This document shows positions 1 through 64,000 of a stretch of DNA of 64,000 bases, in pieces. The notes under the pieces are model-generated. The model was not told where the DNA came from and did no database searches. It worked only from the letters and a program-made list of their open reading frames with translations. A program made the position numbers and the translations under genes. Origin of the DNA: Clostridia bacterium (GTDB taxonomy: Bacteria; Bacillota; Clostridia; Lachnospirales; Anaerotignaceae); assembly GCA_022651385.1 (NCBI GenBank), contig JALCQR010000002.1, forward strand, positions 186,001 through 250,000, given 5' to 3'. Within the stretch, counting starts at the first letter, position 1; each line of letters starts with the position of its first letter.

Positions 1-51
1 ACCTAAAAATGTTATTCCAAATATTATCATGAACTGTTTTATGTATTTCAT
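1..51 (-). CDS. CidA/LrgA-family membrane protein, N-terminal fragment cut by window edge
   Basis: Only the first 17 codons are inside the window (MKYIKQFMIIFGITFLG). The start is an ATG at 51-49 that overlaps the TGA of the upstream GntR gene (ATGA), with a GGAGGG ribosome site about nine bases before it. The short hydrophobic start ending in FLG resembles the first membrane helix of CidA/LrgA proteins, holin-like membrane proteins linked to murein hydrolase export and to pyruvate or glycolate transport. The family call rests on one helix and is tentative; the existence of a gene here is well supported by the ribosome site and the translational coupling. Confidence 0.5.
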   Translation of the reverse strand, partial: MKYIKQFMIIFGITFLG

Positions 52-746
52 TTTCTGTATCCCTCCTTTCCTATTATTTCGTCTACCAAATCATAATGTT
101 TGTTTACCACATCCTCAACTTTTGTTTTATCTCTTTTAATAAGACATTCCGCTATTTTTATATGACAGTTAACAAGTCTGAATTTTTCCTCATTATCCGT
201 TATTTTCCATACATTCCCTATAAGAGACGAAGTTATTTCCGAAAGAGCTTCCAATACAGTAGTTATAAGAGTATTGTCGGCCGAATCATAAATATACCTG
301 TGAAATTGCGAATCAAACTCGGTACATTCTTCAACATTATCCGTTCTCATGCTTTCCGCAAATTTCATGAGTATACCGCAGTCTATATTTTCAGAATCAA
401 TACATAAAAGCATGGCTTGTTTTTCAAGACCTCGTCTGAAATCATCTATTTCTGTACAATTAATTTTTTTAAGCAATACTATCATAGTTACTACTCTTGC
501 CAAACCCTCTTCAAAATGGTCAGATATGTAATTTCCTCCGCCTTGTATACATTCCGCTATTCCAAGGCTTTCAAGCACACGTATTCCCTCTCTTACAGAA
601 TAGCGTCCAATATTAAGCATATCGGCTAAATATCTCTCTGTAGGCAGTTTGTCACCTTGTTTTATACTGCCGCTCACTATTCCGTTTTTCACATATTCCA
701 AAACTTTTTCATAGGATTTAATACTTTTTTCAATCTCATTATTCAT
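48..746 (-). CDS. GntR-family transcriptional regulator, FadR/FCD subfamily
   Basis: A 232-residue regulator. Residues about 10-75 form the GntR winged helix (QGDKLPTERYLADMLNIGRYSVREGIRVLESLG, split here as GDKLPTERYLADML and SVREGIRVLESLG), and the remainder is all-helical as in the FCD ligand-binding domain, which usually binds carboxylic acids through a metal. The ribosome site is GGAGGA at the right distance from ATG 746. The stop overlaps the start of the LrgA-like gene, so the two are translated together and the regulator probably controls it. A perfect palindrome of FadR type lies 22 bases upstream of its start (768-782), which suggests autoregulation. The ligand is unknown. Confidence 0.88.
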   Translation of the reverse strand: MNNEIEKSIKSYEKVLEYVKNGIVSGSIKQGDKLPTERYLADMLNIGRYSVREGIRVLESLGIAECIQGGGNYISDHFEEGLARVVTMIVLLKKINCTEIDDFRRGLEKQAMLLCIDSENIDCGILMKFAESMRTDNVEECTEFDSQFHRYIYDSADNTLITTVLEALSEITSSLIGNVWKITDNEEKFRLVNCHIKIAECLIKRDKTKVEDVVNKHYDLVDEIIGKEGYRK

Positions 747-767
747 AATCAGTCCTCCGTAGTATAA

Positions 768-782
768 ATTGGTGTTACCAAT
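768..782. promoter_or_regulatory. GntR/FCD operator-like palindrome ATTGGT-GTT-ACCAAT
   Basis: A perfect inverted repeat (6-bp arms, 3-bp centre) between the GntR gene and the divergent LTA-synthase-like gene. It fits the TGGTnnnACCA pattern known for FCD-type GntR regulators, so the adjacent regulator is the likely ligand. It could control both directions. Confidence 0.65.
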
Positions 783-859
783 GATATTTTAATATACCAT
801 TCATGTCCAAATATGTCAATAAAAATTAAGCCGAAAATTAAAATTAATCTTTTAAGCTT

Positions 860-888
860 TTGCATAATATGATATATTGAGGTACAAT
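860..888 (+). promoter_or_regulatory. Promoter of the LTA-synthase-like gene
   Basis: TTGCAT at 860-865 and TACAAT at 883-888 with a 17-base spacer, about 39 bases before ATG 927. It fits a housekeeping sigma factor. Confidence 0.55.
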
Positions 889-926
889 AAGATGTCGAAA
901 AAAAGAAGAAAAAGAGGGTTCAATTT

Positions 927-3050
927 ATGGATAATAACAATTTTGATACCGGCGGTATGGTAACGCCGCAGAATACACCTATTAGCGATGTAGGGCATTT
1001 CAAAAAAATACGTACTATAATACATAAAACAAGAAATGTTAATTTAAAAGAACATATATATACATCAAAAACGCAGCTGTTGATATCGTCAATTATATTT
1101 GTAGCAGTTTATATGATATTTAATTTTATATTAAAAACACAAATGTACGAAACCGCATTCATATCAGCAGCAGCAGCTGTTTCAATAGGCGCTCCTGTAA
1201 AAATAAAAACAGGAGAATTAGGACGGATAATAGCATCACTGATTGTATGCTTGTTAAGTATACCGCTTTCTTTTTTAATAGTTGAAACTTTAAACGGAAA
1301 TGTAATATGGTATGACCTTACACATATACAAATAATACTTAATTTGGCATGGTACACCTTAATTGCGCTGTTTTGGCTTTTTATTTTAAGAAAGCCTTAT
1401 TATGCTGCAGTTGTTTCATCGGCCGTATTTTTAGGAATAGGCATAGCAAATCACTATGTACTTTCGTTTCGCGGTACAATAATATTTCCCGGTGATTTAA
1501 TGTCATTTGGTACAGCTTTTAGCGTAGCGGACAACTTTAATTTTACTCCCGACAAAGCAATTATATTTTCTGCATGTGCTTTTGTGGCTTATTTTATACT
1601 GAGCAGAAAAGTTTGCAAAGGCATAACTCTTAAGCGAAGAAAATTTATTTCTTTAGCATATATAATTGTGTCTTGTGTGTTTTTGTATGGTTTTTTCAAT
1701 ACAGATATTCTTCCTTCCTTGGGCATATACGCCCAGCAGTGGAAAACACAGGCAAACGGATATGTACTTAATTTTACAACAGCTCTAAGATACAGCCATA
1801 TGGAAAAACCAGTTGATTACAGCGCTCAAGCCACAAAAGACATAATGTCGTCAATTACTCCGGACGCGGCACCTATAGGCACAAAGCCTACTAATATAAT
1901 TGTAATAATGAATGAGTCATTTGCTGATTTTTCAGATTTTGACGATTTAAGCCTTTCGGATGATCCTTGTCCGTTTTATCATTCTCTTACAAAAAACACT
2001 ATAAAAGGGCATATGTATTCTCCGGTAGCTGGAGGCGGAACAGCTAATGTTGAATATGAATATCTTACCGGAAATTCAATGTCATTTGTGCCTCAGGGCA
2101 CAGTACCCTACCAGCTTTATCTTAAAGAAGGTGCACCTTCAATGGTAAATCAAATGAATAAGCTGGGATATCATACCACAGCCGTGCATCCATATCTTGC
2201 ATCAGGCTGGAACAGAAACAATGTATATGATTTTTTTGGATTTGATGATAAATATTTTGAGCCGGATATTAAAAATCCTGAGATAGTGCGTAAATATATA
2301 AGTGATTCATGTGATTATGAAAATTTGTTCGACATAACAGATAAAGACGACAATCCGCATTTTATATTTAATGTCACAATGCAAAATCACAGTTCTTATG
2401 ATGTTTCATGGCCTTTACAGAAGTATCATATTAAGCCCGTTGACAATTGCGAAATACTTGATAAAATCACAGCAGCACAGCAGTATTTTTCATTAATCAG
2501 GGAAAGCGACGACGCCATTAAGGAGCTTATAGAGCACTATTCAAATTCTGATGAAAAAACGCTTATAGTATTTTTCGGTGATCATCAGCCGCCTTTAGGC
2601 AATAAATTTTATCAGTATCTTTATAAGAAGTCTCTTGACAGCCGTTCAATTGATGAAGTTCTTGAAGAATATAATACACCGTTTTTTATCTGGGCAAATT
2701 ATGATATTCCAGAAGAACAAAATGTAAAAATCAGTACCAACTTCCTTGGTGTGCTTGCAATGAAAACAGCAAATCTTCCTTTGACAGGCTATCAAACTTT
2801 TCTTGACAGGCTTCATTGTAATTTCCCTGTATATTCCACAATTGCTACTATAGACAACAACGGTAAAGCAGTATCACGTCAAGATGATAACCTTTTAGAT
2901 AACGAGAGCCAGAAAATGATTCAGGAATACAGTTACCTAAATTATTTTAATCTATTCGGAAACAAAGAAAACGATGATTTTTACACGCTTACTGACAAAA
3001 GTTTAAAACAATACAATTGGACATTAAAAGTACAAAACAAAAATAAATAA
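927..3050 (+). CDS. LTA synthase family / phosphoglycerol transferase-like sulfatase-fold membrane enzyme
   Basis: A 707-residue protein: a cytoplasmic N-terminus of about 50 residues, five or so membrane helices between 50 and 265, then an extracellular alkaline-phosphatase/sulfatase-fold domain. Characteristic motifs are IIVIMNESF (metal ligand Glu330), GGGTANVEYEYLTG (catalytic Thr372), HPYLASGWNRNNVY (from His421) and FFGDHQPP (metal ligands Asp and His). Family members move glycerol-1-phosphate from phosphatidylglycerol to lipoteichoic acid or onto glycans. The acceptor cannot be told from sequence. The gene is monocistronic, and a structured repeat (3081-3190) follows its stop codon. 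Confidence 0.88.
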   Translation: MDNNNFDTGGMVTPQNTPISDVGHFKKIRTIIHKTRNVNLKEHIYTSKTQLLISSIIFVAVYMIFNFILKTQMYETAFISAAAAVSIGAPVKIKTGELGRIIASLIVCLLSIPLSFLIVETLNGNVIWYDLTHIQIILNLAWYTLIALFWLFILRKPYYAAVVSSAVFLGIGIANHYVLSFRGTIIFPGDLMSFGTAFSVADNFNFTPDKAIIFSACAFVAYFILSRKVCKGITLKRRKFISLAYIIVSCVFLYGFFNTDILPSLGIYAQQWKTQANGYVLNFTTALRYSHMEKPVDYSAQATKDIMSSITPDAAPIGTKPTNIIVIMNESFADFSDFDDLSLSDDPCPFYHSLTKNTIKGHMYSPVAGGGTANVEYEYLTGNSMSFVPQGTVPYQLYLKEGAPSMVNQMNKLGYHTTAVHPYLASGWNRNNVYDFFGFDDKYFEPDIKNPEIVRKYISDSCDYENLFDITDKDDNPHFIFNVTMQNHSSYDVSWPLQKYHIKPVDNCEILDKITAAQQYFSLIRESDDAIKELIEHYSNSDEKTLIVFFGDHQPPLGNKFYQYLYKKSLDSRSIDEVLEEYNTPFFIWANYDIPEEQNVKISTNFLGVLAMKTANLPLTGYQTFLDRLHCNFPVYSTIATIDNNGKAVSRQDDNLLDNESQKMIQEYSYLNYFNLFGNKENDDFYTLTDKSLKQYNWTLKVQNKNK

Positions 3051-3080
3051 AAAAATCTCCGAATGTAAATCGGTGTGGCA

Positions 3081-3190
3081 GAGGCTGTCAATAAAATCGG
3101 CAGCCATTTGTCAAAATCAGATTTTGACAAGTACTGTATGTATAAAAACCGTTAGTTCCAGCGCCCAAATGCCTTGGAACTAACGGTTTT
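3081..3190 (-). repeat. Structured intergenic repeat, copy A
   Basis: Read on the minus strand this stretch aligns over about 105 bases with 39206-39311 on the plus strand. It holds a perfect 16-bp inverted repeat (3145-3160 with 3175-3190, 14-base loop containing AAGGCATTTGGGCGC), a perfect 10-bp inverted repeat (3108-3117 with 3121-3130, 3-base loop) and a weaker 7-bp one (3083-3089 with 3099-3105). A further imperfect hairpin lies just outside at 3193-3212. It sits between convergent genes. No transposase or target duplication was recognised. Confidence 0.7.
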
Positions 3191-3328
3191 CATAGACGGA
3201 AGAGAATTTCGTCTGCGGATGATGCCCTCCGGATATAAACTGGTGGGGGATTTTAAATATAATAAAATTAATTATTTACAGCCTTTAAGTACCACATATC
3301 AGCTCAGCTTAAGCTGCATTTTCTATTC

Positions 3329-4279
3329 TTATGCAAAGCACAGTATATATATATACCCCACATATATAACAAGAGTAAGTATTCCCTGCCATTTTTTAAA
3401 CTTCCCTGTAAACATCATAGGAATAATCATTACTGCAGCCTCAACGGCACATATCGGCATATCCAATACTACATTTTCATTAGAAACCGGAAGGTTTCCT
3501 CCTGATACAATTGAACACAAAGGCAAAATAAGCACAGTATCAATTATATTTGCTCCAATGATATTCCCTACTGATAAAGATGATTCTTTTTTTGCCAAAG
3601 CCGTTAAAGTTGTAACCAGCTCAGGAAGCGACGTGCCTATAGCAACCATTGTGAGGGCTATTACATTTTCAGGCACATTAAGTATCTTAGCAATTTTTAT
3701 GCCGTTATCCACAAGAAGCTCCGAACCAATCATTATTGCGGCAGCTCCGACTAAAAATAAAAGCACTTGTTTAAATTCTTTTTTGGCTTTATTTTTTTTA
3801 CCTTTTTTAGATACTTTAGATGTCTCTTTTGTGCTGCTCTTAATATTTTCCCATAAAAATATAAAAAGCAGTATAAAAAGCAACAAAGAATTTTTAGTTG
3901 TAAGATTACCTTTCATAGAAAGCAGCCATAAAATAATAATCGATGCCATAAGTATCATACTTTTAGGCAGGTAAACCCTTCGTCTTACGGCAGAAGGCAT
4001 AAATATTACGCTAATACTCATTATAAGGCCGGTATTAGCCGTAACAGAACCAACTGCATTACCTATTGCCATTTGCGTATCTCCGTTGATAGCTGCCAGC
4101 AGAGACACTACAAGCTCCGGCAGAGTTGTTGCAAAACTTACTATTGTAGCACCGATTATAAATTTAGGTATGCCAAGGTCTTCCGCAATAGTCCTCGCAG
4201 AATCAACAAAAATGTCCCCGCCCTTTATTATAAGCAGAAGGCCGGCTGCAAACAAACCTAATATTATTATGTTTTCCAT
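3329..4279 (-). CDS. Calcium/sodium antiporter, CaCA family (YrbG-like)
   Basis: A 316-residue polytopic membrane protein with the two inverted alpha-repeats of cation/Ca2+ exchangers: GATIVSFATTLPELVVSL near residues 43-60 and GTSLPELVTTLTALAKKE near 215-232, each carrying the TxPE metal-binding signature. A Lys-rich cytoplasmic loop (about 148-170) separates the halves. The start chosen is ATG 4279 because GGAGG sits eight bases before it; an ATG 36 bases further upstream has no ribosome site. The role is probably Ca2+ export coupled to Na+ or H+ entry. Confidence 0.9.
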   Translation of the reverse strand: MENIIILGLFAAGLLLIIKGGDIFVDSARTIAEDLGIPKFIIGATIVSFATTLPELVVSLLAAINGDTQMAIGNAVGSVTANTGLIMSISVIFMPSAVRRRVYLPKSMILMASIIILWLLSMKGNLTTKNSLLLFILLFIFLWENIKSSTKETSKVSKKGKKNKAKKEFKQVLLFLVGAAAIMIGSELLVDNGIKIAKILNVPENVIALTMVAIGTSLPELVTTLTALAKKESSLSVGNIIGANIIDTVLILPLCSIVSGGNLPVSNENVVLDMPICAVEAAVMIIPMMFTGKFKKWQGILTLVIYVGYIYILCFA

Positions 4280-4364
4280 ACTTATCCTCCGGTGAATATG
4301 ATGTAATTTAAACATACAATTCTTTCAATAAATATATTTCCCAAAGGACAAGATTATACCAAAA

Positions 4365-4391
4365 AAAGACTCCGAAAAATTCGGAGTCTTT
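4365..4391. terminator. Rho-independent terminator after the CoA-transferase gene
   Basis: A 12-bp stem built on GACTCCGAA/TTCGGAGTC with an AAA loop, followed on the minus strand by a run of T. Confidence 0.8.
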
Positions 4392-4406
4392 AAAAAGTTT
4401 CTTATT

Positions 4407-5633
4407 TTACTTATCCTCAATAACAACGCCATTTTTCTTGAATTCATTAATTGTAGCGTCATCATATCCGATGCTCTTAAGGATTTCTGTTGAATCTTCA
4501 CCAAGTTTTGGTCCACGGCCTCTGCCTGATTCTTCTTTAACAGCAGGAGCTTCTGTAAATACAACAGGTGTTCTGATATAATATATATTTTTTCCATCTT
4601 TCTGTGGTTTCTTAAAGATGTAATCGTTTTCCCAAGCCTGTGGATCTTTTGTGATTTCTTCCATTGTCTGAACGATTTCAAAAGGAATATCAGCAGCTGT
4701 AAGGATGTCAACCCACTCTGCAAGAGTCTTTTTAGCAAATGCAGGCTCAAGTACGTCAACAAGTTCCTCAATGTGTTTAAGCATTTCAGGATATGTATTA
4801 AATCTGTCATCCTTCATGATTTGGTCTTCAACCTCAAGTGATTTTGCAAGTTTTGCGATTGACTTATCATACTGAATAACAGCAAGCTGAATCCATCTGC
4901 CGTCTTTTGTCTTATATGTTGTACATACGGCACTGTTTGTATGTCTTCTTGACATAGGCATCTTGCTGCCATATTCTGTAGCACCTATAAGCCAGTTAAG
5001 ACCATAAATAGCTGTATCATAAAGACCTACTGTAACTCTTTCGCCAAGACCTGTTTTAGCCTGTCTGTAAAGAGCTGCACAAATACCTGAAGAAAGTGTT
5101 ATACCTGCATAGTTATCGCCGAAACCTGAAGCTGCATTACATGGTGATGTGCCTTTTTCCATAAGTGAGTTAGCGATGCCGCCTCTTGCAAAGTATGCTG
5201 TATAGTCGAAACCAGGTTTATCTTTAAGAGGACCAGCCTCACCATAACCAAGAATAGAAGCATGGATAAGTCTTGGGAATTTCTTATGTAATGTATCATA
5301 GTCAAGGCCCATCTTAACAAGAGATTTAACACGGTTATTTGTAATAAATACATCTGCTTTCGCAAGAAGTTTTAAGAATGCTTCCATACCTTTAGGATCC
5401 TTAAGGTTGATAGCAAGATCTCTCTTATTGAAGTTCTGAACGTCAACAGCTGTATCGCCGTTTTCGTCAGGAGCTGGATAGAAGTAACCTCTGCCGGCAA
5501 CACGAAGATCGTCGCCTCTTGGAGCTTCTACTTTAATAACGTCTGCACCATAGCTTGCAAGAATTCTTGCACATGATGGAGCTGCAATGAATGTAGCAAG
5601 TTCAACAATTTTTACACCGTCTAACTGTCCCAT
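4407..5633 (-). CDS. Family III CoA-transferase (CaiB/BaiF), FldA/HadA-like
   Basis: A 408-residue protein of the formyl-CoA transferase fold. The N-terminus (VKIVELATFIAAPSCARILA) and EAPRGDDLR loop are standard; GFGDNYAG carries the putative catalytic Asp173 that forms the acyl anhydride with CoA. GFDYTAYFARGG and DIPFEIVQTMEE resemble the phenyllactate and 2-hydroxyisocaproate CoA-transferases FldA and HadA of amino-acid-fermenting clostridia. No 2-hydroxyacyl-CoA dehydratase, which would confirm that pathway, lies in the window, so the substrate is open. Codon use is strongly biased, as in highly expressed genes. The ribosome site is AAGGAGA before ATG 5633. Confidence 0.87.
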   Translation of the reverse strand: MGQLDGVKIVELATFIAAPSCARILASYGADVIKVEAPRGDDLRVAGRGYFYPAPDENGDTAVDVQNFNKRDLAINLKDPKGMEAFLKLLAKADVFITNNRVKSLVKMGLDYDTLHKKFPRLIHASILGYGEAGPLKDKPGFDYTAYFARGGIANSLMEKGTSPCNAASGFGDNYAGITLSSGICAALYRQAKTGLGERVTVGLYDTAIYGLNWLIGATEYGSKMPMSRRHTNSAVCTTYKTKDGRWIQLAVIQYDKSIAKLAKSLEVEDQIMKDDRFNTYPEMLKHIEELVDVLEPAFAKKTLAEWVDILTAADIPFEIVQTMEEITKDPQAWENDYIFKKPQKDGKNIYYIRTPVVFTEAPAVKEESGRGRGPKLGEDSTEILKSIGYDDATINEFKKNGVVIEDK

Positions 5634-6731
5634 AACTCATTCTCCTTTTCTACTTACATATTTTTTTGTACCTTTTAATAACATACAAATGCCTAAGTCA
5701 GCTAACTTCTACATCTTTAGGCCATAGTAAATCAGATAAAGCATTGGTCTGCTTGTAGGAAAGGTCAGACCAGAACTGCTATATCTCATTAATTTAAATA
5801 TAACACTACAGCAATAAATTTGCAACTACTTTTAGTTAATTTTTTGTTAAATATGAAATTTTTTCCCGTTGTGTAATTTTTTATACATTAATCTAATTTC
5901 GGATTTATATGCTTTAAAACTGAATTTATAAAACAAAGGCTGTAACACTGTGAAAATATTAGCACTATTAATATTCTGTACACCAAATAATTTTGTCTAC
6001 AAACAATCTGTTCGTATATATGTATTCTATTTTTACATACAAATCTTACATATACAGTTATCAAAATGTATTATAATTAATCAATTTTACATATAAAGAA
6101 AATATGTTTCTTGTGCATTATCATTTTTTGGCTAAATCATCATATTCATAAAATTATGAATACTTTTAGAGTATTTATGACAAAAAATTCAAAAAAAAGC
6201 GGCTTATTTAATTAATTATTTTACAGTTTAAAAGCATATAATGAAATATAATTCAAATATAATAACCAATTTATATATATTTTTTTAATTCAAAATACGG
6301 TTTTAATCTTTTTTTCCTTTAATATAATAAATTTTTTCGTTAATTTTTTATTTACTCGGTATTTTTTTAAATACAATGAATGATTTTACACTAATATACA
6401 GGCCTGACCATTGACATATTATTGCTTTTGTGCTATTTTTATAGTCATAAAACAACTTGTATCGTTTTATAGGTTAATATTAACATAATATTTTAATCAG
6501 AGCTGAATAAACAGAAATCATTTTACATATTTCATAGTTATTTTTTTTCAGTATTCTACATATTATATTGAAAATTGCCTAAAAATCGATATAGTTCGTT
6601 TTGAGTTTAATTTGACATACTGCGCTTACTGTCTCAGTGTCCAGCCGGCTGCAATACAGACACTAAAACACATATCGTTTATGTCAGCAATTATTCTATG
6701 TTTTGTTGTGGTATCATAAGGGGGTAATTTA
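5634..6731. other. Long AT-rich intergenic region with operator-like repeats
   Basis: About 1.1 kb without a credible gene between the divergent CoA-transferase and YkvI-type genes. It contains GGTCAGACC (5763-5771, a palindrome) and TGGTCTG/CAGACCA inverted arms (5745-5751 and 5766-5772), both reminiscent of FCD-GntR half sites. A promoter-like pair TTGACA (6411-6416)/TATTTT (6434-6439, 17-base spacer) points right. Near the YkvI-type gene is a nested repeat, AGTGTC (6636-6641) and GACACT (6659-6664) around CAGCCGGCTG. The middle (about 5850-6350) is mostly A/T with nothing recognisable. Confidence 0.5.
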
Positions 6732-7883
6732 ATGTCTAAAGATGATTTTCCAAAGTTAGGTTTTATGGCTACCTTCTCAGTAGCAAGCGTATGGTTTGCC
6801 TCCCACGCAGGTGGCGGCTTTGCGACTGGTAACCAAGCAACTCAGTATTATGTTCAATACGGCTGGTTTGCACCTATAATGGCTGTTATTACAATGGCTA
6901 TTCTTGCTCTTGAGTTGAGAGAATTAATGGTGCTCTATAACACTCACGGATGCAAAAACTACAAAGATTTATTCTATGCACTTTATCATCCGTATGATAA
7001 ACTCGAAATTCTTTTTGAAATTTACTTCTATATAATTGTAATATGTGCTGTTTCAGCAGCTATAGCCGGAGCCGCAACATTGTTCACCAAAGTTGGTCTT
7101 TCATATGGCCTCGGTGTTATAGTTGTCGGTATACTTCTTATTATATTTACAATTTTCGGTGCACAGCTTGTTGCTAAAGCATCAACTGTAATGTCAATTA
7201 TCATCCTTATCTGTTCATTTACTATATTTATTTCAGGTATCAAATATGGATGGAGCGGAATCAAAGAAGTGTTCTCAACACATTGGGCAACAACAGGCAT
7301 TGGCCTTCCTATCTGGAAAGTATTTACATATGCTGGCTTCCAGTCGGTTGTTGTACCTGCAATGGTAGCCTGTGGTGCTTCTCTTAAAACAAAGAGAAAT
7401 GTATCTCTTGCATGTTTGTGGGGCTTCATAATCAATGCAGCAGCTCTTGCAGTATCATGCTTGATGCTCCTTGGTTGGTACTCACAATATATGGCAGCAG
7501 GCAAAACAGCCATCGCTCTTCCATGTATTTATATCTGCGAACAAATTAACCCTGCTCTTACATACGTATATTCAATATCTCTGTTCCTTTGCTTTGTATC
7601 AACAGGTGTTACATCTATCTACGGCCTTGTTACAAGATTTGAAACAAACCCTGGACTTGAGAAATTATTTAAGAACACAACTGCAAGACGTGCCTTCCTT
7701 TCATTTATTGGTATAATTATATCAATGGCCTTCTCGCTGTTTGGACTTACAAACATAATCAAATATGGTTATGGCTACTGCGGATATTTCGGTATATTTG
7801 TTATAGTTCTTCCAGCTATTTTCATTGGTCATGTCAAGAACAAAAAATTCCTTGCTGAACATCCAGAATGGATTGGTAAATAA
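6732..7883 (+). CDS. YkvI-family membrane transporter (APC superfamily-like)
   Basis: A 383-residue protein with about ten to eleven hydrophobic helices and the family's N-terminal glycine-rich segment WFASHAGGGFATGNQATQYY in the first helix. The YkvI family (COG3949) resembles sodium-coupled amino acid or organic acid carriers, but its substrate is not established. The ribosome site is AAGGGGGT. It faces the CoA-transferase gene across the 1.1-kb gap and shares its strongly biased codon use, so uptake of an acid used by that enzyme is a reasonable guess and no more. Confidence 0.8.
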   Translation: MSKDDFPKLGFMATFSVASVWFASHAGGGFATGNQATQYYVQYGWFAPIMAVITMAILALELRELMVLYNTHGCKNYKDLFYALYHPYDKLEILFEIYFYIIVICAVSAAIAGAATLFTKVGLSYGLGVIVVGILLIIFTIFGAQLVAKASTVMSIIILICSFTIFISGIKYGWSGIKEVFSTHWATTGIGLPIWKVFTYAGFQSVVVPAMVACGASLKTKRNVSLACLWGFIINAAALAVSCLMLLGWYSQYMAAGKTAIALPCIYICEQINPALTYVYSISLFLCFVSTGVTSIYGLVTRFETNPGLEKLFKNTTARRAFLSFIGIIISMAFSLFGLTNIIKYGYGYCGYFGIFVIVLPAIFIGHVKNKKFLAEHPEWIGK

Positions 7884-7908
7884 CTAATAAACTATTGCCG
7901 GCTAAATT

Positions 7909-7940
7909 ATACTTCCTGTGAAAACAGGAAGTATTTTTTT
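7909..7940 (+). terminator. Terminator of the YkvI-family gene
   Basis: A perfect 11-bp stem ATACTTCCTGT/ACAGGAAGTAT with a GAAA loop, followed by seven T. Confidence 0.92.
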
Positions 7941-7984
7941 GCATAAAAATAAGGCAGAATCAAATGCCTTATTTAATAACCATA

Positions 7985-8032
7985 AAAATACCGCTTTATC
8001 ATTATCAAATAACAATAATAAAGCGGTATTTT
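7985..8032 (-). terminator. Terminator-like hairpin after the flavin-protein gene
   Basis: A 15-bp perfect stem around ATACCGCTTTAT/ATAAAGCGGTAT with an 18-base loop, just downstream of the minus-strand gene at 8052. A smaller hairpin AATAAGGCA/TGCCTTATT lies beside it at 7948-7973. Confidence 0.65.
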
Positions 8033-8051
8033 CTAAAACGCTACAAAAATT

Positions 8052-8450
8052 TTACATTGTTTTGCCGTTATCAGATCCAGGTGTTGTAACAATGACCTTC
8101 TCAGGTGTTATTACAAGAGCTCCTTTTGCTGTAGCTTTGCCTTTAAACATTGCCTCGGCTGCTTTTTTATATTCTTCAACGTATTTCCCGTCTGTTACAT
8201 GAACAGCTGTTCCCTTTATCTGATAGCCTTCCATAGTTTTTATATCGCATACTGAAACGGCAACTTTTCCGTTCTTTTCAATATTTTTAAGTGTTACATT
8301 AAGAAAAACATCACCTACGGTAAGCTTTCCGTCCTCTACATTTTTAAATCCAACAGGTACTGCATTAGGCTCATTATCATATGTACCAAGATACCACATG
8401 TTTTCCGGGGCAGTTAATACCTTTACAACTTTTTCATTTAATTTTACCAT
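8052..8450 (-). CDS. Pyridoxamine 5'-phosphate oxidase-like flavin-binding protein
   Basis: A 132-residue protein with the split-barrel fold of PNPOx-like FMN proteins: MWYLGTYDNEPNAVPVGFK (beta strands at residues 18-36), VGDVFLNVTLKNIEKNGKVAVSV and YQIKGTAVHVTDG. Small members of this family are FMN- or F420-binding reductases or stress proteins; the substrate is unknown. It is a separate transcription unit downstream of the HxlR regulator gene, with a palindrome in its promoter region (8486-8504), so redox control by that regulator is plausible. The ribosome site is AGGAGGA. Confidence 0.82.
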   Translation of the reverse strand: MVKLNEKVVKVLTAPENMWYLGTYDNEPNAVPVGFKNVEDGKLTVGDVFLNVTLKNIEKNGKVAVSVCDIKTMEGYQIKGTAVHVTDGKYVEEYKKAAEAMFKGKATAKGALVITPEKVIVTTPGSDNGKTM

Positions 8451-8485
8451 TCTAATATCCTCCTTTATTAAATGATTAAATTTAC

Positions 8486-8504
8486 GTATATATTGAGTAT
8501 ATAC
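8486..8504. promoter_or_regulatory. Operator-like palindrome upstream of the flavin-protein gene
   Basis: GTATATA-TTGAG-TATATAC, a perfect 7-bp inverted repeat, 36 bases before the start of the gene at 8450. The neighbouring HxlR gene is the obvious candidate regulator. Confidence 0.45.
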
Positions 8505-8536
8505 TTATTTCAATTCTCAGACAAGTAATTAACAAA

Positions 8537-8574
8537 TTAAAAAGTCACTATTAAATTTAATAGTGACTTTTTAA
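8537..8574. terminator. Terminator after the HxlR gene
   Basis: A perfect 38-base palindrome centred on ATTAAATTTAAT, with flanking A and T runs. It can work in either direction, and for the minus-strand HxlR transcript it lies 16 bases after the stop. Confidence 0.8.
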
Positions 8575-8589
8575 TATACATATTTAATT

Positions 8590-8970
8590 TCAGCTGTTCA
8601 TAACGCGGCAGTTTTTGCATGGAGCTGCAACATCAATTTCCGATTTATCAATATATTTAGCAGACCAAAAACATATGCTCTTTAATATAGGCAAAACAGA
8701 CTCCCCTTTTTCAGTAAGCGAATACTCAACTCTCGGAGGTATCTCGTTATATTGCTCTCTTAAAACAATTCCGTCGTTTGCCATTTCTTTAAGCATGCAG
8801 CTTAATACAGCATCGGTGATATTTGAAAGTTCATTTCTCAAATCCTTGTACCGCAAAATTTTATATGTCGCCAAAACGCATATAATACGTGATTTCCATT
8901 TTCCTCCAAAAATATCAAGGCCATATTCTAACGGACACTTTATTTCCTTTTCAGTTTTAGGCTCGTACAT
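8590..8970 (-). CDS. HxlR-family winged-helix regulator
   Basis: A 126-residue protein from ATG 8970, chosen because GAGGT sits nine bases before it; an in-frame ATG at 9006 has no ribosome site and would lie inside the upstream gene. KCPLEYGLDIFGGKWK carries the conserved N-terminal Cys that senses thiol, aldehyde or disulfide stress in many HxlR proteins, followed by a MarR-like wing. The C-terminus adds a CKNC pair that might also be redox active. It starts 10 bases after the CNNM stop codon and is probably cotranscribed with that gene. Confidence 0.85.
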   Translation of the reverse strand: MYEPKTEKEIKCPLEYGLDIFGGKWKSRIICVLATYKILRYKDLRNELSNITDAVLSCMLKEMANDGIVLREQYNEIPPRVEYSLTEKGESVLPILKSICFWSAKYIDKSEIDVAAPCKNCRVMNS

Positions 8971-8980
8971 GCCTATTACC

Positions 8981-10234
8981 TCACTTTTCTTTTTCTTCAT
9001 TCTCATCTTTTACCTCAACCATAATCTCAAGCACACGCTGATAATCGGTGTCGGTAACAGTTACATGCAGATCTTCATAGTCGAAGCTGTCTCCCTCTTT
9101 GGGAATCCTGTCAAGCTGTTCTATTACCCAGCCGCTTACTGTAGCCGAGTCAGACTTGCCTGATATATTAAACTTCTCATAAAAATCCTCCAAATCGGCA
9201 GAACATACAATTTTGTACTTTTTCTTTCCCACTTTAACAAACTCATTTACTACTTCGTCATGCTCGTCCCAAATTTCGCCGACAAGTTCCTCAAGCACAT
9301 CTTCCATTGTAACAATTCCGAATGTTCCTCCGTACTCATCAATTACAACTGCCATATGTGATTTTACCTGCTGCAAAAGCCTTAAAAGGACACCCACTTT
9401 CATTCCTTCGGAAATAAACAGCGGCTTTTGCATAACGTCTTTTACCTTTTTGCCCTGAAGTATAACTCTCTGTCCAAAGTCCTTATAATGAAGAATACCT
9501 ATTATTTTATCAGGAGTTTCCTCATAAACAGGCAGCCTTGAAAATCCGGATTTAATGAAAATATTTGAAATTTCATCATTTGTGGCTCCAACTTTAAATC
9601 CCTCTATATCAACTCTCGGTGTAGCTATATCTGAAGCATCACGGTCGTTAAATTCAATGGCGCTTCTTATAAGCTCGCTTTCATCATCATTTATTCCGCC
9701 CTCAAGTTCCGCTTCCTCTACAAAAGCTATTAGGTCATTTTCGGTAAGTCTTCTGTCATCCTTAATTTTAAAAACTTTTGATAAAAATATCTTCCAAATA
9801 TGGAAAAAATAGTTTACCGGAGCAAGCACCAGCATAAGAAATCCAAGCACAGGCGCCGACCACATAGCATATTTTTCAGGTGATTCTTTAGCAAGGCTTT
9901 TAGGTGTCACTTCTCCGAAAATAAGCACTACAACAGTTGTTACAATAGTTGAAATGCTTGTCCCGCTTGAACCAAATCGTTTTACAAACCACACTGCCGC
10001 TACAGAAGCAAGAGCGATATTCACTACATTGTTTCCCACAAGTATAGTTGAAAGCAGTCTGTCATATTTTTCAGTAAGTTTAAGCACACGCGAAGCTTTT
10101 ATATCTCCATGGTCGGCCATATTTTTAAGCCTTGTCTTGCTTATGGAAGAAAAAGCCATTTCCGTGGCCGAAAAATATGCCGATATTAAAATCAACACAA
10201 TTACTAAAATCAAAGATTTACTGTCGCTTTCCAT
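8981..10234 (-). CDS. CNNM/CorC-type transporter (hemolysin family, DUF21-CBS-CorC_HlyC)
   Basis: A 417-residue protein with a DUF21 membrane domain in the first 140 or so residues (SAYFSATEMAFSSISKTRL; GEVTPKSLAKE), a CBS pair around 190-330 (PRVDIEGFKVGATNDEI; MAVVIDEYGGTFGIVTMEDV) and a C-terminal CorC_HlyC domain. Such proteins export Mg2+ or related cations, with the CBS pair binding ATP-Mg. The older name hemolysin is misleading. It is the first gene of a probable two-gene unit with the HxlR gene. Confidence 0.9.
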   Translation of the reverse strand: MESDSKSLILVIVLILISAYFSATEMAFSSISKTRLKNMADHGDIKASRVLKLTEKYDRLLSTILVGNNVVNIALASVAAVWFVKRFGSSGTSISTIVTTVVVLIFGEVTPKSLAKESPEKYAMWSAPVLGFLMLVLAPVNYFFHIWKIFLSKVFKIKDDRRLTENDLIAFVEEAELEGGINDDESELIRSAIEFNDRDASDIATPRVDIEGFKVGATNDEISNIFIKSGFSRLPVYEETPDKIIGILHYKDFGQRVILQGKKVKDVMQKPLFISEGMKVGVLLRLLQQVKSHMAVVIDEYGGTFGIVTMEDVLEELVGEIWDEHDEVVNEFVKVGKKKYKIVCSADLEDFYEKFNISGKSDSATVSGWVIEQLDRIPKEGDSFDYEDLHVTVTDTDYQRVLEIMVEVKDENEEKEK

Positions 10235-10357
10235 ATATGGACTAAATTCCTCCCTAAAATGCAGATAACAATATAATATATCATAATAAGTATATCATTA
10301 ATACTGTGTCAAGTCAAAAAGTTATGTATTACTGTAATAATAACCATTTCTAAAAAA

Positions 10358-10384
10358 AAGCCGCGATATACATATCCGCGGCTT
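10358..10384 (-). terminator. Terminator of the trpXYZ-like operon
   Basis: AAGCCGCG/CGCGGCTT stem followed on the minus strand by a T run, 15 bases after the stop of the ATPase gene. Confidence 0.8.
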
Positions 10385-10398
10385 AAAATAAACTTTTT

Positions 10399-11172
10399 TT
10401 AGTTTCCACATTCAATACTTATTTCATTAAAGAGAGCAAGAATGTCATTTATATCTTTGTTTGTCTTTTCTTCTCCTGATGCATCCAGCACAACTTTTCC
10501 TTGATGCATCATAACTATTCTGTTACCGTATTCCATGGCATACCTCAGATTATGTGTAACCATTATTGTAGTCAGATGTTTTTCTCTTACTATTTTATCC
10601 GTAAGTTTCATTATTATGTCCGCTGTTTTTGGGTCAAGTGCTGCTGTATGTTCATCAAGTATTAGAAACTTAAGAGGCGTCAGAGTAGCCATTAAAAGTG
10701 CCATAGCCTGCCTTTGTCCTCCGGATAAAGCTCCTACACGCACATCCATTTTATCTTCAAGTCCAAGCCCAAGCTGAGAAAGCTGCTTTCTGTAAAAATC
10801 TATTCTTTTCTTGTTAATTCCTCTTGATAAATTAAAAATTTTGCCTTTATTGTCGGCTATCGACATGTTTTCAAGTATAGTCATATCAGGGCATGTGCCC
10901 ATTGCCGGATCCTGAAAAACTCTTCCTATTTCTCTGTGGCGTATATAGTCTTTTTTTTTGGTTATGTCCTCATCACCAACAAGAATCTGGCCGCCGTCAG
11001 GTTCAGTATTTCCGCAAATAAGATTTAACATAGTTGTTTTTCCCGAACCATTGCTGCCTATAACAGACACAAATTCGCCATCATCAACAGTGAAATTGAA
11101 ATCCTGGAAAAGACACATTTCATTTATAGTTCCTATATTATAGTATTTATCTATGTGTTTTAACTTAAGCAT
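10399..11172 (-). CDS. ABC transporter ATP-binding protein, TrpZ-like
   Basis: A 257-residue ABC ATPase: Walker A GSNGSGKTT (residues about 39-47), Q-loop VFQDP, signature LSGGQRQA, Walker B FLILDEH and switch MVTHN. It belongs to the group that works with ABC_sub_bind (COG2984) lipoproteins rather than ordinary amino acid importers, as the neighbours show. It overlaps the permease gene by eight bases and is the last gene of the operon driven from the tryptophan T-box. Expected role: energising tryptophan (or another aromatic compound) uptake. Confidence 0.88.
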   Translation of the reverse strand: MLKLKHIDKYYNIGTINEMCLFQDFNFTVDDGEFVSVIGSNGSGKTTMLNLICGNTEPDGGQILVGDEDITKKKDYIRHREIGRVFQDPAMGTCPDMTILENMSIADNKGKIFNLSRGINKKRIDFYRKQLSQLGLGLEDKMDVRVGALSGGQRQAMALLMATLTPLKFLILDEHTAALDPKTADIIMKLTDKIVREKHLTTIMVTHNLRYAMEYGNRIVMMHQGKVVLDASGEEKTNKDINDILALFNEISIECGN

Positions 11173-12049
11173 TTCTTTTCACCTTCTTTTTTCTGTCAAT
11201 AGTAATTATAAGTATTACAAGGAACAGCAAAGCCGTAATAAGTTTCATGTCCGACGCACTAAGTCCCATAGCTATGGCAATTGCCACGCATGCTTTATAA
11301 ACAATAGCACCTACCATAACCGCTGTCGTTGCCTTAACGAAAGTGACATTTTTAAAAACATTTGTGCCGATGATAACGCTTGCAAGACCTATTACTACAG
11401 TGCCCGTACCCATTGAAACATCAAAAAATCTCTGCTGCTGGCACATCATCGAGCCTCCCATAGCAATAAATCCGTTTGATATGGCAAGTCCTGTGATTTT
11501 AACAAGACCCTTGTCTTTAGCAAGTATAGTAACAAGAGTATCATTATTTCCGGTAGCTCTTAAAAGAAATCCGCTTTTGGTGTTCAAATATAAATCAAGC
11601 AGTACTTTCATTATAACTGCAATTATAAAAGCAATTATAACCGTCTGATAGCCCGAAAGCGCTTTAGGGAAAATGCTGTTTACAAAGCTGTTTTCAAAAA
11701 CAGTGCTTTGTGTAAAAAGCGGTACATTTGCTTTTCCCGTTATACGCAGGTTTACGCTGTATAACCCAGTCATCATAATAATGCCTGAAAGCAGGTCACG
11801 TACTTTAAATTTTACATGTATTATACCAGTAAGAGAGCCTATAAACATACCTATTAAAAAAGATATAATGGTGGTAAGATATGGGTTCACACCCTTCATC
11901 AGAAGCACTGCCGTCACAGCGGCGCCGCATGGAAAACTTCCGTCTGTCGTAAGATCCGGAAAATCCAAAATTTTGTAAGTAATATATACCCCAAGAGCCA
12001 TTATGCTGTAAATCAGGCCCTGTTCAAGCACTCCTATAAGTATGCCCAT
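11165..12049 (-). CDS. ABC transporter permease, TrpY-like
   Basis: A 294-residue membrane protein of the branched-chain amino acid/sugar permease superfamily, with about eight or nine helices. LDFPDLTTDGSFPCGAAV near residues 28-45 is typical of the COG4120 permeases paired with COG2984 binding proteins. GGAGG precedes ATG 12049 by ten bases. It lies between the lipoprotein and ATPase genes in one operon under T-box control, and presumably forms the membrane pore of the importer. Confidence 0.88.
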   Translation of the reverse strand: MGILIGVLEQGLIYSIMALGVYITYKILDFPDLTTDGSFPCGAAVTAVLLMKGVNPYLTTIISFLIGMFIGSLTGIIHVKFKVRDLLSGIIMMTGLYSVNLRITGKANVPLFTQSTVFENSFVNSIFPKALSGYQTVIIAFIIAVIMKVLLDLYLNTKSGFLLRATGNNDTLVTILAKDKGLVKITGLAISNGFIAMGGSMMCQQQRFFDVSMGTGTVVIGLASVIIGTNVFKNVTFVKATTAVMVGAIVYKACVAIAIAMGLSASDMKLITALLFLVILIITIDRKKKVKRNA

Positions 12050-12076
12050 ATCTTTAAAACCTCCAAGTAAACTATC

Positions 12077-13171
12077 TTATTGCTGTGCAACCGAATCAAA
12101 AGTCTGAACTGCCGAAGCGGCATAATCGTCGTCAATTTTAATGTTAAGTTTATCGGCAACAGCTTTATTTATATAAAGTCCGCATTTTGAAATTGTCTGA
12201 AATTTCATGTCGGATGCTTTTTCTTCGCCTTTTAATACTTTTGCTGCCATATGCCCTGTCTGTTCTCCAAGGCTTACAAACTCAAGGCCAACTGCGGCAA
12301 GACATCCGTTTTTAACCTGCTCAACTTCGCTTCCGAATACAGGGATACCTTTTGCATTTGCTTTATTAACAATTGTTGCCAGTCCCTGTACAACAGTATT
12401 GTCTGTAAGATTTGTAAGGCAGTCTACTTTAGAAAGAATATTGTCGGCTGCAAGAGGTATATCGGCTGTTGTGTTAATTCCAACCGTTACAAGTTCAAAA
12501 CCATATTTTCCAACAAGAGACTGATAATCTTTTATTGCAGATTCTGAATTTGTTTCGCTTGTTGTATACATAATTCCGAGTTTTTTAGCGTTAGGCATTA
12601 TTTTTCTTATCATTTTAAGCTGTTCTTCAACAGGAAGCTTGTCGGATGTACCTGTAAGATTTCCGGTAGGCATTCCGTCATCCTTAGCAAATCCGGCAGC
12701 TACAGGGTCGGTTATTGCTGTATATATAATAGGAATATTGGTCTTCATTGCGGCTGCATATGCTGCCGAAGTTGACGGTGTTGCTATTGTACATATCATG
12801 TCAACATTTTTTGATACAAAATCACTTGCAATCTGTCCTGCGGTACCAGTGTCGGCCTCAGAATTTTCATATAAAACAGTAAGGTTTTTGCCCTCAACAA
12901 AGCCTTCATCCGCAAGTCCTTTAAGCAAGCCTTCTCGACAGTTGTCAAGAGAACCATGCTGTGCAAACTGTGAAATTCCGATAGTATATTGTTTCCCGTT
13001 TGTTGCGGCATCAGATGCACCGGAAGACGATTCTGATGAAGCTGCAGGCGCAGATGAATCCGGCTCAGAAGCAGCTGATGATGATTTTGAAGCTGATGTC
13101 TGTGAACCGCAGCCCGCAGTCATTAAAACAAGTAAAGACGCACATATTATTGATAAAATTCTCTTTTTCAT
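12077..13171 (-). CDS. ABC substrate-binding lipoprotein, TrpX-like (COG2984)
   Basis: A 364-residue secreted lipoprotein. The signal peptide ends in a lipobox with Cys21 (LMTAGCG), followed by a Ser/Ala/Asp-rich linker to about residue 60 and a two-lobed periplasmic-binding fold (YTIGISQFAQHGSLDNCREG onward) of the ABC_sub_bind family. Relatives bind tryptophan or tyrosine. The tryptophan T-box in front of the gene supports tryptophan as the ligand. It has a strong ribosome site (AAAGGAGAGG) and is the first gene of the three-gene operon. Confidence 0.9.
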   Translation of the reverse strand: MKKRILSIICASLLVLMTAGCGSQTSASKSSSAASEPDSSAPAASSESSSGASDAATNGKQYTIGISQFAQHGSLDNCREGLLKGLADEGFVEGKNLTVLYENSEADTGTAGQIASDFVSKNVDMICTIATPSTSAAYAAAMKTNIPIIYTAITDPVAAGFAKDDGMPTGNLTGTSDKLPVEEQLKMIRKIMPNAKKLGIMYTTSETNSESAIKDYQSLVGKYGFELVTVGINTTADIPLAADNILSKVDCLTNLTDNTVVQGLATIVNKANAKGIPVFGSEVEQVKNGCLAAVGLEFVSLGEQTGHMAAKVLKGEEKASDMKFQTISKCGLYINKAVADKLNIKIDDDYAASAVQTFDSVAQQ

Positions 13172-13204
13172 AATTAATTCCTCTCCTTTTACAATTCAAA
13201 TAGA

Positions 13205-13476
13205 ACAAAAAAACCGCCTCAGAAATATTCTGAGACGGGATAATCCGCGGTACCACTCAAATTGCTTAAAAGCCTCTTAAATGCACATGTCGACTATGCA
13301 CTCCCAATTAATAACGAGTAGGGAAAATCCCGTCAGCTGCTACTTAGTCTTACGACTTTTCGTTCTGCCCTCCGAAGTCCATTCACATAACATCAGCTGC
13401 TGCCTCACACCACCCGGCAACTCTCTGAAAACATCCGAAATGCTACTCATCTTCATTTACGGTTTAAAAAATATTT
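13205..13476 (-). ncRNA. T-box leader with tryptophan specifier
   Basis: On the minus strand the leader shows the T-box core GAGTGGTACCGCGG (within 13244-13263), an AGAGAG element and GTGGTG in Stem I, and a specifier loop reading GTGAA-TGG-ACTTC; the TGG (13381-13379) is a tryptophan codon. The terminator is the stem CCGtCTCAGAA/TTCTGAGgCGG (13214-13238) followed by seven T. Uncharged tRNA-Trp would favour the antiterminator and let transcription enter the importer genes. The folding was done by eye. Confidence 0.9.
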
Positions 13477-13482
13477 ATACAC

Positions 13483-13511
13483 ATAATATCACGTTGATTT
13501 AAAAAAATCAA
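13483..13511 (-). promoter_or_regulatory. Promoter of the T-box/trpXYZ-like operon
   Basis: On the minus strand TTGATT (13511-13506) and TATTAT (13488-13483) with a 17-base spacer, just ahead of the T-box leader. Confidence 0.6.
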
Positions 13512-13639
13512 GATAATTTTATATATATTTTTTTGTAACTTAAGTTTTTATACTTATTTATATTATAGCTGGATTAAGGAAAATATTTACAAAAAATTCT
13601 GAATTTATAAAAAGTTTTTTCAAAAAGGTGCTTCTTTCT

Positions 13640-13710
13640 TTGATATATTGAATTTTTATCAATATAATTGTCAAATTAATATTGAACAGTAAATCAAAAA
13701 CATATATAAT
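13640..13710 (+). promoter_or_regulatory. Tandem promoters of glyA with an inverted repeat
   Basis: P1 is TTGATA (13640-13645), 17 bases, TATAAT (13663-13668). P2 is TTGAAC (13682-13687), 17 bases, TATAAT (13705-13710). The spacer and -10 of P1 are covered by an 8-bp inverted repeat, TATATTGA/TCAATATA (13644-13666), which could be an operator. Confidence 0.6.
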
Positions 13711-13758
13711 ACCTAACATAATATCAAAATGAAGTATTTATTTAAGGGGGAAATAAAT

Positions 13759-15006
13759 ATGATCAGAGAAACAATGGAAATGTTAAGCCATTATGATCAT
13801 GAAGTTGGAGATGCAATGCTTAAAGAGCTTGAGCGTCAAAACAGAAATCTTGAACTTATAGCATCTGAAAATATAGTTTCAGAACCTGTAATGATGGCCA
13901 TGGGCAGTGTACTTACAAATAAATACGCTGAAGGCTATCCAGGAAAGCGTTATTATGGCGGCTGTGAATATGTGGACATTGTGGAGTCCATAGCAATAGA
14001 AAGAGCAAAAAAACTTTTTGGCTGTGAGTACGCAAACGTACAGCCTCATTCTGGAGCACAGGCCAATATGGCAGTATTTTACGCAATACTTAATCCAGGA
14101 GACACTGTAATGGGAATGAGCCTTGCCTGCGGCGGACACCTTACCCACGGAAGTCCTGTAAACATGTCCGGAAAATATTTTAATTCTGTGCCTTACGGAG
14201 TAAATGACGATGGATTTATTGACTATGACGAAGTAAGAAGAATTGCACTTGAAAACAAGCCGAAACTTATTGTGGCAGGAGCTTCAGCTTACGCAAGGGA
14301 AATAGACTTTAAGAAATTCAGAGAAATAGCTGATGAATGCGGAGCATATCTTATGGTTGATATGGCACACATAGCAGGCCTTGTAGCAGCAGGACTTCAT
14401 CAAAGCCCAATACCTTATGCCGATGTTGTTACTTCCACAACTCATAAAACATTAAGAGGACCGAGAGGCGGCCTTATACTTTCAAGCAAAGAAATGGAAG
14501 ATAAATTCAATTTCAATAAAGCAATATTCCCGGGAATACAGGGCGGACCTCTTATGCACGTTATAGCAGGAAAAGCTGTATGTTTCGGAGAAGCTCTCAA
14601 ACCTGAGTTTAAGACATATCAGGAGCAGGTTGTTAAAAATGCAAAAGCACTTGCAGCCGCTCTTATATCCCACGGATTTAAGCTTCTTACAGGCGGCACA
14701 GACAATCACCTTATGCTTGTAGACCTTACAAATATGCCTGTAACAGGAAAAGAACTTCAAAACAGATGTGATGAGGTATATATCACGCTTAACAAAAACG
14801 CTATACCAAATGACCCGCGCAGTCCTTTTGTTACAAGCGGCGTAAGAATTGGAACACCTGCCGTTACAACAAGAGGCCTTGTTGAAAAAGATATGGACAA
14901 GATTGCTGAGCTTATATATATGGCAGCAACGGACATCGACTCAAAAGCCGTGTATATTCGTTCGGAAGTTACAAAAATATGTGACAAATATCCGATATAT
15001 AAATAA
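13759..15006 (+). CDS. glyA: Serine hydroxymethyltransferase
   Basis: A 415-residue PLP enzyme interconverting serine + tetrahydrofolate and glycine + 5,10-methylene-tetrahydrofolate in the cytoplasm. [32 protein letters not shown] and [15 protein letters not shown] are diagnostic; Lys230 in the last motif forms the Schiff base with PLP. The start chosen is ATG 13759, eight bases after AAGGGGG; an in-frame ATG at 13729 lacks a ribosome site. It is monocistronic with two likely promoters and a terminator. Length is normal for the family. Confidence 0.97.
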
Positions 15007-15094
15007 TTAATATTAAATTTTTCTTAAATATAACAGAATAAGCAAATAAAATATTAAAAATACAACCGATAATTAAAAGTTAGTTTATAAATAA

Positions 15095-15123
15095 AAACCA
15101 CGTCTAAAAGACGTGGTTTTTTT
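15095..15123. terminator. Terminator between convergent glyA and nudC
   Basis: AAAACCACGTCT/AGACGTGGTTTT stem with a three-base loop and T/A runs on both sides, suited to both genes. Confidence 0.9.
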
Positions 15124-15252
15124 ACTTATACAAAATCCGAAAAATTTTGTAACATTGTATAATCGTTGCTTAAAATTAAAAATCAATTTTTTATAATCTG
15201 TCCTGATTTAACATTTGCATGTCAATGTATTCGTAAATAAATTGACTAACAC

Positions 15253-16086
15253 TTACGAAAAATTCACCTTATTATTTTTAAATAAACCTATCATCTCACG
15301 TGTAAGACTTACACCATCATCCTCTATAAAATTCATTTCACTTCTTTTTACCCATTTAGCCTCCGAAAGTTCATTTTTGTCTATGGTAATAGAACCGTTT
15401 CCATCCAGCTCGGCAAAAAATCCGAAAAGCATATTGCTGTTAAAGCCCCAAGGCTGGCTTTTATAGTATTTAATATTTTTAATTTTTATCCCGACCTCTT
15501 CCATTACTTCTCTGCGCACTGTATCTTCAGCCGTTTCGCCTACTTCGCAGAATCCCGCTATAAGGGCATATTTTTTATAATCCCGTCCTGCATATTTAGT
15601 CATAAGTATTCTGTCGCTACTTACTACCCCAACTATAATAGCAGGAGATATGCACGGGTAAACCGTGTTTCCGCAGGAAGGACAAAAAAGTACTCTTTCA
15701 TCATCTCTGTGTTTTATTTTTACCCCGCAGGCACCGCAGAATTTATTTTTTCTGTACCAGTTATAAAGATGAAACGCAGTCTCGGCTGCAAAACACATTT
15801 CCTTGTTTACAGAATTGCGCAATACGGATATATCCTCATAATCATAATCGGTGAAGGGCTCGATACTGTTTTCAGATAAAAAATAGTATGTATTATCTAT
15901 ACTAAACAAATATCTAAGCTCAAGTTTTTTATTATTTACTATTTCAGCGTATCTTGGAATATATATGTTTTTTCCGTCTGTTTTAATCATACATTTATCT
16001 TTCTCAAAACTCAGCACATAGCTGTTGTCTCTGGGCAGAACCTTGTAGTAGCTATTATCAAATTTGTTTTTTATATCCTGTATCAA
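15253..16086 (-). CDS. nudC: NADH pyrophosphatase-type Nudix hydrolase
   Basis: A 277-residue protein: an N-terminal beta domain, a four-Cys zinc ribbon (CGACG and CPSCG, residues about 114-134) and a Nudix box GFCEVGETAEDTVRREVMEE ending VGI. SQPWGFNSN after the box matches the SQPW signature of the NAD(H)-cleaving NudC group. It would hydrolyse NADH to NMNH and AMP and may decap NAD-RNA. The start is probably TTG 16086, because AGAAGG lies eight bases before it; the in-frame GTG nine bases upstream abuts the ribosome site with no spacing. Confidence 0.88.
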   Translation of the reverse strand: MIQDIKNKFDNSYYKVLPRDNSYVLSFEKDKCMIKTDGKNIYIPRYAEIVNNKKLELRYLFSIDNTYYFLSENSIEPFTDYDYEDISVLRNSVNKEMCFAAETAFHLYNWYRKNKFCGACGVKIKHRDDERVLFCPSCGNTVYPCISPAIIVGVVSSDRILMTKYAGRDYKKYALIAGFCEVGETAEDTVRREVMEEVGIKIKNIKYYKSQPWGFNSNMLFGFFAELDGNGSITIDKNELSEAKWVKRSEMNFIEDDGVSLTREMIGLFKNNKVNFS

Positions 16087-16197
16087 AAAAAACACCTTCT
16101 TTCTTTATTTTATCTCCATAAACAAATAATACTCTTTTTTCTGACTTTTTTCCACAAAAGTGTTATTATTAAATAAGTTTTATGTGGAGGAATACTG

Positions 16198-17736
16198 ATG
16201 GAAAACGAATTATCTATACTAAAACGATACTTTGGCTACGAAACTTTTCGTCCGGGGCAAAAAAATATAATAGAAAATATCTTGTCTCATAAAGATGTAT
16301 TGGGAATAATGCCTACAGGCGCGGGAAAATCTATTTGTTTTCAGGTTCCGGCAATGCTTTTAAATGGTATAACCATTGTTGTGTCACCTCTTATATCATT
16401 AATGAAAGATCAAGTAGGAGCACTCGTTCAGGAAGGATATCCGGCTGCGTATCTTAATAGTTCGCTAACATTTTCACAGCAGAAAGAAATGCTGCGCCGC
16501 GCAAATCTTGGTCGATACAGAATAATATATATTGCTCCCGAAAGACTTATGACAGAAGATTTCCTTTCTTTTGCCGAAAATGCCGAAATATCAATGGTAA
16601 CAGTAGATGAGGCTCATTGTATATCTCAGTGGGGACAGGATTTCAGGCCAAGTTATATGAAAATAGCTGATTTTATAAAAACCCTGCCCAAGCGTCCTGT
16701 TGTAAGTGCTTTTACGGCAACGGCAACAGCCGACGTAAAAAACGATATCATAAAAATGCTTGAATTAAAAAATCCATATACTCTCGTTACAGGGTTTGAC
16801 AGGCCAAACCTTTATTTTGAGGTACAGCGTCCAATAGACAAAGACAGGGCATTGTTACATACATTAAAACAATTCGGCAACAAATCCGGTATTATATATT
16901 GTTCAACAAGAAAAGCCGTTGAAAGCGTAACTATGCTTTTAAACAGACATGGATACAGTGCCGTAAGATATCATGCCGGGCTTGACGACATTGAGCGTCA
17001 GAAAAATCAGGACGATTTTATTTATGACCGCAAAAATATAATTGTAGCAACTAACGCATTTGGAATGGGAATCGACAAGTCCAATGTATCTTTTGTAATA
17101 CATTATAATATGCCAAAGAATATAGAAAATTATTATCAGGAAGCAGGACGTGCGGGACGTGACGGAAGCGAGGCAAAATGTATACTTTTGTACAGTCCCC
17201 GTGATATTCATACAAACAGGTTTTTTATAGAAAACAGCCGGGACCCTCAAATTCCACATGATATTCAATTAAAAATAATTGAAAAAGATATTGAAAAACT
17301 TAGACAGATGATATTTTATTGCACCACAAAACACTGCCTTAGAGGCTTTATACTCAAGTATTTTGGCGAAAACCCCACTCAAAAATGCGAAAACTGTTCA
17401 AACTGCGTAAATAAAAAAATAAATACAGCACAAGAGCCTAAAACCTTTTTGTCTCATAAATCAAGAGAAGGAACAGCATATTTTGAAAATCAAAGCAAGC
17501 TTATGCTTGAGCTTAAAAAACTCCGCTTCTCTATTTCAAAAAAAGAGCATGTACCGCCTTTTATTATATTTACCGACGCAGTTTTAAATGAAATGTGTAT
17601 ACACCTTCCTCAGAATTTGGTAGAGTTTAGAAAAATAAAAGGTGTAGGCGAAACAAAATCCGAAAAATATGGAACTGAGTTTACATACTGCATAAGAGAA
17701 TATTTGGACAGATATAGAAATGAGGTATATAAATGA
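16198..17736 (+). CDS. recQ: RecQ ATP-dependent DNA helicase, short form
   Basis: A 512-residue 3'-5' helicase of recombination and repair. FRPGQ, Walker A PTGAGKS (residues 39-45), DEAHC, SAFTATAT, FGMGIDKSNVSFVIHYNMPKN (split over two motifs) and QEAGRAGRDG are present. A zinc-binding subdomain with CTTKHC and CENCSNC follows, then a C-terminal HRDC-like domain from about residue 425. Only about 30 residues separate the zinc site from the HRDC domain, so the RQC winged helix of classical 600-residue RecQ is missing. GGAGG precedes the ATG. It is translationally coupled to the peptidase gene. Confidence 0.93.
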   Translation: MENELSILKRYFGYETFRPGQKNIIENILSHKDVLGIMPTGAGKSICFQVPAMLLNGITIVVSPLISLMKDQVGALVQEGYPAAYLNSSLTFSQQKEMLRRANLGRYRIIYIAPERLMTEDFLSFAENAEISMVTVDEAHCISQWGQDFRPSYMKIADFIKTLPKRPVVSAFTATATADVKNDIIKMLELKNPYTLVTGFDRPNLYFEVQRPIDKDRALLHTLKQFGNKSGIIYCSTRKAVESVTMLLNRHGYSAVRYHAGLDDIERQKNQDDFIYDRKNIIVATNAFGMGIDKSNVSFVIHYNMPKNIENYYQEAGRAGRDGSEAKCILLYSPRDIHTNRFFIENSRDPQIPHDIQLKIIEKDIEKLRQMIFYCTTKHCLRGFILKYFGENPTQKCENCSNCVNKKINTAQEPKTFLSHKSREGTAYFENQSKLMLELKKLRFSISKKEHVPPFIIFTDAVLNEMCIHLPQNLVEFRKIKGVGETKSEKYGTEFTYCIREYLDRYRNEVYK

Positions 17737-18995
17737 ACCATATAAATGATTTAAAAAATTTTATAGAAAAATCAGTCACACCATTTCATACAGTCTTGGC
17801 AGCAGAAAAAATTTTAAAAAAATTCGGTTTTAAACCCCTGCCCGCCTGCGGCAAATGGAATCTTATAAAAGGCAGATATTATATAAAAACATGTGATTCG
17901 GCACTTTTTGCTTTTACAATAGGCGATGTAAAAAACGGTATGCCGTTTCGCGTTGCCGCTGCTCACACTGATTTCCCGTCCATACATATTAAGCCTAATC
18001 CCGATATAAATACAATAGGCTATAAAAAACTTAATACAGAAATATACGGCGGAGCCATACTTAACACATGGCTTGACAGGCCCCTTTCCATAGCCGGAAG
18101 AGTTGCATTAAAAGGCAAGGATGTTTTTCACCCAGAGGTGCGATTTGCGGATTTTAAAAAGCCTGTTGCGTATATACCAAACCTTGCCATACATTTAAAC
18201 CGCAGTATAAACAAAGGTGTTGAGCTAAACCGTCAAAAAGACATGCTTCCTATAATAGGATTATGCGAAAATGAAAAAACTTTTATGACTTACTTTGCAG
18301 AGTTTTTAAAAGTAACCGAAAAAGACATACTTGATTTTGAGCTGTCTTTATATTTGGCCGAGGAAGGCTCTTTTACTGGCTTTGACAATGAGTTTTACAC
18401 TTCTGCACGTCTTGATGACCTTACATCGGTTAAAATATGCATTGATGCCATATGTTCCTCTTTTTCAGAAAGTAGCATTAATATGATTGCGCTATTTGAT
18501 AACGAGGAAGTAGGAAGCCGCAGCAAGCAAGGTGCTGACTCAAACCTTTTATACATGATTGCTGAAAAAATATGTCAAAGCTTAGAAATTAACCTTTTTG
18601 ACTCACTTAAAGAAAGCATAATGCTTTCCCTTGATGTGGCACAGGGAGCACATCCGAATTACATAGAAAAATACGATATTACAAACATACCGTCTTTAGG
18701 CGGCGGTTTTTGCATAAAACAGGCCTGCTCTCAGTCCTATGCTACGGATTGTCTGGCCTCTGCCGTAATAGAGCAGCTATGTGAAAAAGAAGATATTAAG
18801 TATCAAAAATGCGTAAATAGGTCTGATATAATTGGCGGAAGCACTATTGGCTCAATCATTTCATCTGTGCTGCCTATTAAAACAGTTGACATGGGCATAC
18901 CTCTTTTGGCAATGCACTCTGCAAGAGAAATGATGTGTGCCAAAGATTTTGAAAGCCTCCATAAACTTATGGCATTGTATTTCGATTATTCATAA
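17733..18995 (+). CDS. M18 family aminopeptidase
   Basis: A 420-residue di-zinc aminopeptidase preferring acidic or neutral N-terminal residues. The metal ligands are visible in AAHTDFPS (His), SARLDDLTS (Asp), LFDNEEVGSRS (Glu-Glu) and AMHSAREM near the C-terminus (His). Its ATG overlaps the recQ TGA (ATGA), so the two are cotranscribed and coupled; no functional link between them is known. It probably helps peptide catabolism in an amino acid fermenter. A very strong terminator follows. Confidence 0.93.
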   Translation: MNHINDLKNFIEKSVTPFHTVLAAEKILKKFGFKPLPACGKWNLIKGRYYIKTCDSALFAFTIGDVKNGMPFRVAAAHTDFPSIHIKPNPDINTIGYKKLNTEIYGGAILNTWLDRPLSIAGRVALKGKDVFHPEVRFADFKKPVAYIPNLAIHLNRSINKGVELNRQKDMLPIIGLCENEKTFMTYFAEFLKVTEKDILDFELSLYLAEEGSFTGFDNEFYTSARLDDLTSVKICIDAICSSFSESSINMIALFDNEEVGSRSKQGADSNLLYMIAEKICQSLEINLFDSLKESIMLSLDVAQGAHPNYIEKYDITNIPSLGGGFCIKQACSQSYATDCLASAVIEQLCEKEDIKYQKCVNRSDIIGGSTIGSIISSVLPIKTVDMGIPLLAMHSAREMMCAKDFESLHKLMALYFDYS

Positions 18996-19080
18996 TTTAT
19001 TTACAATTCGTAAATATGAAGTACATATATTTTAGGTATCATAAAAGCATAAAGATGATGAAGCAAATAAAAACCCCTTT

Positions 19081-19130
19081 AAAAATCAAAAGAGCATCGG
19101 TTGCCAAGAGCCGATGCTCTTTTGATTTTT
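19081..19130 (+). terminator. Strong terminator of the recQ-M18 operon
   Basis: A perfect 20-bp stem (19081-19100 with 19111-19130) built on AGAGCATCGG/CCGATGCTCT with a ten-base loop and flanking T run. Confidence 0.92.
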
Positions 19131-19288
19131 TTATTTTTACCTTCTCTTTTTAAAAATTTAGCTATCCTTCGTTTTTTCTTCACTTTGCATTCACATTAAG
19201 AGTCCATAATTTTTTCATTGGTAAAAATACATTTTACACAATCTTTTAAAACATTTTATAAAGCCGTATTCGAAGGGAGGCTTATTAT

Positions 19289-20044
19289 ATGATAATAGAA
19301 TCGTTTAAAAGATGGGAAGAAAAATTTATAATAACCAAACAGCAATATGATGAGGTACTTAAACGCATATCCCCCTTTATGGAAAACGACGAATACAGCG
19401 GCGATAGCTTTTATCCTATATTCAGCATTTATTATGACACCGTATCGGATAACGTGGCTTTGTATTCCTCAGAAAAACCAAACTACTATTATAAAGAAAA
19501 ACTTCGTCTCAGAAGCTATGGAAAAGTTGAAAACGACAGCAGTAGAATATTTATAGAAATAAAGAAAAAGATTGACGGTGTCGGAAGCAAAAGGAGGGTA
19601 TATTTGCCTTACAGCAAAGCAATGAAGTTTTTAGATGACAGAAAAATACCGGACAGCGCAAATTATACCCAAAAACAGATTATGAAAGAAATTGCCTATT
19701 ATCTTGATACCAACGAGGTATATCCAAAAGTATTTATAGCCTGCGAGCGAAAAGCATTGTTTGCCAAAAACGATAACTCACTCAGAATAACTTTTGACAG
19801 AAATGTTGTGGGAAGACGTACAAATGTAGATTTTCATAAATCGGCTTATGGCAGAAGCCTTATAGATAACGACACATATATAATGGAAGTAAAAATGAAC
19901 TCCGCCATACCTTTTTGGCTGTCAAAAATACTTAACGGCCTCTACATACACAGCAGAAGCTTTTCAAAATTCGGTACCGAATTCAAATTATACAGCAAAG
20001 AAAACAAAGAAAATATATCAGTCGGAAAGAAGGCGGTATCATGA
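19289..20044 (+). CDS. VTC-domain polyphosphate polymerase-like protein
   Basis: A 251-residue protein of the VTC/CYTH-like tunnel fold. RWEEKFIITKQQY at the N-terminus, LRLRSYG, FIEIKKKIDGVGSKRR, ERKAL, IMEVKMNSAIPFWL and SFSKFGTEF follow the order of basic and acidic tunnel residues in the eukaryotic Vtc4 polyphosphate polymerase. Bacterial versions usually sit next to a DUF4956 membrane protein, as here (ATGA overlap). A spore-coat-like CotH gene often accompanies the pair but is absent. It has a GGGAGG ribosome site. Activity on polyphosphate is inferred from fold, not shown. Confidence 0.85.
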   Translation: MIIESFKRWEEKFIITKQQYDEVLKRISPFMENDEYSGDSFYPIFSIYYDTVSDNVALYSSEKPNYYYKEKLRLRSYGKVENDSSRIFIEIKKKIDGVGSKRRVYLPYSKAMKFLDDRKIPDSANYTQKQIMKEIAYYLDTNEVYPKVFIACERKALFAKNDNSLRITFDRNVVGRRTNVDFHKSAYGRSLIDNDTYIMEVKMNSAIPFWLSKILNGLYIHSRSFSKFGTEFKLYSKENKENISVGKKAVS

Positions 20045-20727
20045 ACATGATATTTTCGTCAATATTAGGTGACTATTTCACACTCTCAAGTATATCTCTT
20101 GTACTGCTGACGGCATTTGTGCTTGGGCTTATTGTAAGCGGAATATATATGTTAACTCATAAAAGAGACGGCTATATGGCATCGCTTGCGTGTACTTTGG
20201 TTGTGCTTCCGATGATAATAGCTATTATAATAATACTTGTAGGAAACAGTGTGGCAAAAGCGTTCAGCCTTGCCGGAGCATTTACAATAATACGTTTTCG
20301 AAGCACACAGACAGAACCAAAAGATTTGACATATGTTTTTTGCACATTGGCAATAGGCCTTGCCTGCGGAATGGGATATGTGGCATGTGCCGTATTTTTC
20401 GGTATTATAATGTGCGTAGTTTTAGCTGTGCTTTCGGCTATAAAGTTCGGCGAGATAAAAAGCAGATGTATGCTGCTTAAAGTAACCGTACCAGAAAGCC
20501 TTGACTATTATAATTTGTTTGACGATGTATTTAAAGAATATACTTCAAGATGGAAACTTATAAGAATAAAAACGGCAGAATTTGGTGCTGTTTTCAGGCT
20601 TGAGTACATTATTGAGCTGGTAAATGACAAAGATTCCAAAAAATTCATGGATGATATACGGGTAAGAAACGGAAATCTTGTTGTGTCCCTTGGCGAGGCC
20701 GGTACAGAAATGCGTTATTATAAATAA
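20041..20727 (+). CDS. DUF4956 membrane protein partnered with the VTC protein
   Basis: A 228-residue protein with four or so hydrophobic helices in residues 15-140 and a cytoplasmic alpha/beta tail. The motif KAFSLAGAFTIIRFRSTQTE is characteristic of DUF4956. The start overlaps the VTC-domain stop codon, so production is coupled. The partner role is unknown; it may anchor the polymerase or carry its product, by analogy with the multi-subunit yeast VTC complex. Confidence 0.85.
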   Translation: MNMIFSSILGDYFTLSSISLVLLTAFVLGLIVSGIYMLTHKRDGYMASLACTLVVLPMIIAIIIILVGNSVAKAFSLAGAFTIIRFRSTQTEPKDLTYVFCTLAIGLACGMGYVACAVFFGIIMCVVLAVLSAIKFGEIKSRCMLLKVTVPESLDYYNLFDDVFKEYTSRWKLIRIKTAEFGAVFRLEYIIELVNDKDSKKFMDDIRVRNGNLVVSLGEAGTEMRYYK

Positions 20728-20852
20728 AATTAGCGGCATATGCAAATTATAATTAGCAACTGCATTTGCTCACATATTATGAAAATTAATTGTATTTCCA
20801 ACATTTATTTGATATACTTTGAGTAAATATTAAATTCAAGGAGATGGTAATT

Positions 20853-21212
20853 ATGAAATTTAATTGGGTTACCTTTAAAATCAGCAATATGGAAAAAAGT
20901 GTTTTTTTCTATCATGAATTACTTGAACTTGAAATAGCAAAAAAATTTGAGTCAAACGGAAACGAAATTGTGATGTTCGGCAAAGCCGACGGCCCTAAAA
21001 TCGAATTAATCCACGATAAGAATTTTAAGAATGAAAATCCTGTTAAAGGTGTTTCTGTAGGTTTAGAGATAGATGAACTTGACAAAATGGTTGAAAAATT
21101 AAAAGAAAACGGCAAAAGCGTCACCGGACCTATAGCGCCTAACCCACACATCAGATTTTTCTTTGTAAAAGATCCGGACGGATATAATATACAGCTTGTC
21201 GAGCAAAAATAA
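20853..21212 (+). CDS. VOC-family (glyoxalase/bleomycin resistance fold) protein
   Basis: A 119-residue single-module VOC protein: MEKSVFFYHELLELEI, GPKIELIHD and FFVKDPDGYNIQLVEQK are the usual strand and metal-site segments, with the last Glu likely a metal ligand. The substrate cannot be predicted. The start is ATG 20853, nine bases after AAGGAG; the in-frame ATG 20844 touches the ribosome site. It is a lone gene with its own terminator. Confidence 0.83.
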   Translation: MKFNWVTFKISNMEKSVFFYHELLELEIAKKFESNGNEIVMFGKADGPKIELIHDKNFKNENPVKGVSVGLEIDELDKMVEKLKENGKSVTGPIAPNPHIRFFFVKDPDGYNIQLVEQK

Positions 21213-21229
21213 TAACAAATATTTATTAA

Positions 21230-21256
21230 AAAACCTCCAAATTGATTGGAGGTTTT
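21230..21256. terminator. Terminator between the VOC and NSS genes
   Basis: AAAACCTCCAA/TTGGAGGTTTT, 11-bp stem with a five-base loop, between convergent genes. Confidence 0.88.
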
Positions 21257-21301
21257 GTTTAAATAAATTATATTTTTTATTTCATAATTTCTTTGGCTAA
21301 A

Positions 21302-22672
21302 TCAGCCTATAATTCCGAATCCGTTAAGGAATATGATTACTATAAGTATAGGTATAAGTATCTTAACACATAACTTAAACCATGGGAACCATCCGAATTT
21401 CAGCTGTCCGTTGTTTGTTACCTCAGGTATAACACTTTCAGGTTTCCATATGTATCCTACAAATATAGCACCAAAAAGACCTCCTAAAGGCATCATAATT
21501 GTAGCGGATATAAAATCAAAGAAATCAAATATGTTTTTGCCTATAAGAGTAAAATCAAGCAGTCCGCTTTCAGCAAGCGAGCATAATACACCAAATACTG
21601 CCGTAATTACAAAGTCAATAAAAACTGATTTTTTACGGCTGAGTTTAAATTGGTCCATAATCCAGTTAACAGGAAGCTCAACCATTGCAACCGAAGTTGT
21701 AAGTGCAGCAAATGATGCCAAAAGGAAAAACAATACACCGAATATACGTCCAATTACAGGACCAAAGCTTGATATTACTGAAGGAAGTGTTATAAAAAGA
21801 AGTCCGGGACCTGCACTCGGATTATAACCGCAGGCAAATACGGAAGGTATTATTGCAAGACCTGCAAGAACTGCAACAAGCGTATCAAGTACAGGCACAA
21901 GAATTGATGACTTAATTAAATTCTGATCCTTTGTCGCATATCCGCCATATGTAATAAGAATACCAATACCAAGAGAACATGAGAAAAATACCTGACTTAA
22001 AGCCGCAATTACAACAGAACCGTTTATAGCTTTGAAATTCGGTTTAAACATCCATACAATACCTTCAGATGAGCCCGGAAGCGTAACACTTCTTATAACA
22101 AGAATTATAAGCATTACAAACAAAGTAGGCATCATTATATTGCTTATTTTTTCAATACCTTTTTTAATACCGCCAAGGCAAATAATAACTGTAATTACAA
22201 GAAAAACCAACATCCAAATTATTGGTTCGGAAAGACTTGAAGTAGATGCTGAAAAAACACTTTCTGCACTATCAGCTGACGGAAGACCTATAAAAATAGA
22301 TTTAAAAAGATAATCCAAAACCCATCCGCCTACAACACCATAGTAAAAAAGCATTGCAAAGCACGACAGAACACCCAAAAAACCAACAATACCCCATGCT
22401 TTGGTTTTGCCCTTTTCCTGGGCAATAACAGCATATGCTCTTGTTCCGCTTGTAATTCTTGTATGCTTACCAATAGCACTTTCAAGCATACAGCACGGAA
22501 CAGCTACAATGGCACATATGATTACATACACAATTAGAAACGCACCGCCTCCGTTTGAGCCAAGCAGATAAGGAAATTTCCAAAGATTACCAAGTCCTAC
22601 CGCCGAACCCGCCGCGGCAAAAATAAATCCAGCTTTAGTAGCAAAACCATCACTCTTTTTGTTATTGTCCAT
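21302..22672 (-). CDS. Sodium-dependent transporter, NSS/SNF family
   Basis: A 456-residue LeuT-fold transporter with about eleven helices. The first helix carries the sodium and substrate motif AAAGSAVGLGNLWKFPYL, and GGGAFLIVY follows. Bacterial members carry amino acids such as methionine, alanine, tyrosine or tryptophan. The start is ATG 22672 after GGGAGG; an ATG 15 bases further upstream overlaps the ribosome site. It is divergent from the LysR gene and shares a 14-base sequence with the promoter of the gamma-lyase gene, so it may carry that enzyme's substrate. Confidence 0.92.
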   Translation of the reverse strand: MDNNKKSDGFATKAGFIFAAAGSAVGLGNLWKFPYLLGSNGGGAFLIVYVIICAIVAVPCCMLESAIGKHTRITSGTRAYAVIAQEKGKTKAWGIVGFLGVLSCFAMLFYYGVVGGWVLDYLFKSIFIGLPSADSAESVFSASTSSLSEPIIWMLVFLVITVIICLGGIKKGIEKISNIMMPTLFVMLIILVIRSVTLPGSSEGIVWMFKPNFKAINGSVVIAALSQVFFSCSLGIGILITYGGYATKDQNLIKSSILVPVLDTLVAVLAGLAIIPSVFACGYNPSAGPGLLFITLPSVISSFGPVIGRIFGVLFFLLASFAALTTSVAMVELPVNWIMDQFKLSRKKSVFIDFVITAVFGVLCSLAESGLLDFTLIGKNIFDFFDFISATIMMPLGGLFGAIFVGYIWKPESVIPEVTNNGQLKFGWFPWFKLCVKILIPILIVIIFLNGFGIIG

Positions 22673-22773
22673 AAATAATCCTCCCAACTTTTTTTGATTA
22701 AACCCACATTTAAAATATTAATGCATATAATTAATTTTTCTTATTTTATATTATCACGTTTCTTTTATTATGT

Positions 22774-22806
22774 GGTAATACCGCAAAGTTATATCAAGTG
22801 ATAATA
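22774..22806. promoter_or_regulatory. Operator-like element between the NSS and LysR genes
   Basis: GGTAATACCGCAAA (22774-22787) followed by AGTGATAATA (22797-22806). The first block recurs exactly, inverted, at 23876-23889 and the second recurs in direct orientation at 23905-23914, before the gamma-lyase gene. It is likely bound by the LysR regulator. Confidence 0.6.
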
Positions 22807-22944
22807 AAAAGTCATAACTAATTTCTACATACAGTTTGAATTTTAGCTGTTAAAAACTTGTCCTTTGTTTTTTGCCGGGTCTTAACTAATAAAAATGGTA
22901 TGATTTATATACAGTCTAAAATCTAAAAAAGGAGCAGAAAGCCT

Positions 22945-23850
22945 ATGACACTACAGCAGCTAAAATACGTTTCAATGATAGAAAAATGCGGTTCTTTCAG
23001 CAAGGCCGCTAAAAAACTTTATGTTTCACAGCCTGGAATAAGTAATCTTGTGCACTCTTTGGAAAAAGAACTTGGCATAACCATATTTATCCGTTCTGCT
23101 ATAGGCATTACGCTAACTGACGAGGGCCGCGAACTTCTCAAATTAGGAAATGAGCTTTTAAGAAACGCAGATTATATATCCGAATATTTCCATAGCTATG
23201 ATAAAGATGACAGAAAGTCATTTTCTGTAAGCAGTCAGCATTATGCTTTTGTCATAAGCGCTTTTGAAGAACTTCAAAAAAAGATTAACACCGATTGCTA
23301 TACTTTAAGCATTAATGAAACACAAACTTCAATTGTTATAGACAGCGTTGCAAAACAATACAGTGAACTTGGAGTAATATTTAAAAGCGACTATACTGAA
23401 AAGCATTTAATGCGTGTTCTTGAAGACCACAACCTTGAATTTCACAGCATTCTTAAAACAAAACCGCATATTTTTATTTCAAAAAAACATCCTCTTGCAA
23501 CTAAACGCTTTGTAACTATTAAAGACCTTGAGCCTTTCCCATGCATAATTTATGACCAAAGCCATGATTCGCCGAGTTTCTTTTCGGAAGAACTTATACT
23601 GCCAGATTTTCACCCTGATAAGGTGCTTTATATAAGCGATCTTTATATAAGCTGCCGTATGATGAAAAACTGTAATGCTTATGACATCGGAACAGGTATA
23701 CTGGCAAAACCGCTTTCCAATGATTTAGCTGCCGTTCCTATACGCGGACAAGCTGATATTACTCTCGGCTGGATAAGCCTAAAAAACTGTGATTTAAGTC
23801 CAATTGCAGAATATTTTGTTACATTGCTTAAAAAATACATAAAGGCATAA
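22945..23850 (+). CDS. LysR-family transcriptional regulator
   Basis: A 301-residue regulator: winged helix in residues 1-62 (MTLQQLKYVSMIEKCGSFSK, then AAKKLYVSQPGISNLVHSLE) and a two-lobed effector domain. GAAAGGAGCAG-like ribosome site precedes the ATG. It lies between the divergent NSS transporter gene and the downstream lyase gene, both with the same operator-like block, so it probably controls both in response to an amino acid. Effector unknown. Confidence 0.9.
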   Translation: MTLQQLKYVSMIEKCGSFSKAAKKLYVSQPGISNLVHSLEKELGITIFIRSAIGITLTDEGRELLKLGNELLRNADYISEYFHSYDKDDRKSFSVSSQHYAFVISAFEELQKKINTDCYTLSINETQTSIVIDSVAKQYSELGVIFKSDYTEKHLMRVLEDHNLEFHSILKTKPHIFISKKHPLATKRFVTIKDLEPFPCIIYDQSHDSPSFFSEELILPDFHPDKVLYISDLYISCRMMKNCNAYDIGTGILAKPLSNDLAAVPIRGQADITLGWISLKNCDLSPIAEYFVTLLKKYIKA

Positions 23851-23875
23851 AATTTTAATTATGGATTTCAATAAT

Positions 23876-23914
23876 TTTGCGGTATTACCCTTTGTGATGC
23901 TTATAGTGATAATA
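23876..23914. promoter_or_regulatory. Operator-like element before the gamma-lyase gene
   Basis: TTTGCGGTATTACC (23876-23889) is the exact inverse of the block at 22774-22787; AGTGATAATA follows at 23905-23914. It ends 37 bases before the start codon. Confidence 0.6.
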
Positions 23915-23950
23915 TAAAAATAACCAAAAATCTATCGGAGGTGTTTTTAT

Positions 23951-25135
23951 ATGAACAACAATAAATTGGGGTTTGCAACTACAGGGATACATGCCGGGGA
24001 GGCAAAAGATGAATATGGCGCATTGGTTCCGCCAATATACCAGACTTCAACATTCTATTTTGACTCTACATACGACGCAGCAAGGGCATGTGATGATTTT
24101 GCAAAGAGTTTTGCTTACAGCCGAATCACAAATCCAACTGTAGATTGCTTTGAAAAAAAGCTTGCGGCTCTTGAACACGGCAAAGGCGCCGTTGCATACG
24201 CATCCGGAATGGGTGCAATTACAGGTATACTTTTTATGGTTTTAAGCTCCGGTGACCATGCTTTATTCTGCAAGGCAAAGTATTCGGGCACAGAGGATAT
24301 AACTACCGATTTCTTCCCGCGTTTCGGCATACAGTCAGATACATTTAACCCTACAGATCTTGACGCTCTTGAAGCGGCTATACGCCCAAACACAAAGCTT
24401 ATATATCTTGAAACGCCAGCTAATCCTACAATGGTAATGACCGATATTGAAGAAGTTGTAAAAATAGCTAAGCGTCACGGCGTAATGGTAGGCGTAGACA
24501 ATACATTTGCTTCACCTTACAACACAAATCCTCTTGATTACGGTGCAGACTTTGTTATACAAAGTGTAACAAAATACATAGGCGGACACGGTGATATTCT
24601 CGGCGGCGCAGTTATCTCAAACAATGAAGAAATACTAAGAAGCTGCCGACTCGGAACGTTAATGCACTTTGGTGCGGTAATGGCTCCTTTTACAGCTTTT
24701 CTTGCAATCCGCGGTATCAAATCTCTTGCTGTCAGAATGAAACAGCATAATGAAAATGCACTTAAAATAGCTGAATACCTTGAGTCTTCTGATAAAATTG
24801 AATCCGTACGTTATCCTTTCCTTAAGTCTAATCCGCAATATGAGCTTGCTAAAAAGCAGATGAAAGGCGGCGGCGGAATGATTACGTTTGACGTTGCAGG
24901 CGGACTTGAAGCAGGCCAAAAATTTATGAACAATCTTAAACTTTGCAAAATAGCCGTAAGTCTCGGCGATACTGAAACTCTTGTTGAGCAGGCAGCCGCA
25001 ATGACTCATACCATGATTCCTAAAGAAAAACGTGAAGCAGCCGGCATTACAGACGGTATGATACGTATGTCGGTAGGTCTCGAGGACGCAGATGATTTAA
25101 TTAACGATATAAAACAGGCTCTTGGCGACAAGTAA
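23951..25135 (+). CDS. Methionine gamma-lyase / trans-sulfuration family PLP enzyme
   Basis: A 394-residue fold-type I PLP enzyme. FAYSRITNPT holds the Tyr-Arg pair that binds the cofactor phosphate from the neighbouring subunit; SVTKYIGGHGD holds the Schiff-base Lys; the C-terminal half (AAMTHTMIPKEKREAAGITDG, written here in part as THTMIPKEKREAAG) closely resembles methionine gamma-lyases, which yield methanethiol, 2-oxobutyrate and ammonia. However, the Cys that marks true methionine gamma-lyases (YGCT) is Gly here (YSGT), so homocysteine, cystathionine or another substrate is possible. GGAGGTG ribosome site. Probably regulated by the adjacent LysR protein. Confidence 0.88.
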   Translation: MNNNKLGFATTGIHAGEAKDEYGALVPPIYQTSTFYFDSTYDAARACDDFAKSFAYSRITNPTVDCFEKKLAALEHGKGAVAYASGMGAITGILFMVLSSGDHALFCKAKYSGTEDITTDFFPRFGIQSDTFNPTDLDALEAAIRPNTKLIYLETPANPTMVMTDIEEVVKIAKRHGVMVGVDNTFASPYNTNPLDYGADFVIQSVTKYIGGHGDILGGAVISNNEEILRSCRLGTLMHFGAVMAPFTAFLAIRGIKSLAVRMKQHNENALKIAEYLESSDKIESVRYPFLKSNPQYELAKKQMKGGGGMITFDVAGGLEAGQKFMNNLKLCKIAVSLGDTETLVEQAAAMTHTMIPKEKREAAGITDGMIRMSVGLEDADDLINDIKQALGDK

Positions 25136-25183
25136 ACCCATATGCAAGTTAAGAACCTATCGGTTTGACTTAGTATTATAAAT

Positions 25184-25217
25184 AAAAAAAGACGGTATTG
25201 GTTAAATCAATGCCGCC
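25184..25217 (-). terminator. Terminator after xdhC
   Basis: GACGGTATTG/CAATGCCGCC stem (one mismatch, one wobble) followed on the minus strand by seven T. Confidence 0.7.
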
Positions 25218-25268
25218 TAATTTTAATTTAAAAATAGTACGTAATAAATTTTACTATGGATTTTCCGA

Positions 25269-26288
25269 TTAAATACCGGCATCTGCTTCAGAAAACTTTT
25301 CAAAAACTATCTTTACTCTTCCTCCGCATACCATTTTAGTATTTGAGTCTTCCTTATCCATATCATATTCGCCAACATAAAACTCTTTATTTTCGTCAAA
25401 TAATTTGTAAGCCCTTTTTACAGCCATAAACTCAGCGTTTCCGCCTCCCACAGTGCCGACAGCACCTTTTGTTCTATCTTCAAAAACAACCATCATTGCA
25501 CCTTTTTCAGCAGGTGATGAACCCTCTTTTTCGGCAACCGTCAAAAGTATATAGTTTGTTTCATCGTACTTAAAAAGAGAAGCATCAAGTATATTTTTAC
25601 GCTGTGTATTCTTAACCTGTATCATCTGCGCCGCAATGCTTACGGCAATTTCAGCCGGCGTTTTTGCGCCTATCTCAAGGCCTATAGGAGAATTTATTCT
25701 TGAGATATCTTCTCCCGAAAATCCACTGTTTTTTAAAAGTCCGAAACTATGCACCACTTTTTTTCTGCTGCCTATCATCCCTACATATGCGGCAGGCAGC
25801 TTAAGTATATTTTCTATACATGCCTGATCATAGCTATGGCCTCTCGTAAGCACAGCAAAATATGCATCCTCGGCAAAATTTTGTTTATCAAACACGCTTT
25901 CAAAATCACAGCAGACTCTTTTCTCTGCATCTTCAAAACGCTCTTTTGTCACAAATTCTTCTCTGTCATCTATAACCGTAACCGAAAACCCGCACATAGC
26001 ACATATCTTGCAAAGCTCACGGGCAACATGACCACCGCCGAAAATATATAATTTGGGGTGGCTTGAAAAATATTTGAAAAATACAGTGCTGCTTTTTATT
26101 TTACAAATGTCTGTGCTTTTTACATTTTCACAGCCGTTCCAGAAGTCCTGCCCGGCATCCCCGAAAATTTCCGTCTTTCCTCCTGCTGAAATCATTCGGC
26201 TGCCCTGATACACACCGCTTATCACCACTGCCGACAGACAATGACCGCGGTTTTCCACATTTTCATATACCTTTTTGTTTATATCCAA
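25269..26288 (-). CDS. xdhC: XdhC-family molybdenum-enzyme maturation factor
   Basis: A 339-residue protein with the Rossmann motif IFGGGHVARELCKICAMCGF (about residues 83-102), DDREEF and GMIGSRKK as in XdhC/CoxI proteins, which insert sulfurated molybdenum cofactor into xanthine dehydrogenase-type enzymes. In this isolate form it combines the N-terminal XdhC-CoxI and C-terminal Rossmann parts in the order Rossmann first, then a CGGRVKIVFEKF tail. The start is TTG 26288, supported by AGGGAGAG six bases before it. It follows a pseudogene and selD, so it belongs to a selenium/molybdenum cluster; no molybdenum hydroxylase is present in the window. Confidence 0.85.
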   Translation of the reverse strand: MDINKKVYENVENRGHCLSAVVISGVYQGSRMISAGGKTEIFGDAGQDFWNGCENVKSTDICKIKSSTVFFKYFSSHPKLYIFGGGHVARELCKICAMCGFSVTVIDDREEFVTKERFEDAEKRVCCDFESVFDKQNFAEDAYFAVLTRGHSYDQACIENILKLPAAYVGMIGSRKKVVHSFGLLKNSGFSGEDISRINSPIGLEIGAKTPAEIAVSIAAQMIQVKNTQRKNILDASLFKYDETNYILLTVAEKEGSSPAEKGAMMVVFEDRTKGAVGTVGGGNAEFMAVKRAYKLFDENKEFYVGEYDMDKEDSNTKMVCGGRVKIVFEKFSEADAGI

Positions 26289-26290
26289 TA

Positions 26291-26522
26291 TTATCTCTCC
26301 CTAAGGTTTGCTCCTATAAAACTAATATCAGAAAAAGCCGATGAAATATTTAAAAAATCAGTTTTTGCCGTTAATAAAATATTTACATCTTTTTCAGTAT
26401 TAAAACATGAAAAACTAAATCTAACAGCGCCTGTTTTTTCAGTCCCCAATTTGCCTTAATTACAGGCAGCGGGCATGTAAGCCCTTTTGCGTCTATTTTT
26501 TTATATACTTTACATTTCTCAC
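26291..26522 (-). pseudogene. Deletion fusion: 5' part of a yedF/TusA-like gene joined to the 3' end of a nifS-like cysteine desulfurase
   Basis: On the minus strand, directly after selD, the reading frame gives KKIDAKGLTCPLPVIKA, the TusA/YedF signature GLxCPxP. After about 25 codons it runs, in another frame, into GTEKTGAVRFSFSCFNTEKD and on to a TAA at 26291, which matches the C-terminus of aminotransferase-V cysteine desulfurases. Everything between is missing. In addition, the likely GTG start (26522, overlapping selD's TGA) is out of frame with the TusA part by one base at a run of seven A. Neither product can be made. Confidence 0.8.
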
Positions 26523-27538
26523 TTTACATATATTTTTTTATCTTTTTTAGAAGTAATCTTTCCTATTATTCCGCACGGAAGGCCAAGTTTTTCAATTTCA
26601 GCAAGTGCTTTTTTAGCTGATTCTTCAGACATTGAAATCAAAAATCCGCCTGATGTCTGAGGGTCAAAAAGCACTTCCTGCATACCGAAATTTACGTTTT
26701 TAAGTTCTACATCTTTTTCTACATGATTGCGGTTTTTTTGTCCTGCTCCCGTAATATAAAAGTCATCCGCATACTGAACAGCATTTTCTATAATTGGAAT
26801 TTTATCTGTATATATCTCAGCACTGAATTTGTCTCCAAGCATTTCGCAAAGATGAACAAGCAGTCCAAAACCTGTTACGTCGGTGCAGGCATGTACATCA
26901 TATTTATGCAAAATATCGGCCGCATATTTATTTAAAAAAGTCATGCTTTTTACTGCTTCATCATAAGACTTTTTATCGGCTTTGTTCATTCTTGCGGCTG
27001 TGCATATTATGCCTGTGCCAAGAGGTTTTGTAAGTATAATAACATCTCCTTCGGCACACTCCGAGTTTTTAAGCACTTTATCCACTTCTATAAGCCCTGT
27101 AGCGGAAAGCCCGTATTTTATACCGTCATCACAAATAGAATGTCCTCCGGCCAAAACGCCTCCGGCTTCTATTACCTTGTCGTTTCCTCCCTGCAGTATT
27201 TTACCCAATACATTAAGGTCACCGTCTTCCGGAAAACATACGATATTTAAAGCCGTTTTCACTTCTCCGCCCATAGCATATATGTCGCTTAAGGCACTTG
27301 CCGCAGCTATCTGTCCGAAAATATACGGGTCCTCCACCATAGGCGGGAAAAAATCAAGAGTCTGAACAAAAGCAATTTTGTCGTTTATTTTGTAAACAGC
27401 CGCATCTTCATTATTTTCAAAACCGGAAATAAGATTTTCATCTCTTCTTCTTTCCAACATGCCAAGTATCTTGCTTAAAGCACCTGCTCCCAATTTTGCT
27501 GTACATCCACCGTTTTTGCAAAAAAGTTTTTCTTCCAT
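26519..27538 (-). CDS. selD: Selenide, water dikinase
   Basis: About 339 residues; makes selenophosphate from selenide and ATP for selenoproteins, selenouridine or selenium-containing molybdenum enzymes. [11 protein letters not shown] contains the catalytic Cys (not selenocysteine) and Lys, but the second Cys of the usual GCGCK motif is Ala. [39 protein letters not shown] and [11 protein letters not shown] are diagnostic. ATG 27538 is preferred because GGGGA stands nine bases before it; ATG 27547 overlaps the ModE-like stop codon and is also possible. Its former downstream partner genes are a deletion remnant. Confidence 0.92.
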
Positions 27539-27543
27539 ATTCT

Positions 27544-27894
27544 TCATTCCCCATTAAAATATTTATTGAATATCTCTGTATTTTTTCCCTCGGCTTCAGA
27601 ACAAAACTTCCTGTAATTTTCAAGAACATTCCGCCCTGCATCTGTCAAAAAAGCACCACCATTTTTTCCACCGCGGTTTCTTTCAAGAAGTCTTACTCCC
27701 AGCACATCTTCGCATTCATTAAGTATTCTCCACGCTTTGCTGTAGGCAAGTTCCATTTCCGCAGCCGCAGCCGAAAGAGTTCCGTATTGTTCTGTAAGTT
27801 CAAGAAGCATTGCTATTCCGGGGCCAAATGCCTTTTTTCCGTTTTTATATAACCTCATACAGTTTTTAAATGAAAGTTTGCATTTTTCAATCAT
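27544..27894 (-). CDS. ModE-like winged-helix regulator (DNA-binding domain only)
   Basis: A 116-residue protein resembling the N-terminal domain of Mod[21 protein letters not shown], then [15 protein letters not shown] and [19 protein letters not shown], the lysR-like helix-turn-helix plus wing. It lacks the C-terminal molybdate-binding domains, which is common in clostridial versions. It starts the operon with selD (stop overlaps a selD start candidate). It would regulate molybdate transport or molybdoenzyme genes; a scrap of modA lies 250 bases upstream. Confidence 0.85.
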
Positions 27895-27943
27895 ATCAAT
27901 CAGCCCTTTTTTATTTGGAATTATTTAACGTTACTATGTTTTT

Positions 27944-27973
27944 ATTATAATACAGCAATGCTTTCTAATTCAA
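27944..27973 (-). promoter_or_regulatory. Promoter of the modE-like/selD unit
   Basis: On the minus strand TTGAAT (27973-27968) and TATAAT (27949-27944) with an 18-base spacer, 50 bases before the regulator start. Confidence 0.5.
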
Positions 27974-28039
27974 TGGTTTATTATTTTAAAAACAGCCTGA
28001 CTCATAACTAATCAAAATCATAGCAACTTAATATACAAT

Positions 28040-28069
28040 AGCCGTTATTCTCATCGAAGAATAACGGCT
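28040..28069. terminator. Hairpin without T run, between the modA remnant and the ModE-like gene
   Basis: A perfect 12-bp stem AGCCGTTATTCT/AGAATAACGGCT with a six-base loop. It lies downstream of the modA remnant and may be its former terminator, but no clear T run follows on either strand. Confidence 0.45.
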
Positions 28070-28147
28070 GTAAAAAATATCTATTCAGAAACAATATAGC
28101 ATCATTTTTTATACATATATCGGCACGAAAAGGCGGCATACACAACT

Positions 28148-28279
28148 CCACAGTCCCAGGTTTTTGTATACTGTCTGAGCATAAGTTCCGGTAGGCACAT
28201 CCTCATTGCCAACGGCAACCATTTTTACTTTATCGGTTGCAGTATCCTCGAAAGATTTGATATCAATGTCGCTGGTAGT
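28148..28279 (-). pseudogene. Fragment of a modA-like molybdate-binding protein gene
   Basis: The minus strand reads SDIDIKSFEDTATDKVKMVA and VGNEDVPTGTYAQTVYKNLG followed by LW, a good match to the segment of molybdate ABC transporter binding proteins that lines the ligand site (FEDLAxDxVKxIAxGNPxxVPAGxYA type). The similarity ends after the Trp codon at 28150-28148 and no start codon or N-terminal half is found; the 5' side runs into the cdaR terminator. It is a relic of a mod operon next to a ModE-like gene. Confidence 0.75.
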
Positions 28280-28311
28280 TTTATATAAAACGGATTATCC
28301 ATGAACTTTAA

Positions 28312-28350
28312 AAAGCCGCCGCAGACAATTAATTCTCTGACGGCAGCTTT
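28312..28350 (-). terminator. Terminator of the cdaA-cdaR operon
   Basis: AAAGCCGCCG/CGGCAGCTTT, a ten-bp stem with one mismatch, 8 bases after the cdaR stop, followed on the minus strand by TTTTT. Confidence 0.7.
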
Positions 28351-28357
28351 ATTAAAA

Positions 28358-29698
28358 TTATTGAGTTGTTTGAGTATCATTCTGTGTGTTATTTGTGTTA
28401 TCTGTATTATCTGAATTTTCCTGCGAAGAAGGTGTCTCATTCGTTTGTTTTGTAACAACTATATCAGCATACGGAAGCCCGCCTATTATCCTTATTCCCT
28501 CAGGAAGCTGTGCATATACCGGCAGCTTATATTCACCCTCATCAAGACCGTCTACGTTAACATAAAAACTTATGCTGTTTTCATTCAGTCCGTCTGAATC
28601 TATTCTGTTTCCGCCAATTGTTATATTAAACGTATCAGGCTTGACTTGTGCAGTGCAGCCTTCTTTTACAGTTCCCTCAAGTTTTATGTCATCAGATGAA
28701 ATACTCATGCTGTGCTCAGTTTCGCCGGATATAGCAATAGTTACATTTACAGTTCCATTTTCTCCGTCGGCAAGTTTAACTCCTGACGGCAAAAGCTTAC
28801 TTATGTCATATTTTTCGGTAAATGTTGCCGCTTTCCCGCTAAGGTCGATATCCGGAAGCTGTATCTGCAAAAGATTATCTATGCTGTCGGAATCACCTGT
28901 TACGTTTACACTTACCGGATCTATCTTTACATCTTCTACAGCGCATCCCACAGCAGGATAACCTGAAGTTTTAACGTTTATAGGCACTTTCTTGTTTTGG
29001 CTTACACCCAGTGTTACCTGTATTTCATTATCGCTTAATGCTACATTCATTACCTGCTGTCCCATGGCATTATACGGGATAGGTGTGATTTTCAAAACCT
29101 GACCGTTATATGGATTTTTCAATACAGCTTCCGCTTTCACCTCATATACTTGGTCTACATACGTTTTCGGTCCTGACACCGTTATTGTATCCGGTGATAT
29201 TTCAGATTTATTCAGCACTAAATCCGAGGAAGTATCTCCGCTGAAGTTTACCTGCACTGTGAACGCCCTTGAAATATTATCATCTATCTGCACATCAACC
29301 GATGCCGGCGTGATATACTCTATGTCACTTTCGCTTGATAGTACGCTGCTGTGTATTTTTACGGGAAGTGTTAAAGTTGACGTTATAGAATTGACATCAA
29401 TATTGGAAAGATCAATGTATGCATTAAGCAGTTTGCTCTGCTGAAGTCTATCAAGAGTAATACGCTTTCCGCTTACTCTAAATGATACTCTTGTGTTTTT
29501 TATAGCGTCCTCATTCAGTATAGTTTTTCCCGCATTTGTTATAACATTGCCTCCCATTATCTCAATACTCGATGTAAAAGTTCTGCTTTCAACAGGATTT
29601 TGGGTATTTATAACAACAAACCACAATCCTAATGCTATAAGCACAGAAAGAATTTTCCAGCCGACATCCTTTGTAAACATTGTTTTTAATCTATTCAT
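28358..29698 (-). CDS. cdaR: YbbR-domain protein CdaR, partner of diadenylate cyclase
   Basis: A 446-residue extracytoplasmic protein anchored by one N-terminal helix (WKILSVLIALGLWFVVINTQ) and followed by several YbbR repeats of about 80 residues (PVESRTFTSSIEIMGGN; DVQIDDNISRAFTVQVNFSG; PDIDLSGKAATFTEKYDISK) and a low-complexity tail rich in Asn, Thr, Asp and Gln. CdaR binds and tunes the membrane cyclase CdaA. Its start overlaps the end of cdaA by eight bases, the usual arrangement. The glmM gene that commonly follows is absent here. Confidence 0.92.
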   Translation of the reverse strand: MNRLKTMFTKDVGWKILSVLIALGLWFVVINTQNPVESRTFTSSIEIMGGNVITNAGKTILNEDAIKNTRVSFRVSGKRITLDRLQQSKLLNAYIDLSNIDVNSITSTLTLPVKIHSSVLSSESDIEYITPASVDVQIDDNISRAFTVQVNFSGDTSSDLVLNKSEISPDTITVSGPKTYVDQVYEVKAEAVLKNPYNGQVLKITPIPYNAMGQQVMNVALSDNEIQVTLGVSQNKKVPINVKTSGYPAVGCAVEDVKIDPVSVNVTGDSDSIDNLLQIQLPDIDLSGKAATFTEKYDISKLLPSGVKLADGENGTVNVTIAISGETEHSMSISSDDIKLEGTVKEGCTAQVKPDTFNITIGGNRIDSDGLNENSISFYVNVDGLDEGEYKLPVYAQLPEGIRIIGGLPYADIVVTKQTNETPSSQENSDNTDNTNNTQNDTQTTQ

Positions 29699-30560
29699 CT
29701 TTTCCTCTGTGCCTCCTTAAGAAAAATCTTTTTTTGATTCTTCCTACGGTACTGCCTTGAGAAAGCATGCTTCTTAAAGTCTCTGTACTTAAATTGCGGT
29801 AAAGCACACCGTTTGAGGCAAGAGAAATAGCTCCTGTTTCCTCTGAAACTATTACCGCATAAGCGTCCGACACTTCGCTTGCTCCAATGCCCGCTCTGTG
29901 TCTTGTACCAAGTTCCATACTTATGTCATTGCTTTCAGTAAGAGGAAGAAAACATGTAGCTGCCGCCACACGATTATTTTTAATTATAACAGCACCGTCA
30001 TGAAGCGGGGTATTATGTTCAAATATATTTATAAGAAGCTGATTTGTAACAACAGCATCTATTTGTATTCCTGTTCTTTCAAAATCTCCGAGAGGCACTT
30101 CTCTTTCAATAAGCATAAGAGCTCCTGTTCTGGCCGCGCTCATTTTTTCCGAGGCTTTTATTATTTCTTCCATTGTCTTTTCGCTGAAGTTCCCAACGTG
30201 CTGATTTTCTCCAAGTGAAAAAAAGTCAGTAAAGTGTTTGCCTTTTCCAAGCTGCTCAAGAGCTTTTCTAAGTTCAGGCTGAAAAACAACTATAAGCGCC
30301 ATTATGCCTACAGAAAGAGTGTTTGACAATATCCAAACCATGGTATTAAGATTAAGTATCATACATGCTATAGCAAAAACACAGATTACCGCTATTCCTT
30401 TAAAAAGCGTCCATGCTCTTGTCTCTTTCATAAGACAAAATATCTTATATATAATATAGGCAACTATCAGTATATCCAAAATATCCCTTATGCCTATTGA
30501 CGGAATTATGATATCAGTATACCTGAAGTTACTAAAAAGCCCTCTCAGAAAAAAGTCCAT
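29691..30560 (-). CDS. cdaA: Diadenylate cyclase CdaA
   Basis: A 289-residue enzyme making cyclic di-AMP from two ATP, the messenger for potassium and osmotic homeostasis in Firmicutes. Three membrane helices occupy residues about 20-95, then the DAC domain with the DGA motif (188-190, HDGAVII) and RHR motif (220-222, GTRHRAGIG). A basic C-terminal tail follows. It starts on the base after the stop codon of the upstream membrane-protein gene and is cotranscribed with cdaR. Confidence 0.96.
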   Translation of the reverse strand: MDFFLRGLFSNFRYTDIIIPSIGIRDILDILIVAYIIYKIFCLMKETRAWTLFKGIAVICVFAIACMILNLNTMVWILSNTLSVGIMALIVVFQPELRKALEQLGKGKHFTDFFSLGENQHVGNFSEKTMEEIIKASEKMSAARTGALMLIEREVPLGDFERTGIQIDAVVTNQLLINIFEHNTPLHDGAVIIKNNRVAAATCFLPLTESNDISMELGTRHRAGIGASEVSDAYAVIVSEETGAISLASNGVLYRNLSTETLRSMLSQGSTVGRIKKRFFLRRHRGKDE

Positions 30561-31520
30561 TTACTCATCACCCCTGTATTGCCTGCCACTGCTGTAGTCA
30601 TCATTTCTTGCCGCCTTTATTTTAGGCACCGCTTTTACATAATAAAAATAATTGCTGTCCTGAAACTGAACCCATTCGGTGCTTTTATAATCCGGCAAAT
30701 CGTCAAAAAGTCTTATAATAAGTACTATGCCTACAGAGATAACAACAGATATAGGCATTCCGGTAACAGAAACATTTGCCCCTCCCAGTATTATGGCCAC
30801 AAATACACCAAAAACCGTTATTACGGCGGCAATTCCCATTCCGATTTCTTTTTCATGATCTATATGCAGGCTGCTTATGGCCCATCCTATAATAAGAGCA
30901 ATCAAAACAGCAGCCATTACAAACAAAGCACCTGTTATATGAGCGTATATTTCATTACATAAATATGTAAATACTTCTAAAAGTTTATCTGGAAGGTTTG
31001 TTACCGCAAAACCAGACGTCGGCGACATTGAAACCATAGTGTCAAAGCAATACTCAAACTGACTGAAAAGCACAGCAGCACCTACCGGCACTATTGAACG
31101 TGCACCTACATATATTGCCGCAAAAAGAGGCACCGCATAAGGTATTTTAAATTTATAACCTACAAGCATAACTATAAAAAGCAGGCTTTCTTTTGGGAAT
31201 ATCCTGCCATAAAACAAAAACAAAACGAAAAATACAATAAAAACTATAATTGCCGTCTCAACAGATGCAGTTGCAATAAATATTGCCGAAGCCACCATGC
31301 AAAGAACTATAAATACACCGGGTGATGAAAAGCTTGTTATAACAGCACATAAAAGTACAAACATTAATTTTTTTGGAACCGAAATAGTATCTGTCGAAAC
31401 CGACGAAAGCATGAAAAAAAACAACAGCCCGCCAATAAACTTTAGTACCAAATTTATTCTGTCCTGAGAATATTTGTATGTTTCTATTAGCTTTTGTCTA
31501 AACTTGTTTAACTCAATCAT
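30561..31520 (-). CDS. Uncharacterised polytopic membrane protein upstream of cdaA
   Basis: A 319-residue protein not assigned to a family. It has about eight hydrophobic segments between residues 25 and 270, interrupted by a soluble loop (about 165-190), and a hydrophilic tail with SSGRQYRGDE at the end. It overlaps the upstream gene by four bases (ATGA) and abuts cdaA, so all four genes form one operon. It could be a channel, exporter or scaffold linked to c-di-AMP signalling; that is inference from position only. Confidence 0.75.
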   Translation of the reverse strand: MIELNKFRQKLIETYKYSQDRINLVLKFIGGLLFFFMLSSVSTDTISVPKKLMFVLLCAVITSFSSPGVFIVLCMVASAIFIATASVETAIIVFIVFFVLFLFYGRIFPKESLLFIVMLVGYKFKIPYAVPLFAAIYVGARSIVPVGAAVLFSQFEYCFDTMVSMSPTSGFAVTNLPDKLLEVFTYLCNEIYAHITGALFVMAAVLIALIIGWAISSLHIDHEKEIGMGIAAVITVFGVFVAIILGGANVSVTGMPISVVISVGIVLIIRLFDDLPDYKSTEWVQFQDSNYFYYVKAVPKIKAARNDDYSSGRQYRGDE

Positions 31521-31939
31521 ATAACCTCGTCCTTTTTATGATTTTTGCCTGCATGTTTCGATTTTTGCCCGTTTATCCAGCTTATGCGTTTTTCATATAT
31601 ATCCATTCTTTTTTCAGCATAGTGATATTCGCGTCTGTAACTGAATGAACAAAAAAAAGTATATATTGTCAAAACCGCTGCTATGCCTATTCCCATCCTA
31701 ATAAATATATGTTCTCCTATAAGCTGAAAAACATCGGCGTCTTTAACAAAAAGCATATAAGCATAATAAATCAGCACTAATATAATACATCCCAGAAATA
31801 CACCAAGACGCATTGAAAGACCTCTTTTATATACATAATCTCTCTTGTAATTGGACGTTATTTTTCTATCCGTCTCTCCCTCATGTTTGTCATAAATGGC
31901 AAGATTAATCATAGCTCGAACTTTTCTGAGATCTTCCAA
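31517..31939 (-). CDS. Small two-helix membrane protein, first gene of the cdaA operon
   Basis: About 140 residues, not recognised. Two membrane helices lie around residues 50-70 and 85-105; both ends are hydrophilic and the C-terminus is Lys/His rich. The start proposed is TTG 31939 because AGAGGTG stands six bases before it; an upstream in-frame ATG at 32002 has no ribosome site. It is coupled to the next gene by ATGA. Its position at the head of the c-di-AMP operon is the only clue to function. Confidence 0.65.
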   Translation of the reverse strand: MEDLRKVRAMINLAIYDKHEGETDRKITSNYKRDYVYKRGLSMRLGVFLGCIILVLIYYAYMLFVKDADVFQLIGEHIFIRMGIGIAAVLTIYTFFCSFSYRREYHYAEKRMDIYEKRISWINGQKSKHAGKNHKKDEVI

Positions 31940-32359
31940 ATAAAACACCTCTGTTTCTTCACTAATCATAACATAATTTAAAAATATAATATAAATACTC
32001 ATATGTTATATAAACAAAAATATTATATCACACTTTTAATCTAAGAAAAATATGTGTTATTAAAAATCATAATTTTTATTAATCTTTAATTATTTGAACA
32101 TATGCATAATAAAAACACCGCATTCATTTATTAATGTTTGCATAGTGTTTGCAAACATTATATTGTTTCCAGAAAAATATCATTAACCGCCTGTTAAATA
32201 CAACTTACTGCTTGTACATCATAGACAAAAAAAGCAATTTTTATATTTAATTAATTATGTATTTAAAAACAAAAAAACATAGCAAAAACTGCCATTACGG
32301 ACAGCATTTACTATGTCTATATTTCATAATAATGCATAAATCAAAAGCTCTTTCAAGTA
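31940..32359. other. Intergenic region between the cdaA operon and sdaAA
   Basis: No gene seen. It contains an inverted repeat TAATGTTTGC/GCAAACATTA (32132-32141 and 32151-32160) of unknown role and a weak terminator-like structure (32272-32317: ACATAG/CTATGT outer arms with CTG/CAG inside, T run on the minus strand) suited to the serine dehydratase transcript. Confidence 0.45.
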
Positions 32360-33229
32360 TTAAAAATGCTTCCGGCATTTTGCTATACGGCAGCCGGTTT
32401 CAGTTGTTGCAAGTCCGGCTTTGCTTGTCTCTCGAAGCGACACAGCCATAAGAGAACCGGTTTCGCCCATAGCGTCAATCACCTCATCAGGTGGTATAAC
32501 GCTTTTTATTCCGGCAAGCGACATATCCGCAGCCATAACGGCATTTACGGCTCCGGCAGCATTTCTTTTAACACATGGCACCTCTACAAGTCCGGCTACA
32601 GGATCACATATAAGCCCAAGCATATTTTTAAGTGCCAAGGCAGACGCGTTAAGTACCTGCTCAGAGCTTCCGCCTTTCAGATAAGCAACTGCCGCAGCAG
32701 CCATTGCAGACGCGGAACCTATTTCGGCCTGGCATCCTCCCTGCGCTCCTGAAATGCTTGCTCTCTGAGCTATAACGGCACCTATGCCGGCTGCAATATA
32801 CATGGCTTTAATTATATTTTCATCATCTTCATTAAATCTTTTTTTATAGGGAATTAAAACTCCGGGCATTACGCCGCATGAGCCTGCAGTCGGCGCCGCT
32901 ACTATACATTTCATACAGGCATTTGACTCGGCAACCGATATTGCCGCAGTCATAACATCCACTATAAACGAACCGCAGATGCTTTCTCCTTCATTATATT
33001 TTTTAAGTTTTGCAGCGTCTCCGCCTACAAGGCCGCTTGCTGATTTTAATTCATCATCATGGTTTTCATATGATTTTTTCATTGAATCCCACATATATCG
33101 CATTTCTTTAAGAGAGCTTTCTCTTGTCACATCCCTGTCGGACATATCATCCGAAAGTATAGTTTCAAAAAGGTCCGTACCTGAATCGTTTGATTTATTA
33201 AGCATATCGCTAAGACTTTTAAAACTCAT
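32360..33229 (-). CDS. sdaAA: L-serine dehydratase, iron-sulfur-dependent, alpha subunit
   Basis: A 289-residue subunit of the oxygen-sensitive [4Fe-4S] enzyme that converts L-serine to pyruvate and ammonia. The three cluster Cys are Cys118 (APTAGSCGVMPG), Cys208 (LICDPVAG) and Cys219 (VPCVKRN); the fourth site is left free for substrate, as in the family. It follows the beta-subunit gene by six bases in one operon. It feeds pyruvate into fermentation together with the serine/glycine interconversion by GlyA. Confidence 0.95.
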   Translation of the reverse strand: MSFKSLSDMLNKSNDSGTDLFETILSDDMSDRDVTRESSLKEMRYMWDSMKKSYENHDDELKSASGLVGGDAAKLKKYNEGESICGSFIVDVMTAAISVAESNACMKCIVAAPTAGSCGVMPGVLIPYKKRFNEDDENIIKAMYIAAGIGAVIAQRASISGAQGGCQAEIGSASAMAAAAVAYLKGGSSEQVLNASALALKNMLGLICDPVAGLVEVPCVKRNAAGAVNAVMAADMSLAGIKSVIPPDEVIDAMGETGSLMAVSLRETSKAGLATTETGCRIAKCRKHF

Positions 33230-33235
33230 TTTATC

Positions 33236-33910
33236 CTACTCCCTGTTATTTTTATAAATATCAACATATGTTACTTCTTTTATATTATCAAAACCTCTTA
33301 TACCGTCAAGTATACGTTCCTTAACGGCTTGATCAATTTCTATAACCATAACTGCCGTGCCGCCTCTTTTTTTTCTGAAAAGATTGAGTGTAGCAATATT
33401 TACATTGTTAAAAGTCAAGAAAGTTGCTACCTTGGCAACGAAGCCCGGCTTGTCTACACTTTCAACTATAAGCGTAGGATATTCTCCCGAAAAGTGCATT
33501 TCCAATCCGTCAATTGCATCAACGGATATCCTCCCTCCGCCTATTGAAGACGCCTGTACCTCAACTTTTTTGCCGCTCTTTCCTTTAAGTTTTAAAAGAG
33601 CGGTATTAGGATGCACAAAATTAAGGTTTATAGTTGAAAATTTGAATTTTATACCCATCTGTTCGGCTATTTTTTTGCTCTCAATTATGCTCTCGTCATC
33701 AGTATTCATTCCCAGCAGTCCGCCGAGAAGAGCTTTATCTGTTCCATGTCCCACACCTGTATCTGCGAAAGAGCCATGAAGACAAATCTCAGCTTCCGAA
33801 AGCTCATCGCCAAGTATTTCCTTTGCAGCAAAGCCTATTCTCACAGCTCCCGCAGTATGTGAGCTCGACGGCCCAACCATTACCGGCCCGAGTATTTCAA
33901 AAATATTCAT
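33236..33910 (-). CDS. sdaAB: L-serine dehydratase, iron-sulfur-dependent, beta subunit
   Basis: A 224-residue subunit with the SDH beta domain (MVGPSSSHTAGAVRIGFAAK at residues 10-29, binding the substrate carboxylate) and a C-terminal ACT domain (about 145-220, ending in FDNIKEVTYVDIY) that may bind serine. AAGGAGT precedes the ATG. It is the first gene of a two-gene operon with a good promoter at 33971-33999. Confidence 0.95.
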   Translation of the reverse strand: MNIFEILGPVMVGPSSSHTAGAVRIGFAAKEILGDELSEAEICLHGSFADTGVGHGTDKALLGGLLGMNTDDESIIESKKIAEQMGIKFKFSTINLNFVHPNTALLKLKGKSGKKVEVQASSIGGGRISVDAIDGLEMHFSGEYPTLIVESVDKPGFVAKVATFLTFNNVNIATLNLFRKKRGGTAVMVIEIDQAVKERILDGIRGFDNIKEVTYVDIYKNNRE

Positions 33911-33970
33911 ATCCCCACTCCTTAAAAATGCTACTTACGTTCTTAGTTGTTTACTACAACCGCTATATTT

Positions 33971-33999
33971 ATTATAATTAATCACATACATTAAGTCAA
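33971..33999 (-). promoter_or_regulatory. Promoter of sdaAB-sdaAA
   Basis: On the minus strand TTGACT (33999-33994), 17 bases, TATAAT (33976-33971). Confidence 0.7.
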
Positions 34000-34288
34000 A
34001 ACAAATTTGTTAATAAATTGACTAAAAATAAACATTTTATCGTTGCTTTAAAGTATTTATTTTATATTGAAATTGCTATTTAAAAATGAAAGTCCTTGTT
34101 TTTTCTTTATATCCTCTGTGTGAAAACAATTGTCTTTGTGTTATGGCAAAGCGAAAATTTTGTTATTATTTTAACATTAAATTATTTGAGATAACCAGTT
34201 TTTAACAATATTGTACATATGTCAAAGACAAAATACGAATTATAATACAAGTAACGCAATATAATTACAAAAAATTAAAATAAAAAAA

Positions 34289-34310
34289 GCTCCTGCAAAA
34301 AAACAGGAGC
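34289..34310 (-). terminator. Terminator of the alcohol dehydrogenase gene
   Basis: GCTCCTG/CAGGAGC stem, A-rich loop, seven T following on the minus strand. Confidence 0.8.
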
Positions 34311-34323
34311 CAATTAAGTCAGA

Positions 34324-35406
34324 TTATTTGTTGTTGTAATTTTCGAGTTTAACTATAGCATCCATAAGCTGTTTTGCCGTAACTTTATACGGAACAAACT
34401 TGATATCATCAACACTCAGTGCTTTTTCAATAACAGGTCCGAGTTCGTCAGTCTTTACTTCAAGGTCTGCAAGTTTTGTTGGAAGATGTATTGCTTTATA
34501 AAGCGGGAAAAGTTCATCAACTTTATCATCCTGTCCGTCTGCAAAAAGAAGTACAAGAGTGCAGTATGATACTATCTCACCATGAAGATGGTTTTTCTCA
34601 ACCTGAGGAAGAACCGTAAGCCCATAGCAGAGAGAATGAGCGACATTTGAATTTATAGTTACGCCTACAAGTGCCGATACCGTACCTGTTGTTATAATAT
34701 TTGTAAGAGCAATTTGCTCAAGGTCGTTTCCTGCCTTATTTGCCTTGCATTCATCAATTGCCTGAGCACCGTATTTTACAAGAGGTTTATAGCACATTGT
34801 GCCGATTTCAACACCGAGAGCCTGTTTATATGTAACTTCTTTGCCTCTTGCGGCAAGCTCCGTCTCAAAATGTTTTGCCATTGTGTCTCCAATGCCGGCC
34901 CAAAGATAAAGGTCTGGGGCCTCTGCTATTATTTTTGTGTTTATAAATATATGTTCAGCAGGTCTTCCGCACTGATATGTGTCTCTTGCAACACCGTTTG
35001 GATAATACATAATAGCCTCAGCCGATGCCGGAGCACATGTTGCAGCTATTGTAGGAAATGTGAAAATAGGCTTTTTTGAAAGAATCATTGCTGCATATTT
35101 ACATGTATCGAGAGCTTTTCCGCCTCCGACAGCAAAAATCATATCAGCTTCTTTATAGCTGTCTGTTCCCGCAACCATTTCCGAGTTTTCAATTGAAGCT
35201 TCTCCGCCGTACCAAATATAGTCTATTATTTTTATATCACTTCCGGCAAGAGCTTTTTCAAGTTCCGGCTTTGCAGCGGCAAGTGCTCTATGGCCTCCAA
35301 CGGCAACAGCCTTTGTACCGAATCTGCGGCAGATATTAGGCACGTTTTCATATGCGTCAGGTCCAACTGTGTAACATGGAAGAAACTGGCTTATAAAGTT
35401 TGACAT
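34324..35406 (-). CDS. Metal-dependent (group III) alcohol dehydrogenase, glycerol dehydrogenase/HcxA-like
   Basis: A 360-residue NAD(P)-dependent enzyme of the glycerol-dehydrogenase fold: nucleotide site FAVGGGKALDTCK (residues 91-103), TIAATCAPASAEA, and metal ligands Asp174 (GIGDTMAKHFE), His257 (SNVAHSLCYGL) and His275 (HLHGE). Relatives oxidise glycerol or reduce 2-oxo acids such as 2-oxobutyrate; the second activity would suit this amino acid fermenter but cannot be decided. AAGGAGG precedes the ATG, and codon use is biased as in well-expressed genes. Monocistronic. Confidence 0.87.
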   Translation of the reverse strand: MSNFISQFLPCYTVGPDAYENVPNICRRFGTKAVAVGGHRALAAAKPELEKALAGSDIKIIDYIWYGGEASIENSEMVAGTDSYKEADMIFAVGGGKALDTCKYAAMILSKKPIFTFPTIAATCAPASAEAIMYYPNGVARDTYQCGRPAEHIFINTKIIAEAPDLYLWAGIGDTMAKHFETELAARGKEVTYKQALGVEIGTMCYKPLVKYGAQAIDECKANKAGNDLEQIALTNIITTGTVSALVGVTINSNVAHSLCYGLTVLPQVEKNHLHGEIVSYCTLVLLFADGQDDKVDELFPLYKAIHLPTKLADLEVKTDELGPVIEKALSVDDIKFVPYKVTAKQLMDAIVKLENYNNK

Positions 35407-35519
35407 TTGTATATCCTCCTTATTAAAAACTTCTCTTTACTTTGTTCTAAATATCAGAACGGCTTTCTTAATTTTCGTATTTCAATTATAACATATGCTA
35501 TCTAAAAATCAACTTAAAT

Positions 35520-36872
35520 TTAATCAATAACTCTATTTGTTTTCCACTTTCCGTTTATGTAACGTATAAAGTCTATTGCAAAATTAACAAACCATCCTAT
35601 AGGCATCGCGTACCACACTGCACATGCACCAATAAACGGAGCAAATACATATGAAAATACAACTCTTATAGAAAGATTTATGAGATTGGCGCCTGTAAAT
35701 ATTTTCATATCGCCGCTTCCTTTAAGCACTCCGTCAGTTATACTTTTTAAGCCGAAAATAAAGTAAAAAAATGAAATAAACCTCAAATACGATATACCTG
35801 TTTCATATGCAGCTTTGCTTGAGGTATCCCCGAGAAAAACAGAGACTACATCCTTTGAAAAAACCATAAGCAATATCCATACAAAAACATAAATAACACC
35901 CATTATTTTAATTCCGGCACGGTATCCCAGAGAAACTCGCTCTGTTTTTCCGGCACCTATATTTTGAGCTGTAAAAGTAGCCGTGGCGTTTCCCAATGCA
36001 AGAACTGGCACTATGCATATAAAATGCACTCTTGTTGCGGCAGTGTACCCTGCAAGTACAGATGTTCCGAAACCGTTTATTACCGACTGAACCAAAAGTG
36101 AGCCGACAGATACAATTGACTGCTGAAGCATTGTGGGAAAAGCCACAACCGACATCGTTTTTAAAAGCGTTGCATCATATTTATTATAATTTCCAGCCCT
36201 ATAAAAACGTATTCTTTTCAAAAGTATAACAAATGAAATTACGGCAGATATTCCCTGTGCAATAAGTGTTGCATATGCGACACCTTTAATTCCGAAGCCG
36301 AACTTTGCCACAAATACGATGTCGAGAAAAATATTTAAAACCGATGAAAATATAAGCAGAAGAAGCGGTGTTCTGCTGTCTCCTATAGAGTTAAAAACAG
36401 AGCTTAGCACATTGTACATAAAAAGAAAGGGCAACCCATAAAAATATATTCTAAGATAATCACACGCCCCTTTAAAAACATTTTCAGGCGTATTAATAAA
36501 ATAAAGTATACGTTCGTTTACCACGGCGCCTGCAGCAGCTAAGACTACGCTCATGGCAAAAATAGTTAAAAGTGCCGTTGAAACAGCCGATTTCATTCTT
36601 TTAAAATCACGTGCCCCGAAATACTGGCTTATTATAACCGAGCAGCCTATACCCGCTCCGTTTGCCAAAGCAATAAATATATTGGTTACCGCGTAAGACG
36701 CGCCTACCGCAGCCAAAGCCTCTTCGCCTACAAAATGGCCTACAACCGCCGAATCTGTCATGTTATAAAACTGCTGAAATATATTTCCAATAATCATAGG
36801 TATGACAAAAACCAAAAGCGAGTGACCGGCATTTGAATTTATCATATCTACAGATACTGCTTTTTTATCCAT
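35520..36872 (-). CDS. MATE-family efflux transporter
   Basis: A 450-residue, twelve-helix exporter of the NorM/DinF superfamily in two homologous halves. The N-terminus FVIPMIIGNIFQQFYNMTDS, VVGHFVGEEALAAVGASY and, in the second half, PTMLQQSIVSVGSLLVQSVI are typical. It would expel cationic drugs or metabolites using a Na+ or H+ gradient. It is monocistronic and divergent from tex; substrate unknown. Confidence 0.92.
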   Translation of the reverse strand: MDKKAVSVDMINSNAGHSLLVFVIPMIIGNIFQQFYNMTDSAVVGHFVGEEALAAVGASYAVTNIFIALANGAGIGCSVIISQYFGARDFKRMKSAVSTALLTIFAMSVVLAAAGAVVNERILYFINTPENVFKGACDYLRIYFYGLPFLFMYNVLSSVFNSIGDSRTPLLLLIFSSVLNIFLDIVFVAKFGFGIKGVAYATLIAQGISAVISFVILLKRIRFYRAGNYNKYDATLLKTMSVVAFPTMLQQSIVSVGSLLVQSVINGFGTSVLAGYTAATRVHFICIVPVLALGNATATFTAQNIGAGKTERVSLGYRAGIKIMGVIYVFVWILLMVFSKDVVSVFLGDTSSKAAYETGISYLRFISFFYFIFGLKSITDGVLKGSGDMKIFTGANLINLSIRVVFSYVFAPFIGACAVWYAMPIGWFVNFAIDFIRYINGKWKTNRVID

Positions 36873-37015
36873 TATTAACCTGCCTTAATAAAAATATAAT
36901 TTTTCATAAATATTGTTTTTTATGTCAAATTAATACAAAAAAATTTAATTGAATTTGATATAGTAGTATTATAAAATAAATAAGGTATATTTAAAAGAAC
37001 GAAAAGAGGAGATAT

Positions 37016-39160
37016 ATGGATATTTTAAAAACTTTAGAGACAGAATTTTCACTAAAACCATTTCAGGCCGAAAATACCGTAAAGCTTATTGATGACGGAT
37101 GCACAATACCTTTTATTGCACGATACAGAAAAGAACTTACAGGCTCTCTCGATGACCAGCTTTTAAGACAGATTTACGACCGCTTAATTTATTTGAGAAA
37201 CCTTGACGATAAACGCCGTCAGGTTGAGGAAAGCATAACAGAACAGGGCTCCATGACGGAAGAGATAAAAAAATCGCTTTTTTCCGCCTCAACAATAACG
37301 GAAATAGATGACATATACCGTCCGTTCAGACCAAAAAGACGTACAAGAGCCACAATTGCAAAAGAAAAAGGCCTTGAATCTCTTGCCGATATAATTTGGG
37401 AGCAGAAAACAAAGGTTTCTCCATATGAACTTGCAAAACTATATATTGACGAGGAAAAAGACATAAAAACACCTGATGACGCAGTAACCGGAGCAATGGA
37501 TATACTGGCTGAGAAAATAAGCGATGATGCAAAGACAAGAAAAATTCTAAGAGACGACATTACGAAAACAGGTATTATTACAAGCAAAGCCACAGATGAA
37601 AAATCCAAAAGCGTTTATGAAATGTACTATGATTTTTCAGAGCCTGTTAAATCAATAGCCGGACACAGAATACTTGCCATAAACAGAGGTGAAAAAGAAA
37701 AATTTCTTACAGTTAAAATAGAGGCCGACACAGAGAGCGAAATTTTAAAATTGCAGCACCGTATAATAAATAGTGACAGTACAACAGCCGATATACTTAC
37801 AAACGTCATATTAGACAGCTACAAAAGACTTCTTTTTCCTTCAATTGAAAGAGAAATACGTAATGCTCTTTCAGAAACAGCAGAGGAAAACGCTATTTCG
37901 GTATTCGGCAAAAATCTCAAACAGCTTCTTTTGCAGCCGCCTATAAAAGATAAAGTGGTTCTTGCACTTGACCCGGCATACAGGACAGGCTGTAAAATAG
38001 CCGTTATAGACCAGACCGGAAAACCTCTTGACACTGCCGTTATATATCCAACACCGCCTCAGAACAAAAAAGAAGAAGCAAAAAAGAAATTAAAAGAGCT
38101 TATTTTAAAATACAATGTGGATTTAATCTCCATTGGAAACGGCACTGCAAGCCGTGAAAGCGAGATGTTTATATCAGAGCTTATAAAAGAGCTTGACAGA
38201 AAAATAAACTATGTAATAGTAAACGAAGCTGGAGCGTCGGTATACAGCGCAAGCAAACTTGGTGCCGAGGAATTTCCGCAATATGACGTTTCCTTAAGAA
38301 GCGCCGTATCTATAGGCAGAAGGCTTCAGGACCCTTTGGCCGAGCTTGTAAAAATAGAGCCAAAAGCCATAGGCGTAGGTCAGTATCAGCATGACATGAA
38401 CCAAAAACGTCTTTCTGAGGCATTGGGCGGTGTTGTTGAAGACTGCGTAAACTCTGTGGGGGCAGACCTAAACACGGCTTCACCGTCACTTCTTTCATAT
38501 GTATCCGGTATCAGCAGCTCTGTAAGCAAAAACATCGAAAAATACCGTCAGGAAAACGGTAAATTCAAATCAAGAAAAGAACTGCTTAAAGTATCAAAAC
38601 TTGGTCCTAAAGCATATGAGCAGTGCGCCGGATTTCTTCGCATACCGGAAAGCAGCAATCCCCTTGACGCCACCGGAGTACACCCTGAAAGCTACGGTCC
38701 GGCAAAACAGCTTTTAAAAGAAACAGGTTTTACAGCAGAAGACATTAAAAACAGTAAAGTAAAAAATCTTTCCTCTAAAATACAAAACGAAGGCGAAATG
38801 GCCGAAAAACTTGGCATAGGTATACCTACTTTAAACGATATAATAAAAGAGCTTGAAAAACCTGGACGGGATATACGAGAGGACATGCCTAAACCTATAC
38901 TAAGAAGCGATGTTTTGTCAATGGAAGATTTAAAACCGGGTATGATTTTAAACGGAACTGTAAGAAATGTAATAGATTTCGGTGCGTTTGTGGATATAGG
39001 CGTTCATCAGGACGGGCTTGTTCACATCTCCCAGATATGCGACAAATTTATAAAGCACCCTCTTGAAGTGCTTTCAATAGGCGACGTGATAAAAGTGAAA
39101 GTGCTTTCCGTAGACACCGACAAAAACAGAATAGCCCTTTCTATGAAAGATATGGGATAA
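37016..39160 (+). CDS. tex: Tex-family RNA-binding transcription accessory protein
   Basis: A 714-residue protein with the full Tex order: N-terminal helical domain (IPFIARYRKELTGSLDD near residues 32-48), YqgF-like RNase H fold (ALDPAYRTGCKIAVID), helix-hairpin-helix (SKNIEKYRQENGKFKSRKEL, split region around 500-550) and a C-terminal S1 domain (about 640-712; GTVRNVIDFGAFVDIGVHQD). It binds nucleic acids and influences transcription and stress or toxin gene expression. GAGGAG precedes the ATG. Copy B of the structured repeat follows the gene. Confidence 0.95.
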   Translation: MDILKTLETEFSLKPFQAENTVKLIDDGCTIPFIARYRKELTGSLDDQLLRQIYDRLIYLRNLDDKRRQVEESITEQGSMTEEIKKSLFSASTITEIDDIYRPFRPKRRTRATIAKEKGLESLADIIWEQKTKVSPYELAKLYIDEEKDIKTPDDAVTGAMDILAEKISDDAKTRKILRDDITKTGIITSKATDEKSKSVYEMYYDFSEPVKSIAGHRILAINRGEKEKFLTVKIEADTESEILKLQHRIINSDSTTADILTNVILDSYKRLLFPSIEREIRNALSETAEENAISVFGKNLKQLLLQPPIKDKVVLALDPAYRTGCKIAVIDQTGKPLDTAVIYPTPPQNKKEEAKKKLKELILKYNVDLISIGNGTASRESEMFISELIKELDRKINYVIVNEAGASVYSASKLGAEEFPQYDVSLRSAVSIGRRLQDPLAELVKIEPKAIGVGQYQHDMNQKRLSEALGGVVEDCVNSVGADLNTASPSLLSYVSGISSSVSKNIEKYRQENGKFKSRKELLKVSKLGPKAYEQCAGFLRIPESSNPLDATGVHPESYGPAKQLLKETGFTAEDIKNSKVKNLSSKIQNEGEMAEKLGIGIPTLNDIIKELEKPGRDIREDMPKPILRSDVLSMEDLKPGMILNGTVRNVIDFGAFVDIGVHQDGLVHISQICDKFIKHPLEVLSIGDVIKVKVLSVDTDKNRIALSMKDMG

Positions 39161-39205
39161 TATCCTATAAATTGCGTAAATTGCTGCAGTTGCCGAGGGA
39201 AAAAG

Positions 39206-39311
39206 TGAATTTGAATTTCAAGGCATTTGTGCCGCCGGAACTCATTTTTTTTCATACAATACCTGTTAAAATCCTGATTTTAACAAAAGACTGTGTTTTA
39301 TTGGCAACCTC
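39206..39311 (+). repeat. Structured intergenic repeat, copy B
   Basis: Homologous to 3190-3081 read on the minus strand: both share TCAAGGCATTTG, a GGAACT box, a T-rich tract, CATACA and a hairpin AAAATC/GATTTT. In copy A the hairpin arms are TGTCAAAAT/ATTTTGACA, in copy B TGTTAAAAT/ATTTTAACA, so the C-G pair is replaced by T-A. The large left hairpin is only partly preserved here. It lies 45 bases after tex and before a terminator. Confidence 0.7.
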
Positions 39312-39364
39312 AAATATACATATTGAAAATTTAGATGACTTATGTTAAAATAACATAGTTAATC

Positions 39365-39402
39365 AATGGGGATTGGCTATTTTAGTCAATCCCCATTTTT
39401 AT
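39365..39402 (+). terminator. Terminator downstream of tex and repeat B
   Basis: AATGGGGATTG/CAATCCCCATT stem (11 bp), then five T. Confidence 0.88.
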
Positions 39403-39447
39403 ACATATAAATATTTCTGGGTAAAAAATTACGGAAGGGTGTAAAAA

Positions 39448-40695
39448 ATGGAGAAACAAAAGAAAAAACTGAGTCTTACAACGCAAATACTGGCTGCTCT
39501 TGTACTCGGTGTAGTGGCCGGAATACTGCTTCAGGGAAATCAAAATATTGCAACAGGCTTTATAAAACCATTCGGAACTATATTCCTTAACCTCATCAAA
39601 ACAATAGTTGTTCCTGTAGTTATTTTTTCAATTACGCAGGGTATAATTTCTCTTAAGGATATAAAAAAAGTTGGTACAATAGGCGGAAAAACATTAATTT
39701 ACTATATCTGCACTACTGCTTTTGCAGTAACATTCGGCCTTGTTGTGGCAAACGCACTTCATGTCGGCAATGGTTACATACTGAACACGGCATCGCTTCA
39801 GGCTTACAACGGTGATGTAAAAATGCCGTCTCTTATGGATACGTTTGTAAACATTTTTCCGTCAAATGCAGTAGCGCCTCTTGCAAGCGCAACAATGCTT
39901 CAGGTAATAGTAATAGCTCTTTTATTTGGATTCGGCATAATTGCCGCCGGAGAAAAAGGCAAGCCTGCCGCAGCTTTTGTAGAAAGTATGTCTGAGGTAT
40001 GTATTAAAATAATGGGTATGATACTCAGGCTTTCTCCAATAGGTGTTTTTGCTCTTATCACTCCCGTTGTGGCTCAAAACGGAGTAAGCGTTTTACTGCC
40101 TTTAATAAAACTTATTATGGTGGCATACGTGGCAAGCATACTGCACGTACTTATAGTATACTCATCAACTGTAAAGATAATAGCAAAAATGAGTCCTATT
40201 AAATTTTTCAAAGGCATGAGTACGGCAATGCTTTTTGCTTTCTCAAGTGCCAGCAGTGTGGGCACACTTCCTTTTAATTTAGAATGTACCGAAAAACTTG
40301 GGGCCGACAAGGAAATAGCGTCATTTGTACTGCCTTTGGGTGCTACAATAAATATGGACGGCACTGCCATATATCAAGGTGTATGTGCAATATTTATTGC
40401 TCAGATATTCGGAATGGACCTAAATATCAGTCAGCAGATAATGATAATTCTTACAGCAACTCTTGCTTCAATAGGCACAGCCGGTGTTCCGGGCTCCGGT
40501 GTAATAATGCTTGCTATGGTACTTCAAAGTGTTGGTCTTCCTCTTGAGGGTATTGCTCTCGTTGCCGGAATCGACCGTATACTTGATATGGCACGTACAA
40601 CAGTAAACATAACCGGTGATGCAGCCTGTACAATGTGTATAGACGCCACTGAGAAAAGAAAAAAAGCAAGACTTAAAAATACTCAAACCCAATAA
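39448..40695 (+). CDS. Dicarboxylate/amino acid:cation symporter (DAACS family)
   Basis: A 415-residue GltP/SstT-type symporter: eight helices plus two re-entrant hairpins. The first hairpin has the serine-rich motif FSSASSVGTLPF and the seventh helix the NMDGT motif that binds Na+ (TINMDGTAIYQG). AGVPGSGVIML in the second hairpin is also typical. It takes up glutamate, aspartate, serine/threonine or C4-dicarboxylates with Na+ or H+; a serine or threonine substrate would suit the nearby serine dehydratase, but no residue settles this. Confidence 0.93.
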   Translation: MEKQKKKLSLTTQILAALVLGVVAGILLQGNQNIATGFIKPFGTIFLNLIKTIVVPVVIFSITQGIISLKDIKKVGTIGGKTLIYYICTTAFAVTFGLVVANALHVGNGYILNTASLQAYNGDVKMPSLMDTFVNIFPSNAVAPLASATMLQVIVIALLFGFGIIAAGEKGKPAAAFVESMSEVCIKIMGMILRLSPIGVFALITPVVAQNGVSVLLPLIKLIMVAYVASILHVLIVYSSTVKIIAKMSPIKFFKGMSTAMLFAFSSASSVGTLPFNLECTEKLGADKEIASFVLPLGATINMDGTAIYQGVCAIFIAQIFGMDLNISQQIMIILTATLASIGTAGVPGSGVIMLAMVLQSVGLPLEGIALVAGIDRILDMARTTVNITGDAACTMCIDATEKRKKARLKNTQTQ

Positions 40696-40700
40696 TATGC

Positions 40701-40735
40701 AAACCGCTCAAACTTTATTTTGAGCGGTTTTTAAA
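40701..40735 (+). terminator. Terminator of the DAACS gene
   Basis: AAACCGCTCAAA/TTTGAGCGGTTT perfect 12-bp stem followed by five T. Confidence 0.92.
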
Positions 40736-40769
40736 AATTATAATAAAAATATGGCTTAAAATAAAAAAT

Positions 40770-40837
40770 CCTCTTATATTTTAATAATACTATTTAAAAA
40801 CAACTATATTTTTAGTATTATTAAAATATAAGGGAGG
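40770..40837 (+). promoter_or_regulatory. 19-bp perfect hairpin with the ribosome site at its foot
   Basis: Arms 40773-40791 and 40814-40832 are perfectly complementary (TTATATTTTAATAATACT/AGTATTATTAAAATATAA plus a C-G pair), with a 22-base loop. The GGGAGG ribosome site of the 5'-nucleotidase gene begins at the last base of the right arm (40832-40837), and CCTC at 40770-40773 could pair with it. The structure may hide the site, stabilise the mRNA, or be an operator. Confidence 0.6.
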
Positions 40838-40847
40838 TGTATTAAAA

Positions 40848-41750
40848 ATGCCTTATAATTTAACCAATTGTCTTGTAATCGGTATTTCGTCAAGAGCACT
40901 TTTTAATCTTGAGGCTGAAAACACCATATTTGAAAACGAAGGCGTTGAAAGCTATGCAAAATATCAGCAGGAACATGAAAAGGACATATTAAAGCCCGGA
41001 GCCGGTTTTCATCTTGTTAAAGCATTATTAAAACTCAACTCCATGTGTGACACAAGAAAAACCGAAGTAATAATAATGTCACGAAATAATGCCGATACAA
41101 GCCTAAGAATATTTAACTCGATAGAGCATTACGGCCTTGATATTTCACGTGCTGCACTTGTAGGCGGCAGCAGGCTTTCGCCGTATCTTCCGGCTTTTAA
41201 CATCGACCTTTTTCTTTCCGCTAATGCCGAAGATGTTCAGGATGCCATTAATTCCGGTACAGCTGCCGGAATAATCTGCACACAGCCTGATTTTGAAATT
41301 TCGCCTTTAGATGAAATTGACCAGATTAAGATTGCATTTGACGGTGACGCGGTGCTTTTTTCCGACGAGTCTGAAAAAATTTACAAAGAAAAAGGGCTCG
41401 ACGCTTTTCTTGAATATGAACGACAAAACGCCAAAAAGCCATTGCCGGAAGGTCCTTTTGCAAGATTTCTTAAAAAACTCGCGTCAATCCAAAAACAGTT
41501 TCCAACCAAAGAAGCTCCAATTAAAACCGCTCTTGTCACATCCCGCAATGCTCCCGCCCACGAAAGAGTAATACTGACACTTAGAGCATGGAATGTAAGA
41601 ATAGACGAGGCTTTCTTCCTCGGCGGTGTTGAAAAAAGTGAGGTGCTGAAAGCTTTCGGAGCACATATTTTCTTTGATGACCAGCCCGTACATATAGGTC
41701 CTGCCTCAAAGGTAGTGCCATCTGCCAGAGTTCCATATAAAACTGAATAA
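40848..41750 (+). CDS. Cytosolic 5'-nucleotidase (cN-I/5-nucleotidase family)
   Basis: A 300-residue protein of the 5-nucleotidase (Pfam 5-nucleotidase, HAD-like) family. KIAFDGDAVLFSDE carries the nucleophile-type DGD motif, IIMSRNNADTSLRIFNSIE and ALVTSRNAPAHERVILTLR the phosphate-binding segments, and HIFFDDQPVHIG the C-terminal acidic pair. It would dephosphorylate nucleoside 5'-monophosphates such as AMP or IMP. Its ribosome site is embedded in the long hairpin just upstream. Monocistronic with a strong terminator. Confidence 0.87.
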   Translation: MPYNLTNCLVIGISSRALFNLEAENTIFENEGVESYAKYQQEHEKDILKPGAGFHLVKALLKLNSMCDTRKTEVIIMSRNNADTSLRIFNSIEHYGLDISRAALVGGSRLSPYLPAFNIDLFLSANAEDVQDAINSGTAAGIICTQPDFEISPLDEIDQIKIAFDGDAVLFSDESEKIYKEKGLDAFLEYERQNAKKPLPEGPFARFLKKLASIQKQFPTKEAPIKTALVTSRNAPAHERVILTLRAWNVRIDEAFFLGGVEKSEVLKAFGAHIFFDDQPVHIGPASKVVPSARVPYKTE

Positions 41751-41787
41751 AACAGGCCTGTTTTATAATAAAACACAGGCCTGTTTT
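41749..41787. terminator. Bidirectional terminator between the nucleotidase and MacB-like permease genes
   Basis: AAAACAGGCCTGT/ACAGGCCTGTTTT, a 13-bp stem flanked by A and T runs, between convergent genes. Confidence 0.88.
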
Positions 41788-41815
41788 TAACAGCATTAAT
41801 CTTTATGTAATTATT

Positions 41816-43039
41816 TTATTCGTATCTCAAAGCAGTTATAGGGTCGGCTTTAGCTGCTTTTCTTGCCGGGAACATACCAAAAAATATACCCACAGCAGCC
41901 GAAAAGCATACCGCAACTATTACCGTTATAGGATTAACAATAACTCTTATTCCAAAAACGGCACCGCCTATCATTACTACACCTACGCCTATTGACGTAC
42001 CAATAACACCTCCAGCAGCCGATATAATGGCTGACTCTGTCAAAAACTGAACCAAAATATCAATTGTTCTTGCTCCAAGAGCTTTCCTTATGCCTATTTC
42101 CCTTGTTCTTTCAGTTACAGAAACAAGCATTATATTCATTATTCCTATTCCGCCTACTAAAAGCGAAATCGCCGCTATAGCTCCAACAGCTGCTGAGAGC
42201 TTACTCATTATTGAATCTATCGACTGCATATCACTTTTTGCAGTATAATACACTACATTGCTTATGTTCTTATTTTTGAGCCTTGCAACATACCCTGTGA
42301 ATATTTTTTCAAACTGCTGAGCATTAGCATCAGGCGAAACAAACATATCTAAATCAAAAGCCTCACTGTCAGAATTAAATACAAGACTTTCAGGTATATA
42401 TGCCTTTTCGGTGCTTCCACCTGAAAGCAGTTTCCCAAGAGGTGTCTGTGAGTTTCTATAAACTCCTACAATACTAAACTCCGAAACTTCAGAACCGGAG
42501 CTGCTGTCATATGATACTTTAATTTTTCTCCCAACTATATTAGTTGTTTTAAAAAGCTTCATTGCTGTTTTTTCCTCTAAGACGACATTCTTCTTTTCAC
42601 CGTCGTTGTCTTTACCGTCTATCATTCTGCCCTGAACCACATCAACAGGCTGAACCTTTGTATATCCTTCTCTTACAGGATTAAATATTACATTTTCCGA
42701 TGTTCTGTTTCTTATAAGCACCGCTTTTTGATTACTTGCGCCTGATAAATATTCAATGTTGCTTCCAAATGTATCGCGTATTTTGTCTATATCGTCGCCG
42801 CTGAAAAGGTCGCTGTCGTCATATGTGTCGTCGTCGCTTTGAAGATATACATCAACCCTGTTTACACCTATCCCGGCAAACTGGTCTGCAATTACGCCTC
42901 TCATTGTGTCGCCTATGGATACTATTGATATAACGGCCGCAATACCTATTATTATTCCGAGCATTGTAAGAAATGACCTCATTTTATTTATCCGAATGGC
43001 CGAAAAAGCCAGTTTCATGTTTTCCCACAAAAGCATCAT
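41816..43039 (-). CDS. MacB-like ABC transporter permease (module 1)
   Basis: A 407-residue permease of the MacB/LolC type: one N-terminal helix (MRSFLTMLGIIIGIAAVISI), a large extracytoplasmic MacB_PCD domain (about 45-270), then three helices of the FtsX domain including the cytoplasmic motif TERTREIGIRKALGA. Last gene of a three-gene unit (adaptor, ATPase, permease); overlaps the ATPase gene by four bases. Such pumps export peptides, antibiotics or lipids by mechanotransmission. Its paralogue is at 60352-61572. Confidence 0.92.
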   Translation of the reverse strand: MMLLWENMKLAFSAIRINKMRSFLTMLGIIIGIAAVISIVSIGDTMRGVIADQFAGIGVNRVDVYLQSDDDTYDDSDLFSGDDIDKIRDTFGSNIEYLSGASNQKAVLIRNRTSENVIFNPVREGYTKVQPVDVVQGRMIDGKDNDGEKKNVVLEEKTAMKLFKTTNIVGRKIKVSYDSSSGSEVSEFSIVGVYRNSQTPLGKLLSGGSTEKAYIPESLVFNSDSEAFDLDMFVSPDANAQQFEKIFTGYVARLKNKNISNVVYYTAKSDMQSIDSIMSKLSAAVGAIAAISLLVGGIGIMNIMLVSVTERTREIGIRKALGARTIDILVQFLTESAIISAAGGVIGTSIGVGVVMIGGAVFGIRVIVNPITVIVAVCFSAAVGIFFGMFPARKAAKADPITALRYE

Positions 43040-43728
43040 GACTTTTTCACCTCCGAATCACTTATTATTTCTCCGTCTCTGAAACGAATAATACGTTTTG
43101 TAAACTGTGCTATATCATCCTCATGAGTTACTATTATCACTGTTGCTCCTTCATTGTTAAGCTTTGTAAAAAGCTCCATAATTTCCACAGACGACGCCGT
43201 ATCCAAATTTCCCGTAGGCTCATCGGCAAGGATAAGAGGAGGGTCATTTGCCAGTGCCCTCGCTATAGCAACTCTTTGCCTCTGTCCTCCTGAAAGCTCA
43301 TTGGGCATATGGTCCATCCTCTGCGAAAGCCCAACTTTTTCAAGAAGCTCCTGTGCTTTTTTTCTTCTCTGTGTGGCCGGAACTTTAGCGTAAATCATAG
43401 GAAGCTCAACATTTTTTATTGACGATGTTCTTGAAATAAGATTAAATGACTGAAAAACAAAACCTATTTTTTTATTTCTAAGCCATGACAGCTTATCGTC
43501 ACTGTATGACGAAACATCTTCACCGTCAAGCAAATATGTACCTGATGTAGGTCTGTCAAGACAGCCAAGAATATTCATAAGCGTCGATTTTCCTGAGCCG
43601 GACTGTCCCATTATCGCCACATATTCTCCCTCATTTACTAAAAAATTTATTCCCTTCAGCGCCTTTACCTGAACCGAGCCCGTATCATATACTTTCTCAA
43701 GATTGGTTATCCTTATTATTTCTCTCAT
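43036..43728 (-). CDS. MacB-like ABC transporter ATPase (module 1)
   Basis: A 230-residue ATPase of the LolD/MacB group: Walker A GQSGSGKST, Q-loop VFQSFNL, signature LSGGQRQRVAIARAL, Walker B LILADEPTGNLD and IIVTHEDD. It begins 15 bases after the adaptor stop and overlaps the permease start. Closely similar to the second copy at 61569-62282. Confidence 0.95.
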   Translation of the reverse strand: MREIIRITNLEKVYDTGSVQVKALKGINFLVNEGEYVAIMGQSGSGKSTLMNILGCLDRPTSGTYLLDGEDVSSYSDDKLSWLRNKKIGFVFQSFNLISRTSSIKNVELPMIYAKVPATQRRKKAQELLEKVGLSQRMDHMPNELSGGQRQRVAIARALANDPPLILADEPTGNLDTASSVEIMELFTKLNNEGATVIIVTHEDDIAQFTKRIIRFRDGEIISDSEVKKS

Positions 43729-43743
43729 AATCTATCACCGCTT

Positions 43744-45096
43744 TCAGACACCGCTTGCGGAAGGCATAACTTGAGTTCCGTCAGGCATATCCGATTCAGG
43801 GCTTAATACTATATTATCTCCTGCCGACAGCTTATCGCTGATTACTTCTGCTTCAAGGTCGTTTTCAACACCGGTCTTAACAGGTATTTTTTCAGTAACA
43901 TTTCCGTCATTTACCCTAAATACAAAATTGTTGCCGTTTTCATCCTCATAAAGTGCCTCTAACGGTACGCAAAGCGCGTTTTTTGATTCCGCAACCAATA
44001 TATCCGCTGTGGCATTTATGCCTGAAATAAGTCTGTCATCATGATTAACGTCTATCTGTACAGGAATTACTCTTTCAGACGTAGACGTGTTTTTGGATTC
44101 GCCTGTAGGTGATATTCTTGATACAGTACCTTTTACTGCATCGTCTTTTAAAACATTTGCCTTTACTTCTACTTTCTGCCCAACTTTTACTTTGTCAATA
44201 TCATATTCGCTTACATTCACATTCATCTGAAGATGATCTATATTTTCTATAACAAACATAGGCTTGTCATCATCAGTTTCATCGGCAAGACGTCCGACTT
44301 TTGTATTTACTCTTGTAACTGTACCGTCAATAGTACTTTTAATCTCACAGTCATTAAGTGACTTTTCTTTAATCTTTAAATCATTTTCGGCAGAAGCTAT
44401 TGATGTTAAGTCAGAATCAAGAGCATACACCTTGCCGCCTTTTACGTTTACCCCGGTTTGAGCTTCATCAATATCCCTAAGCTCAGACTCTTCCGGAACT
44501 ACTTTTCCGTCTTTTACGTTATAGCTGTCTACAGTAGTTTTGCAGTCATTTAAAGTTTTTTCTGCTTCAAGAAAATCTTCTTTGCTTTCAGCTCCGTTTT
44601 CGTACAGAGCTTTTATATTGTTGTATTTTCTCTGAGCCTCATTTAAGTCGTTAAGTGCTTTTTCATAATCATGCTGTTTATCTTTTATTTTCTCTTTAAG
44701 GCTTATTTTAGCTGTATCCAAAGCTTTTTGAGATGTATCAAGTTTTTCGCTGAGCTGTTCCCTCTGTGATTGGATATTATCTTTCTGAGTCTGAATCTCA
44801 TCAAGAATTGATTCTTTATCAAGAACAGCCAAAACTTGTCCTTTTTTTACTCTGTCGCCTTCCTTTACGTTTATCTTCATTATCTCGTAATCAAGATTGG
44901 AAGCTATTTCAATACTCTGAGTACCTTCAAGAGGAGCTTTAAGCGACAAAGTCTCTTTTATATCTTCTTTTTCAACAGGTGATGTAGTTACAGTAAGACC
45001 TTTTACGTTTCCGCCGGCCATTTTTACCTTCACAATCCCTGCCGCTGCAATAATCACCACCACCCCTATAATCAAGTATCTTTTCTTTATTTTCAT
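43744..45096 (-). CDS. MacA-like membrane fusion (RND/HlyD-type) adaptor (module 1)
   Basis: About 450 residues: an N-terminal membrane anchor (YLIIGVVVIIAAAGIVKV), lipoyl halves (IKVNVKEGDRVKKGQVLAVLD type segment near 75-97 and CEIKSTIDGTVTRVNTKVG), a long coiled coil between about 100 and 245, and a beta-barrel domain with MNVNVSEYDIDKVKVGQKV. The adaptor collects substrate outside the membrane for the ABC pump. Start at ATG 45096, nine bases after AGGAAAGG; the ATG at 45105 touches that site. First gene of the operon. Confidence 0.9.
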   Translation of the reverse strand: MKIKKRYLIIGVVVIIAAAGIVKVKMAGGNVKGLTVTTSPVEKEDIKETLSLKAPLEGTQSIEIASNLDYEIMKINVKEGDRVKKGQVLAVLDKESILDEIQTQKDNIQSQREQLSEKLDTSQKALDTAKISLKEKIKDKQHDYEKALNDLNEAQRKYNNIKALYENGAESKEDFLEAEKTLNDCKTTVDSYNVKDGKVVPEESELRDIDEAQTGVNVKGGKVYALDSDLTSIASAENDLKIKEKSLNDCEIKSTIDGTVTRVNTKVGRLADETDDDKPMFVIENIDHLQMNVNVSEYDIDKVKVGQKVEVKANVLKDDAVKGTVSRISPTGESKNTSTSERVIPVQIDVNHDDRLISGINATADILVAESKNALCVPLEALYEDENGNNFVFRVNDGNVTEKIPVKTGVENDLEAEVISDKLSAGDNIVLSPESDMPDGTQVMPSASGV

Positions 45097-45136
45097 TAAA
45101 AACATCCTTTCCTCATATAAACACTTAACTTATTTA

Positions 45137-45165
45137 AGTATACCCTACATATTAGACGATGTTAA
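45137..45165 (-). promoter_or_regulatory. Promoter of exporter module 1, with an overlapping inverted repeat
   Basis: On the minus strand TTAACA (45165-45160), 17 bases, TATACT (45142-45137). The inverted repeat ACTTAA/TTAAGT (45123-45139) overlaps the -10 and start region. Confidence 0.55.
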
Positions 45166-45416
45166 ATTAAGAATTCTTACAAATAAATGAAAATTAAATT
45201 TGCATATAAAAATTTCTTCTAAAGCCATAATTTTCGGCACAGTGACCAAATTATCCCATTTAAAAGTAAAGCACCTATGAAAAAGTATTATCACTCAAAT
45301 CATTTTTGCATTACTTTTAAACATAGGTTACATAAAATGTCTCTATTTTTATCAATTTTTGTTTCAGGCATATGACCATTATTTAAAAATTTGGCGTGTT
45401 CACCTCACATATTGCG

Positions 45417-45445
45417 TTGAATTTTGGCATAATTAGGGTTATAAT
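45417..45445 (+). promoter_or_regulatory. Rightward promoter far upstream of the radical SAM gene
   Basis: TTGAAT (45417-45422), 17 bases, TATAAT (45440-45445). The next credible start codon is 628 bases downstream. Confidence 0.6.
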
Positions 45446-46072
45446 ATGTTTAATAAAAATTATATGGCTATAGCTTTTAGGCTTTTATGTATCACTTATG
45501 ATTTTGCAATTTTAATGCTGGTTCTATGGTATTACGCATTATATATGCTACATATGTATTATAAGGGAGCTTGTAAAAGCTTGAAGCCTATAAAAAAATG
45601 AAATGTTTTTATTTCTATTATGTAATACATGCTCAAAAGATAATTGTTGGGAACTTAAAGAGAATCACTATTTATTTAAAATTAGTGAAAAACTTATTTT
45701 TAATTCACAGTAGCTTCCACCCTCTCTGCTTGTGTATGAATTTGTTTAATCAATACATACTCTTTATGTGTGACTTTATTTTTCTTTTGACTTAAAATTA
45801 CGTTGGCTCATGCGTCAAACCAAGGGCTCTTTCGGTTAGTTCGGCAAATAATCTTGGATACAGGCTTAGTTTTAAGTTTTATAAAACAGTTGCCGTTCGT
45901 TCTTTTATAAGTAGGTTAAACAAATTGCTTTTTGTTTTTCCAAAACGAAATTCGCTATGTATAACATATATATTGCTGAATTGACATTCAATGTTACAAT
46001 TTGCAACATTGGAATTATATCATAAAAGGCCGAAAATTGAAATAAAAACACAACAAGGAGGTTTTGTTAATT

Positions 46073-47479
46073 ATGATCCATTCAGCAGTACACAAAATCG
46101 AAAGAAAGGCGTTTGAAGTTGCCATAGATGCGGCCATTAAATATACAAATCATGACCGTGCCAAAGCACTTACTCAAATTGTCGATCTTACAGAGAAAAA
46201 GCTCGGTGATGTTTGGCCGCCTGTGGCTTATGAATCACTTAGAGGTGTATTTAAAGACCCTAACAGTAAATATATGAAATATGCTAACCATCTTCTTGAC
46301 AATACCGATCCTAAACTTTTAAAAATGGCCCTTTTAAATCTTGGATATGAGGCCGGTTTCCGTGGTTTTCATTTAACTCAGGAAAATGCAAAAAAGTACG
46401 GCTGCAATATTCCTTGGGTAATATTATTTGATCCAACAAGTGCCTGCAACCTTCACTGTACAGGATGTTGGGCAGCAGAATACGGCAATAAACTTAATTT
46501 AAGCTTTGATGAAATGGACAGTTTAATAACTCAGGGCGAGGAACTCGGCGTACATGCTTATGTTCTTACAGGCGGTGAACCTCTTGTAAGAAAAGATGAC
46601 GTAATACGTTTATGCGAAAAACATAATACAAGTGCTTTTCATTGCTTTACCAACGGCACCTTAATTGATGATAAATTCTGCGAAGACATGCTTCGTGTAG
46701 GCAACTTTGTTCCGTCAATAAGCATTGAAGGATTTAAAGAAGAAAATGACTCAAGACGAGGCGAAGGAACATTTGATAAAGTTATGCATGCTATGGACCT
46801 TCTTAAAAAGCATAAGCTTCTTTTCGGGACATCTATATGCTATACAAGCAAAAACTACAAAACAGTTACATCCGATGAATTTCTTGATATGATAATTGAC
46901 AAAGGTGTTTCATATACATGGTACTTCCACTATATGCCGGTTGGAAATGACGCTTCTACCGACCTTTTGCTTACACCTGAGCAAAGAGAATATATGTATC
47001 ATCGTGTACGTGAAATAAGAGGCTTTGAAGGCGGAAAACCTATATTTGCAATTGATTTCCAAAATGACGGTGAATTTGTACACGGCTGTATCGCCGGAGG
47101 CAAGTACTATTGCCATATTAATCCTAACGGCGATGTTGAGCCCTGCGTATTTATACATTATTCAAACGCAAACATACATGATATGTCACTTATTGACTGT
47201 CTTCGCCAGCCGCTTTTCAAAGCATATCAGGAAGGTCAGCCGTTTAACGACAATATGCTTCAGCCATGCCCTATGCTTGAAAATCCTGAAAGGTTACAGG
47301 AGCTTGTAAACAAGGTAGGCGCCAAATCAACAGACCTTACGTCTTTTGAAAGCTGCGAGCATCTTTGCGGAAAATGTACAAAGTATGCAGATGATTGGGC
47401 TCCGGTAGCTGATAAGCTGTGGACTGAATCAAGAAAAGAAAAAGAAGAAGAAAAAAAACAGGCAGAAGCTGAAAAATAA
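46073..47479 (+). CDS. Radical SAM protein with SPASM-like C-terminal cysteines
   Basis: A 468-residue protein. After a helical N-terminal region of about 110 residues comes the radical SAM core with CNLHCTGC (Cys125, 129, 132), which binds the SAM-cleaving [4Fe-4S] cluster, and VLTGGEPLV. The C-terminal part has further Cys (HGCIAGGKYYC, EPCVF, CEHLCGKC) suited to auxiliary clusters. A Lys/Glu-rich tail ends the protein. The family (COG0535) includes peptide and cofactor modifiers; no precursor peptide gene was found nearby, so the substrate is unknown. ATG 46073 is chosen, 11 bases after AAGGAGG. Confidence 0.85.
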   Translation: MIHSAVHKIERKAFEVAIDAAIKYTNHDRAKALTQIVDLTEKKLGDVWPPVAYESLRGVFKDPNSKYMKYANHLLDNTDPKLLKMALLNLGYEAGFRGFHLTQENAKKYGCNIPWVILFDPTSACNLHCTGCWAAEYGNKLNLSFDEMDSLITQGEELGVHAYVLTGGEPLVRKDDVIRLCEKHNTSAFHCFTNGTLIDDKFCEDMLRVGNFVPSISIEGFKEENDSRRGEGTFDKVMHAMDLLKKHKLLFGTSICYTSKNYKTVTSDEFLDMIIDKGVSYTWYFHYMPVGNDASTDLLLTPEQREYMYHRVREIRGFEGGKPIFAIDFQNDGEFVHGCIAGGKYYCHINPNGDVEPCVFIHYSNANIHDMSLIDCLRQPLFKAYQEGQPFNDNMLQPCPMLENPERLQELVNKVGAKSTDLTSFESCEHLCGKCTKYADDWAPVADKLWTESRKEKEEEKKQAEAEK

Positions 47480-47496
47480 CATTTATTTTTATAAAT

Positions 47497-47530
47497 AAAA
47501 AATCCCTATGCTTTTTTAAATGGGGTTTTT
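47497..47530 (+). terminator. Terminator of the radical SAM gene
   Basis: AAAAATCCC/GGGGTTTTT pairing with a 15-base loop, followed by more T. Confidence 0.65.
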
Positions 47531-47637
47531 TTATTTATTAAAATTCCATGGAAAAATATCACTTTTCTTATTTGCTGTTTTAAACATAACATTATTGGTA
47601 TAATAAATTCAAAACAGTATTAAAAAGAGGGATATAA

Positions 47638-47844
47638 ATGAAAAAATACATGTTGTTTGCTTTGGGTATATTGTCATTTATAGTAGGAACCGTTGGCCTG
47701 CTTATACCGATTTTTCCAACAGTCCCTTTTTATCTTATAACAATATATTGTTTATCAAAAAGCAGTGAACGTTTTAAAAATTGGATTGAAAAACAAAGAT
47801 TTTATAAAAAATATTTAGAAAAGTTTATAAAAAACAAAATATAA
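47638..47844 (+). CDS. DUF454 (YbaN-like) inner membrane protein, short version
   Basis: A 68-residue protein with a ribosome site GAGGGA. It matches the first half of the YbaN family: two helices separated by GLLIPIFPTVPFYLIT, then SSERFKNWIEKQRFYKKYLE. Typical members are about 115-130 residues with two more helices; here the frame stops after FIKNKI. It may be a truncated but expressed form or a decaying gene. Function of the family is unknown. Confidence 0.65.
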   Translation: MKKYMLFALGILSFIVGTVGLLIPIFPTVPFYLITIYCLSKSSERFKNWIEKQRFYKKYLEKFIKNKI

Positions 47845-47904
47845 GTATATTTTGTTTTTTGATAGATAAACATCTTTTTTACTCCTTTATATATTTTAAC
47901 ACAT

Positions 47905-47936
47905 AAAAAGCCGATATTTTTAAATACCGGCTTTTT
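47905..47936 (-). terminator. Terminator of the ACAD-fprA operon
   Basis: AAAAAGCCGaTATT/AATAcCGGCTTTTT stem with one mismatch, 24 bases after the fprA stop, T run on the minus strand. Confidence 0.8.
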
Positions 47937-47959
47937 ATCACTTTATACTTAATGTTATT

Positions 47960-49174
47960 TTATTTTGTCAAATCAAGTTCCATTGATTCTTTTATTCTGC
48001 CTGCAAGAGCGTCAACGTCATTAAGTGCACTTTCATTTAGCGCCGACGCCATTGTAACCTGCTCATCAAGAACCGTCATCTGCTTCATATCATCAAGGAA
48101 CTTTCTCATTAACGTACCGGAAGTACATGCCCATGAACCGTTTTCTATTATTCCCACAGCACGTTTCTGAACATTAAGGGCTTTCATGTCATTTAGAAAA
48201 TCAAGCATTGGCGGATATATTCCCAAATTATATGTTACTGATGCCAAAACGATATTGCTGTACTTAAACGTGTCTGAAATAAGATACGACACATCCGTGT
48301 TTGACACATCATGAAGCACCGTATTTGTTACACCGATTTCAGCAAGCTTTGCTGCCAATATTTGTGCCGCCGACTCCGTGTCACCGTACATTGACGCATA
48401 TGCAATCATTACGCCTTTTTCCTCAGGTGTATATGAACTCCATTTGTCATATTTGTCAAGAAAATATGCTAAATTGCTTCTCCAAACCGGACCATGAAGA
48501 GGACAAATATATTTTATGTCAAGACCTCCTGCTTTTTTAAGCAAAGACTGCACATGCGGTCCGTATTTTCCGACAATATTTGTATAATATCTTCTTGCGT
48601 CATCAAGCCAGTCACGGTCAAAGTTTACCTCATCATTAAACAATTTTCCGTCAAGGGCACCGAATGTGCCGAATGCGTCTGCTGAAAACAAAACACCGCT
48701 TTTTGCATCAAATGTCACCATAGCTTCAGGCCAATGAACCATAGGTGCCGACACAAATGTAACTGTGTGCTTGCCAAAATTCATCGTGTCGCCCTCTTTT
48801 ACAATCTGAGTTTTTCCGTCAATAGGAAACCCAAACTGATGCATAAAAAGTATGGCTTTTTCTGTGCTTATTATTTTCACATTAGGAAATCTTAAAAGTA
48901 TTTCCTCAATGTTGGCACAGTGGTCAGGCTCCATATGATTTATTACCATATAGTCAAGGTCTCTGCCGTTTAAAACAGCTTTTACATTTTCTATAAACTG
49001 TTTTGAAACAGCCCAGTCTACAGTATCAAACAAAACCGTTTTTTTATCCAAAAGCACGTATGAGTTATACGAAATCCCCCTTGGAATTGGATATATGTTT
49101 TCAAACAAGGAAAGGCGATGGTCGTTTGCGCCTACCCAATAATAATCATCTGTAACTTTTCTGTAGCAGTACAT
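47960..49174 (-). CDS. fprA: Flavodiiron protein (A-type flavoprotein)
   Basis: A 404-residue enzyme reducing O2 to water or NO to N2O in the cytoplasm of anaerobes. The metallo-beta-lactamase domain has the diiron ligands His80, Glu82, Asp84 and His85 (HMEPDH), His147, Asp166 (FSADAFG) and His227 (PLHGPVW). The C-terminal flavodoxin domain starts near residue 250 (IAYASMYGDTESAA binds the FMN phosphate). The usual electron donor is rubredoxin, which is encoded as a domain of the protein immediately upstream. GAGGAGG precedes the ATG, 16 bases after the upstream stop; the two are cotranscribed. Confidence 0.95.
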   Translation of the reverse strand: MYCYRKVTDDYYWVGANDHRLSLFENIYPIPRGISYNSYVLLDKKTVLFDTVDWAVSKQFIENVKAVLNGRDLDYMVINHMEPDHCANIEEILLRFPNVKIISTEKAILFMHQFGFPIDGKTQIVKEGDTMNFGKHTVTFVSAPMVHWPEAMVTFDAKSGVLFSADAFGTFGALDGKLFNDEVNFDRDWLDDARRYYTNIVGKYGPHVQSLLKKAGGLDIKYICPLHGPVWRSNLAYFLDKYDKWSSYTPEEKGVMIAYASMYGDTESAAQILAAKLAEIGVTNTVLHDVSNTDVSYLISDTFKYSNIVLASVTYNLGIYPPMLDFLNDMKALNVQKRAVGIIENGSWACTSGTLMRKFLDDMKQMTVLDEQVTMASALNESALNDVDALAGRIKESMELDLTK

Positions 49175-49190
49175 AATTAAGCCTCCTCTT

Positions 49191-51098
49191 TCATGACTCT
49201 ATAAACTGATCTTTGCCTTCTCCGCATTCCGGGCATACCCAATCTTCAGGAAGATTGTCAAATACTGTAACAGGATATATCTCGTTATCCGGATCTCCGA
49301 TTTCAGGATCATACTCATATCCGCAGCCGTCACATACATAATGTTTAAACCTTGGTGCCTCTTTTACAGGAATAGCGCGTTTTATCTTCTTCATAGGAGG
49401 TGCCGGTTTTTTAGGCCCGTTATCAAGAGCAGCAGTAAGGACAGGCAATACATCTTTTAAATCGCCTACTATTCCGTAATCGGCATTTTTAAATATTTTG
49501 GCATTAGGATTGTTATTTATAGCAACTATAGTCGAAGCTTCTTTAATGCCTTTAAGATGCTGAATTGCTCCCGATATACCGCAGGCAATATACAAATTCC
49601 CTCTGAATTTCTGGCCTGACATTCCAACATATCTGTTTAAAGGAACATATTTAAGAGTTTCTGCCACAGGTCTTGATGAGCCAACTGCCGCACCGACAGC
49701 CTTCGCAAGGTCTTCTATAAGCTTCATATTTTCTTTTGAGCCTATGCCTTTTCCGGCGCTTACAACTCTTTCTGCATCAATTATAGGAGTATTTATATCA
49801 ATTCCCACACTAAAGTCATATCCGTCGCCTTTAAGTGCCTCAACAAGTTTATTTACTCTTTCTTCAATCGTACCGTCTTTGTCTTTAAGTATCATTTTCT
49901 TTCTGACACCTGTTATAGGCATATGTGAACGCTTTACGGTGGCTTCATTCTTAGGCATTTTTCCTATAATATGCGACGCTATTACTACACGCTGTATCTC
50001 GTTTGTGCCTTCGTAAATAGTACATATCTTTGCGTCTCTGTAGGCTCTTTCTATTTCCATGCCTTTAAGATATCCGTTTCCGCCGAATATCTGAAGTGCG
50101 TCATTAACTATCTCAAGACATACATCAGACGTATACTGCTTTGCCATTGCGGCTTCACAGCTGTAATTCTCATGATTATCCTTAAGCTCTGCGGCACTGT
50201 ATACAAGAAATCTTGCAGCTCTTAATTTTGTAGCCATATCAGCAAGCTTAAAAGCTATTATCTGCTGCTGGCATATAGGTTTTCCAAACTGTATCCTCTC
50301 TTTTGAGTATTCAAGAGCCTGTTCATAAGCTCCCTGAGCAATGCCCAAAGCCTGTGACGCTATGCCAATTCTTCCTCCGTCGAGAGTTGACATTGCAATT
50401 TTAAAGCCCTCTCCTTCTTTTCCGAGAAGATTTTCTTTAGGTACTTTTACATCATTAAAAATAAGCTCACTTGTCTGGGATGAACGTATACCCATTTTGT
50501 CATAATGGTCACCGAATGTAAATCCGTCCCATCCGTTTTCAACTATAAAAGCACTTATTCCTTTTGTGCCTATATCCGGAGTAGTAACGGCAAAGATAAT
50601 ATATGTATCGGCTTTTCCGCCGTTTGTTATAAAAATCTTTCCGCCGTTTAAAATATAGTGGTCGCCTTCTAAAACGGCTGTCGTTTCCGTTCCGCCGGCA
50701 TCGCTTCCAGCATTTGGCTCAGTAAGACCAAAAGCGCCCAATTTTTCTCCTGCTGCAAGAGGTTTCAAATATTTTTCTTTCTGTTTCTCATTTCCGTATT
50801 TAAGTATAGGCCAAGTTCCGAGGGATGTATGAGCTGAAAGTATAACGCCTGTGCCGCCGTCAATTCTTGAAAGCTCCTCCACAGCTATGGCATAGCTCAA
50901 AGTGTCAAGCCCTGCTCCGCCGTATTTTTTATCATACGGAATACCCATTAATCCAAGTTTTTTCATTTTTGCCATTATCTCATCAGGAAACTTGTTTTCC
51001 TGATCAAGCATAAAAGCAATAGGTTTAACCTCACTTTCAGCAAATTCTCGTACTTTTAATCGAAAATCTTCTTGTGCCGGTGTTAACTTATACATCAT
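49191..51098 (-). CDS. Acyl-CoA dehydrogenase / EtfA FAD domain / rubredoxin triple fusion
   Basis: A 635-residue protein of three parts. Residues 1-380 are an acyl-CoA dehydrogenase closest to butyryl-CoA type ([13 protein letters not shown]; catalytic Glu363 in YEGTNEIQR). Residues about 444-552 match the FAD-binding C-terminal domain of EtfA ([30 protein letters not shown] in two motifs, [11 protein letters not shown]), without the EtfA N-terminal domain that pairs with EtfB. Residues 585-632 are a rubredoxin with Cys589, 592, 622 and 625. This gives a chain of FAD, FAD and Fe inside one polypeptide, whose natural acceptor is the flavodiiron protein encoded next. GGGAGG ribosome site; Rrf2 gene upstream. 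Confidence 0.93.
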
Positions 51099-51114
51099 AC
51101 TAAATTCCTCCCTT

Positions 51115-51513
51115 TTACTTTAATTTTAAAACTTCACTCAGACTTTTCCTTTTTAACTCGTCTGTAAGGACCTGCTGTACTCTCTTTAATTCGTTATGTA
51201 CAGTACACAATTTATCTTCTCTGGTGCATACATATCCTTCACGCATGCACTCGTTAATGACAAAATCATTGTCAACAGAGCTTATAATATCAAATAAGTT
51301 AAGCTCATCGCATTTCTTAGCCAATCTATAGCCGCCGTTTGGCCCTCTTATTATCTCAACAATACCACTTTTTGACAATTTTTTAAATATCTTATACGCA
51401 AATGAAGTCGGAACAGCTTCAGTTTTTTCCACATAAGAAGCAGAATGTATATTCATATCACTTAAGGCTCTTACTACCCTTATAGCGTAGTCGATTTCTC
51501 TGGTTATAAGCAT
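51115..51513 (-). CDS. Rrf2-family regulator with three cysteines
   Basis: A 132-residue winged-helix regulator: [18 protein letters not shown] at the N-terminus, recognition region [20 protein letters not shown], wing [11 protein letters not shown]. Cys89, Cys96 and Cys103 (C-x6-C-x6-C) match the Fe-S binding pattern of IscR/NsrR-type members, so it probably senses O2, NO or cluster status. It starts an operon with the fusion dehydrogenase and the flavodiiron protein. A 25-bp palindrome of Rrf2/IscR type covers its own promoter (51533-51557), which points to autorepression and control of the whole operon. Confidence 0.92.
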
Positions 51514-51532
51514 ATCCTCATCTCTTTTCCCT

Positions 51533-51581
51533 ATACTTGACTAATTTAGTCCAGTATAACAGTAACATCTAAAAAAGGCAA
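51533..51581 (-). promoter_or_regulatory. Rrf2 operator overlapping the promoter of the rrf2-ACAD-fprA operon
   Basis: Promoter on the minus strand: TTGCCT (51581-51576), 17 bases, TATACT (51558-51553). The palindrome 51533-51557 reads ATACTTGACTA, three bases, TAGTCCAGTAT: 11-bp arms with one mismatch, the layout known for IscR-type Rrf2 sites. It covers five of the six -10 bases. Confidence 0.75.
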
Positions 51582-51657
51582 TAGTTAGGTGAAATATTTT
51601 TTATTTATAGCATATTTAATAAAATCCAAACTACATTTTTAGTGAAATTAACAAAAA

Positions 51658-51682
51658 AATACCGTCAAGTATATGACGGTAT
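51658..51682 (-). terminator. Terminator of galE
   Basis: ATACCGTCA/TGACGGTAT stem with a six-base loop; T run on the minus strand. Confidence 0.85.
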
Positions 51683-51710
51683 CTAAAATTTATTATTTGG
51701 AATTAGATTT

Positions 51711-52715
51711 TTAATTGCCATGTTGTTTTTTTATAAAGTTCCAGCTGTCACGGCACATTTTTTCTATATCATACTTAGCATGCCAGTCAAGAACTTTTTC
51801 TGCTTTTCGTATATCTGCATAGCACATGCCCACATCTCCGGCACGTCTTCCTATAATTTTATACTTAATTTTTTTACCGCTTGCCTTTTCATATGCTTTT
51901 ACTATCTCAAATACGCTTGTACCTTTCCCGCTTCCCAAATTAAATACCTCGGCGCCTTTATGCTTAAAACCGTAATCCATAGCCTTTATGTGACCTTTTG
52001 CAAGGTCCACAACATGTATATAATCTCTCACTCCCGTACCATCCGGGGTATCATAATCATTTCCGAATATATTAAGATACGGCAAATCGCCCAAAGCAAC
52101 ATGGTTTATATATGGTATAAGATTATTTGGAATGCCTTTTGGATTTTCACCTAAAAGGCCGCTTTCATGGGCACCGATTGGATTAAAATACCTCAAAATT
52201 ACAGCGCTCCACTCTAAGTCGGCTTTACACAAATCCGTCAAAATTTTTTCAATCATAATTTTACTCTGGCCATATGGATTTATTGCTGAAAGTGGCATAG
52301 TTTCTTCAAAAGGCACTTTATTATTAAGTCCATAAACCGTTGCCGATGATGAAAATATTATATTTTTGCAGCTGTTTTTGTTCATCGCTTTTAATACGTT
52401 TATTGTTCCCGAAACGTTGTTTTCATAATATTCCAAAGGCTTTTCAACCGATTCACCAACAGCTTTAAGCCCCGCAAAGTGGATTACGGAATCAATTGTA
52501 TTTTCTTTAAATATACCATCGACACCATTAAAATCACGCATATCCGCATTGTAAAATTTAAAATTCTTACCTATAATTTTTTGTATTACTTCAATATTTT
52601 TTTCATCGGAATTAGAACAGTTGTCCATTATTATAAAATCATATCCTGCTTCTGCAAGTTCAACGCATGTATGGCTCCCTATAAATCCGTTTCCGCCGGT
52701 TACAAGTATGCTCAA
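51711..52715 (-). CDS. galE: UDP-glucose 4-epimerase
   Basis: A 334-residue extended short-chain dehydrogenase interconverting UDP-glucose and UDP-galactose. NAD motif TGGNGFIGSH (residues 6-15), DNCSNS, the catalytic triad with YGQSK (Tyr, Lys) and FSSSATVYG, RYFNPIGAHESG and YIHVVDLAKGH are diagnostic. Monocistronic; supplies UDP-galactose for cell-surface glycans. Ribosome site AGGAGG. Confidence 0.96.
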   Translation of the reverse strand: MSILVTGGNGFIGSHTCVELAEAGYDFIIMDNCSNSDEKNIEVIQKIIGKNFKFYNADMRDFNGVDGIFKENTIDSVIHFAGLKAVGESVEKPLEYYENNVSGTINVLKAMNKNSCKNIIFSSSATVYGLNNKVPFEETMPLSAINPYGQSKIMIEKILTDLCKADLEWSAVILRYFNPIGAHESGLLGENPKGIPNNLIPYINHVALGDLPYLNIFGNDYDTPDGTGVRDYIHVVDLAKGHIKAMDYGFKHKGAEVFNLGSGKGTSVFEIVKAYEKASGKKIKYKIIGRRAGDVGMCYADIRKAEKVLDWHAKYDIEKMCRDSWNFIKKQHGN

Positions 52716-52873
52716 TTTTTTATCCTCCTGCCAAACAACAATTCAATTTTTTCAATTTATAACTATAATATCATACTTTAAAAAACAAGTAAATTGAAAG
52801 CAGCCGCAAAAAATCCTTTTTGCATAAACTTTGCTTAATATAAAAATGTCTTTAAAATACTATTATATTAAAA

Positions 52874-52900
52874 ACAGCCGTTGACCGGACGGCTGCTTTT
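52874..52900 (-). terminator. Terminator of the EamA transporter gene
   Basis: CAGCCGT/ACGGCTG stem with a seven-base loop between A and T runs. Confidence 0.8.
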
Positions 52901-52924
52901 TTAGGGAAATTATAATATATAGCA

Positions 52925-53839
52925 TCAGTTTAAAAGACTGCTTTTATCTTTTTTTGCTTTTAAACTGACAATATCTTTATTGCCAAAAATCTCAGTTATA
53001 AGTACCGCCACAAAAATAAAAGTAAATCCAACAGCTGTGCTCACTGTTATTGCTTCCTTAAAGAAAATCACCGAGAAAACTATGCTGAATAAAGACTCAA
53101 GGCTCATTATCATAGAAGATTCTTCAGAACACACATACTCCAGTCCAATATTTTCAAAAAGTATACAAATCGCCGTACATGCTATGCCAAGATATAAAAC
53201 CGCTGAAATCGAAGTCGCATTCCATATAGCTTTTGACGGTTCTTTTAAAATCAAAGCAGCTATCCATGAAAATACAGCACAGACCAAAAATTGAAGCATA
53301 GTCATAAGAATCGGGTCTCTTCCGCTGCCGTATTTTGCAATGGATACTATATGAGCGGCAAACAAAAAAGCACTTACAACAGAAAGCACATCACCTTTAT
53401 TTAATTCTCCGCCTCCTGCAAAAAGCGAAATAAGTATGCCCGCAGTACAGATAAAAGCAGCTACAATATGGTTTGTCTTTGGCTTTTGCCGTATTACTGC
53501 CCAAGATATAAAAGGCACTATAACACAATAGGCAGCCGACAGCAAAGCGTTTTTGCCGGGCATATTAAATGCTACACCTATTGTTTGGCTTGAATAAGCA
53601 AGAAAAAGACAAATACCTACTATAAGACCGCTTTTCAAATAATCTTTATCTAAAAGTTTGAGCTTTTTTCTGAAAATTGCTGCTAAAATAACAACAGCTA
53701 TTGAAAATCTTAAAGCTATTATATACATAGGCCCAATACTATCAATAGATGACTTTATCACACAAAGAGAACTACCCCAGATTACAGCTGTCAAAAAAAG
53801 CATTATTTTTGCCATTTTGATTTTTGATTTTGTTTTCAT
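52925..53839 (-). CDS. EamA/DMT-family transporter
   Basis: A 304-residue ten-helix protein built of two EamA repeats (LFLTAVIWGSSLCVIKSSID at the start of the first; VVSAFLFAAHIVSIAKYG in the second). LEYVCSEESSMIMSLESLFS near residue 245 is a typical second-repeat signature. Members export or import amino acids and metabolites; substrate unknown. ATG 53839 is chosen after AGGTGG; the in-frame ATG at 53866 has no site. It is divergent from the AraC-type regulator gene, which may control it. Confidence 0.88.
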   Translation of the reverse strand: MKTKSKIKMAKIMLFLTAVIWGSSLCVIKSSIDSIGPMYIIALRFSIAVVILAAIFRKKLKLLDKDYLKSGLIVGICLFLAYSSQTIGVAFNMPGKNALLSAAYCVIVPFISWAVIRQKPKTNHIVAAFICTAGILISLFAGGGELNKGDVLSVVSAFLFAAHIVSIAKYGSGRDPILMTMLQFLVCAVFSWIAALILKEPSKAIWNATSISAVLYLGIACTAICILFENIGLEYVCSEESSMIMSLESLFSIVFSVIFFKEAITVSTAVGFTFIFVAVLITEIFGNKDIVSLKAKKDKSSLLN

Positions 53840-54130
53840 TTTTACCACCTGTTTTGTTTTCCACAATTACATTTCTTATATTTACATGATATATCTTTAA
53901 ATGCTGTTTCTGCGGACACAAAACAAGTGTTATCTTGTATTTAAACATTAAATACGCTGCATAAAACTGCCAAAACAAACGTTTTATCTATTCAGCTCAG
54001 ACTGTAAAACCACAGTTTAAATACAGCATTTAACTGTGATTTTTTCCAATTTAGCTGCTGCGCTTCCTTGATTAAAATTTATATCAAAAGTATAATTAAG
54101 TAGTAACTATTTTTGTTGAGGGGAAAAAAT
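53840..54130. promoter_or_regulatory. Divergent control region between the EamA and AraC genes, with alternative hairpins
   Basis: ACTGT (54001-54005)/ACAGT (54012-54016) and CACAGTT (54011-54017)/AACTGTG (54032-54038) share bases, so the two hairpins exclude each other. The second is followed by six T, like a terminator. The layout resembles an attenuator in front of the AraC-type gene but could also be a simple terminator. Confidence 0.4.
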
Positions 54131-55378
54131 ATGAAAACAATCAAAATGCAAAACGTATACTGTTCAGAAGCCGATTACAGCAAGCTTTGCACACTTGACA
54201 TAGACGTAATAGAAAAACATACAGCGCCTCTTATACACCAAATGTCTCGTTTTTGGTATATAATTGACGGCCACGGCATACTTAAACTTCAAGACAGAGA
54301 ATACGAGTTAAAAAAGGGGACTCTGGTTTCAGTTCTGCCATGGCAGATAACAGACATAATAAGTGTTGAAAGCCCAATAAGGTATTATCTTCTTATTTAT
54401 TATTTTGACAACATAAACTCGGTTATAAAATCATTTTACAGCGTTGATGAACCGCTTAATATAATAGAATGCCTTCATGACAATCCGGTAATATACTGCA
54501 ACGAAGAACAGCAAAAAAACATAGAGCGCATATTATCATGTATAAAGGATGAAATTGGTCTTGAATCAATAAATCCACCCGACTTTAAAAGCGGTCGTTT
54601 ATCAAGTGTATTTGTTACAAACAAAATAATTGAATTAATACTTATAATGATACGCCACAGAATGGACGGCGACAAAAAGAAATGTGTTGTACAAAAAAGT
54701 GATATTTTATATTATATGTACTGCAATCTTGATAAAAAGCTGACTTTAAAAAGGCTTTCAGCCCTTTTTTTTATGAGTGAGTCATCAATAAGCTCCTATC
54801 TTACAAAAATAACAGGTCTGTCGTTTTTTGATTTGCTTAACGAAATGCGGGTGGGAAAAACCGTTAATTTCTTGCTGTATACCGATTTTACAATGGATGA
54901 GCTTGCAGAAATACTCGGGTTTGTTGACAGTTCTCACATATGCAAGGTATTTGCGGCAAGAGTTGGCATGAGAGCCAATCAGTACAGGAAAACTTATCAG
55001 AATGTTGAGCAGATGTGCATGATACGTCTTGGAAAAAGCGCCTACAAAATAGTGGAATATATATACAGAAATTCTGACAGGATTATTACAATACAGGATG
55101 TAGCCGTGAAATTTTCAAAAACTACAAAAGAAGTAAACAGCATACTGCTGTATCTTGTTGAGAAAAATTTCACTGAATTTTTGAATTTTGTGCGCATTAA
55201 CAAAGCCTGTGTGCTGCTTAAAACCACAGACCTTACAATAATGCAGACAGCTGTTGAAGTTGGATACGGAAACACAAAAACATTTACGCGGTACTTTCTT
55301 AAATTCAGGACAATGACACCGCGGGATTTCAGAAAAAATGTCAAATTTCACAAACATTTTAATACAATTAAACAATAA
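54131..55378 (+). CDS. AraC-family regulator with two C-terminal AraC helix-turn-helix modules
   Basis: A 415-residue protein. The N-terminal 130 residues look like a cupin sensor (MSRFWYIIDGHGILKLQDRE; KKGTLVSVLPWQITDI). A first AraC DNA-binding module follows at about 190-290 (LTLKRLSALFFMSESSISSY; AEILGFVDSSHICKVFAARV). A second, more complete-looking one lies at about 305-410 (ITIQDVAVKFSKTTKEVNSI; AVEVGYGNTKTFTRYFLKFR). Ordinary AraC proteins have one such module. ATG 54131 is preferred after GAGGGG. It probably regulates the divergent EamA transporter. Confidence 0.85.
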   Translation: MKTIKMQNVYCSEADYSKLCTLDIDVIEKHTAPLIHQMSRFWYIIDGHGILKLQDREYELKKGTLVSVLPWQITDIISVESPIRYYLLIYYFDNINSVIKSFYSVDEPLNIIECLHDNPVIYCNEEQQKNIERILSCIKDEIGLESINPPDFKSGRLSSVFVTNKIIELILIMIRHRMDGDKKKCVVQKSDILYYMYCNLDKKLTLKRLSALFFMSESSISSYLTKITGLSFFDLLNEMRVGKTVNFLLYTDFTMDELAEILGFVDSSHICKVFAARVGMRANQYRKTYQNVEQMCMIRLGKSAYKIVEYIYRNSDRIITIQDVAVKFSKTTKEVNSILLYLVEKNFTEFLNFVRINKACVLLKTTDLTIMQTAVEVGYGNTKTFTRYFLKFRTMTPRDFRKNVKFHKHFNTIKQ

Positions 55379-55414
55379 AAGCTCGATTTTGGTATTAACC
55401 GAAACCGAGCTTTT
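55377..55414. terminator. Bidirectional terminator between the AraC and anti-sigma genes
   Basis: Long imperfect stem with outer arms AAAAGCTCG/CGAGCTTTT and inner GGT/ACC, between convergent genes. Confidence 0.8.
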
Positions 55415-55442
55415 ATTATATTAGTTGAGGTATAAAAGGTTT

Positions 55443-56186
55443 TTACTTATTATCATTAATCTGTTTTGCCATGTTTTTCATTTCTTTTTCACCCAAGTTG
55501 CAGTCTGCAGCTGTAAGTGTGTAATATAAGCCTTCATCCTGCCACATATAGCTTTCCATCTTCTGGATTTCAACTTTATCAGAACCGTAAGAAATTACTA
55601 TATCTCCTGATGCTTCTTCTTTTTTATCCTCATCTGTAAGCTGGTAATCCGGCGGTACAAACTTATAAGTCTGGTTTGTATATCCTGTTGTATTTTCTCC
55701 ATTATCGGTATATGGATTTCCGCCGTCAATCATAAGCATTACATTTTGGCCTTTATCGTTTTTATAAGTAAGGTTTAATGTATTATATTCTTTTCCGACT
55801 GAATTTCCGTCTTCATCAACACCATGAGTTGTACCGGTTCCGCCTCGCGTAAACTTATATCCGTTATCAAACGAGTCTACATATTTTGGCGTAAACCCCA
55901 ATTTTTTATCATATTTGCCTATATCACTTACTGACGTAATCTCATTGTTTTTTGAAGATGCTACAACACCCGTCATTTTGGCTGCCGCATAGCATGACAC
56001 CGACATTAATGCAACAACACCTAAAACTACTAATTTTTTAGCACTGAATATTTTCATTGAAAAATTCTCCTTTCTTTTTCTCTCAGCTGTCTCTGCCTTT
56101 ATCCTCTGGAGCAGAAAGCATGAAGGCGTGACAGTTTCGGCTTTTTTTTCTAAAGCGTCTTTTATAAATTCATCAAACTTTTCCAT
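55443..56186 (-). CDS. Membrane-anchored anti-sigma factor-like protein (DUF4367-type)
   Basis: A 247-residue protein: a cytoplasmic N-terminus of about 45 residues (EKFDEFIKDALEKKAETVTP), one membrane helix (KKLVVLGVVALMSVSCYAAA) and an external domain of about 175 residues resembling DUF4367, with WQDEGLYYTLTAADCNL near the end. It overlaps the ECF sigma gene by 14 bases, so the two are made together and the protein most likely holds the sigma factor inactive until an envelope signal arrives. Confidence 0.82.
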   Translation of the reverse strand: MEKFDEFIKDALEKKAETVTPSCFLLQRIKAETAERKRKENFSMKIFSAKKLVVLGVVALMSVSCYAAAKMTGVVASSKNNEITSVSDIGKYDKKLGFTPKYVDSFDNGYKFTRGGTGTTHGVDEDGNSVGKEYNTLNLTYKNDKGQNVMLMIDGGNPYTDNGENTTGYTNQTYKFVPPDYQLTDEDKKEEASGDIVISYGSDKVEIQKMESYMWQDEGLYYTLTAADCNLGEKEMKNMAKQINDNK

Positions 56187-56757
56187 ACACAGGTTCCTCC
56201 ATTTTTTCTATATTTTCGGATAGACTTTTTTTCAGTTGTTTTTTTGCTGAAAACAGTCTTGATTTCACCGTTGCCTCCAGCGACGATGTGGCATTGGCAA
56301 TTTCTTTAATCGAAAAACCGTTAAAATAATATAAAACAATAGTGGTACGCTGTTTTTTGCCAAGACGTCCTATGGCTTTATATAGCTTGGCATATGATGA
56401 GCGCTGTTCCGAAGGATAACTGTCAAATACAGGAGGAAGCATACTATCTGCTTTTTCATATAATTCTTCTACCGGTACAAGGCGGCTTTTTTTATCAATG
56501 GCTTTCCACGCTTTTCGAGTAAGAGAACGGAAAAACCACGATTTAAAGCTTTCAGGCTTTTTTAATGCCATTATATTTAAAAAACAGTCTGTAAACGTTT
56601 CCTGAACTATATCCTCGGCAAGTGAAACATCACCTGATATTAATGCCGCTGTGCGCACAGCTTTTAACTGATACTCGGCAAACAATCTGTCAAAGGCAGC
56701 TTCGTTACCGTTTTGAATCTGTTTTACCAAAGCTGCCGTTTCTTCAGTTGTCAACAT
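56173..56757 (-). CDS. ECF-type RNA polymerase sigma factor
   Basis: A 194-residue sigma factor with region 2 (FDRLFAEYQLKAVRTAALIS; AEDIVQETFTDCFLN) and region 4 (LGKKQRTTIVLYYFNGFSIK, EIANATSSLEATVKSRLFSA). It lacks regions 1.1 and 3 as expected for ECF factors. GGAGG precedes ATG 56757. It pairs with the overlapping anti-sigma gene. Its target promoters cannot be named. Confidence 0.93.
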   Translation of the reverse strand: MLTTEETAALVKQIQNGNEAAFDRLFAEYQLKAVRTAALISGDVSLAEDIVQETFTDCFLNIMALKKPESFKSWFFRSLTRKAWKAIDKKSRLVPVEELYEKADSMLPPVFDSYPSEQRSSYAKLYKAIGRLGKKQRTTIVLYYFNGFSIKEIANATSSLEATVKSRLFSAKKQLKKSLSENIEKMEEPVYGKV

Positions 56758-56887
56758 AAGTGCCTCCTCTTTTTTCTTTTCTGACGCGTCTACACATAAG
56801 AGAAAAAAACAAGCAAAAAGGTTTTATAATTTCCAAAAAAAATATAAATTTAAGTTTAACTGTTTTATTAAAAGCACACAACAAAAA

Positions 56888-56912
56888 AAGGCATTCCAAA
56901 TAAGAATGCCTT
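56888..56912 (-). terminator. Terminator of the phytase/esterase-like gene
   Basis: AAGGCATTC/GAATGCCTT, 9-bp stem, seven T on the minus strand. Confidence 0.8.
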
Positions 56913-56959
56913 AGGAGAGGATTAAAATTGAAAAACCCTTTGTTTTTCAAATTCGTAAC

Positions 56960-58633
56960 TTAATTTAACTTACAGCCTAACACACTTTCCAAATCGCTTA
57001 TCTTAAAACAGTTATTTCCGTTTACATTTACTGATTTTATATTGGATTTTGTTCCATTTACATAAAGAATCCAGCCTGCCTGTGTATTATTATCTGTGTT
57101 TATGACAGGCACATTTTTATCTTCCGTACCGATATTCTTATAGCTTTCGCCGGTTTTAACAAATATACTTTTTACGGATGCATCAAAGCCTACCGAAAAC
57201 TCATTTTGCGTGCCTTTAAGTGCCATTGCAGCATCTCTGAGTTTTACATATCCGCTTTCACTTTCTTCAGTCTTATCATCAACCGCTTTATCAGCCTTGA
57301 ATATCCAAATCTGCGCAGGGTCGTTATTAGGCACAACAGATATTTTTGGTTCAGCCTTTACATTGTTTAATGTGAACCGCTTTGTTTCACTGTTATAAAC
57401 ATAATCAGTTATATCTGTGTCTTGATTTAAGCTGTCACTTATGCTCGTAGTTATACCGAAATCATTGTCATTTGTAACTGCTATTGTTTTTTTATCCGGA
57501 AGAACACATATACCCTCTGCCTTTTCGGACGTCCAGCCTTCGGCACGAAGATCAATATATTTTTCCTTAGTCATAAATTTTATATTAGGAAGCTCTGTTT
57601 CACTGTCGGCATATTCGAGAGCTTTACCGTTATATGTCATGCCGCTTATATCTGTAGCCCCTGTCAAATCAACCTTATAAACAACATTGCTCATTGTTTT
57701 ATCTTTAAGCTTTCCTTGTTCTATAACAAGAAGCTTGTTGTCATTAACTGCATATATATCACCTATTTTACAGTCTTTCGGCGATTTATACTGTGATAAA
57801 TCCACAGGATAGGCAAACATTTTTGTTTCCTTAGTTTCAGGATCAAACTCTACCATTCTTGTAAAGCATGCCGTCTTGCTCGTCTGTCCGTCTACATTAA
57901 GCACACTCTGTACTGCCGCTATTATTTTTCCTGAAGGCGTAACCGCAATACCCTCAAATCCTCTGTTTGGTATTCTGTATTTTAATATTTCAGGAAGTCC
58001 TTCCCCAGGGCCATATTTTTCAAGTATCTTGCCTGTTGAATCAGCTTTTATAATAAACGGGCCGTATTCATCACATATCCAGAAGTTCCCCTCCTTATCC
58101 ACATCTATGCCTTCCGTGTCAAGGCCTTCACTGTCATAACCAATATTATTTAAATCTAAATCAAGGGCCGCCTCTCCTGTAGCTCCTATGCTTCCGGGAG
58201 CAAGAGGCAGCCCTGTTATTTTTTTGCCTGTGCTGTCTTTAAGTTCTATCTCAGAATTAACCGATGCACTGTCACCTTTTATTGTAATTATTCCTATGCT
58301 TGGAGTAAAATCCGGGCAGGGAAATAATTTTGCGTCACTGCTGTTGCCGTTTTCCGTATACTGAGGCGCGTCCCCATTAGGCCCTCTGTCCGTTATTGCG
58401 TAAAACTGCATATTTCCGTCACTGTCATAGCCTTTAAATGCCACTGATGAACCAAACCCAGGTACAAGTCCGCCTTTAAAATTATCGTCTGTGGAATAAA
58501 AAGGTACTTTAAGACTATCCGATACCGAAACATCATATGATTTTGCACTGTCAATTTTATTTGATGCAAAAGCCGGTACCGACTGAAACAGCATTGTAAC
58601 TAATATTGCCGATGAAATTATTTTCTTTTTCAT
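56960..58633 (-). CDS. Secreted esterase-like/phytase-like (PF13449-type) protein with C-terminal stalk domain
   Basis: A 557-residue exported protein. The signal peptide is about 24 residues (MKKKIISSAILVTMLFQSVP then AFA-S). Residues about 35-440 match the esterase-like activity of phytase family, a beta-propeller: FYAITDRGPNGDAPQY, LDLNNIGYDSEGLDTEGIDV, NRGFEGIAVTPSGKIIAAVQ, EGICVLPDKKTIAVTNDNDFG. The last 100 residues (SGYVKLRDAAMALKGTQNEF and FKISDLESVLGC) resemble the copper-amine-oxidase-like stalk domain of clostridial surface proteins. Substrate unknown; phosphate ester release is only suggested by the family name. It lies upstream of the ECF genes but has its own terminator. Confidence 0.83.
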   Translation of the reverse strand: MKKKIISSAILVTMLFQSVPAFASNKIDSAKSYDVSVSDSLKVPFYSTDDNFKGGLVPGFGSSVAFKGYDSDGNMQFYAITDRGPNGDAPQYTENGNSSDAKLFPCPDFTPSIGIITIKGDSASVNSEIELKDSTGKKITGLPLAPGSIGATGEAALDLDLNNIGYDSEGLDTEGIDVDKEGNFWICDEYGPFIIKADSTGKILEKYGPGEGLPEILKYRIPNRGFEGIAVTPSGKIIAAVQSVLNVDGQTSKTACFTRMVEFDPETKETKMFAYPVDLSQYKSPKDCKIGDIYAVNDNKLLVIEQGKLKDKTMSNVVYKVDLTGATDISGMTYNGKALEYADSETELPNIKFMTKEKYIDLRAEGWTSEKAEGICVLPDKKTIAVTNDNDFGITTSISDSLNQDTDITDYVYNSETKRFTLNNVKAEPKISVVPNNDPAQIWIFKADKAVDDKTEESESGYVKLRDAAMALKGTQNEFSVGFDASVKSIFVKTGESYKNIGTEDKNVPVINTDNNTQAGWILYVNGTKSNIKSVNVNGNNCFKISDLESVLGCKLN

Positions 58634-58920
58634 AACTTATCTCCTCGCTTAATTTATTTATTTCCTTTAATTACAAGTATAGGGAGACAAACTTTCATGG
58701 TCTATCATATTTTGGTTAAAAAACTGTTAATTATAGTGACATTCTTTAATTGAATTTAAACTGTAAGTAAATTAGAAAACACCTTCAAGATTTTGTCCGT
58801 AAATTCTTTGTTAAAACAGAGCAAATAATATCGCCTCTGATAATCGTATTTCATACTACTTTATCCGATAAATCAATATTAAGAAGTATTAACTGCTATT
58901 ATTTATTTGAGGTGATAAAC

Positions 58921-59073
58921 ATGAAGCCGCTCAAGGTAAAAGTCAGTATAACTTTAGACAACGATATTGTTAAAGAGCTTAAAGAACTTGCGGAAAAAGA
59001 CGACCGTTCGTTTTCGCAATATATCAATATTCTTCTCAGAAAACATTTGGAAAATTTTAGAGATTCCGTATAA
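58921..59073 (+). CDS. Small ribbon-helix-helix (Arc/CopG-like) protein
   Basis: A 50-residue ORF too short for most gene finders, with a good ribosome site (GAGGTGAT) eight bases before ATG 58921. The sequence LKVKVSITLDNDIVKELKEL is the beta strand and first helix of an RHH fold; DDRSFSQYINILLRKHLENF supplies the turn and second helix with the conserved S-x-Y-I-N pattern. RHH proteins bind operators as dimers and often act as antitoxins; no toxin gene is adjacent, so it is more likely a stand-alone regulator. A 21-bp hairpin follows its stop. Confidence 0.75.
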   Translation: MKPLKVKVSITLDNDIVKELKELAEKDDRSFSQYINILLRKHLENFRDSV

Positions 59074-59094
59074 ACTTTTTATTATAATATAAAA

Positions 59095-59140
59095 TAAGAG
59101 TAGTACACCGACTGAAACGTCAGTCGGTGTACTACTCTTA
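59095..59140. terminator. Very strong bidirectional hairpin between the RHH and TolC-like genes
   Basis: A perfect 21-bp stem (59095-59115 with 59120-59140) with core TAGTACACCGACTGA and a four-base AACG loop, between convergent genes. T-rich sequence follows on the minus strand. Confidence 0.85.
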
Positions 59141-59152
59141 GTTATATTAAAT

Positions 59153-60328
59153 TTACATAAGGTTCGTATCTGCAAGCTCCTCAACAAGAAGCATATGAGA
59201 ATAAATTTCACTTACCATAGTGTTTTCCAACTTTGCTACATTATACTTAGCCTTTAAAAGGTCAAGTTCCGTAGCTTTGCCGTTTTGGTAATTTGCCTGT
59301 GTTCTTTCAAGAGTGTTTTTCAAAAGCCTAAGCTGTTCCACATTGCTTTTATAGCTCTTTTCATTTTCCATGCAATCATTATACTTTGAAAGCAATGACT
59401 GATAAACATCATCTTTTTTATCATCATAACTCATTTTTGCTGAATTCAAAGAGTTCTGTGCGCTTTGATATCCGCCTATTTCACTGTTGCTTATAGACGA
59501 AAGACTTGAAGTCTGTTTTTTCGATTCATATGTTTTTTTTGCCTGAGCAACTGAATTGCTTAAAGCAACTTTTCCGTTTATGTAGCTGTCAACAGGCATT
59601 GATATTTCAAAAGGCTTATATACAGGGTCCAGCACAAAATTATATCTTGTGTCAATACTTGCGCCTATCAATATATTAAGTGCCTTATAGTCCTTTTCCA
59701 AAGCATCCTGTTTATTTACAAGCGTTGTTTTATCATCGTTATATGTTTTTTCTTCTGTTTCAAGGTCGCTTTTTGAAAGTTTTCCAAGATTATACTTTGC
59801 TTTAGCAATTGTAAGGTTGTTATCCTCAATTTTCAAATTCATTTTTAAAAGCTCTATGTCTCTTTGAGTCTCAATAAGAGATATATATGATGATTTTACG
59901 GAATGTTTAAGGCTTGCTTTTTCCGCATCAAGGTTTGTAATGGAGTTTTCATAACTTGTTTTTGAATTAATAAAAGAAATAAGCGATGAAAAACCTCCGT
60001 CATCATCTCCTGCCATTGCAGAATTATACGAACTTTCAAGGGTAGTATCAGTCAAATCTATGCTTGCCGAAGTATTTTTTATTGATGAGCTGTTGTTTAT
60101 TGCCTTTTTTGTGGCATCTTCAAGAGTAAGTGTGGCAAGAGATGAATCCTTATCAACAGTTATATAATCTGTGTATTCATTCCAAAGCGATTCATTCCAA
60201 AGCGATTGGTCTTGCTCTGTAACAGATGACGTATCGTTCGCCGTAGCCGAGGATGTTTCACCAAATACCGAAACCGATGAAAACATAAGCGTTGCTGCTA
60301 TAAAAAGCGCCAAATATTTTTTTTTCAT
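59153..60328 (-). CDS. TolC-family outer membrane efflux-like protein
   Basis: A 391-residue exported protein: signal peptide (MKKKYLALFIAATLMFSSVS, VFG), then two TolC/OEP-like halves dominated by long helices (SSYISLIETQRDIELLKMNL, NYQNGKATELDLLKAKYNVA with the family's YxxGxxxxxDLL pattern). In diderm bacteria such proteins form outer membrane ducts; monoderm clostridia also carry them next to MacAB-type pumps, where the role is unclear. It is the last gene of exporter module 2, 23 bases after the permease. A five-residue tandem repeat SLWNE-SLWNE lies near the mature N-terminus. Confidence 0.85.
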   Translation of the reverse strand: MKKKYLALFIAATLMFSSVSVFGETSSATANDTSSVTEQDQSLWNESLWNEYTDYITVDKDSSLATLTLEDATKKAINNSSSIKNTSASIDLTDTTLESSYNSAMAGDDDGGFSSLISFINSKTSYENSITNLDAEKASLKHSVKSSYISLIETQRDIELLKMNLKIEDNNLTIAKAKYNLGKLSKSDLETEEKTYNDDKTTLVNKQDALEKDYKALNILIGASIDTRYNFVLDPVYKPFEISMPVDSYINGKVALSNSVAQAKKTYESKKQTSSLSSISNSEIGGYQSAQNSLNSAKMSYDDKKDDVYQSLLSKYNDCMENEKSYKSNVEQLRLLKNTLERTQANYQNGKATELDLLKAKYNVAKLENTMVSEIYSHMLLVEELADTNLM

Positions 60329-60351
60329 TTTCAGACATCTCCTTAATGTTT

Positions 60352-61572
60352 TTACTCAAATCTGAGAGCCTCTATAGGATCAAGAGCAGCTGCTTTTTTA
60401 GCCGGAGTAACACCGAATATTATGCCTATTGCTGTGGATATGCCTATTGCTCCAACTATTGCCGAAATGCTCATTATAGGTGTTATATCCACTATCTTTC
60501 CCACTATCAATGCTCCAAACCAGCCGAATATAAGTCCCAGCAGGCCGCCCATTCCTGTAAGTATTATAGCCTCAGAAATAAACTGAAGCAATATATCTTT
60601 GTTCTTGGCTCCTATAGCCTTTCTTATTCCTATTTCCTTTGTTCTTTCAGTAACTGTAACCATCATTATATTCATAACACCTATTCCGCCTACAAGCAGC
60701 GAAATAGCGGCAACAAAGCTTATAAATATAGTTACATACGAAAGTATTGAATTTATACTGTCTACTATGTCGGTGCTGTCTTCAATATAGTATTTATCTG
60801 AGTTATCATGAAAATTTGAAAGCGCCGACAATATTTTTGTCTGCATTGCTTCACTTTGCTCAGGATTATCAATAATTATGGATAATCCGCTTAAAGCAGA
60901 GCCTGTAAATACCTTCATACATGTCGTTATAGGCATTATTATCTCTTCCGGATACTCGGAACTGTATTCCGAAGACGAAGTATCGGTATTTTCAGTAATT
61001 CCAACAACTGTCAGCTTTGTTGTACCTTTCCAAGATTCTATTTTTATTTTTTGTCCTATTACATCGTCATCACACTCGTCAAACACCTTTTGGGCAGTTG
61101 TATCCTGAATTACGCATACATTGTTTCTCATTTCCACATCATTATCAGAAATATATCTGCCGTAAAGCAATGTGTCATTATTAATAAATTTATAATCACC
61201 TGTAGAACCCGTTATACTTGCCTTGTTTGTTTCTGTTGGATCCAAAAGTTTAACATAGGCACTGTTTGAGCCTGAATATGTAGGGGCAATATACTTCATA
61301 CCATCAACGTCATCTTTCAGCATATAGTAATCATCCATTGTAAGAAGGTCTCTTGTATCAATATTTTTTGAGCTTACAAGGCTTACTTTTAATGTTCCCG
61401 TGCCGAATGTGTCAAACTCTTTCTCTATGGCTGCCTGAGAGCCGTTTCCAATTGCAACTATTATTATAACACTGCTTATGCCAATAATAATACCAAGCAT
61501 TGTCAAAAACGTACGCATTTTATTTGAGAACACATTTCTTACAGAGGATTTTAAACACTCATATAAATTCAT
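60352..61572 (-). CDS. MacB-like ABC transporter permease (module 2)
   Basis: A 406-residue permease with the same build as the module 1 protein: N-terminal helix (MRTFLTMLGIIIGISSVIII), external MacB_PCD domain and a C-terminal FtsX domain with TERTKEIGIRKAIGA. It overlaps the ATPase gene by four bases. Together with the adaptor and TolC-like protein it would form a tripartite-like exporter. Confidence 0.93.
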   Translation of the reverse strand: MNLYECLKSSVRNVFSNKMRTFLTMLGIIIGISSVIIIVAIGNGSQAAIEKEFDTFGTGTLKVSLVSSKNIDTRDLLTMDDYYMLKDDVDGMKYIAPTYSGSNSAYVKLLDPTETNKASITGSTGDYKFINNDTLLYGRYISDNDVEMRNNVCVIQDTTAQKVFDECDDDVIGQKIKIESWKGTTKLTVVGITENTDTSSSEYSSEYPEEIIMPITTCMKVFTGSALSGLSIIIDNPEQSEAMQTKILSALSNFHDNSDKYYIEDSTDIVDSINSILSYVTIFISFVAAISLLVGGIGVMNIMMVTVTERTKEIGIRKAIGAKNKDILLQFISEAIILTGMGGLLGLIFGWFGALIVGKIVDITPIMSISAIVGAIGISTAIGIIFGVTPAKKAAALDPIEALRFE

Positions 61573-62282
61573 ATTTCTGCACCTCCTGAAAGTGTTCTGT
61601 TTACAACAGGATGATCATCTGTTATTTGACCGTCTTTAAAAACAACTATCCTTTTTGTAAACTGAGCCACATCCGGCTCATGGGTTACCATAACTACAGT
61701 TGCACCTTCATCATTAAGTTTTTGAAATATTTCCATTATTTCAACTGTTGAACGGGAATCAAGATTTCCTGTAGGCTCATCTGCCATAAGTATCGACGGA
61801 TTATTTACAAGCGCCCTTGCTATAGCAACTCTCTGTCTCTGTCCTCCTGAAAGCTCATTCGGCTTATGACGCACACGTTCTCCAAGCCCGACTTTCGCAA
61901 GTGCCTCCATTGCTGTTTTTTCTCTTTTTTTTCTTTTGGCACCGGCATATATCATAGGCAGCTCAACATTTTCAAGCGCCGACAATTTCGGCAGCAGGTT
62001 AAAAGACTGAAACACAAATCCTATTTTTCTGTTTCGTATATCCGCAAGTTTTGAATCGCGGAATTTAGCAACATCCTCACCATCAAGATAATATTCACCT
62101 TCTGTAGGCCTGTCAAGACAGCCCAGAATATTCATCATTGTTGATTTTCCTGAACCGCTTGTTCCCATTATAGACACAAACTCGCCTTCTTCAATTGTAA
62201 GGTTTATATCTTTAAGTGCCATAACGGCAAGCTCGCCCTGATTATATTTCTTATATATGTTTTCAAGCTTGAGTAAAGGCAT
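61569..62282 (-). CDS. MacB-like ABC transporter ATPase (module 2)
   Basis: A 237-residue ATPase: Walker A GTSGSGKST, Q-loop VFQSFNLL, signature LSGGQRQRVAIARAL, Walker B ILMADEPTGNLD, VMVTHEPD. It follows the adaptor gene by 20 bases and overlaps the permease gene. Strongly similar to the module 1 ATPase, indicating duplication of the exporter cassette or parallel acquisition. Confidence 0.95.
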   Translation of the reverse strand: MPLLKLENIYKKYNQGELAVMALKDINLTIEEGEFVSIMGTSGSGKSTMMNILGCLDRPTEGEYYLDGEDVAKFRDSKLADIRNRKIGFVFQSFNLLPKLSALENVELPMIYAGAKRKKREKTAMEALAKVGLGERVRHKPNELSGGQRQRVAIARALVNNPSILMADEPTGNLDSRSTVEIMEIFQKLNDEGATVVMVTHEPDVAQFTKRIVVFKDGQITDDHPVVNRTLSGGAEI

Positions 62283-62302
62283 ATTTCATCATCCTTTCCT
62301 CA

Positions 62303-63856
62303 TTAATTCCTGCTTCGGGTGCTTGAATGGTTTCCGCCGCCTGACGGCATTTCTCCGCCACCGCCGGGGCCTCCGCCTGACTGTCCGGTTTTTCCGCCTC
62401 CGAATAGGTTGCTTAAAAATCCTCCTGACGACGAGCTGGTGCTGGTACCTTCTTTAACTGTGGCATAATCCATCAAGTTGGCACCTTCCTTAACTGATGA
62501 ATCCGGGCTTTCAAGTATTACATCACTACTTTCAAGACCGCTTATTAACTGCATATACATATCGCTTGATATTCCAAGCTCAACGATTTTCTTTTTGAGA
62601 ATATTGTCATCACCTACAACAAAAACATAATATGTATCTGTTTTTGTATTTTTCATTACAGATGAAACTGGTATATAGTTTACGTTGCTTAAAGAAGCAA
62701 CTATAATTTCCATATCAAACTCAAAGCCCGGTTTTACAAGCTCATCGTTATCGTCCATATGCACCAATACAGGAACAACTGTTTCGCTTCCGCTTATTGT
62801 GCTCTTGCTTTCCGCACTGGGTTCAATTTTGGTGACATGGCCATGATATGTCTTATTCTCAATGCCGTCTGATGTAAGTTCAACTTCCTGTCCGACTTCT
62901 ACTTTTGCTATATCATATTCACTTACATATGCAAGAACATCAAGATTTGTAAGATCGGCTATTTTCATTATAGCAGTTGAATCAGTAAGCATCTGCCCAG
63001 CTACGGCACTGTTTTCAAGAATTGTACCTGAAATAGGGCTGTATGTGGCTTCTGCCAGCTTTGAAAGATTTGTTTTGGCCTCATCAAGATTCATTTTTGC
63101 CGTCTCAGCAGCATTCTTCTGTTTTTCATAACTTTCTTTTGTTGATGAATCTTTTAATCTGTCCTGACCGTATTCAAGGTTAAGCTGTGCTTTTTCAAGA
63201 GCAAGTTTACAGGTTTTGATGTTTGACTGAAGTGTAGTTCTGTTTTTAACAAGACCGTTATAATCATCCATAAAATCATCATAGTCCGACTGGCTCATGC
63301 CTCCGAGAGAAAGCATTTGTTTATAATAATCCATGTCATTCTCGTCTTTTTTTATATCGTCCTCATTATCGCTGTAAGCCTTGTTGGCACTGTCTAAATC
63401 CTTTTGTGCAGACTGAACAGCGCTCTTAAGTTCTATAAGCTCCGTACCCTCTGCCGGTTTTACCATTTGATTTAATTCAAGCTCTGCATTATCCAAAGAA
63501 ATCTGTGCTGATTTGACTTTGTCCTCAAGCTCTTTTTTGTCATTATCAGTATCATATGTAACAAGAAGCTGTCCTTTTTCAACTTTGTCACCTACATCAG
63601 CATATACTTTTTTTACATCTTCGGAAAGTTCTATAAATATAGATTCCTCATCAGTTGGCTGAATCGTGCCTGATGCTGTAACTCTTTCATCAATGTCTCC
63701 GTTTTTAACTTTTACTGTTGTAGGAGGTACAACCGCTGTACTGCTTTGTTTTGTATTTCCTATTCTCAAAATAAGAACTGCCGCTGCAATAACAACAATA
63801 AAAACAATAATTAATATTATAATTACTTTTTTTCTTGATTTTTTCACTTTTTTCAC
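62303..63856 (-). CDS. MacA-like membrane fusion adaptor with Gly-rich tail (module 2)
   Basis: A 517-residue adaptor: basic N-terminus and membrane anchor (VIIILIIVFIVVIAAAVLIL), lipoyl halves (VYADVGDKVEKGQLLVTYD; ATYSPISGTILENSAVAGQM), a long coiled coil at about 110-270, and barrel domains (VLAYVSEYDIAKVEVGQEVE). The last 45 residues are Gly/Ser rich (FGGGKTGQSGGGPGGGGEMP), a tail absent from the module 1 adaptor. It is the first gene of the four-gene operon; SD AGGTG before ATG 63856. Confidence 0.9.
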   Translation of the reverse strand: MKKVKKSRKKVIIILIIVFIVVIAAAVLILRIGNTKQSSTAVVPPTTVKVKNGDIDERVTASGTIQPTDEESIFIELSEDVKKVYADVGDKVEKGQLLVTYDTDNDKKELEDKVKSAQISLDNAELELNQMVKPAEGTELIELKSAVQSAQKDLDSANKAYSDNEDDIKKDENDMDYYKQMLSLGGMSQSDYDDFMDDYNGLVKNRTTLQSNIKTCKLALEKAQLNLEYGQDRLKDSSTKESYEKQKNAAETAKMNLDEAKTNLSKLAEATYSPISGTILENSAVAGQMLTDSTAIMKIADLTNLDVLAYVSEYDIAKVEVGQEVELTSDGIENKTYHGHVTKIEPSAESKSTISGSETVVPVLVHMDDNDELVKPGFEFDMEIIVASLSNVNYIPVSSVMKNTKTDTYYVFVVGDDNILKKKIVELGISSDMYMQLISGLESSDVILESPDSSVKEGANLMDYATVKEGTSTSSSSGGFLSNLFGGGKTGQSGGGPGGGGEMPSGGGNHSSTRSRN

Positions 63857-64000
63857 CTCTACAAAAATTTAAAAATATCTATAATTGGGATAAGTTTACA
63901 ATTTTTCTTTGTTCTTAAAATGATTGGTTTGTGAACTTAAGGTGAAAATTGGTTAATTAAAGCGGCATCTTTTTTGATTATACAAAACCTTTTGCATCAA
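63857..64000 (-). promoter_or_regulatory. Upstream region of exporter module 2, partial promoter
   Basis: On the minus strand TATAAT occurs at 63982-63977, preceded by TTG as in an extended -10; a 17-base spacer would put the -35 beyond the window edge. No other gene start is seen. Confidence 0.35.

Follow-up and report, generated by a model that had tools for sequence, protein, structure and literature searches.

The window, a stretch of 64,000 nucleotides from a Clostridia bacterium of the Anaerotignaceae, carries on its minus strand between 25269 and 28294 three adjacent open genes, for a ModE-like regulator, SelD, and XdhC, together with remnants of modA, yedF, and a nifS-like gene (Table 1). 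SelD makes selenophosphate. Known or proposed roles of the other families are molybdate binding for uptake (ModA), molybdate-responsive regulation (ModE), the handling of reduced selenium (YedF and the NifS-like lyase), and help in maturing the cofactor of a molybdenum hydroxylase (XdhC, with YqeB and YqeC). Only 230 bases separate the end of selD at 26519 from the start of xdhC at 26288, and these hold two coding remains. The codon-position composition of selD, xdhC, and modE is the same as that of the neighbor genes. A motif seen by eye at the end of the nifS remnant, AGGGAG (26297-26302), is likely to be the ribosome site for xdhC. Promoter-like sites between 25000 and 28400 numbered 10 as compared with 10.7 expected, and no promoter is claimed. 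The sole Rfam match in the window is a T-box leader at 13228-13468 on the minus strand (101.8 bits).

Table 1. Genes and gene remnants of the minus-strand locus, in the order in which they are read
Feature	Position	Strand	Evidence and remarks
modA remnant, from the interior of the molybdate-binding protein	28112..28294	-	61-codon open stretch; rest of the gene missing
Possible later modA piece (DCGVVYA), other frame	28132..28161	-	4.1 bits only, profile 191-200; weak
modE-like regulator of 116 aa with a ModE DNA-binding domain, open	27544..27894	-	TIGR00637, E 3.4e-16, below the model's own cut-off
selD, 342 aa, open; residue 84 is Ser in place of an invariant Asn	26519..27547	-	TIGR00476, 371 bits, above cut-off
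yedF remnant, first codons with TusA motif, without a usual in-frame start	26452..26523	-	NCBIfam, Pfam, relatives' profile, tblastn
nifS-like (TIGR01977 / EF2568 type) C-terminal remnant, other frame, TAA 26291-26293	26291..26449	-	NCBIfam, relatives' profile, tblastn
xdhC, 339 aa, open; Rossmann domain ahead of CoxI domain	25269..26288	-	XdhC_C, E 3.6e-42; XdhC_CoxI, E 2.9e-13

The minus-strand frame that runs from stop to stop over 26386-26523 reads KVYKKIDAKGLTCPLPVIKA, a yedF/TusA motif, and matches positions 1-23 of 70 in Pfam TusA (E 2.1e-4; 21.5 bits, below the cut-off of 28.6 bits) and positions 1-22 of 194 in NCBIfam YedF (E 0.0068, far below cut-off). A second frame reads LGTEKTGAVRFSFSCFNTEKD and ends at the TAA at 26291. 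Its top NCBIfam match is TIGR01977 (346-372 of 376, E 0.0011), it also matches the selenocysteine lyase SclA (346-376 of 378, E 0.047), and these E-values are modest because the piece is short; a Pfam search of the same piece gave no match. Locus-specific profiles were made from 49 YedF and 42 NifS proteins of the relatives' loci, near-duplicates being kept, and were run on the six frames of the window. The yedF piece was the top match to the YedF profile, with 22.3 bits as compared with 4.0 for the next, and the nifS piece scored 26.3 bits over positions 349-377 of the 384 in the NifS profile, second in the window to a serine hydroxymethyltransferase at 13717-15003 that matches in mid-profile (31.4 bits) and ahead of a third match at 23924-25132 (18.7 bits). 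When the region was shuffled 2000 times with dinucleotides preserved, no score exceeded 5.8 bits for yedF or 3.6 bits for nifS, and tblastn with the proteins of the relative L088 (see below) recovered both pieces there, yedF with E 1e-4 and nifS with E 0.006.

By eye, the junction of the two pieces appears to lie near 26450-26454. In the frame of the yedF motif, no ATG, GTG, or TTG occurs after the preceding stop and ahead of the motif, which indicates that the start has been lost or the frame broken. With most of the coding sequence gone and frames that do not join, yedF and nifS have the character of a pseudogene pair. The preliminary description of this DNA, in which the beginning of a yedF/TusA-like gene is joined out of frame to a nifS-like end that closes at TAA 26291, is thus borne out. 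The further frameshift that it placed in a run of seven A near the start is one possible form of the break. It had allowed that a sequencing error might hide an intact gene, and this did not hold: with the bulk of yedF and of nifS missing, correction of an error could restore neither.

A second scar lies upstream of modE. The top one of four NCBIfam matches to the piece is modA (E 7.8e-4, positions 84-129 of 217, below cut-off), and the match to Pfam SBP_bac_11 is likewise below cut-off (E 0.0027). The piece is the top match in the window for a profile of ModA from four relatives (28.2 bits; next 8.7), and tblastn gave E 6.5e-5. Just beyond this piece, a DCGVVYA match in a different frame weakly suggests that modA may have lost another short segment. 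In the relative L090, modA, modB, and an ABC ATPase gene share one cluster with selD and nifS.

The genes around selD were called by phmmer at 45 loci from other genomes, some of them on contigs that end early. These loci contain yedF in 42 cases, nifS in 37, and both in 36; the succession selD, yedF, nifS on a single strand occurs in 30 of the 45, and xdhC comes after nifS in 4. In the SelD tree, the nearest relative is L002 (support 0.55) and then L004 (support 0.94 for all three). The sequence of L089, which with L002 is nearest by the tree, stops within the nifS gene, and the nearest relative that is intact and fully readable is L088, the stretch around L004 in a genome of the same family (G004). 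Its order is modE-selD-yedF-yqeB-PF00994 gene-nifS (TIGR01977)-DUF3343 (PF11823)-yqeC-xdhC. The PF00994 gene, of the molybdopterin-binding Moco type, matches PF00994 and TIGR00177 and does not match MoeA_N, by which its identification as moeA was ruled out. L088 resembles the host locus in having modE-selD-yedF first and xdhC downstream on the same strand, with SelD 64% identical, but differs in that every gene is intact and that its genome has a MoCoBD_2 hydroxylase. The order yedF-nifS between selD and xdhC, which had been predicted from the host sequence, is therefore found in relatives, 30 of the 45 loci having the genes in order and L088 having xdhC downstream as well. Two of the 45 loci, L043 and L048, lack both yedF and nifS; the sequence of L043 stops just after selD, and in L048, where the contig stretch stops early, a DUF3343 gene adjoins selD. 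In L068 (5989-9463, corresponding to the site at G042:C3:114782-115795), frame changes interrupt selD, yedF, and the Moco-type gene alike, and the breaking of several genes together suggests sequencing error, decay being also possible.

Given this order in the relatives, the fusion is explained, as had been proposed, by one deletion that began early in yedF and ended late in nifS. By subtraction, the corresponding points in the two genes lie about 3.4 kb apart in L088 and about 1.6 kb apart in L065, in which yedF is followed by nifS. A single deletion would suffice, and the arrangements of the relatives point to a size of about 1.6 to 3.4 kb. Because yqeB and the PF00994 gene both sit between yedF and nifS in L088, they were probably lost in the same event. 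The DUF3343 gene and yqeC, which lie between nifS and xdhC in L088, are absent from the host locus. Scraps of these genes were not detected in the window: the best scores of the DUF3343 and YqeB profiles in six frames were only 6.5 and 5.6 bits, tblastn with yqeC gave E 0.5 or worse, and the yqeB and PF00994 proteins of L088 had no tblastn match at E 1. The fusion thus stands as first described, but the damage is wider than was recognized, with a modA scrap upstream and the probable loss of yqeB and the PF00994 gene. The short fused arrangement, whose conservation in relatives had been named beforehand as an argument against a deletion scar, was not seen in any relative examined, all of which belong to other genera.

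The host genome (G000) comprises 19 contigs and has a completeness of 99.88%. Searched at E 0.001, it gave no match to TusA, YqeB, SelA, SelU, MoCoBD_2, MoeA_N, or TIGR04348, the last of which we take to be the selenoneine glycosyltransferase SenB; the survey of the genome for further selenium-utilization genes that had been called for thus yielded none of this set. As positive controls, the first six models each matched in some control genomes, and TIGR04348 matched in 14 of 14, in none above cut-off. MoCoBD_2 (PF20256) marks molybdenum hydroxylases in general. Among 58 genomes of the family, SelD (at E 1e-40) was present in 16 and MoCoBD_2 in 24, of which 9 are without SelD. All 15 of the other SelD genomes carry MoCoBD_2, so SelD accompanies a molybdenum hydroxylase in this family, and the host is the only one of the 16 without it. 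SelA had no match in any of the 16; matches in 3 of the 58 genomes, short, partial, and in genomes without SelD, were tentatively read as other pyridoxal phosphate (PLP) enzymes; one of them is above cut-off (24.4 as compared with 22.8 bits). The absence of MoeA_N is weak evidence on Moco because the Moco-type gene of L088 itself does not match this model. Of the features of a selenium-dependent molybdenum hydroxylase (SDMH) cluster, the host therefore has selD grouped with yedF, a nifS-like gene, and xdhC, with yedF and nifS as fragments only; YqeB was not found in its genome nor YqeC in the window (best E 0.5), and the genome has no MoCoBD_2 match to represent the hydroxylase. With SelD present and SelA, SelU, and YqeB not found in the genome, the host has an orphan SelD.

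SelD was compared with 57 relatives drawn from 59 SelD sequences, L003 (on the same contig as L036) and the frame-broken L068 being left out. Of the 76 columns with an invariance of at least 95% in the relatives, the host protein departs from the consensus at 5. Within its clade of 44, no other member has more than 2 changes, and L002 and L004, with branch lengths similar to that of the host protein, have 1 and 0, respectively. Outside the clade, L008 and L011 equal the 5 changes of the host and four relatives exceed them. General acceleration of SelD was not seen in the tree, whose root lies on a single long branch and which is a weak guide on this point. Residue 84 is Ser in the host and Asn in all 57 relatives (N84S). 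By numbering counted by hand, it aligns with Asn87 of Escherichia coli SelD (structure 3u0o), a residue given as essential for catalysis, after a crystal-structure paper, in the accessible text of PMC4210487. The host protein retains Cys15, Lys18, and Asp at 48, 65, 88, and 223, so that of the sequence elements expected of a competent SelD (Cys/Sec-x-x-Lys, metal-binding Asp, and the essential Asn) the Asn is replaced. With its changes at otherwise invariant sites, SelD is probably impaired and probably no longer serves selenium use. XdhC was compared with 10 relatives of 290-420 aa that have the Rossmann domain first, and ModE with 16 relatives, among which L036 and L093 are identical, as are L041 and L091; neither XdhC (1 of 41 invariant sites changed) nor ModE (2 of 17) has an excess of changes.

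Taken together, the locus is very probably the relic of a lost SDMH ("Se-cofactor") cluster. This interpretation follows from the match of each piece to the end of its family at which it would be expected, with scores far above those of shuffled sequences, the intact order kept by relatives, the second scar in modA at the same locus, the failure to find TusA, YqeB, SelA, SelU, MoCoBD_2, and MoeA_N in the genome, the presence of MoCoBD_2 in every other SelD genome of the family, and the changes in SelD, N84S included, at more near-invariant columns than in any other member of its clade. In the sequence of events that we infer, a single deletion would have fused early yedF to late nifS, selection on the remaining genes would have lapsed with the loss of the hydroxylase, and SelD would then have gathered changes at otherwise invariant sites, the catalytic Asn among them. 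Against decay, selD, xdhC, and modE are uninterrupted and of ordinary codon-position composition, XdhC and ModE have no excess of changes, SelD keeps most of its active-site residues, and some relatives outside its clade have as many changes (L008, L011) or more (four others). In addition, PF20256 is general to molybdenum hydroxylases, 9 of the 24 genomes with it lack SelD, and MoeA_N is a poor marker of Moco.

The same observations could be explained if the fusion, though a scar, left modE, selD, and xdhC functional in a selenium (or sulfur) pathway that is reduced or unknown, SelD being an orphan whose user is undiscovered. The three adjacent open genes of ordinary composition, the retained active-site residues of SelD, and the unremarkable XdhC and ModE agree with this, and orphan SelD genomes are distributed over several phyla, for which a new trait has been proposed in the available text of PMC5029168. 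We nevertheless consider it unlikely: the Asn that Ser replaces is the one called essential, a hydroxylase domain for XdhC to serve was not found in the genome, and neither were SelA, SelU, and YqeB. It is more speculative, and improbable, that ModE, SelD, and XdhC persist as a novel unit of three genes in a cell without a molybdenum hydroxylase, the altered SelD carrying out some other ATP-dependent reaction and the deletion being a step toward re-purposing. An assembly or sequencing artefact, for which the 19 contigs of the genome and the error-like frame breaks in selD, yedF, and the Moco gene of L068 (G042) might be cited, is very improbable in view of two separate scars within one locus and the failure to find the missing genes elsewhere in a genome of this completeness. 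A programmed frameshift over the run of seven A was ruled out, since the pieces are not connected in any frame and a usual start is lacking in all of them, as was a structured RNA, the fusion region being without an Rfam match at gathering score. It is accordingly hardly credible that the 230 bases have a function of their own, whether as an RNA or as a small fusion gene whose reading involves a frameshift, and the ribosome site that the nifS tail probably supplies to xdhC (by eye) speaks for it only against pieces that share no single frame and a motif into which no usual start leads.

Among known systems, the locus EF_2563-EF_2570 of Enterococcus faecalis is an orphan-SelD/SDMH locus (Haft and Self 2008, PMC2276186). 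As far as the accessible part of that paper describes it, it is like the host locus in having selD beside a YedF gene (EF_2566), a cysteine desulfurase/selenocysteine lyase of the EF_2568 type, and hydroxylase maturation genes, and in lacking a selenocysteine or selenouridine system; it differs in that the hydroxylase and YqeB (EF_2563) are present, whereas in the host genome neither was found and yedF and nifS are scraps. At least 26 orphan SelD genomes have been reported (Peng et al. 2016, PMC5029168; also PMC5322559), and the accessible portions of both papers leave a pseudogene, a non-selenium gene, or a new trait as possibilities. Those genomes, as described there, resemble the host in having SelD without selenocysteine, selenouridine, or YqeB genes (PMC5029168), and in the host the neighboring scars and the changed catalytic residue point to decay. 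No paper on the host locus or on a yedF-nifS fusion scar was found, judged by titles and abstract openings. Orphan selD has been read as a hint of an undiscovered selenium trait; the host locus, in one genome, favors a known trait that is being lost. Other orphan selD genes might be checked for remains of yedF, nifS, or mod genes beside them and for the residue that corresponds to E. coli Asn87.

Two further features were observed among the relatives. In L008, the codon for the active-site Cys of SelD is TGA (GGUASK), as in selenocysteine-containing SelD. In the XdhC proteins of L032 and L061, the CoxI domain precedes the Rossmann domain by motif, the reverse of the order in the host protein.
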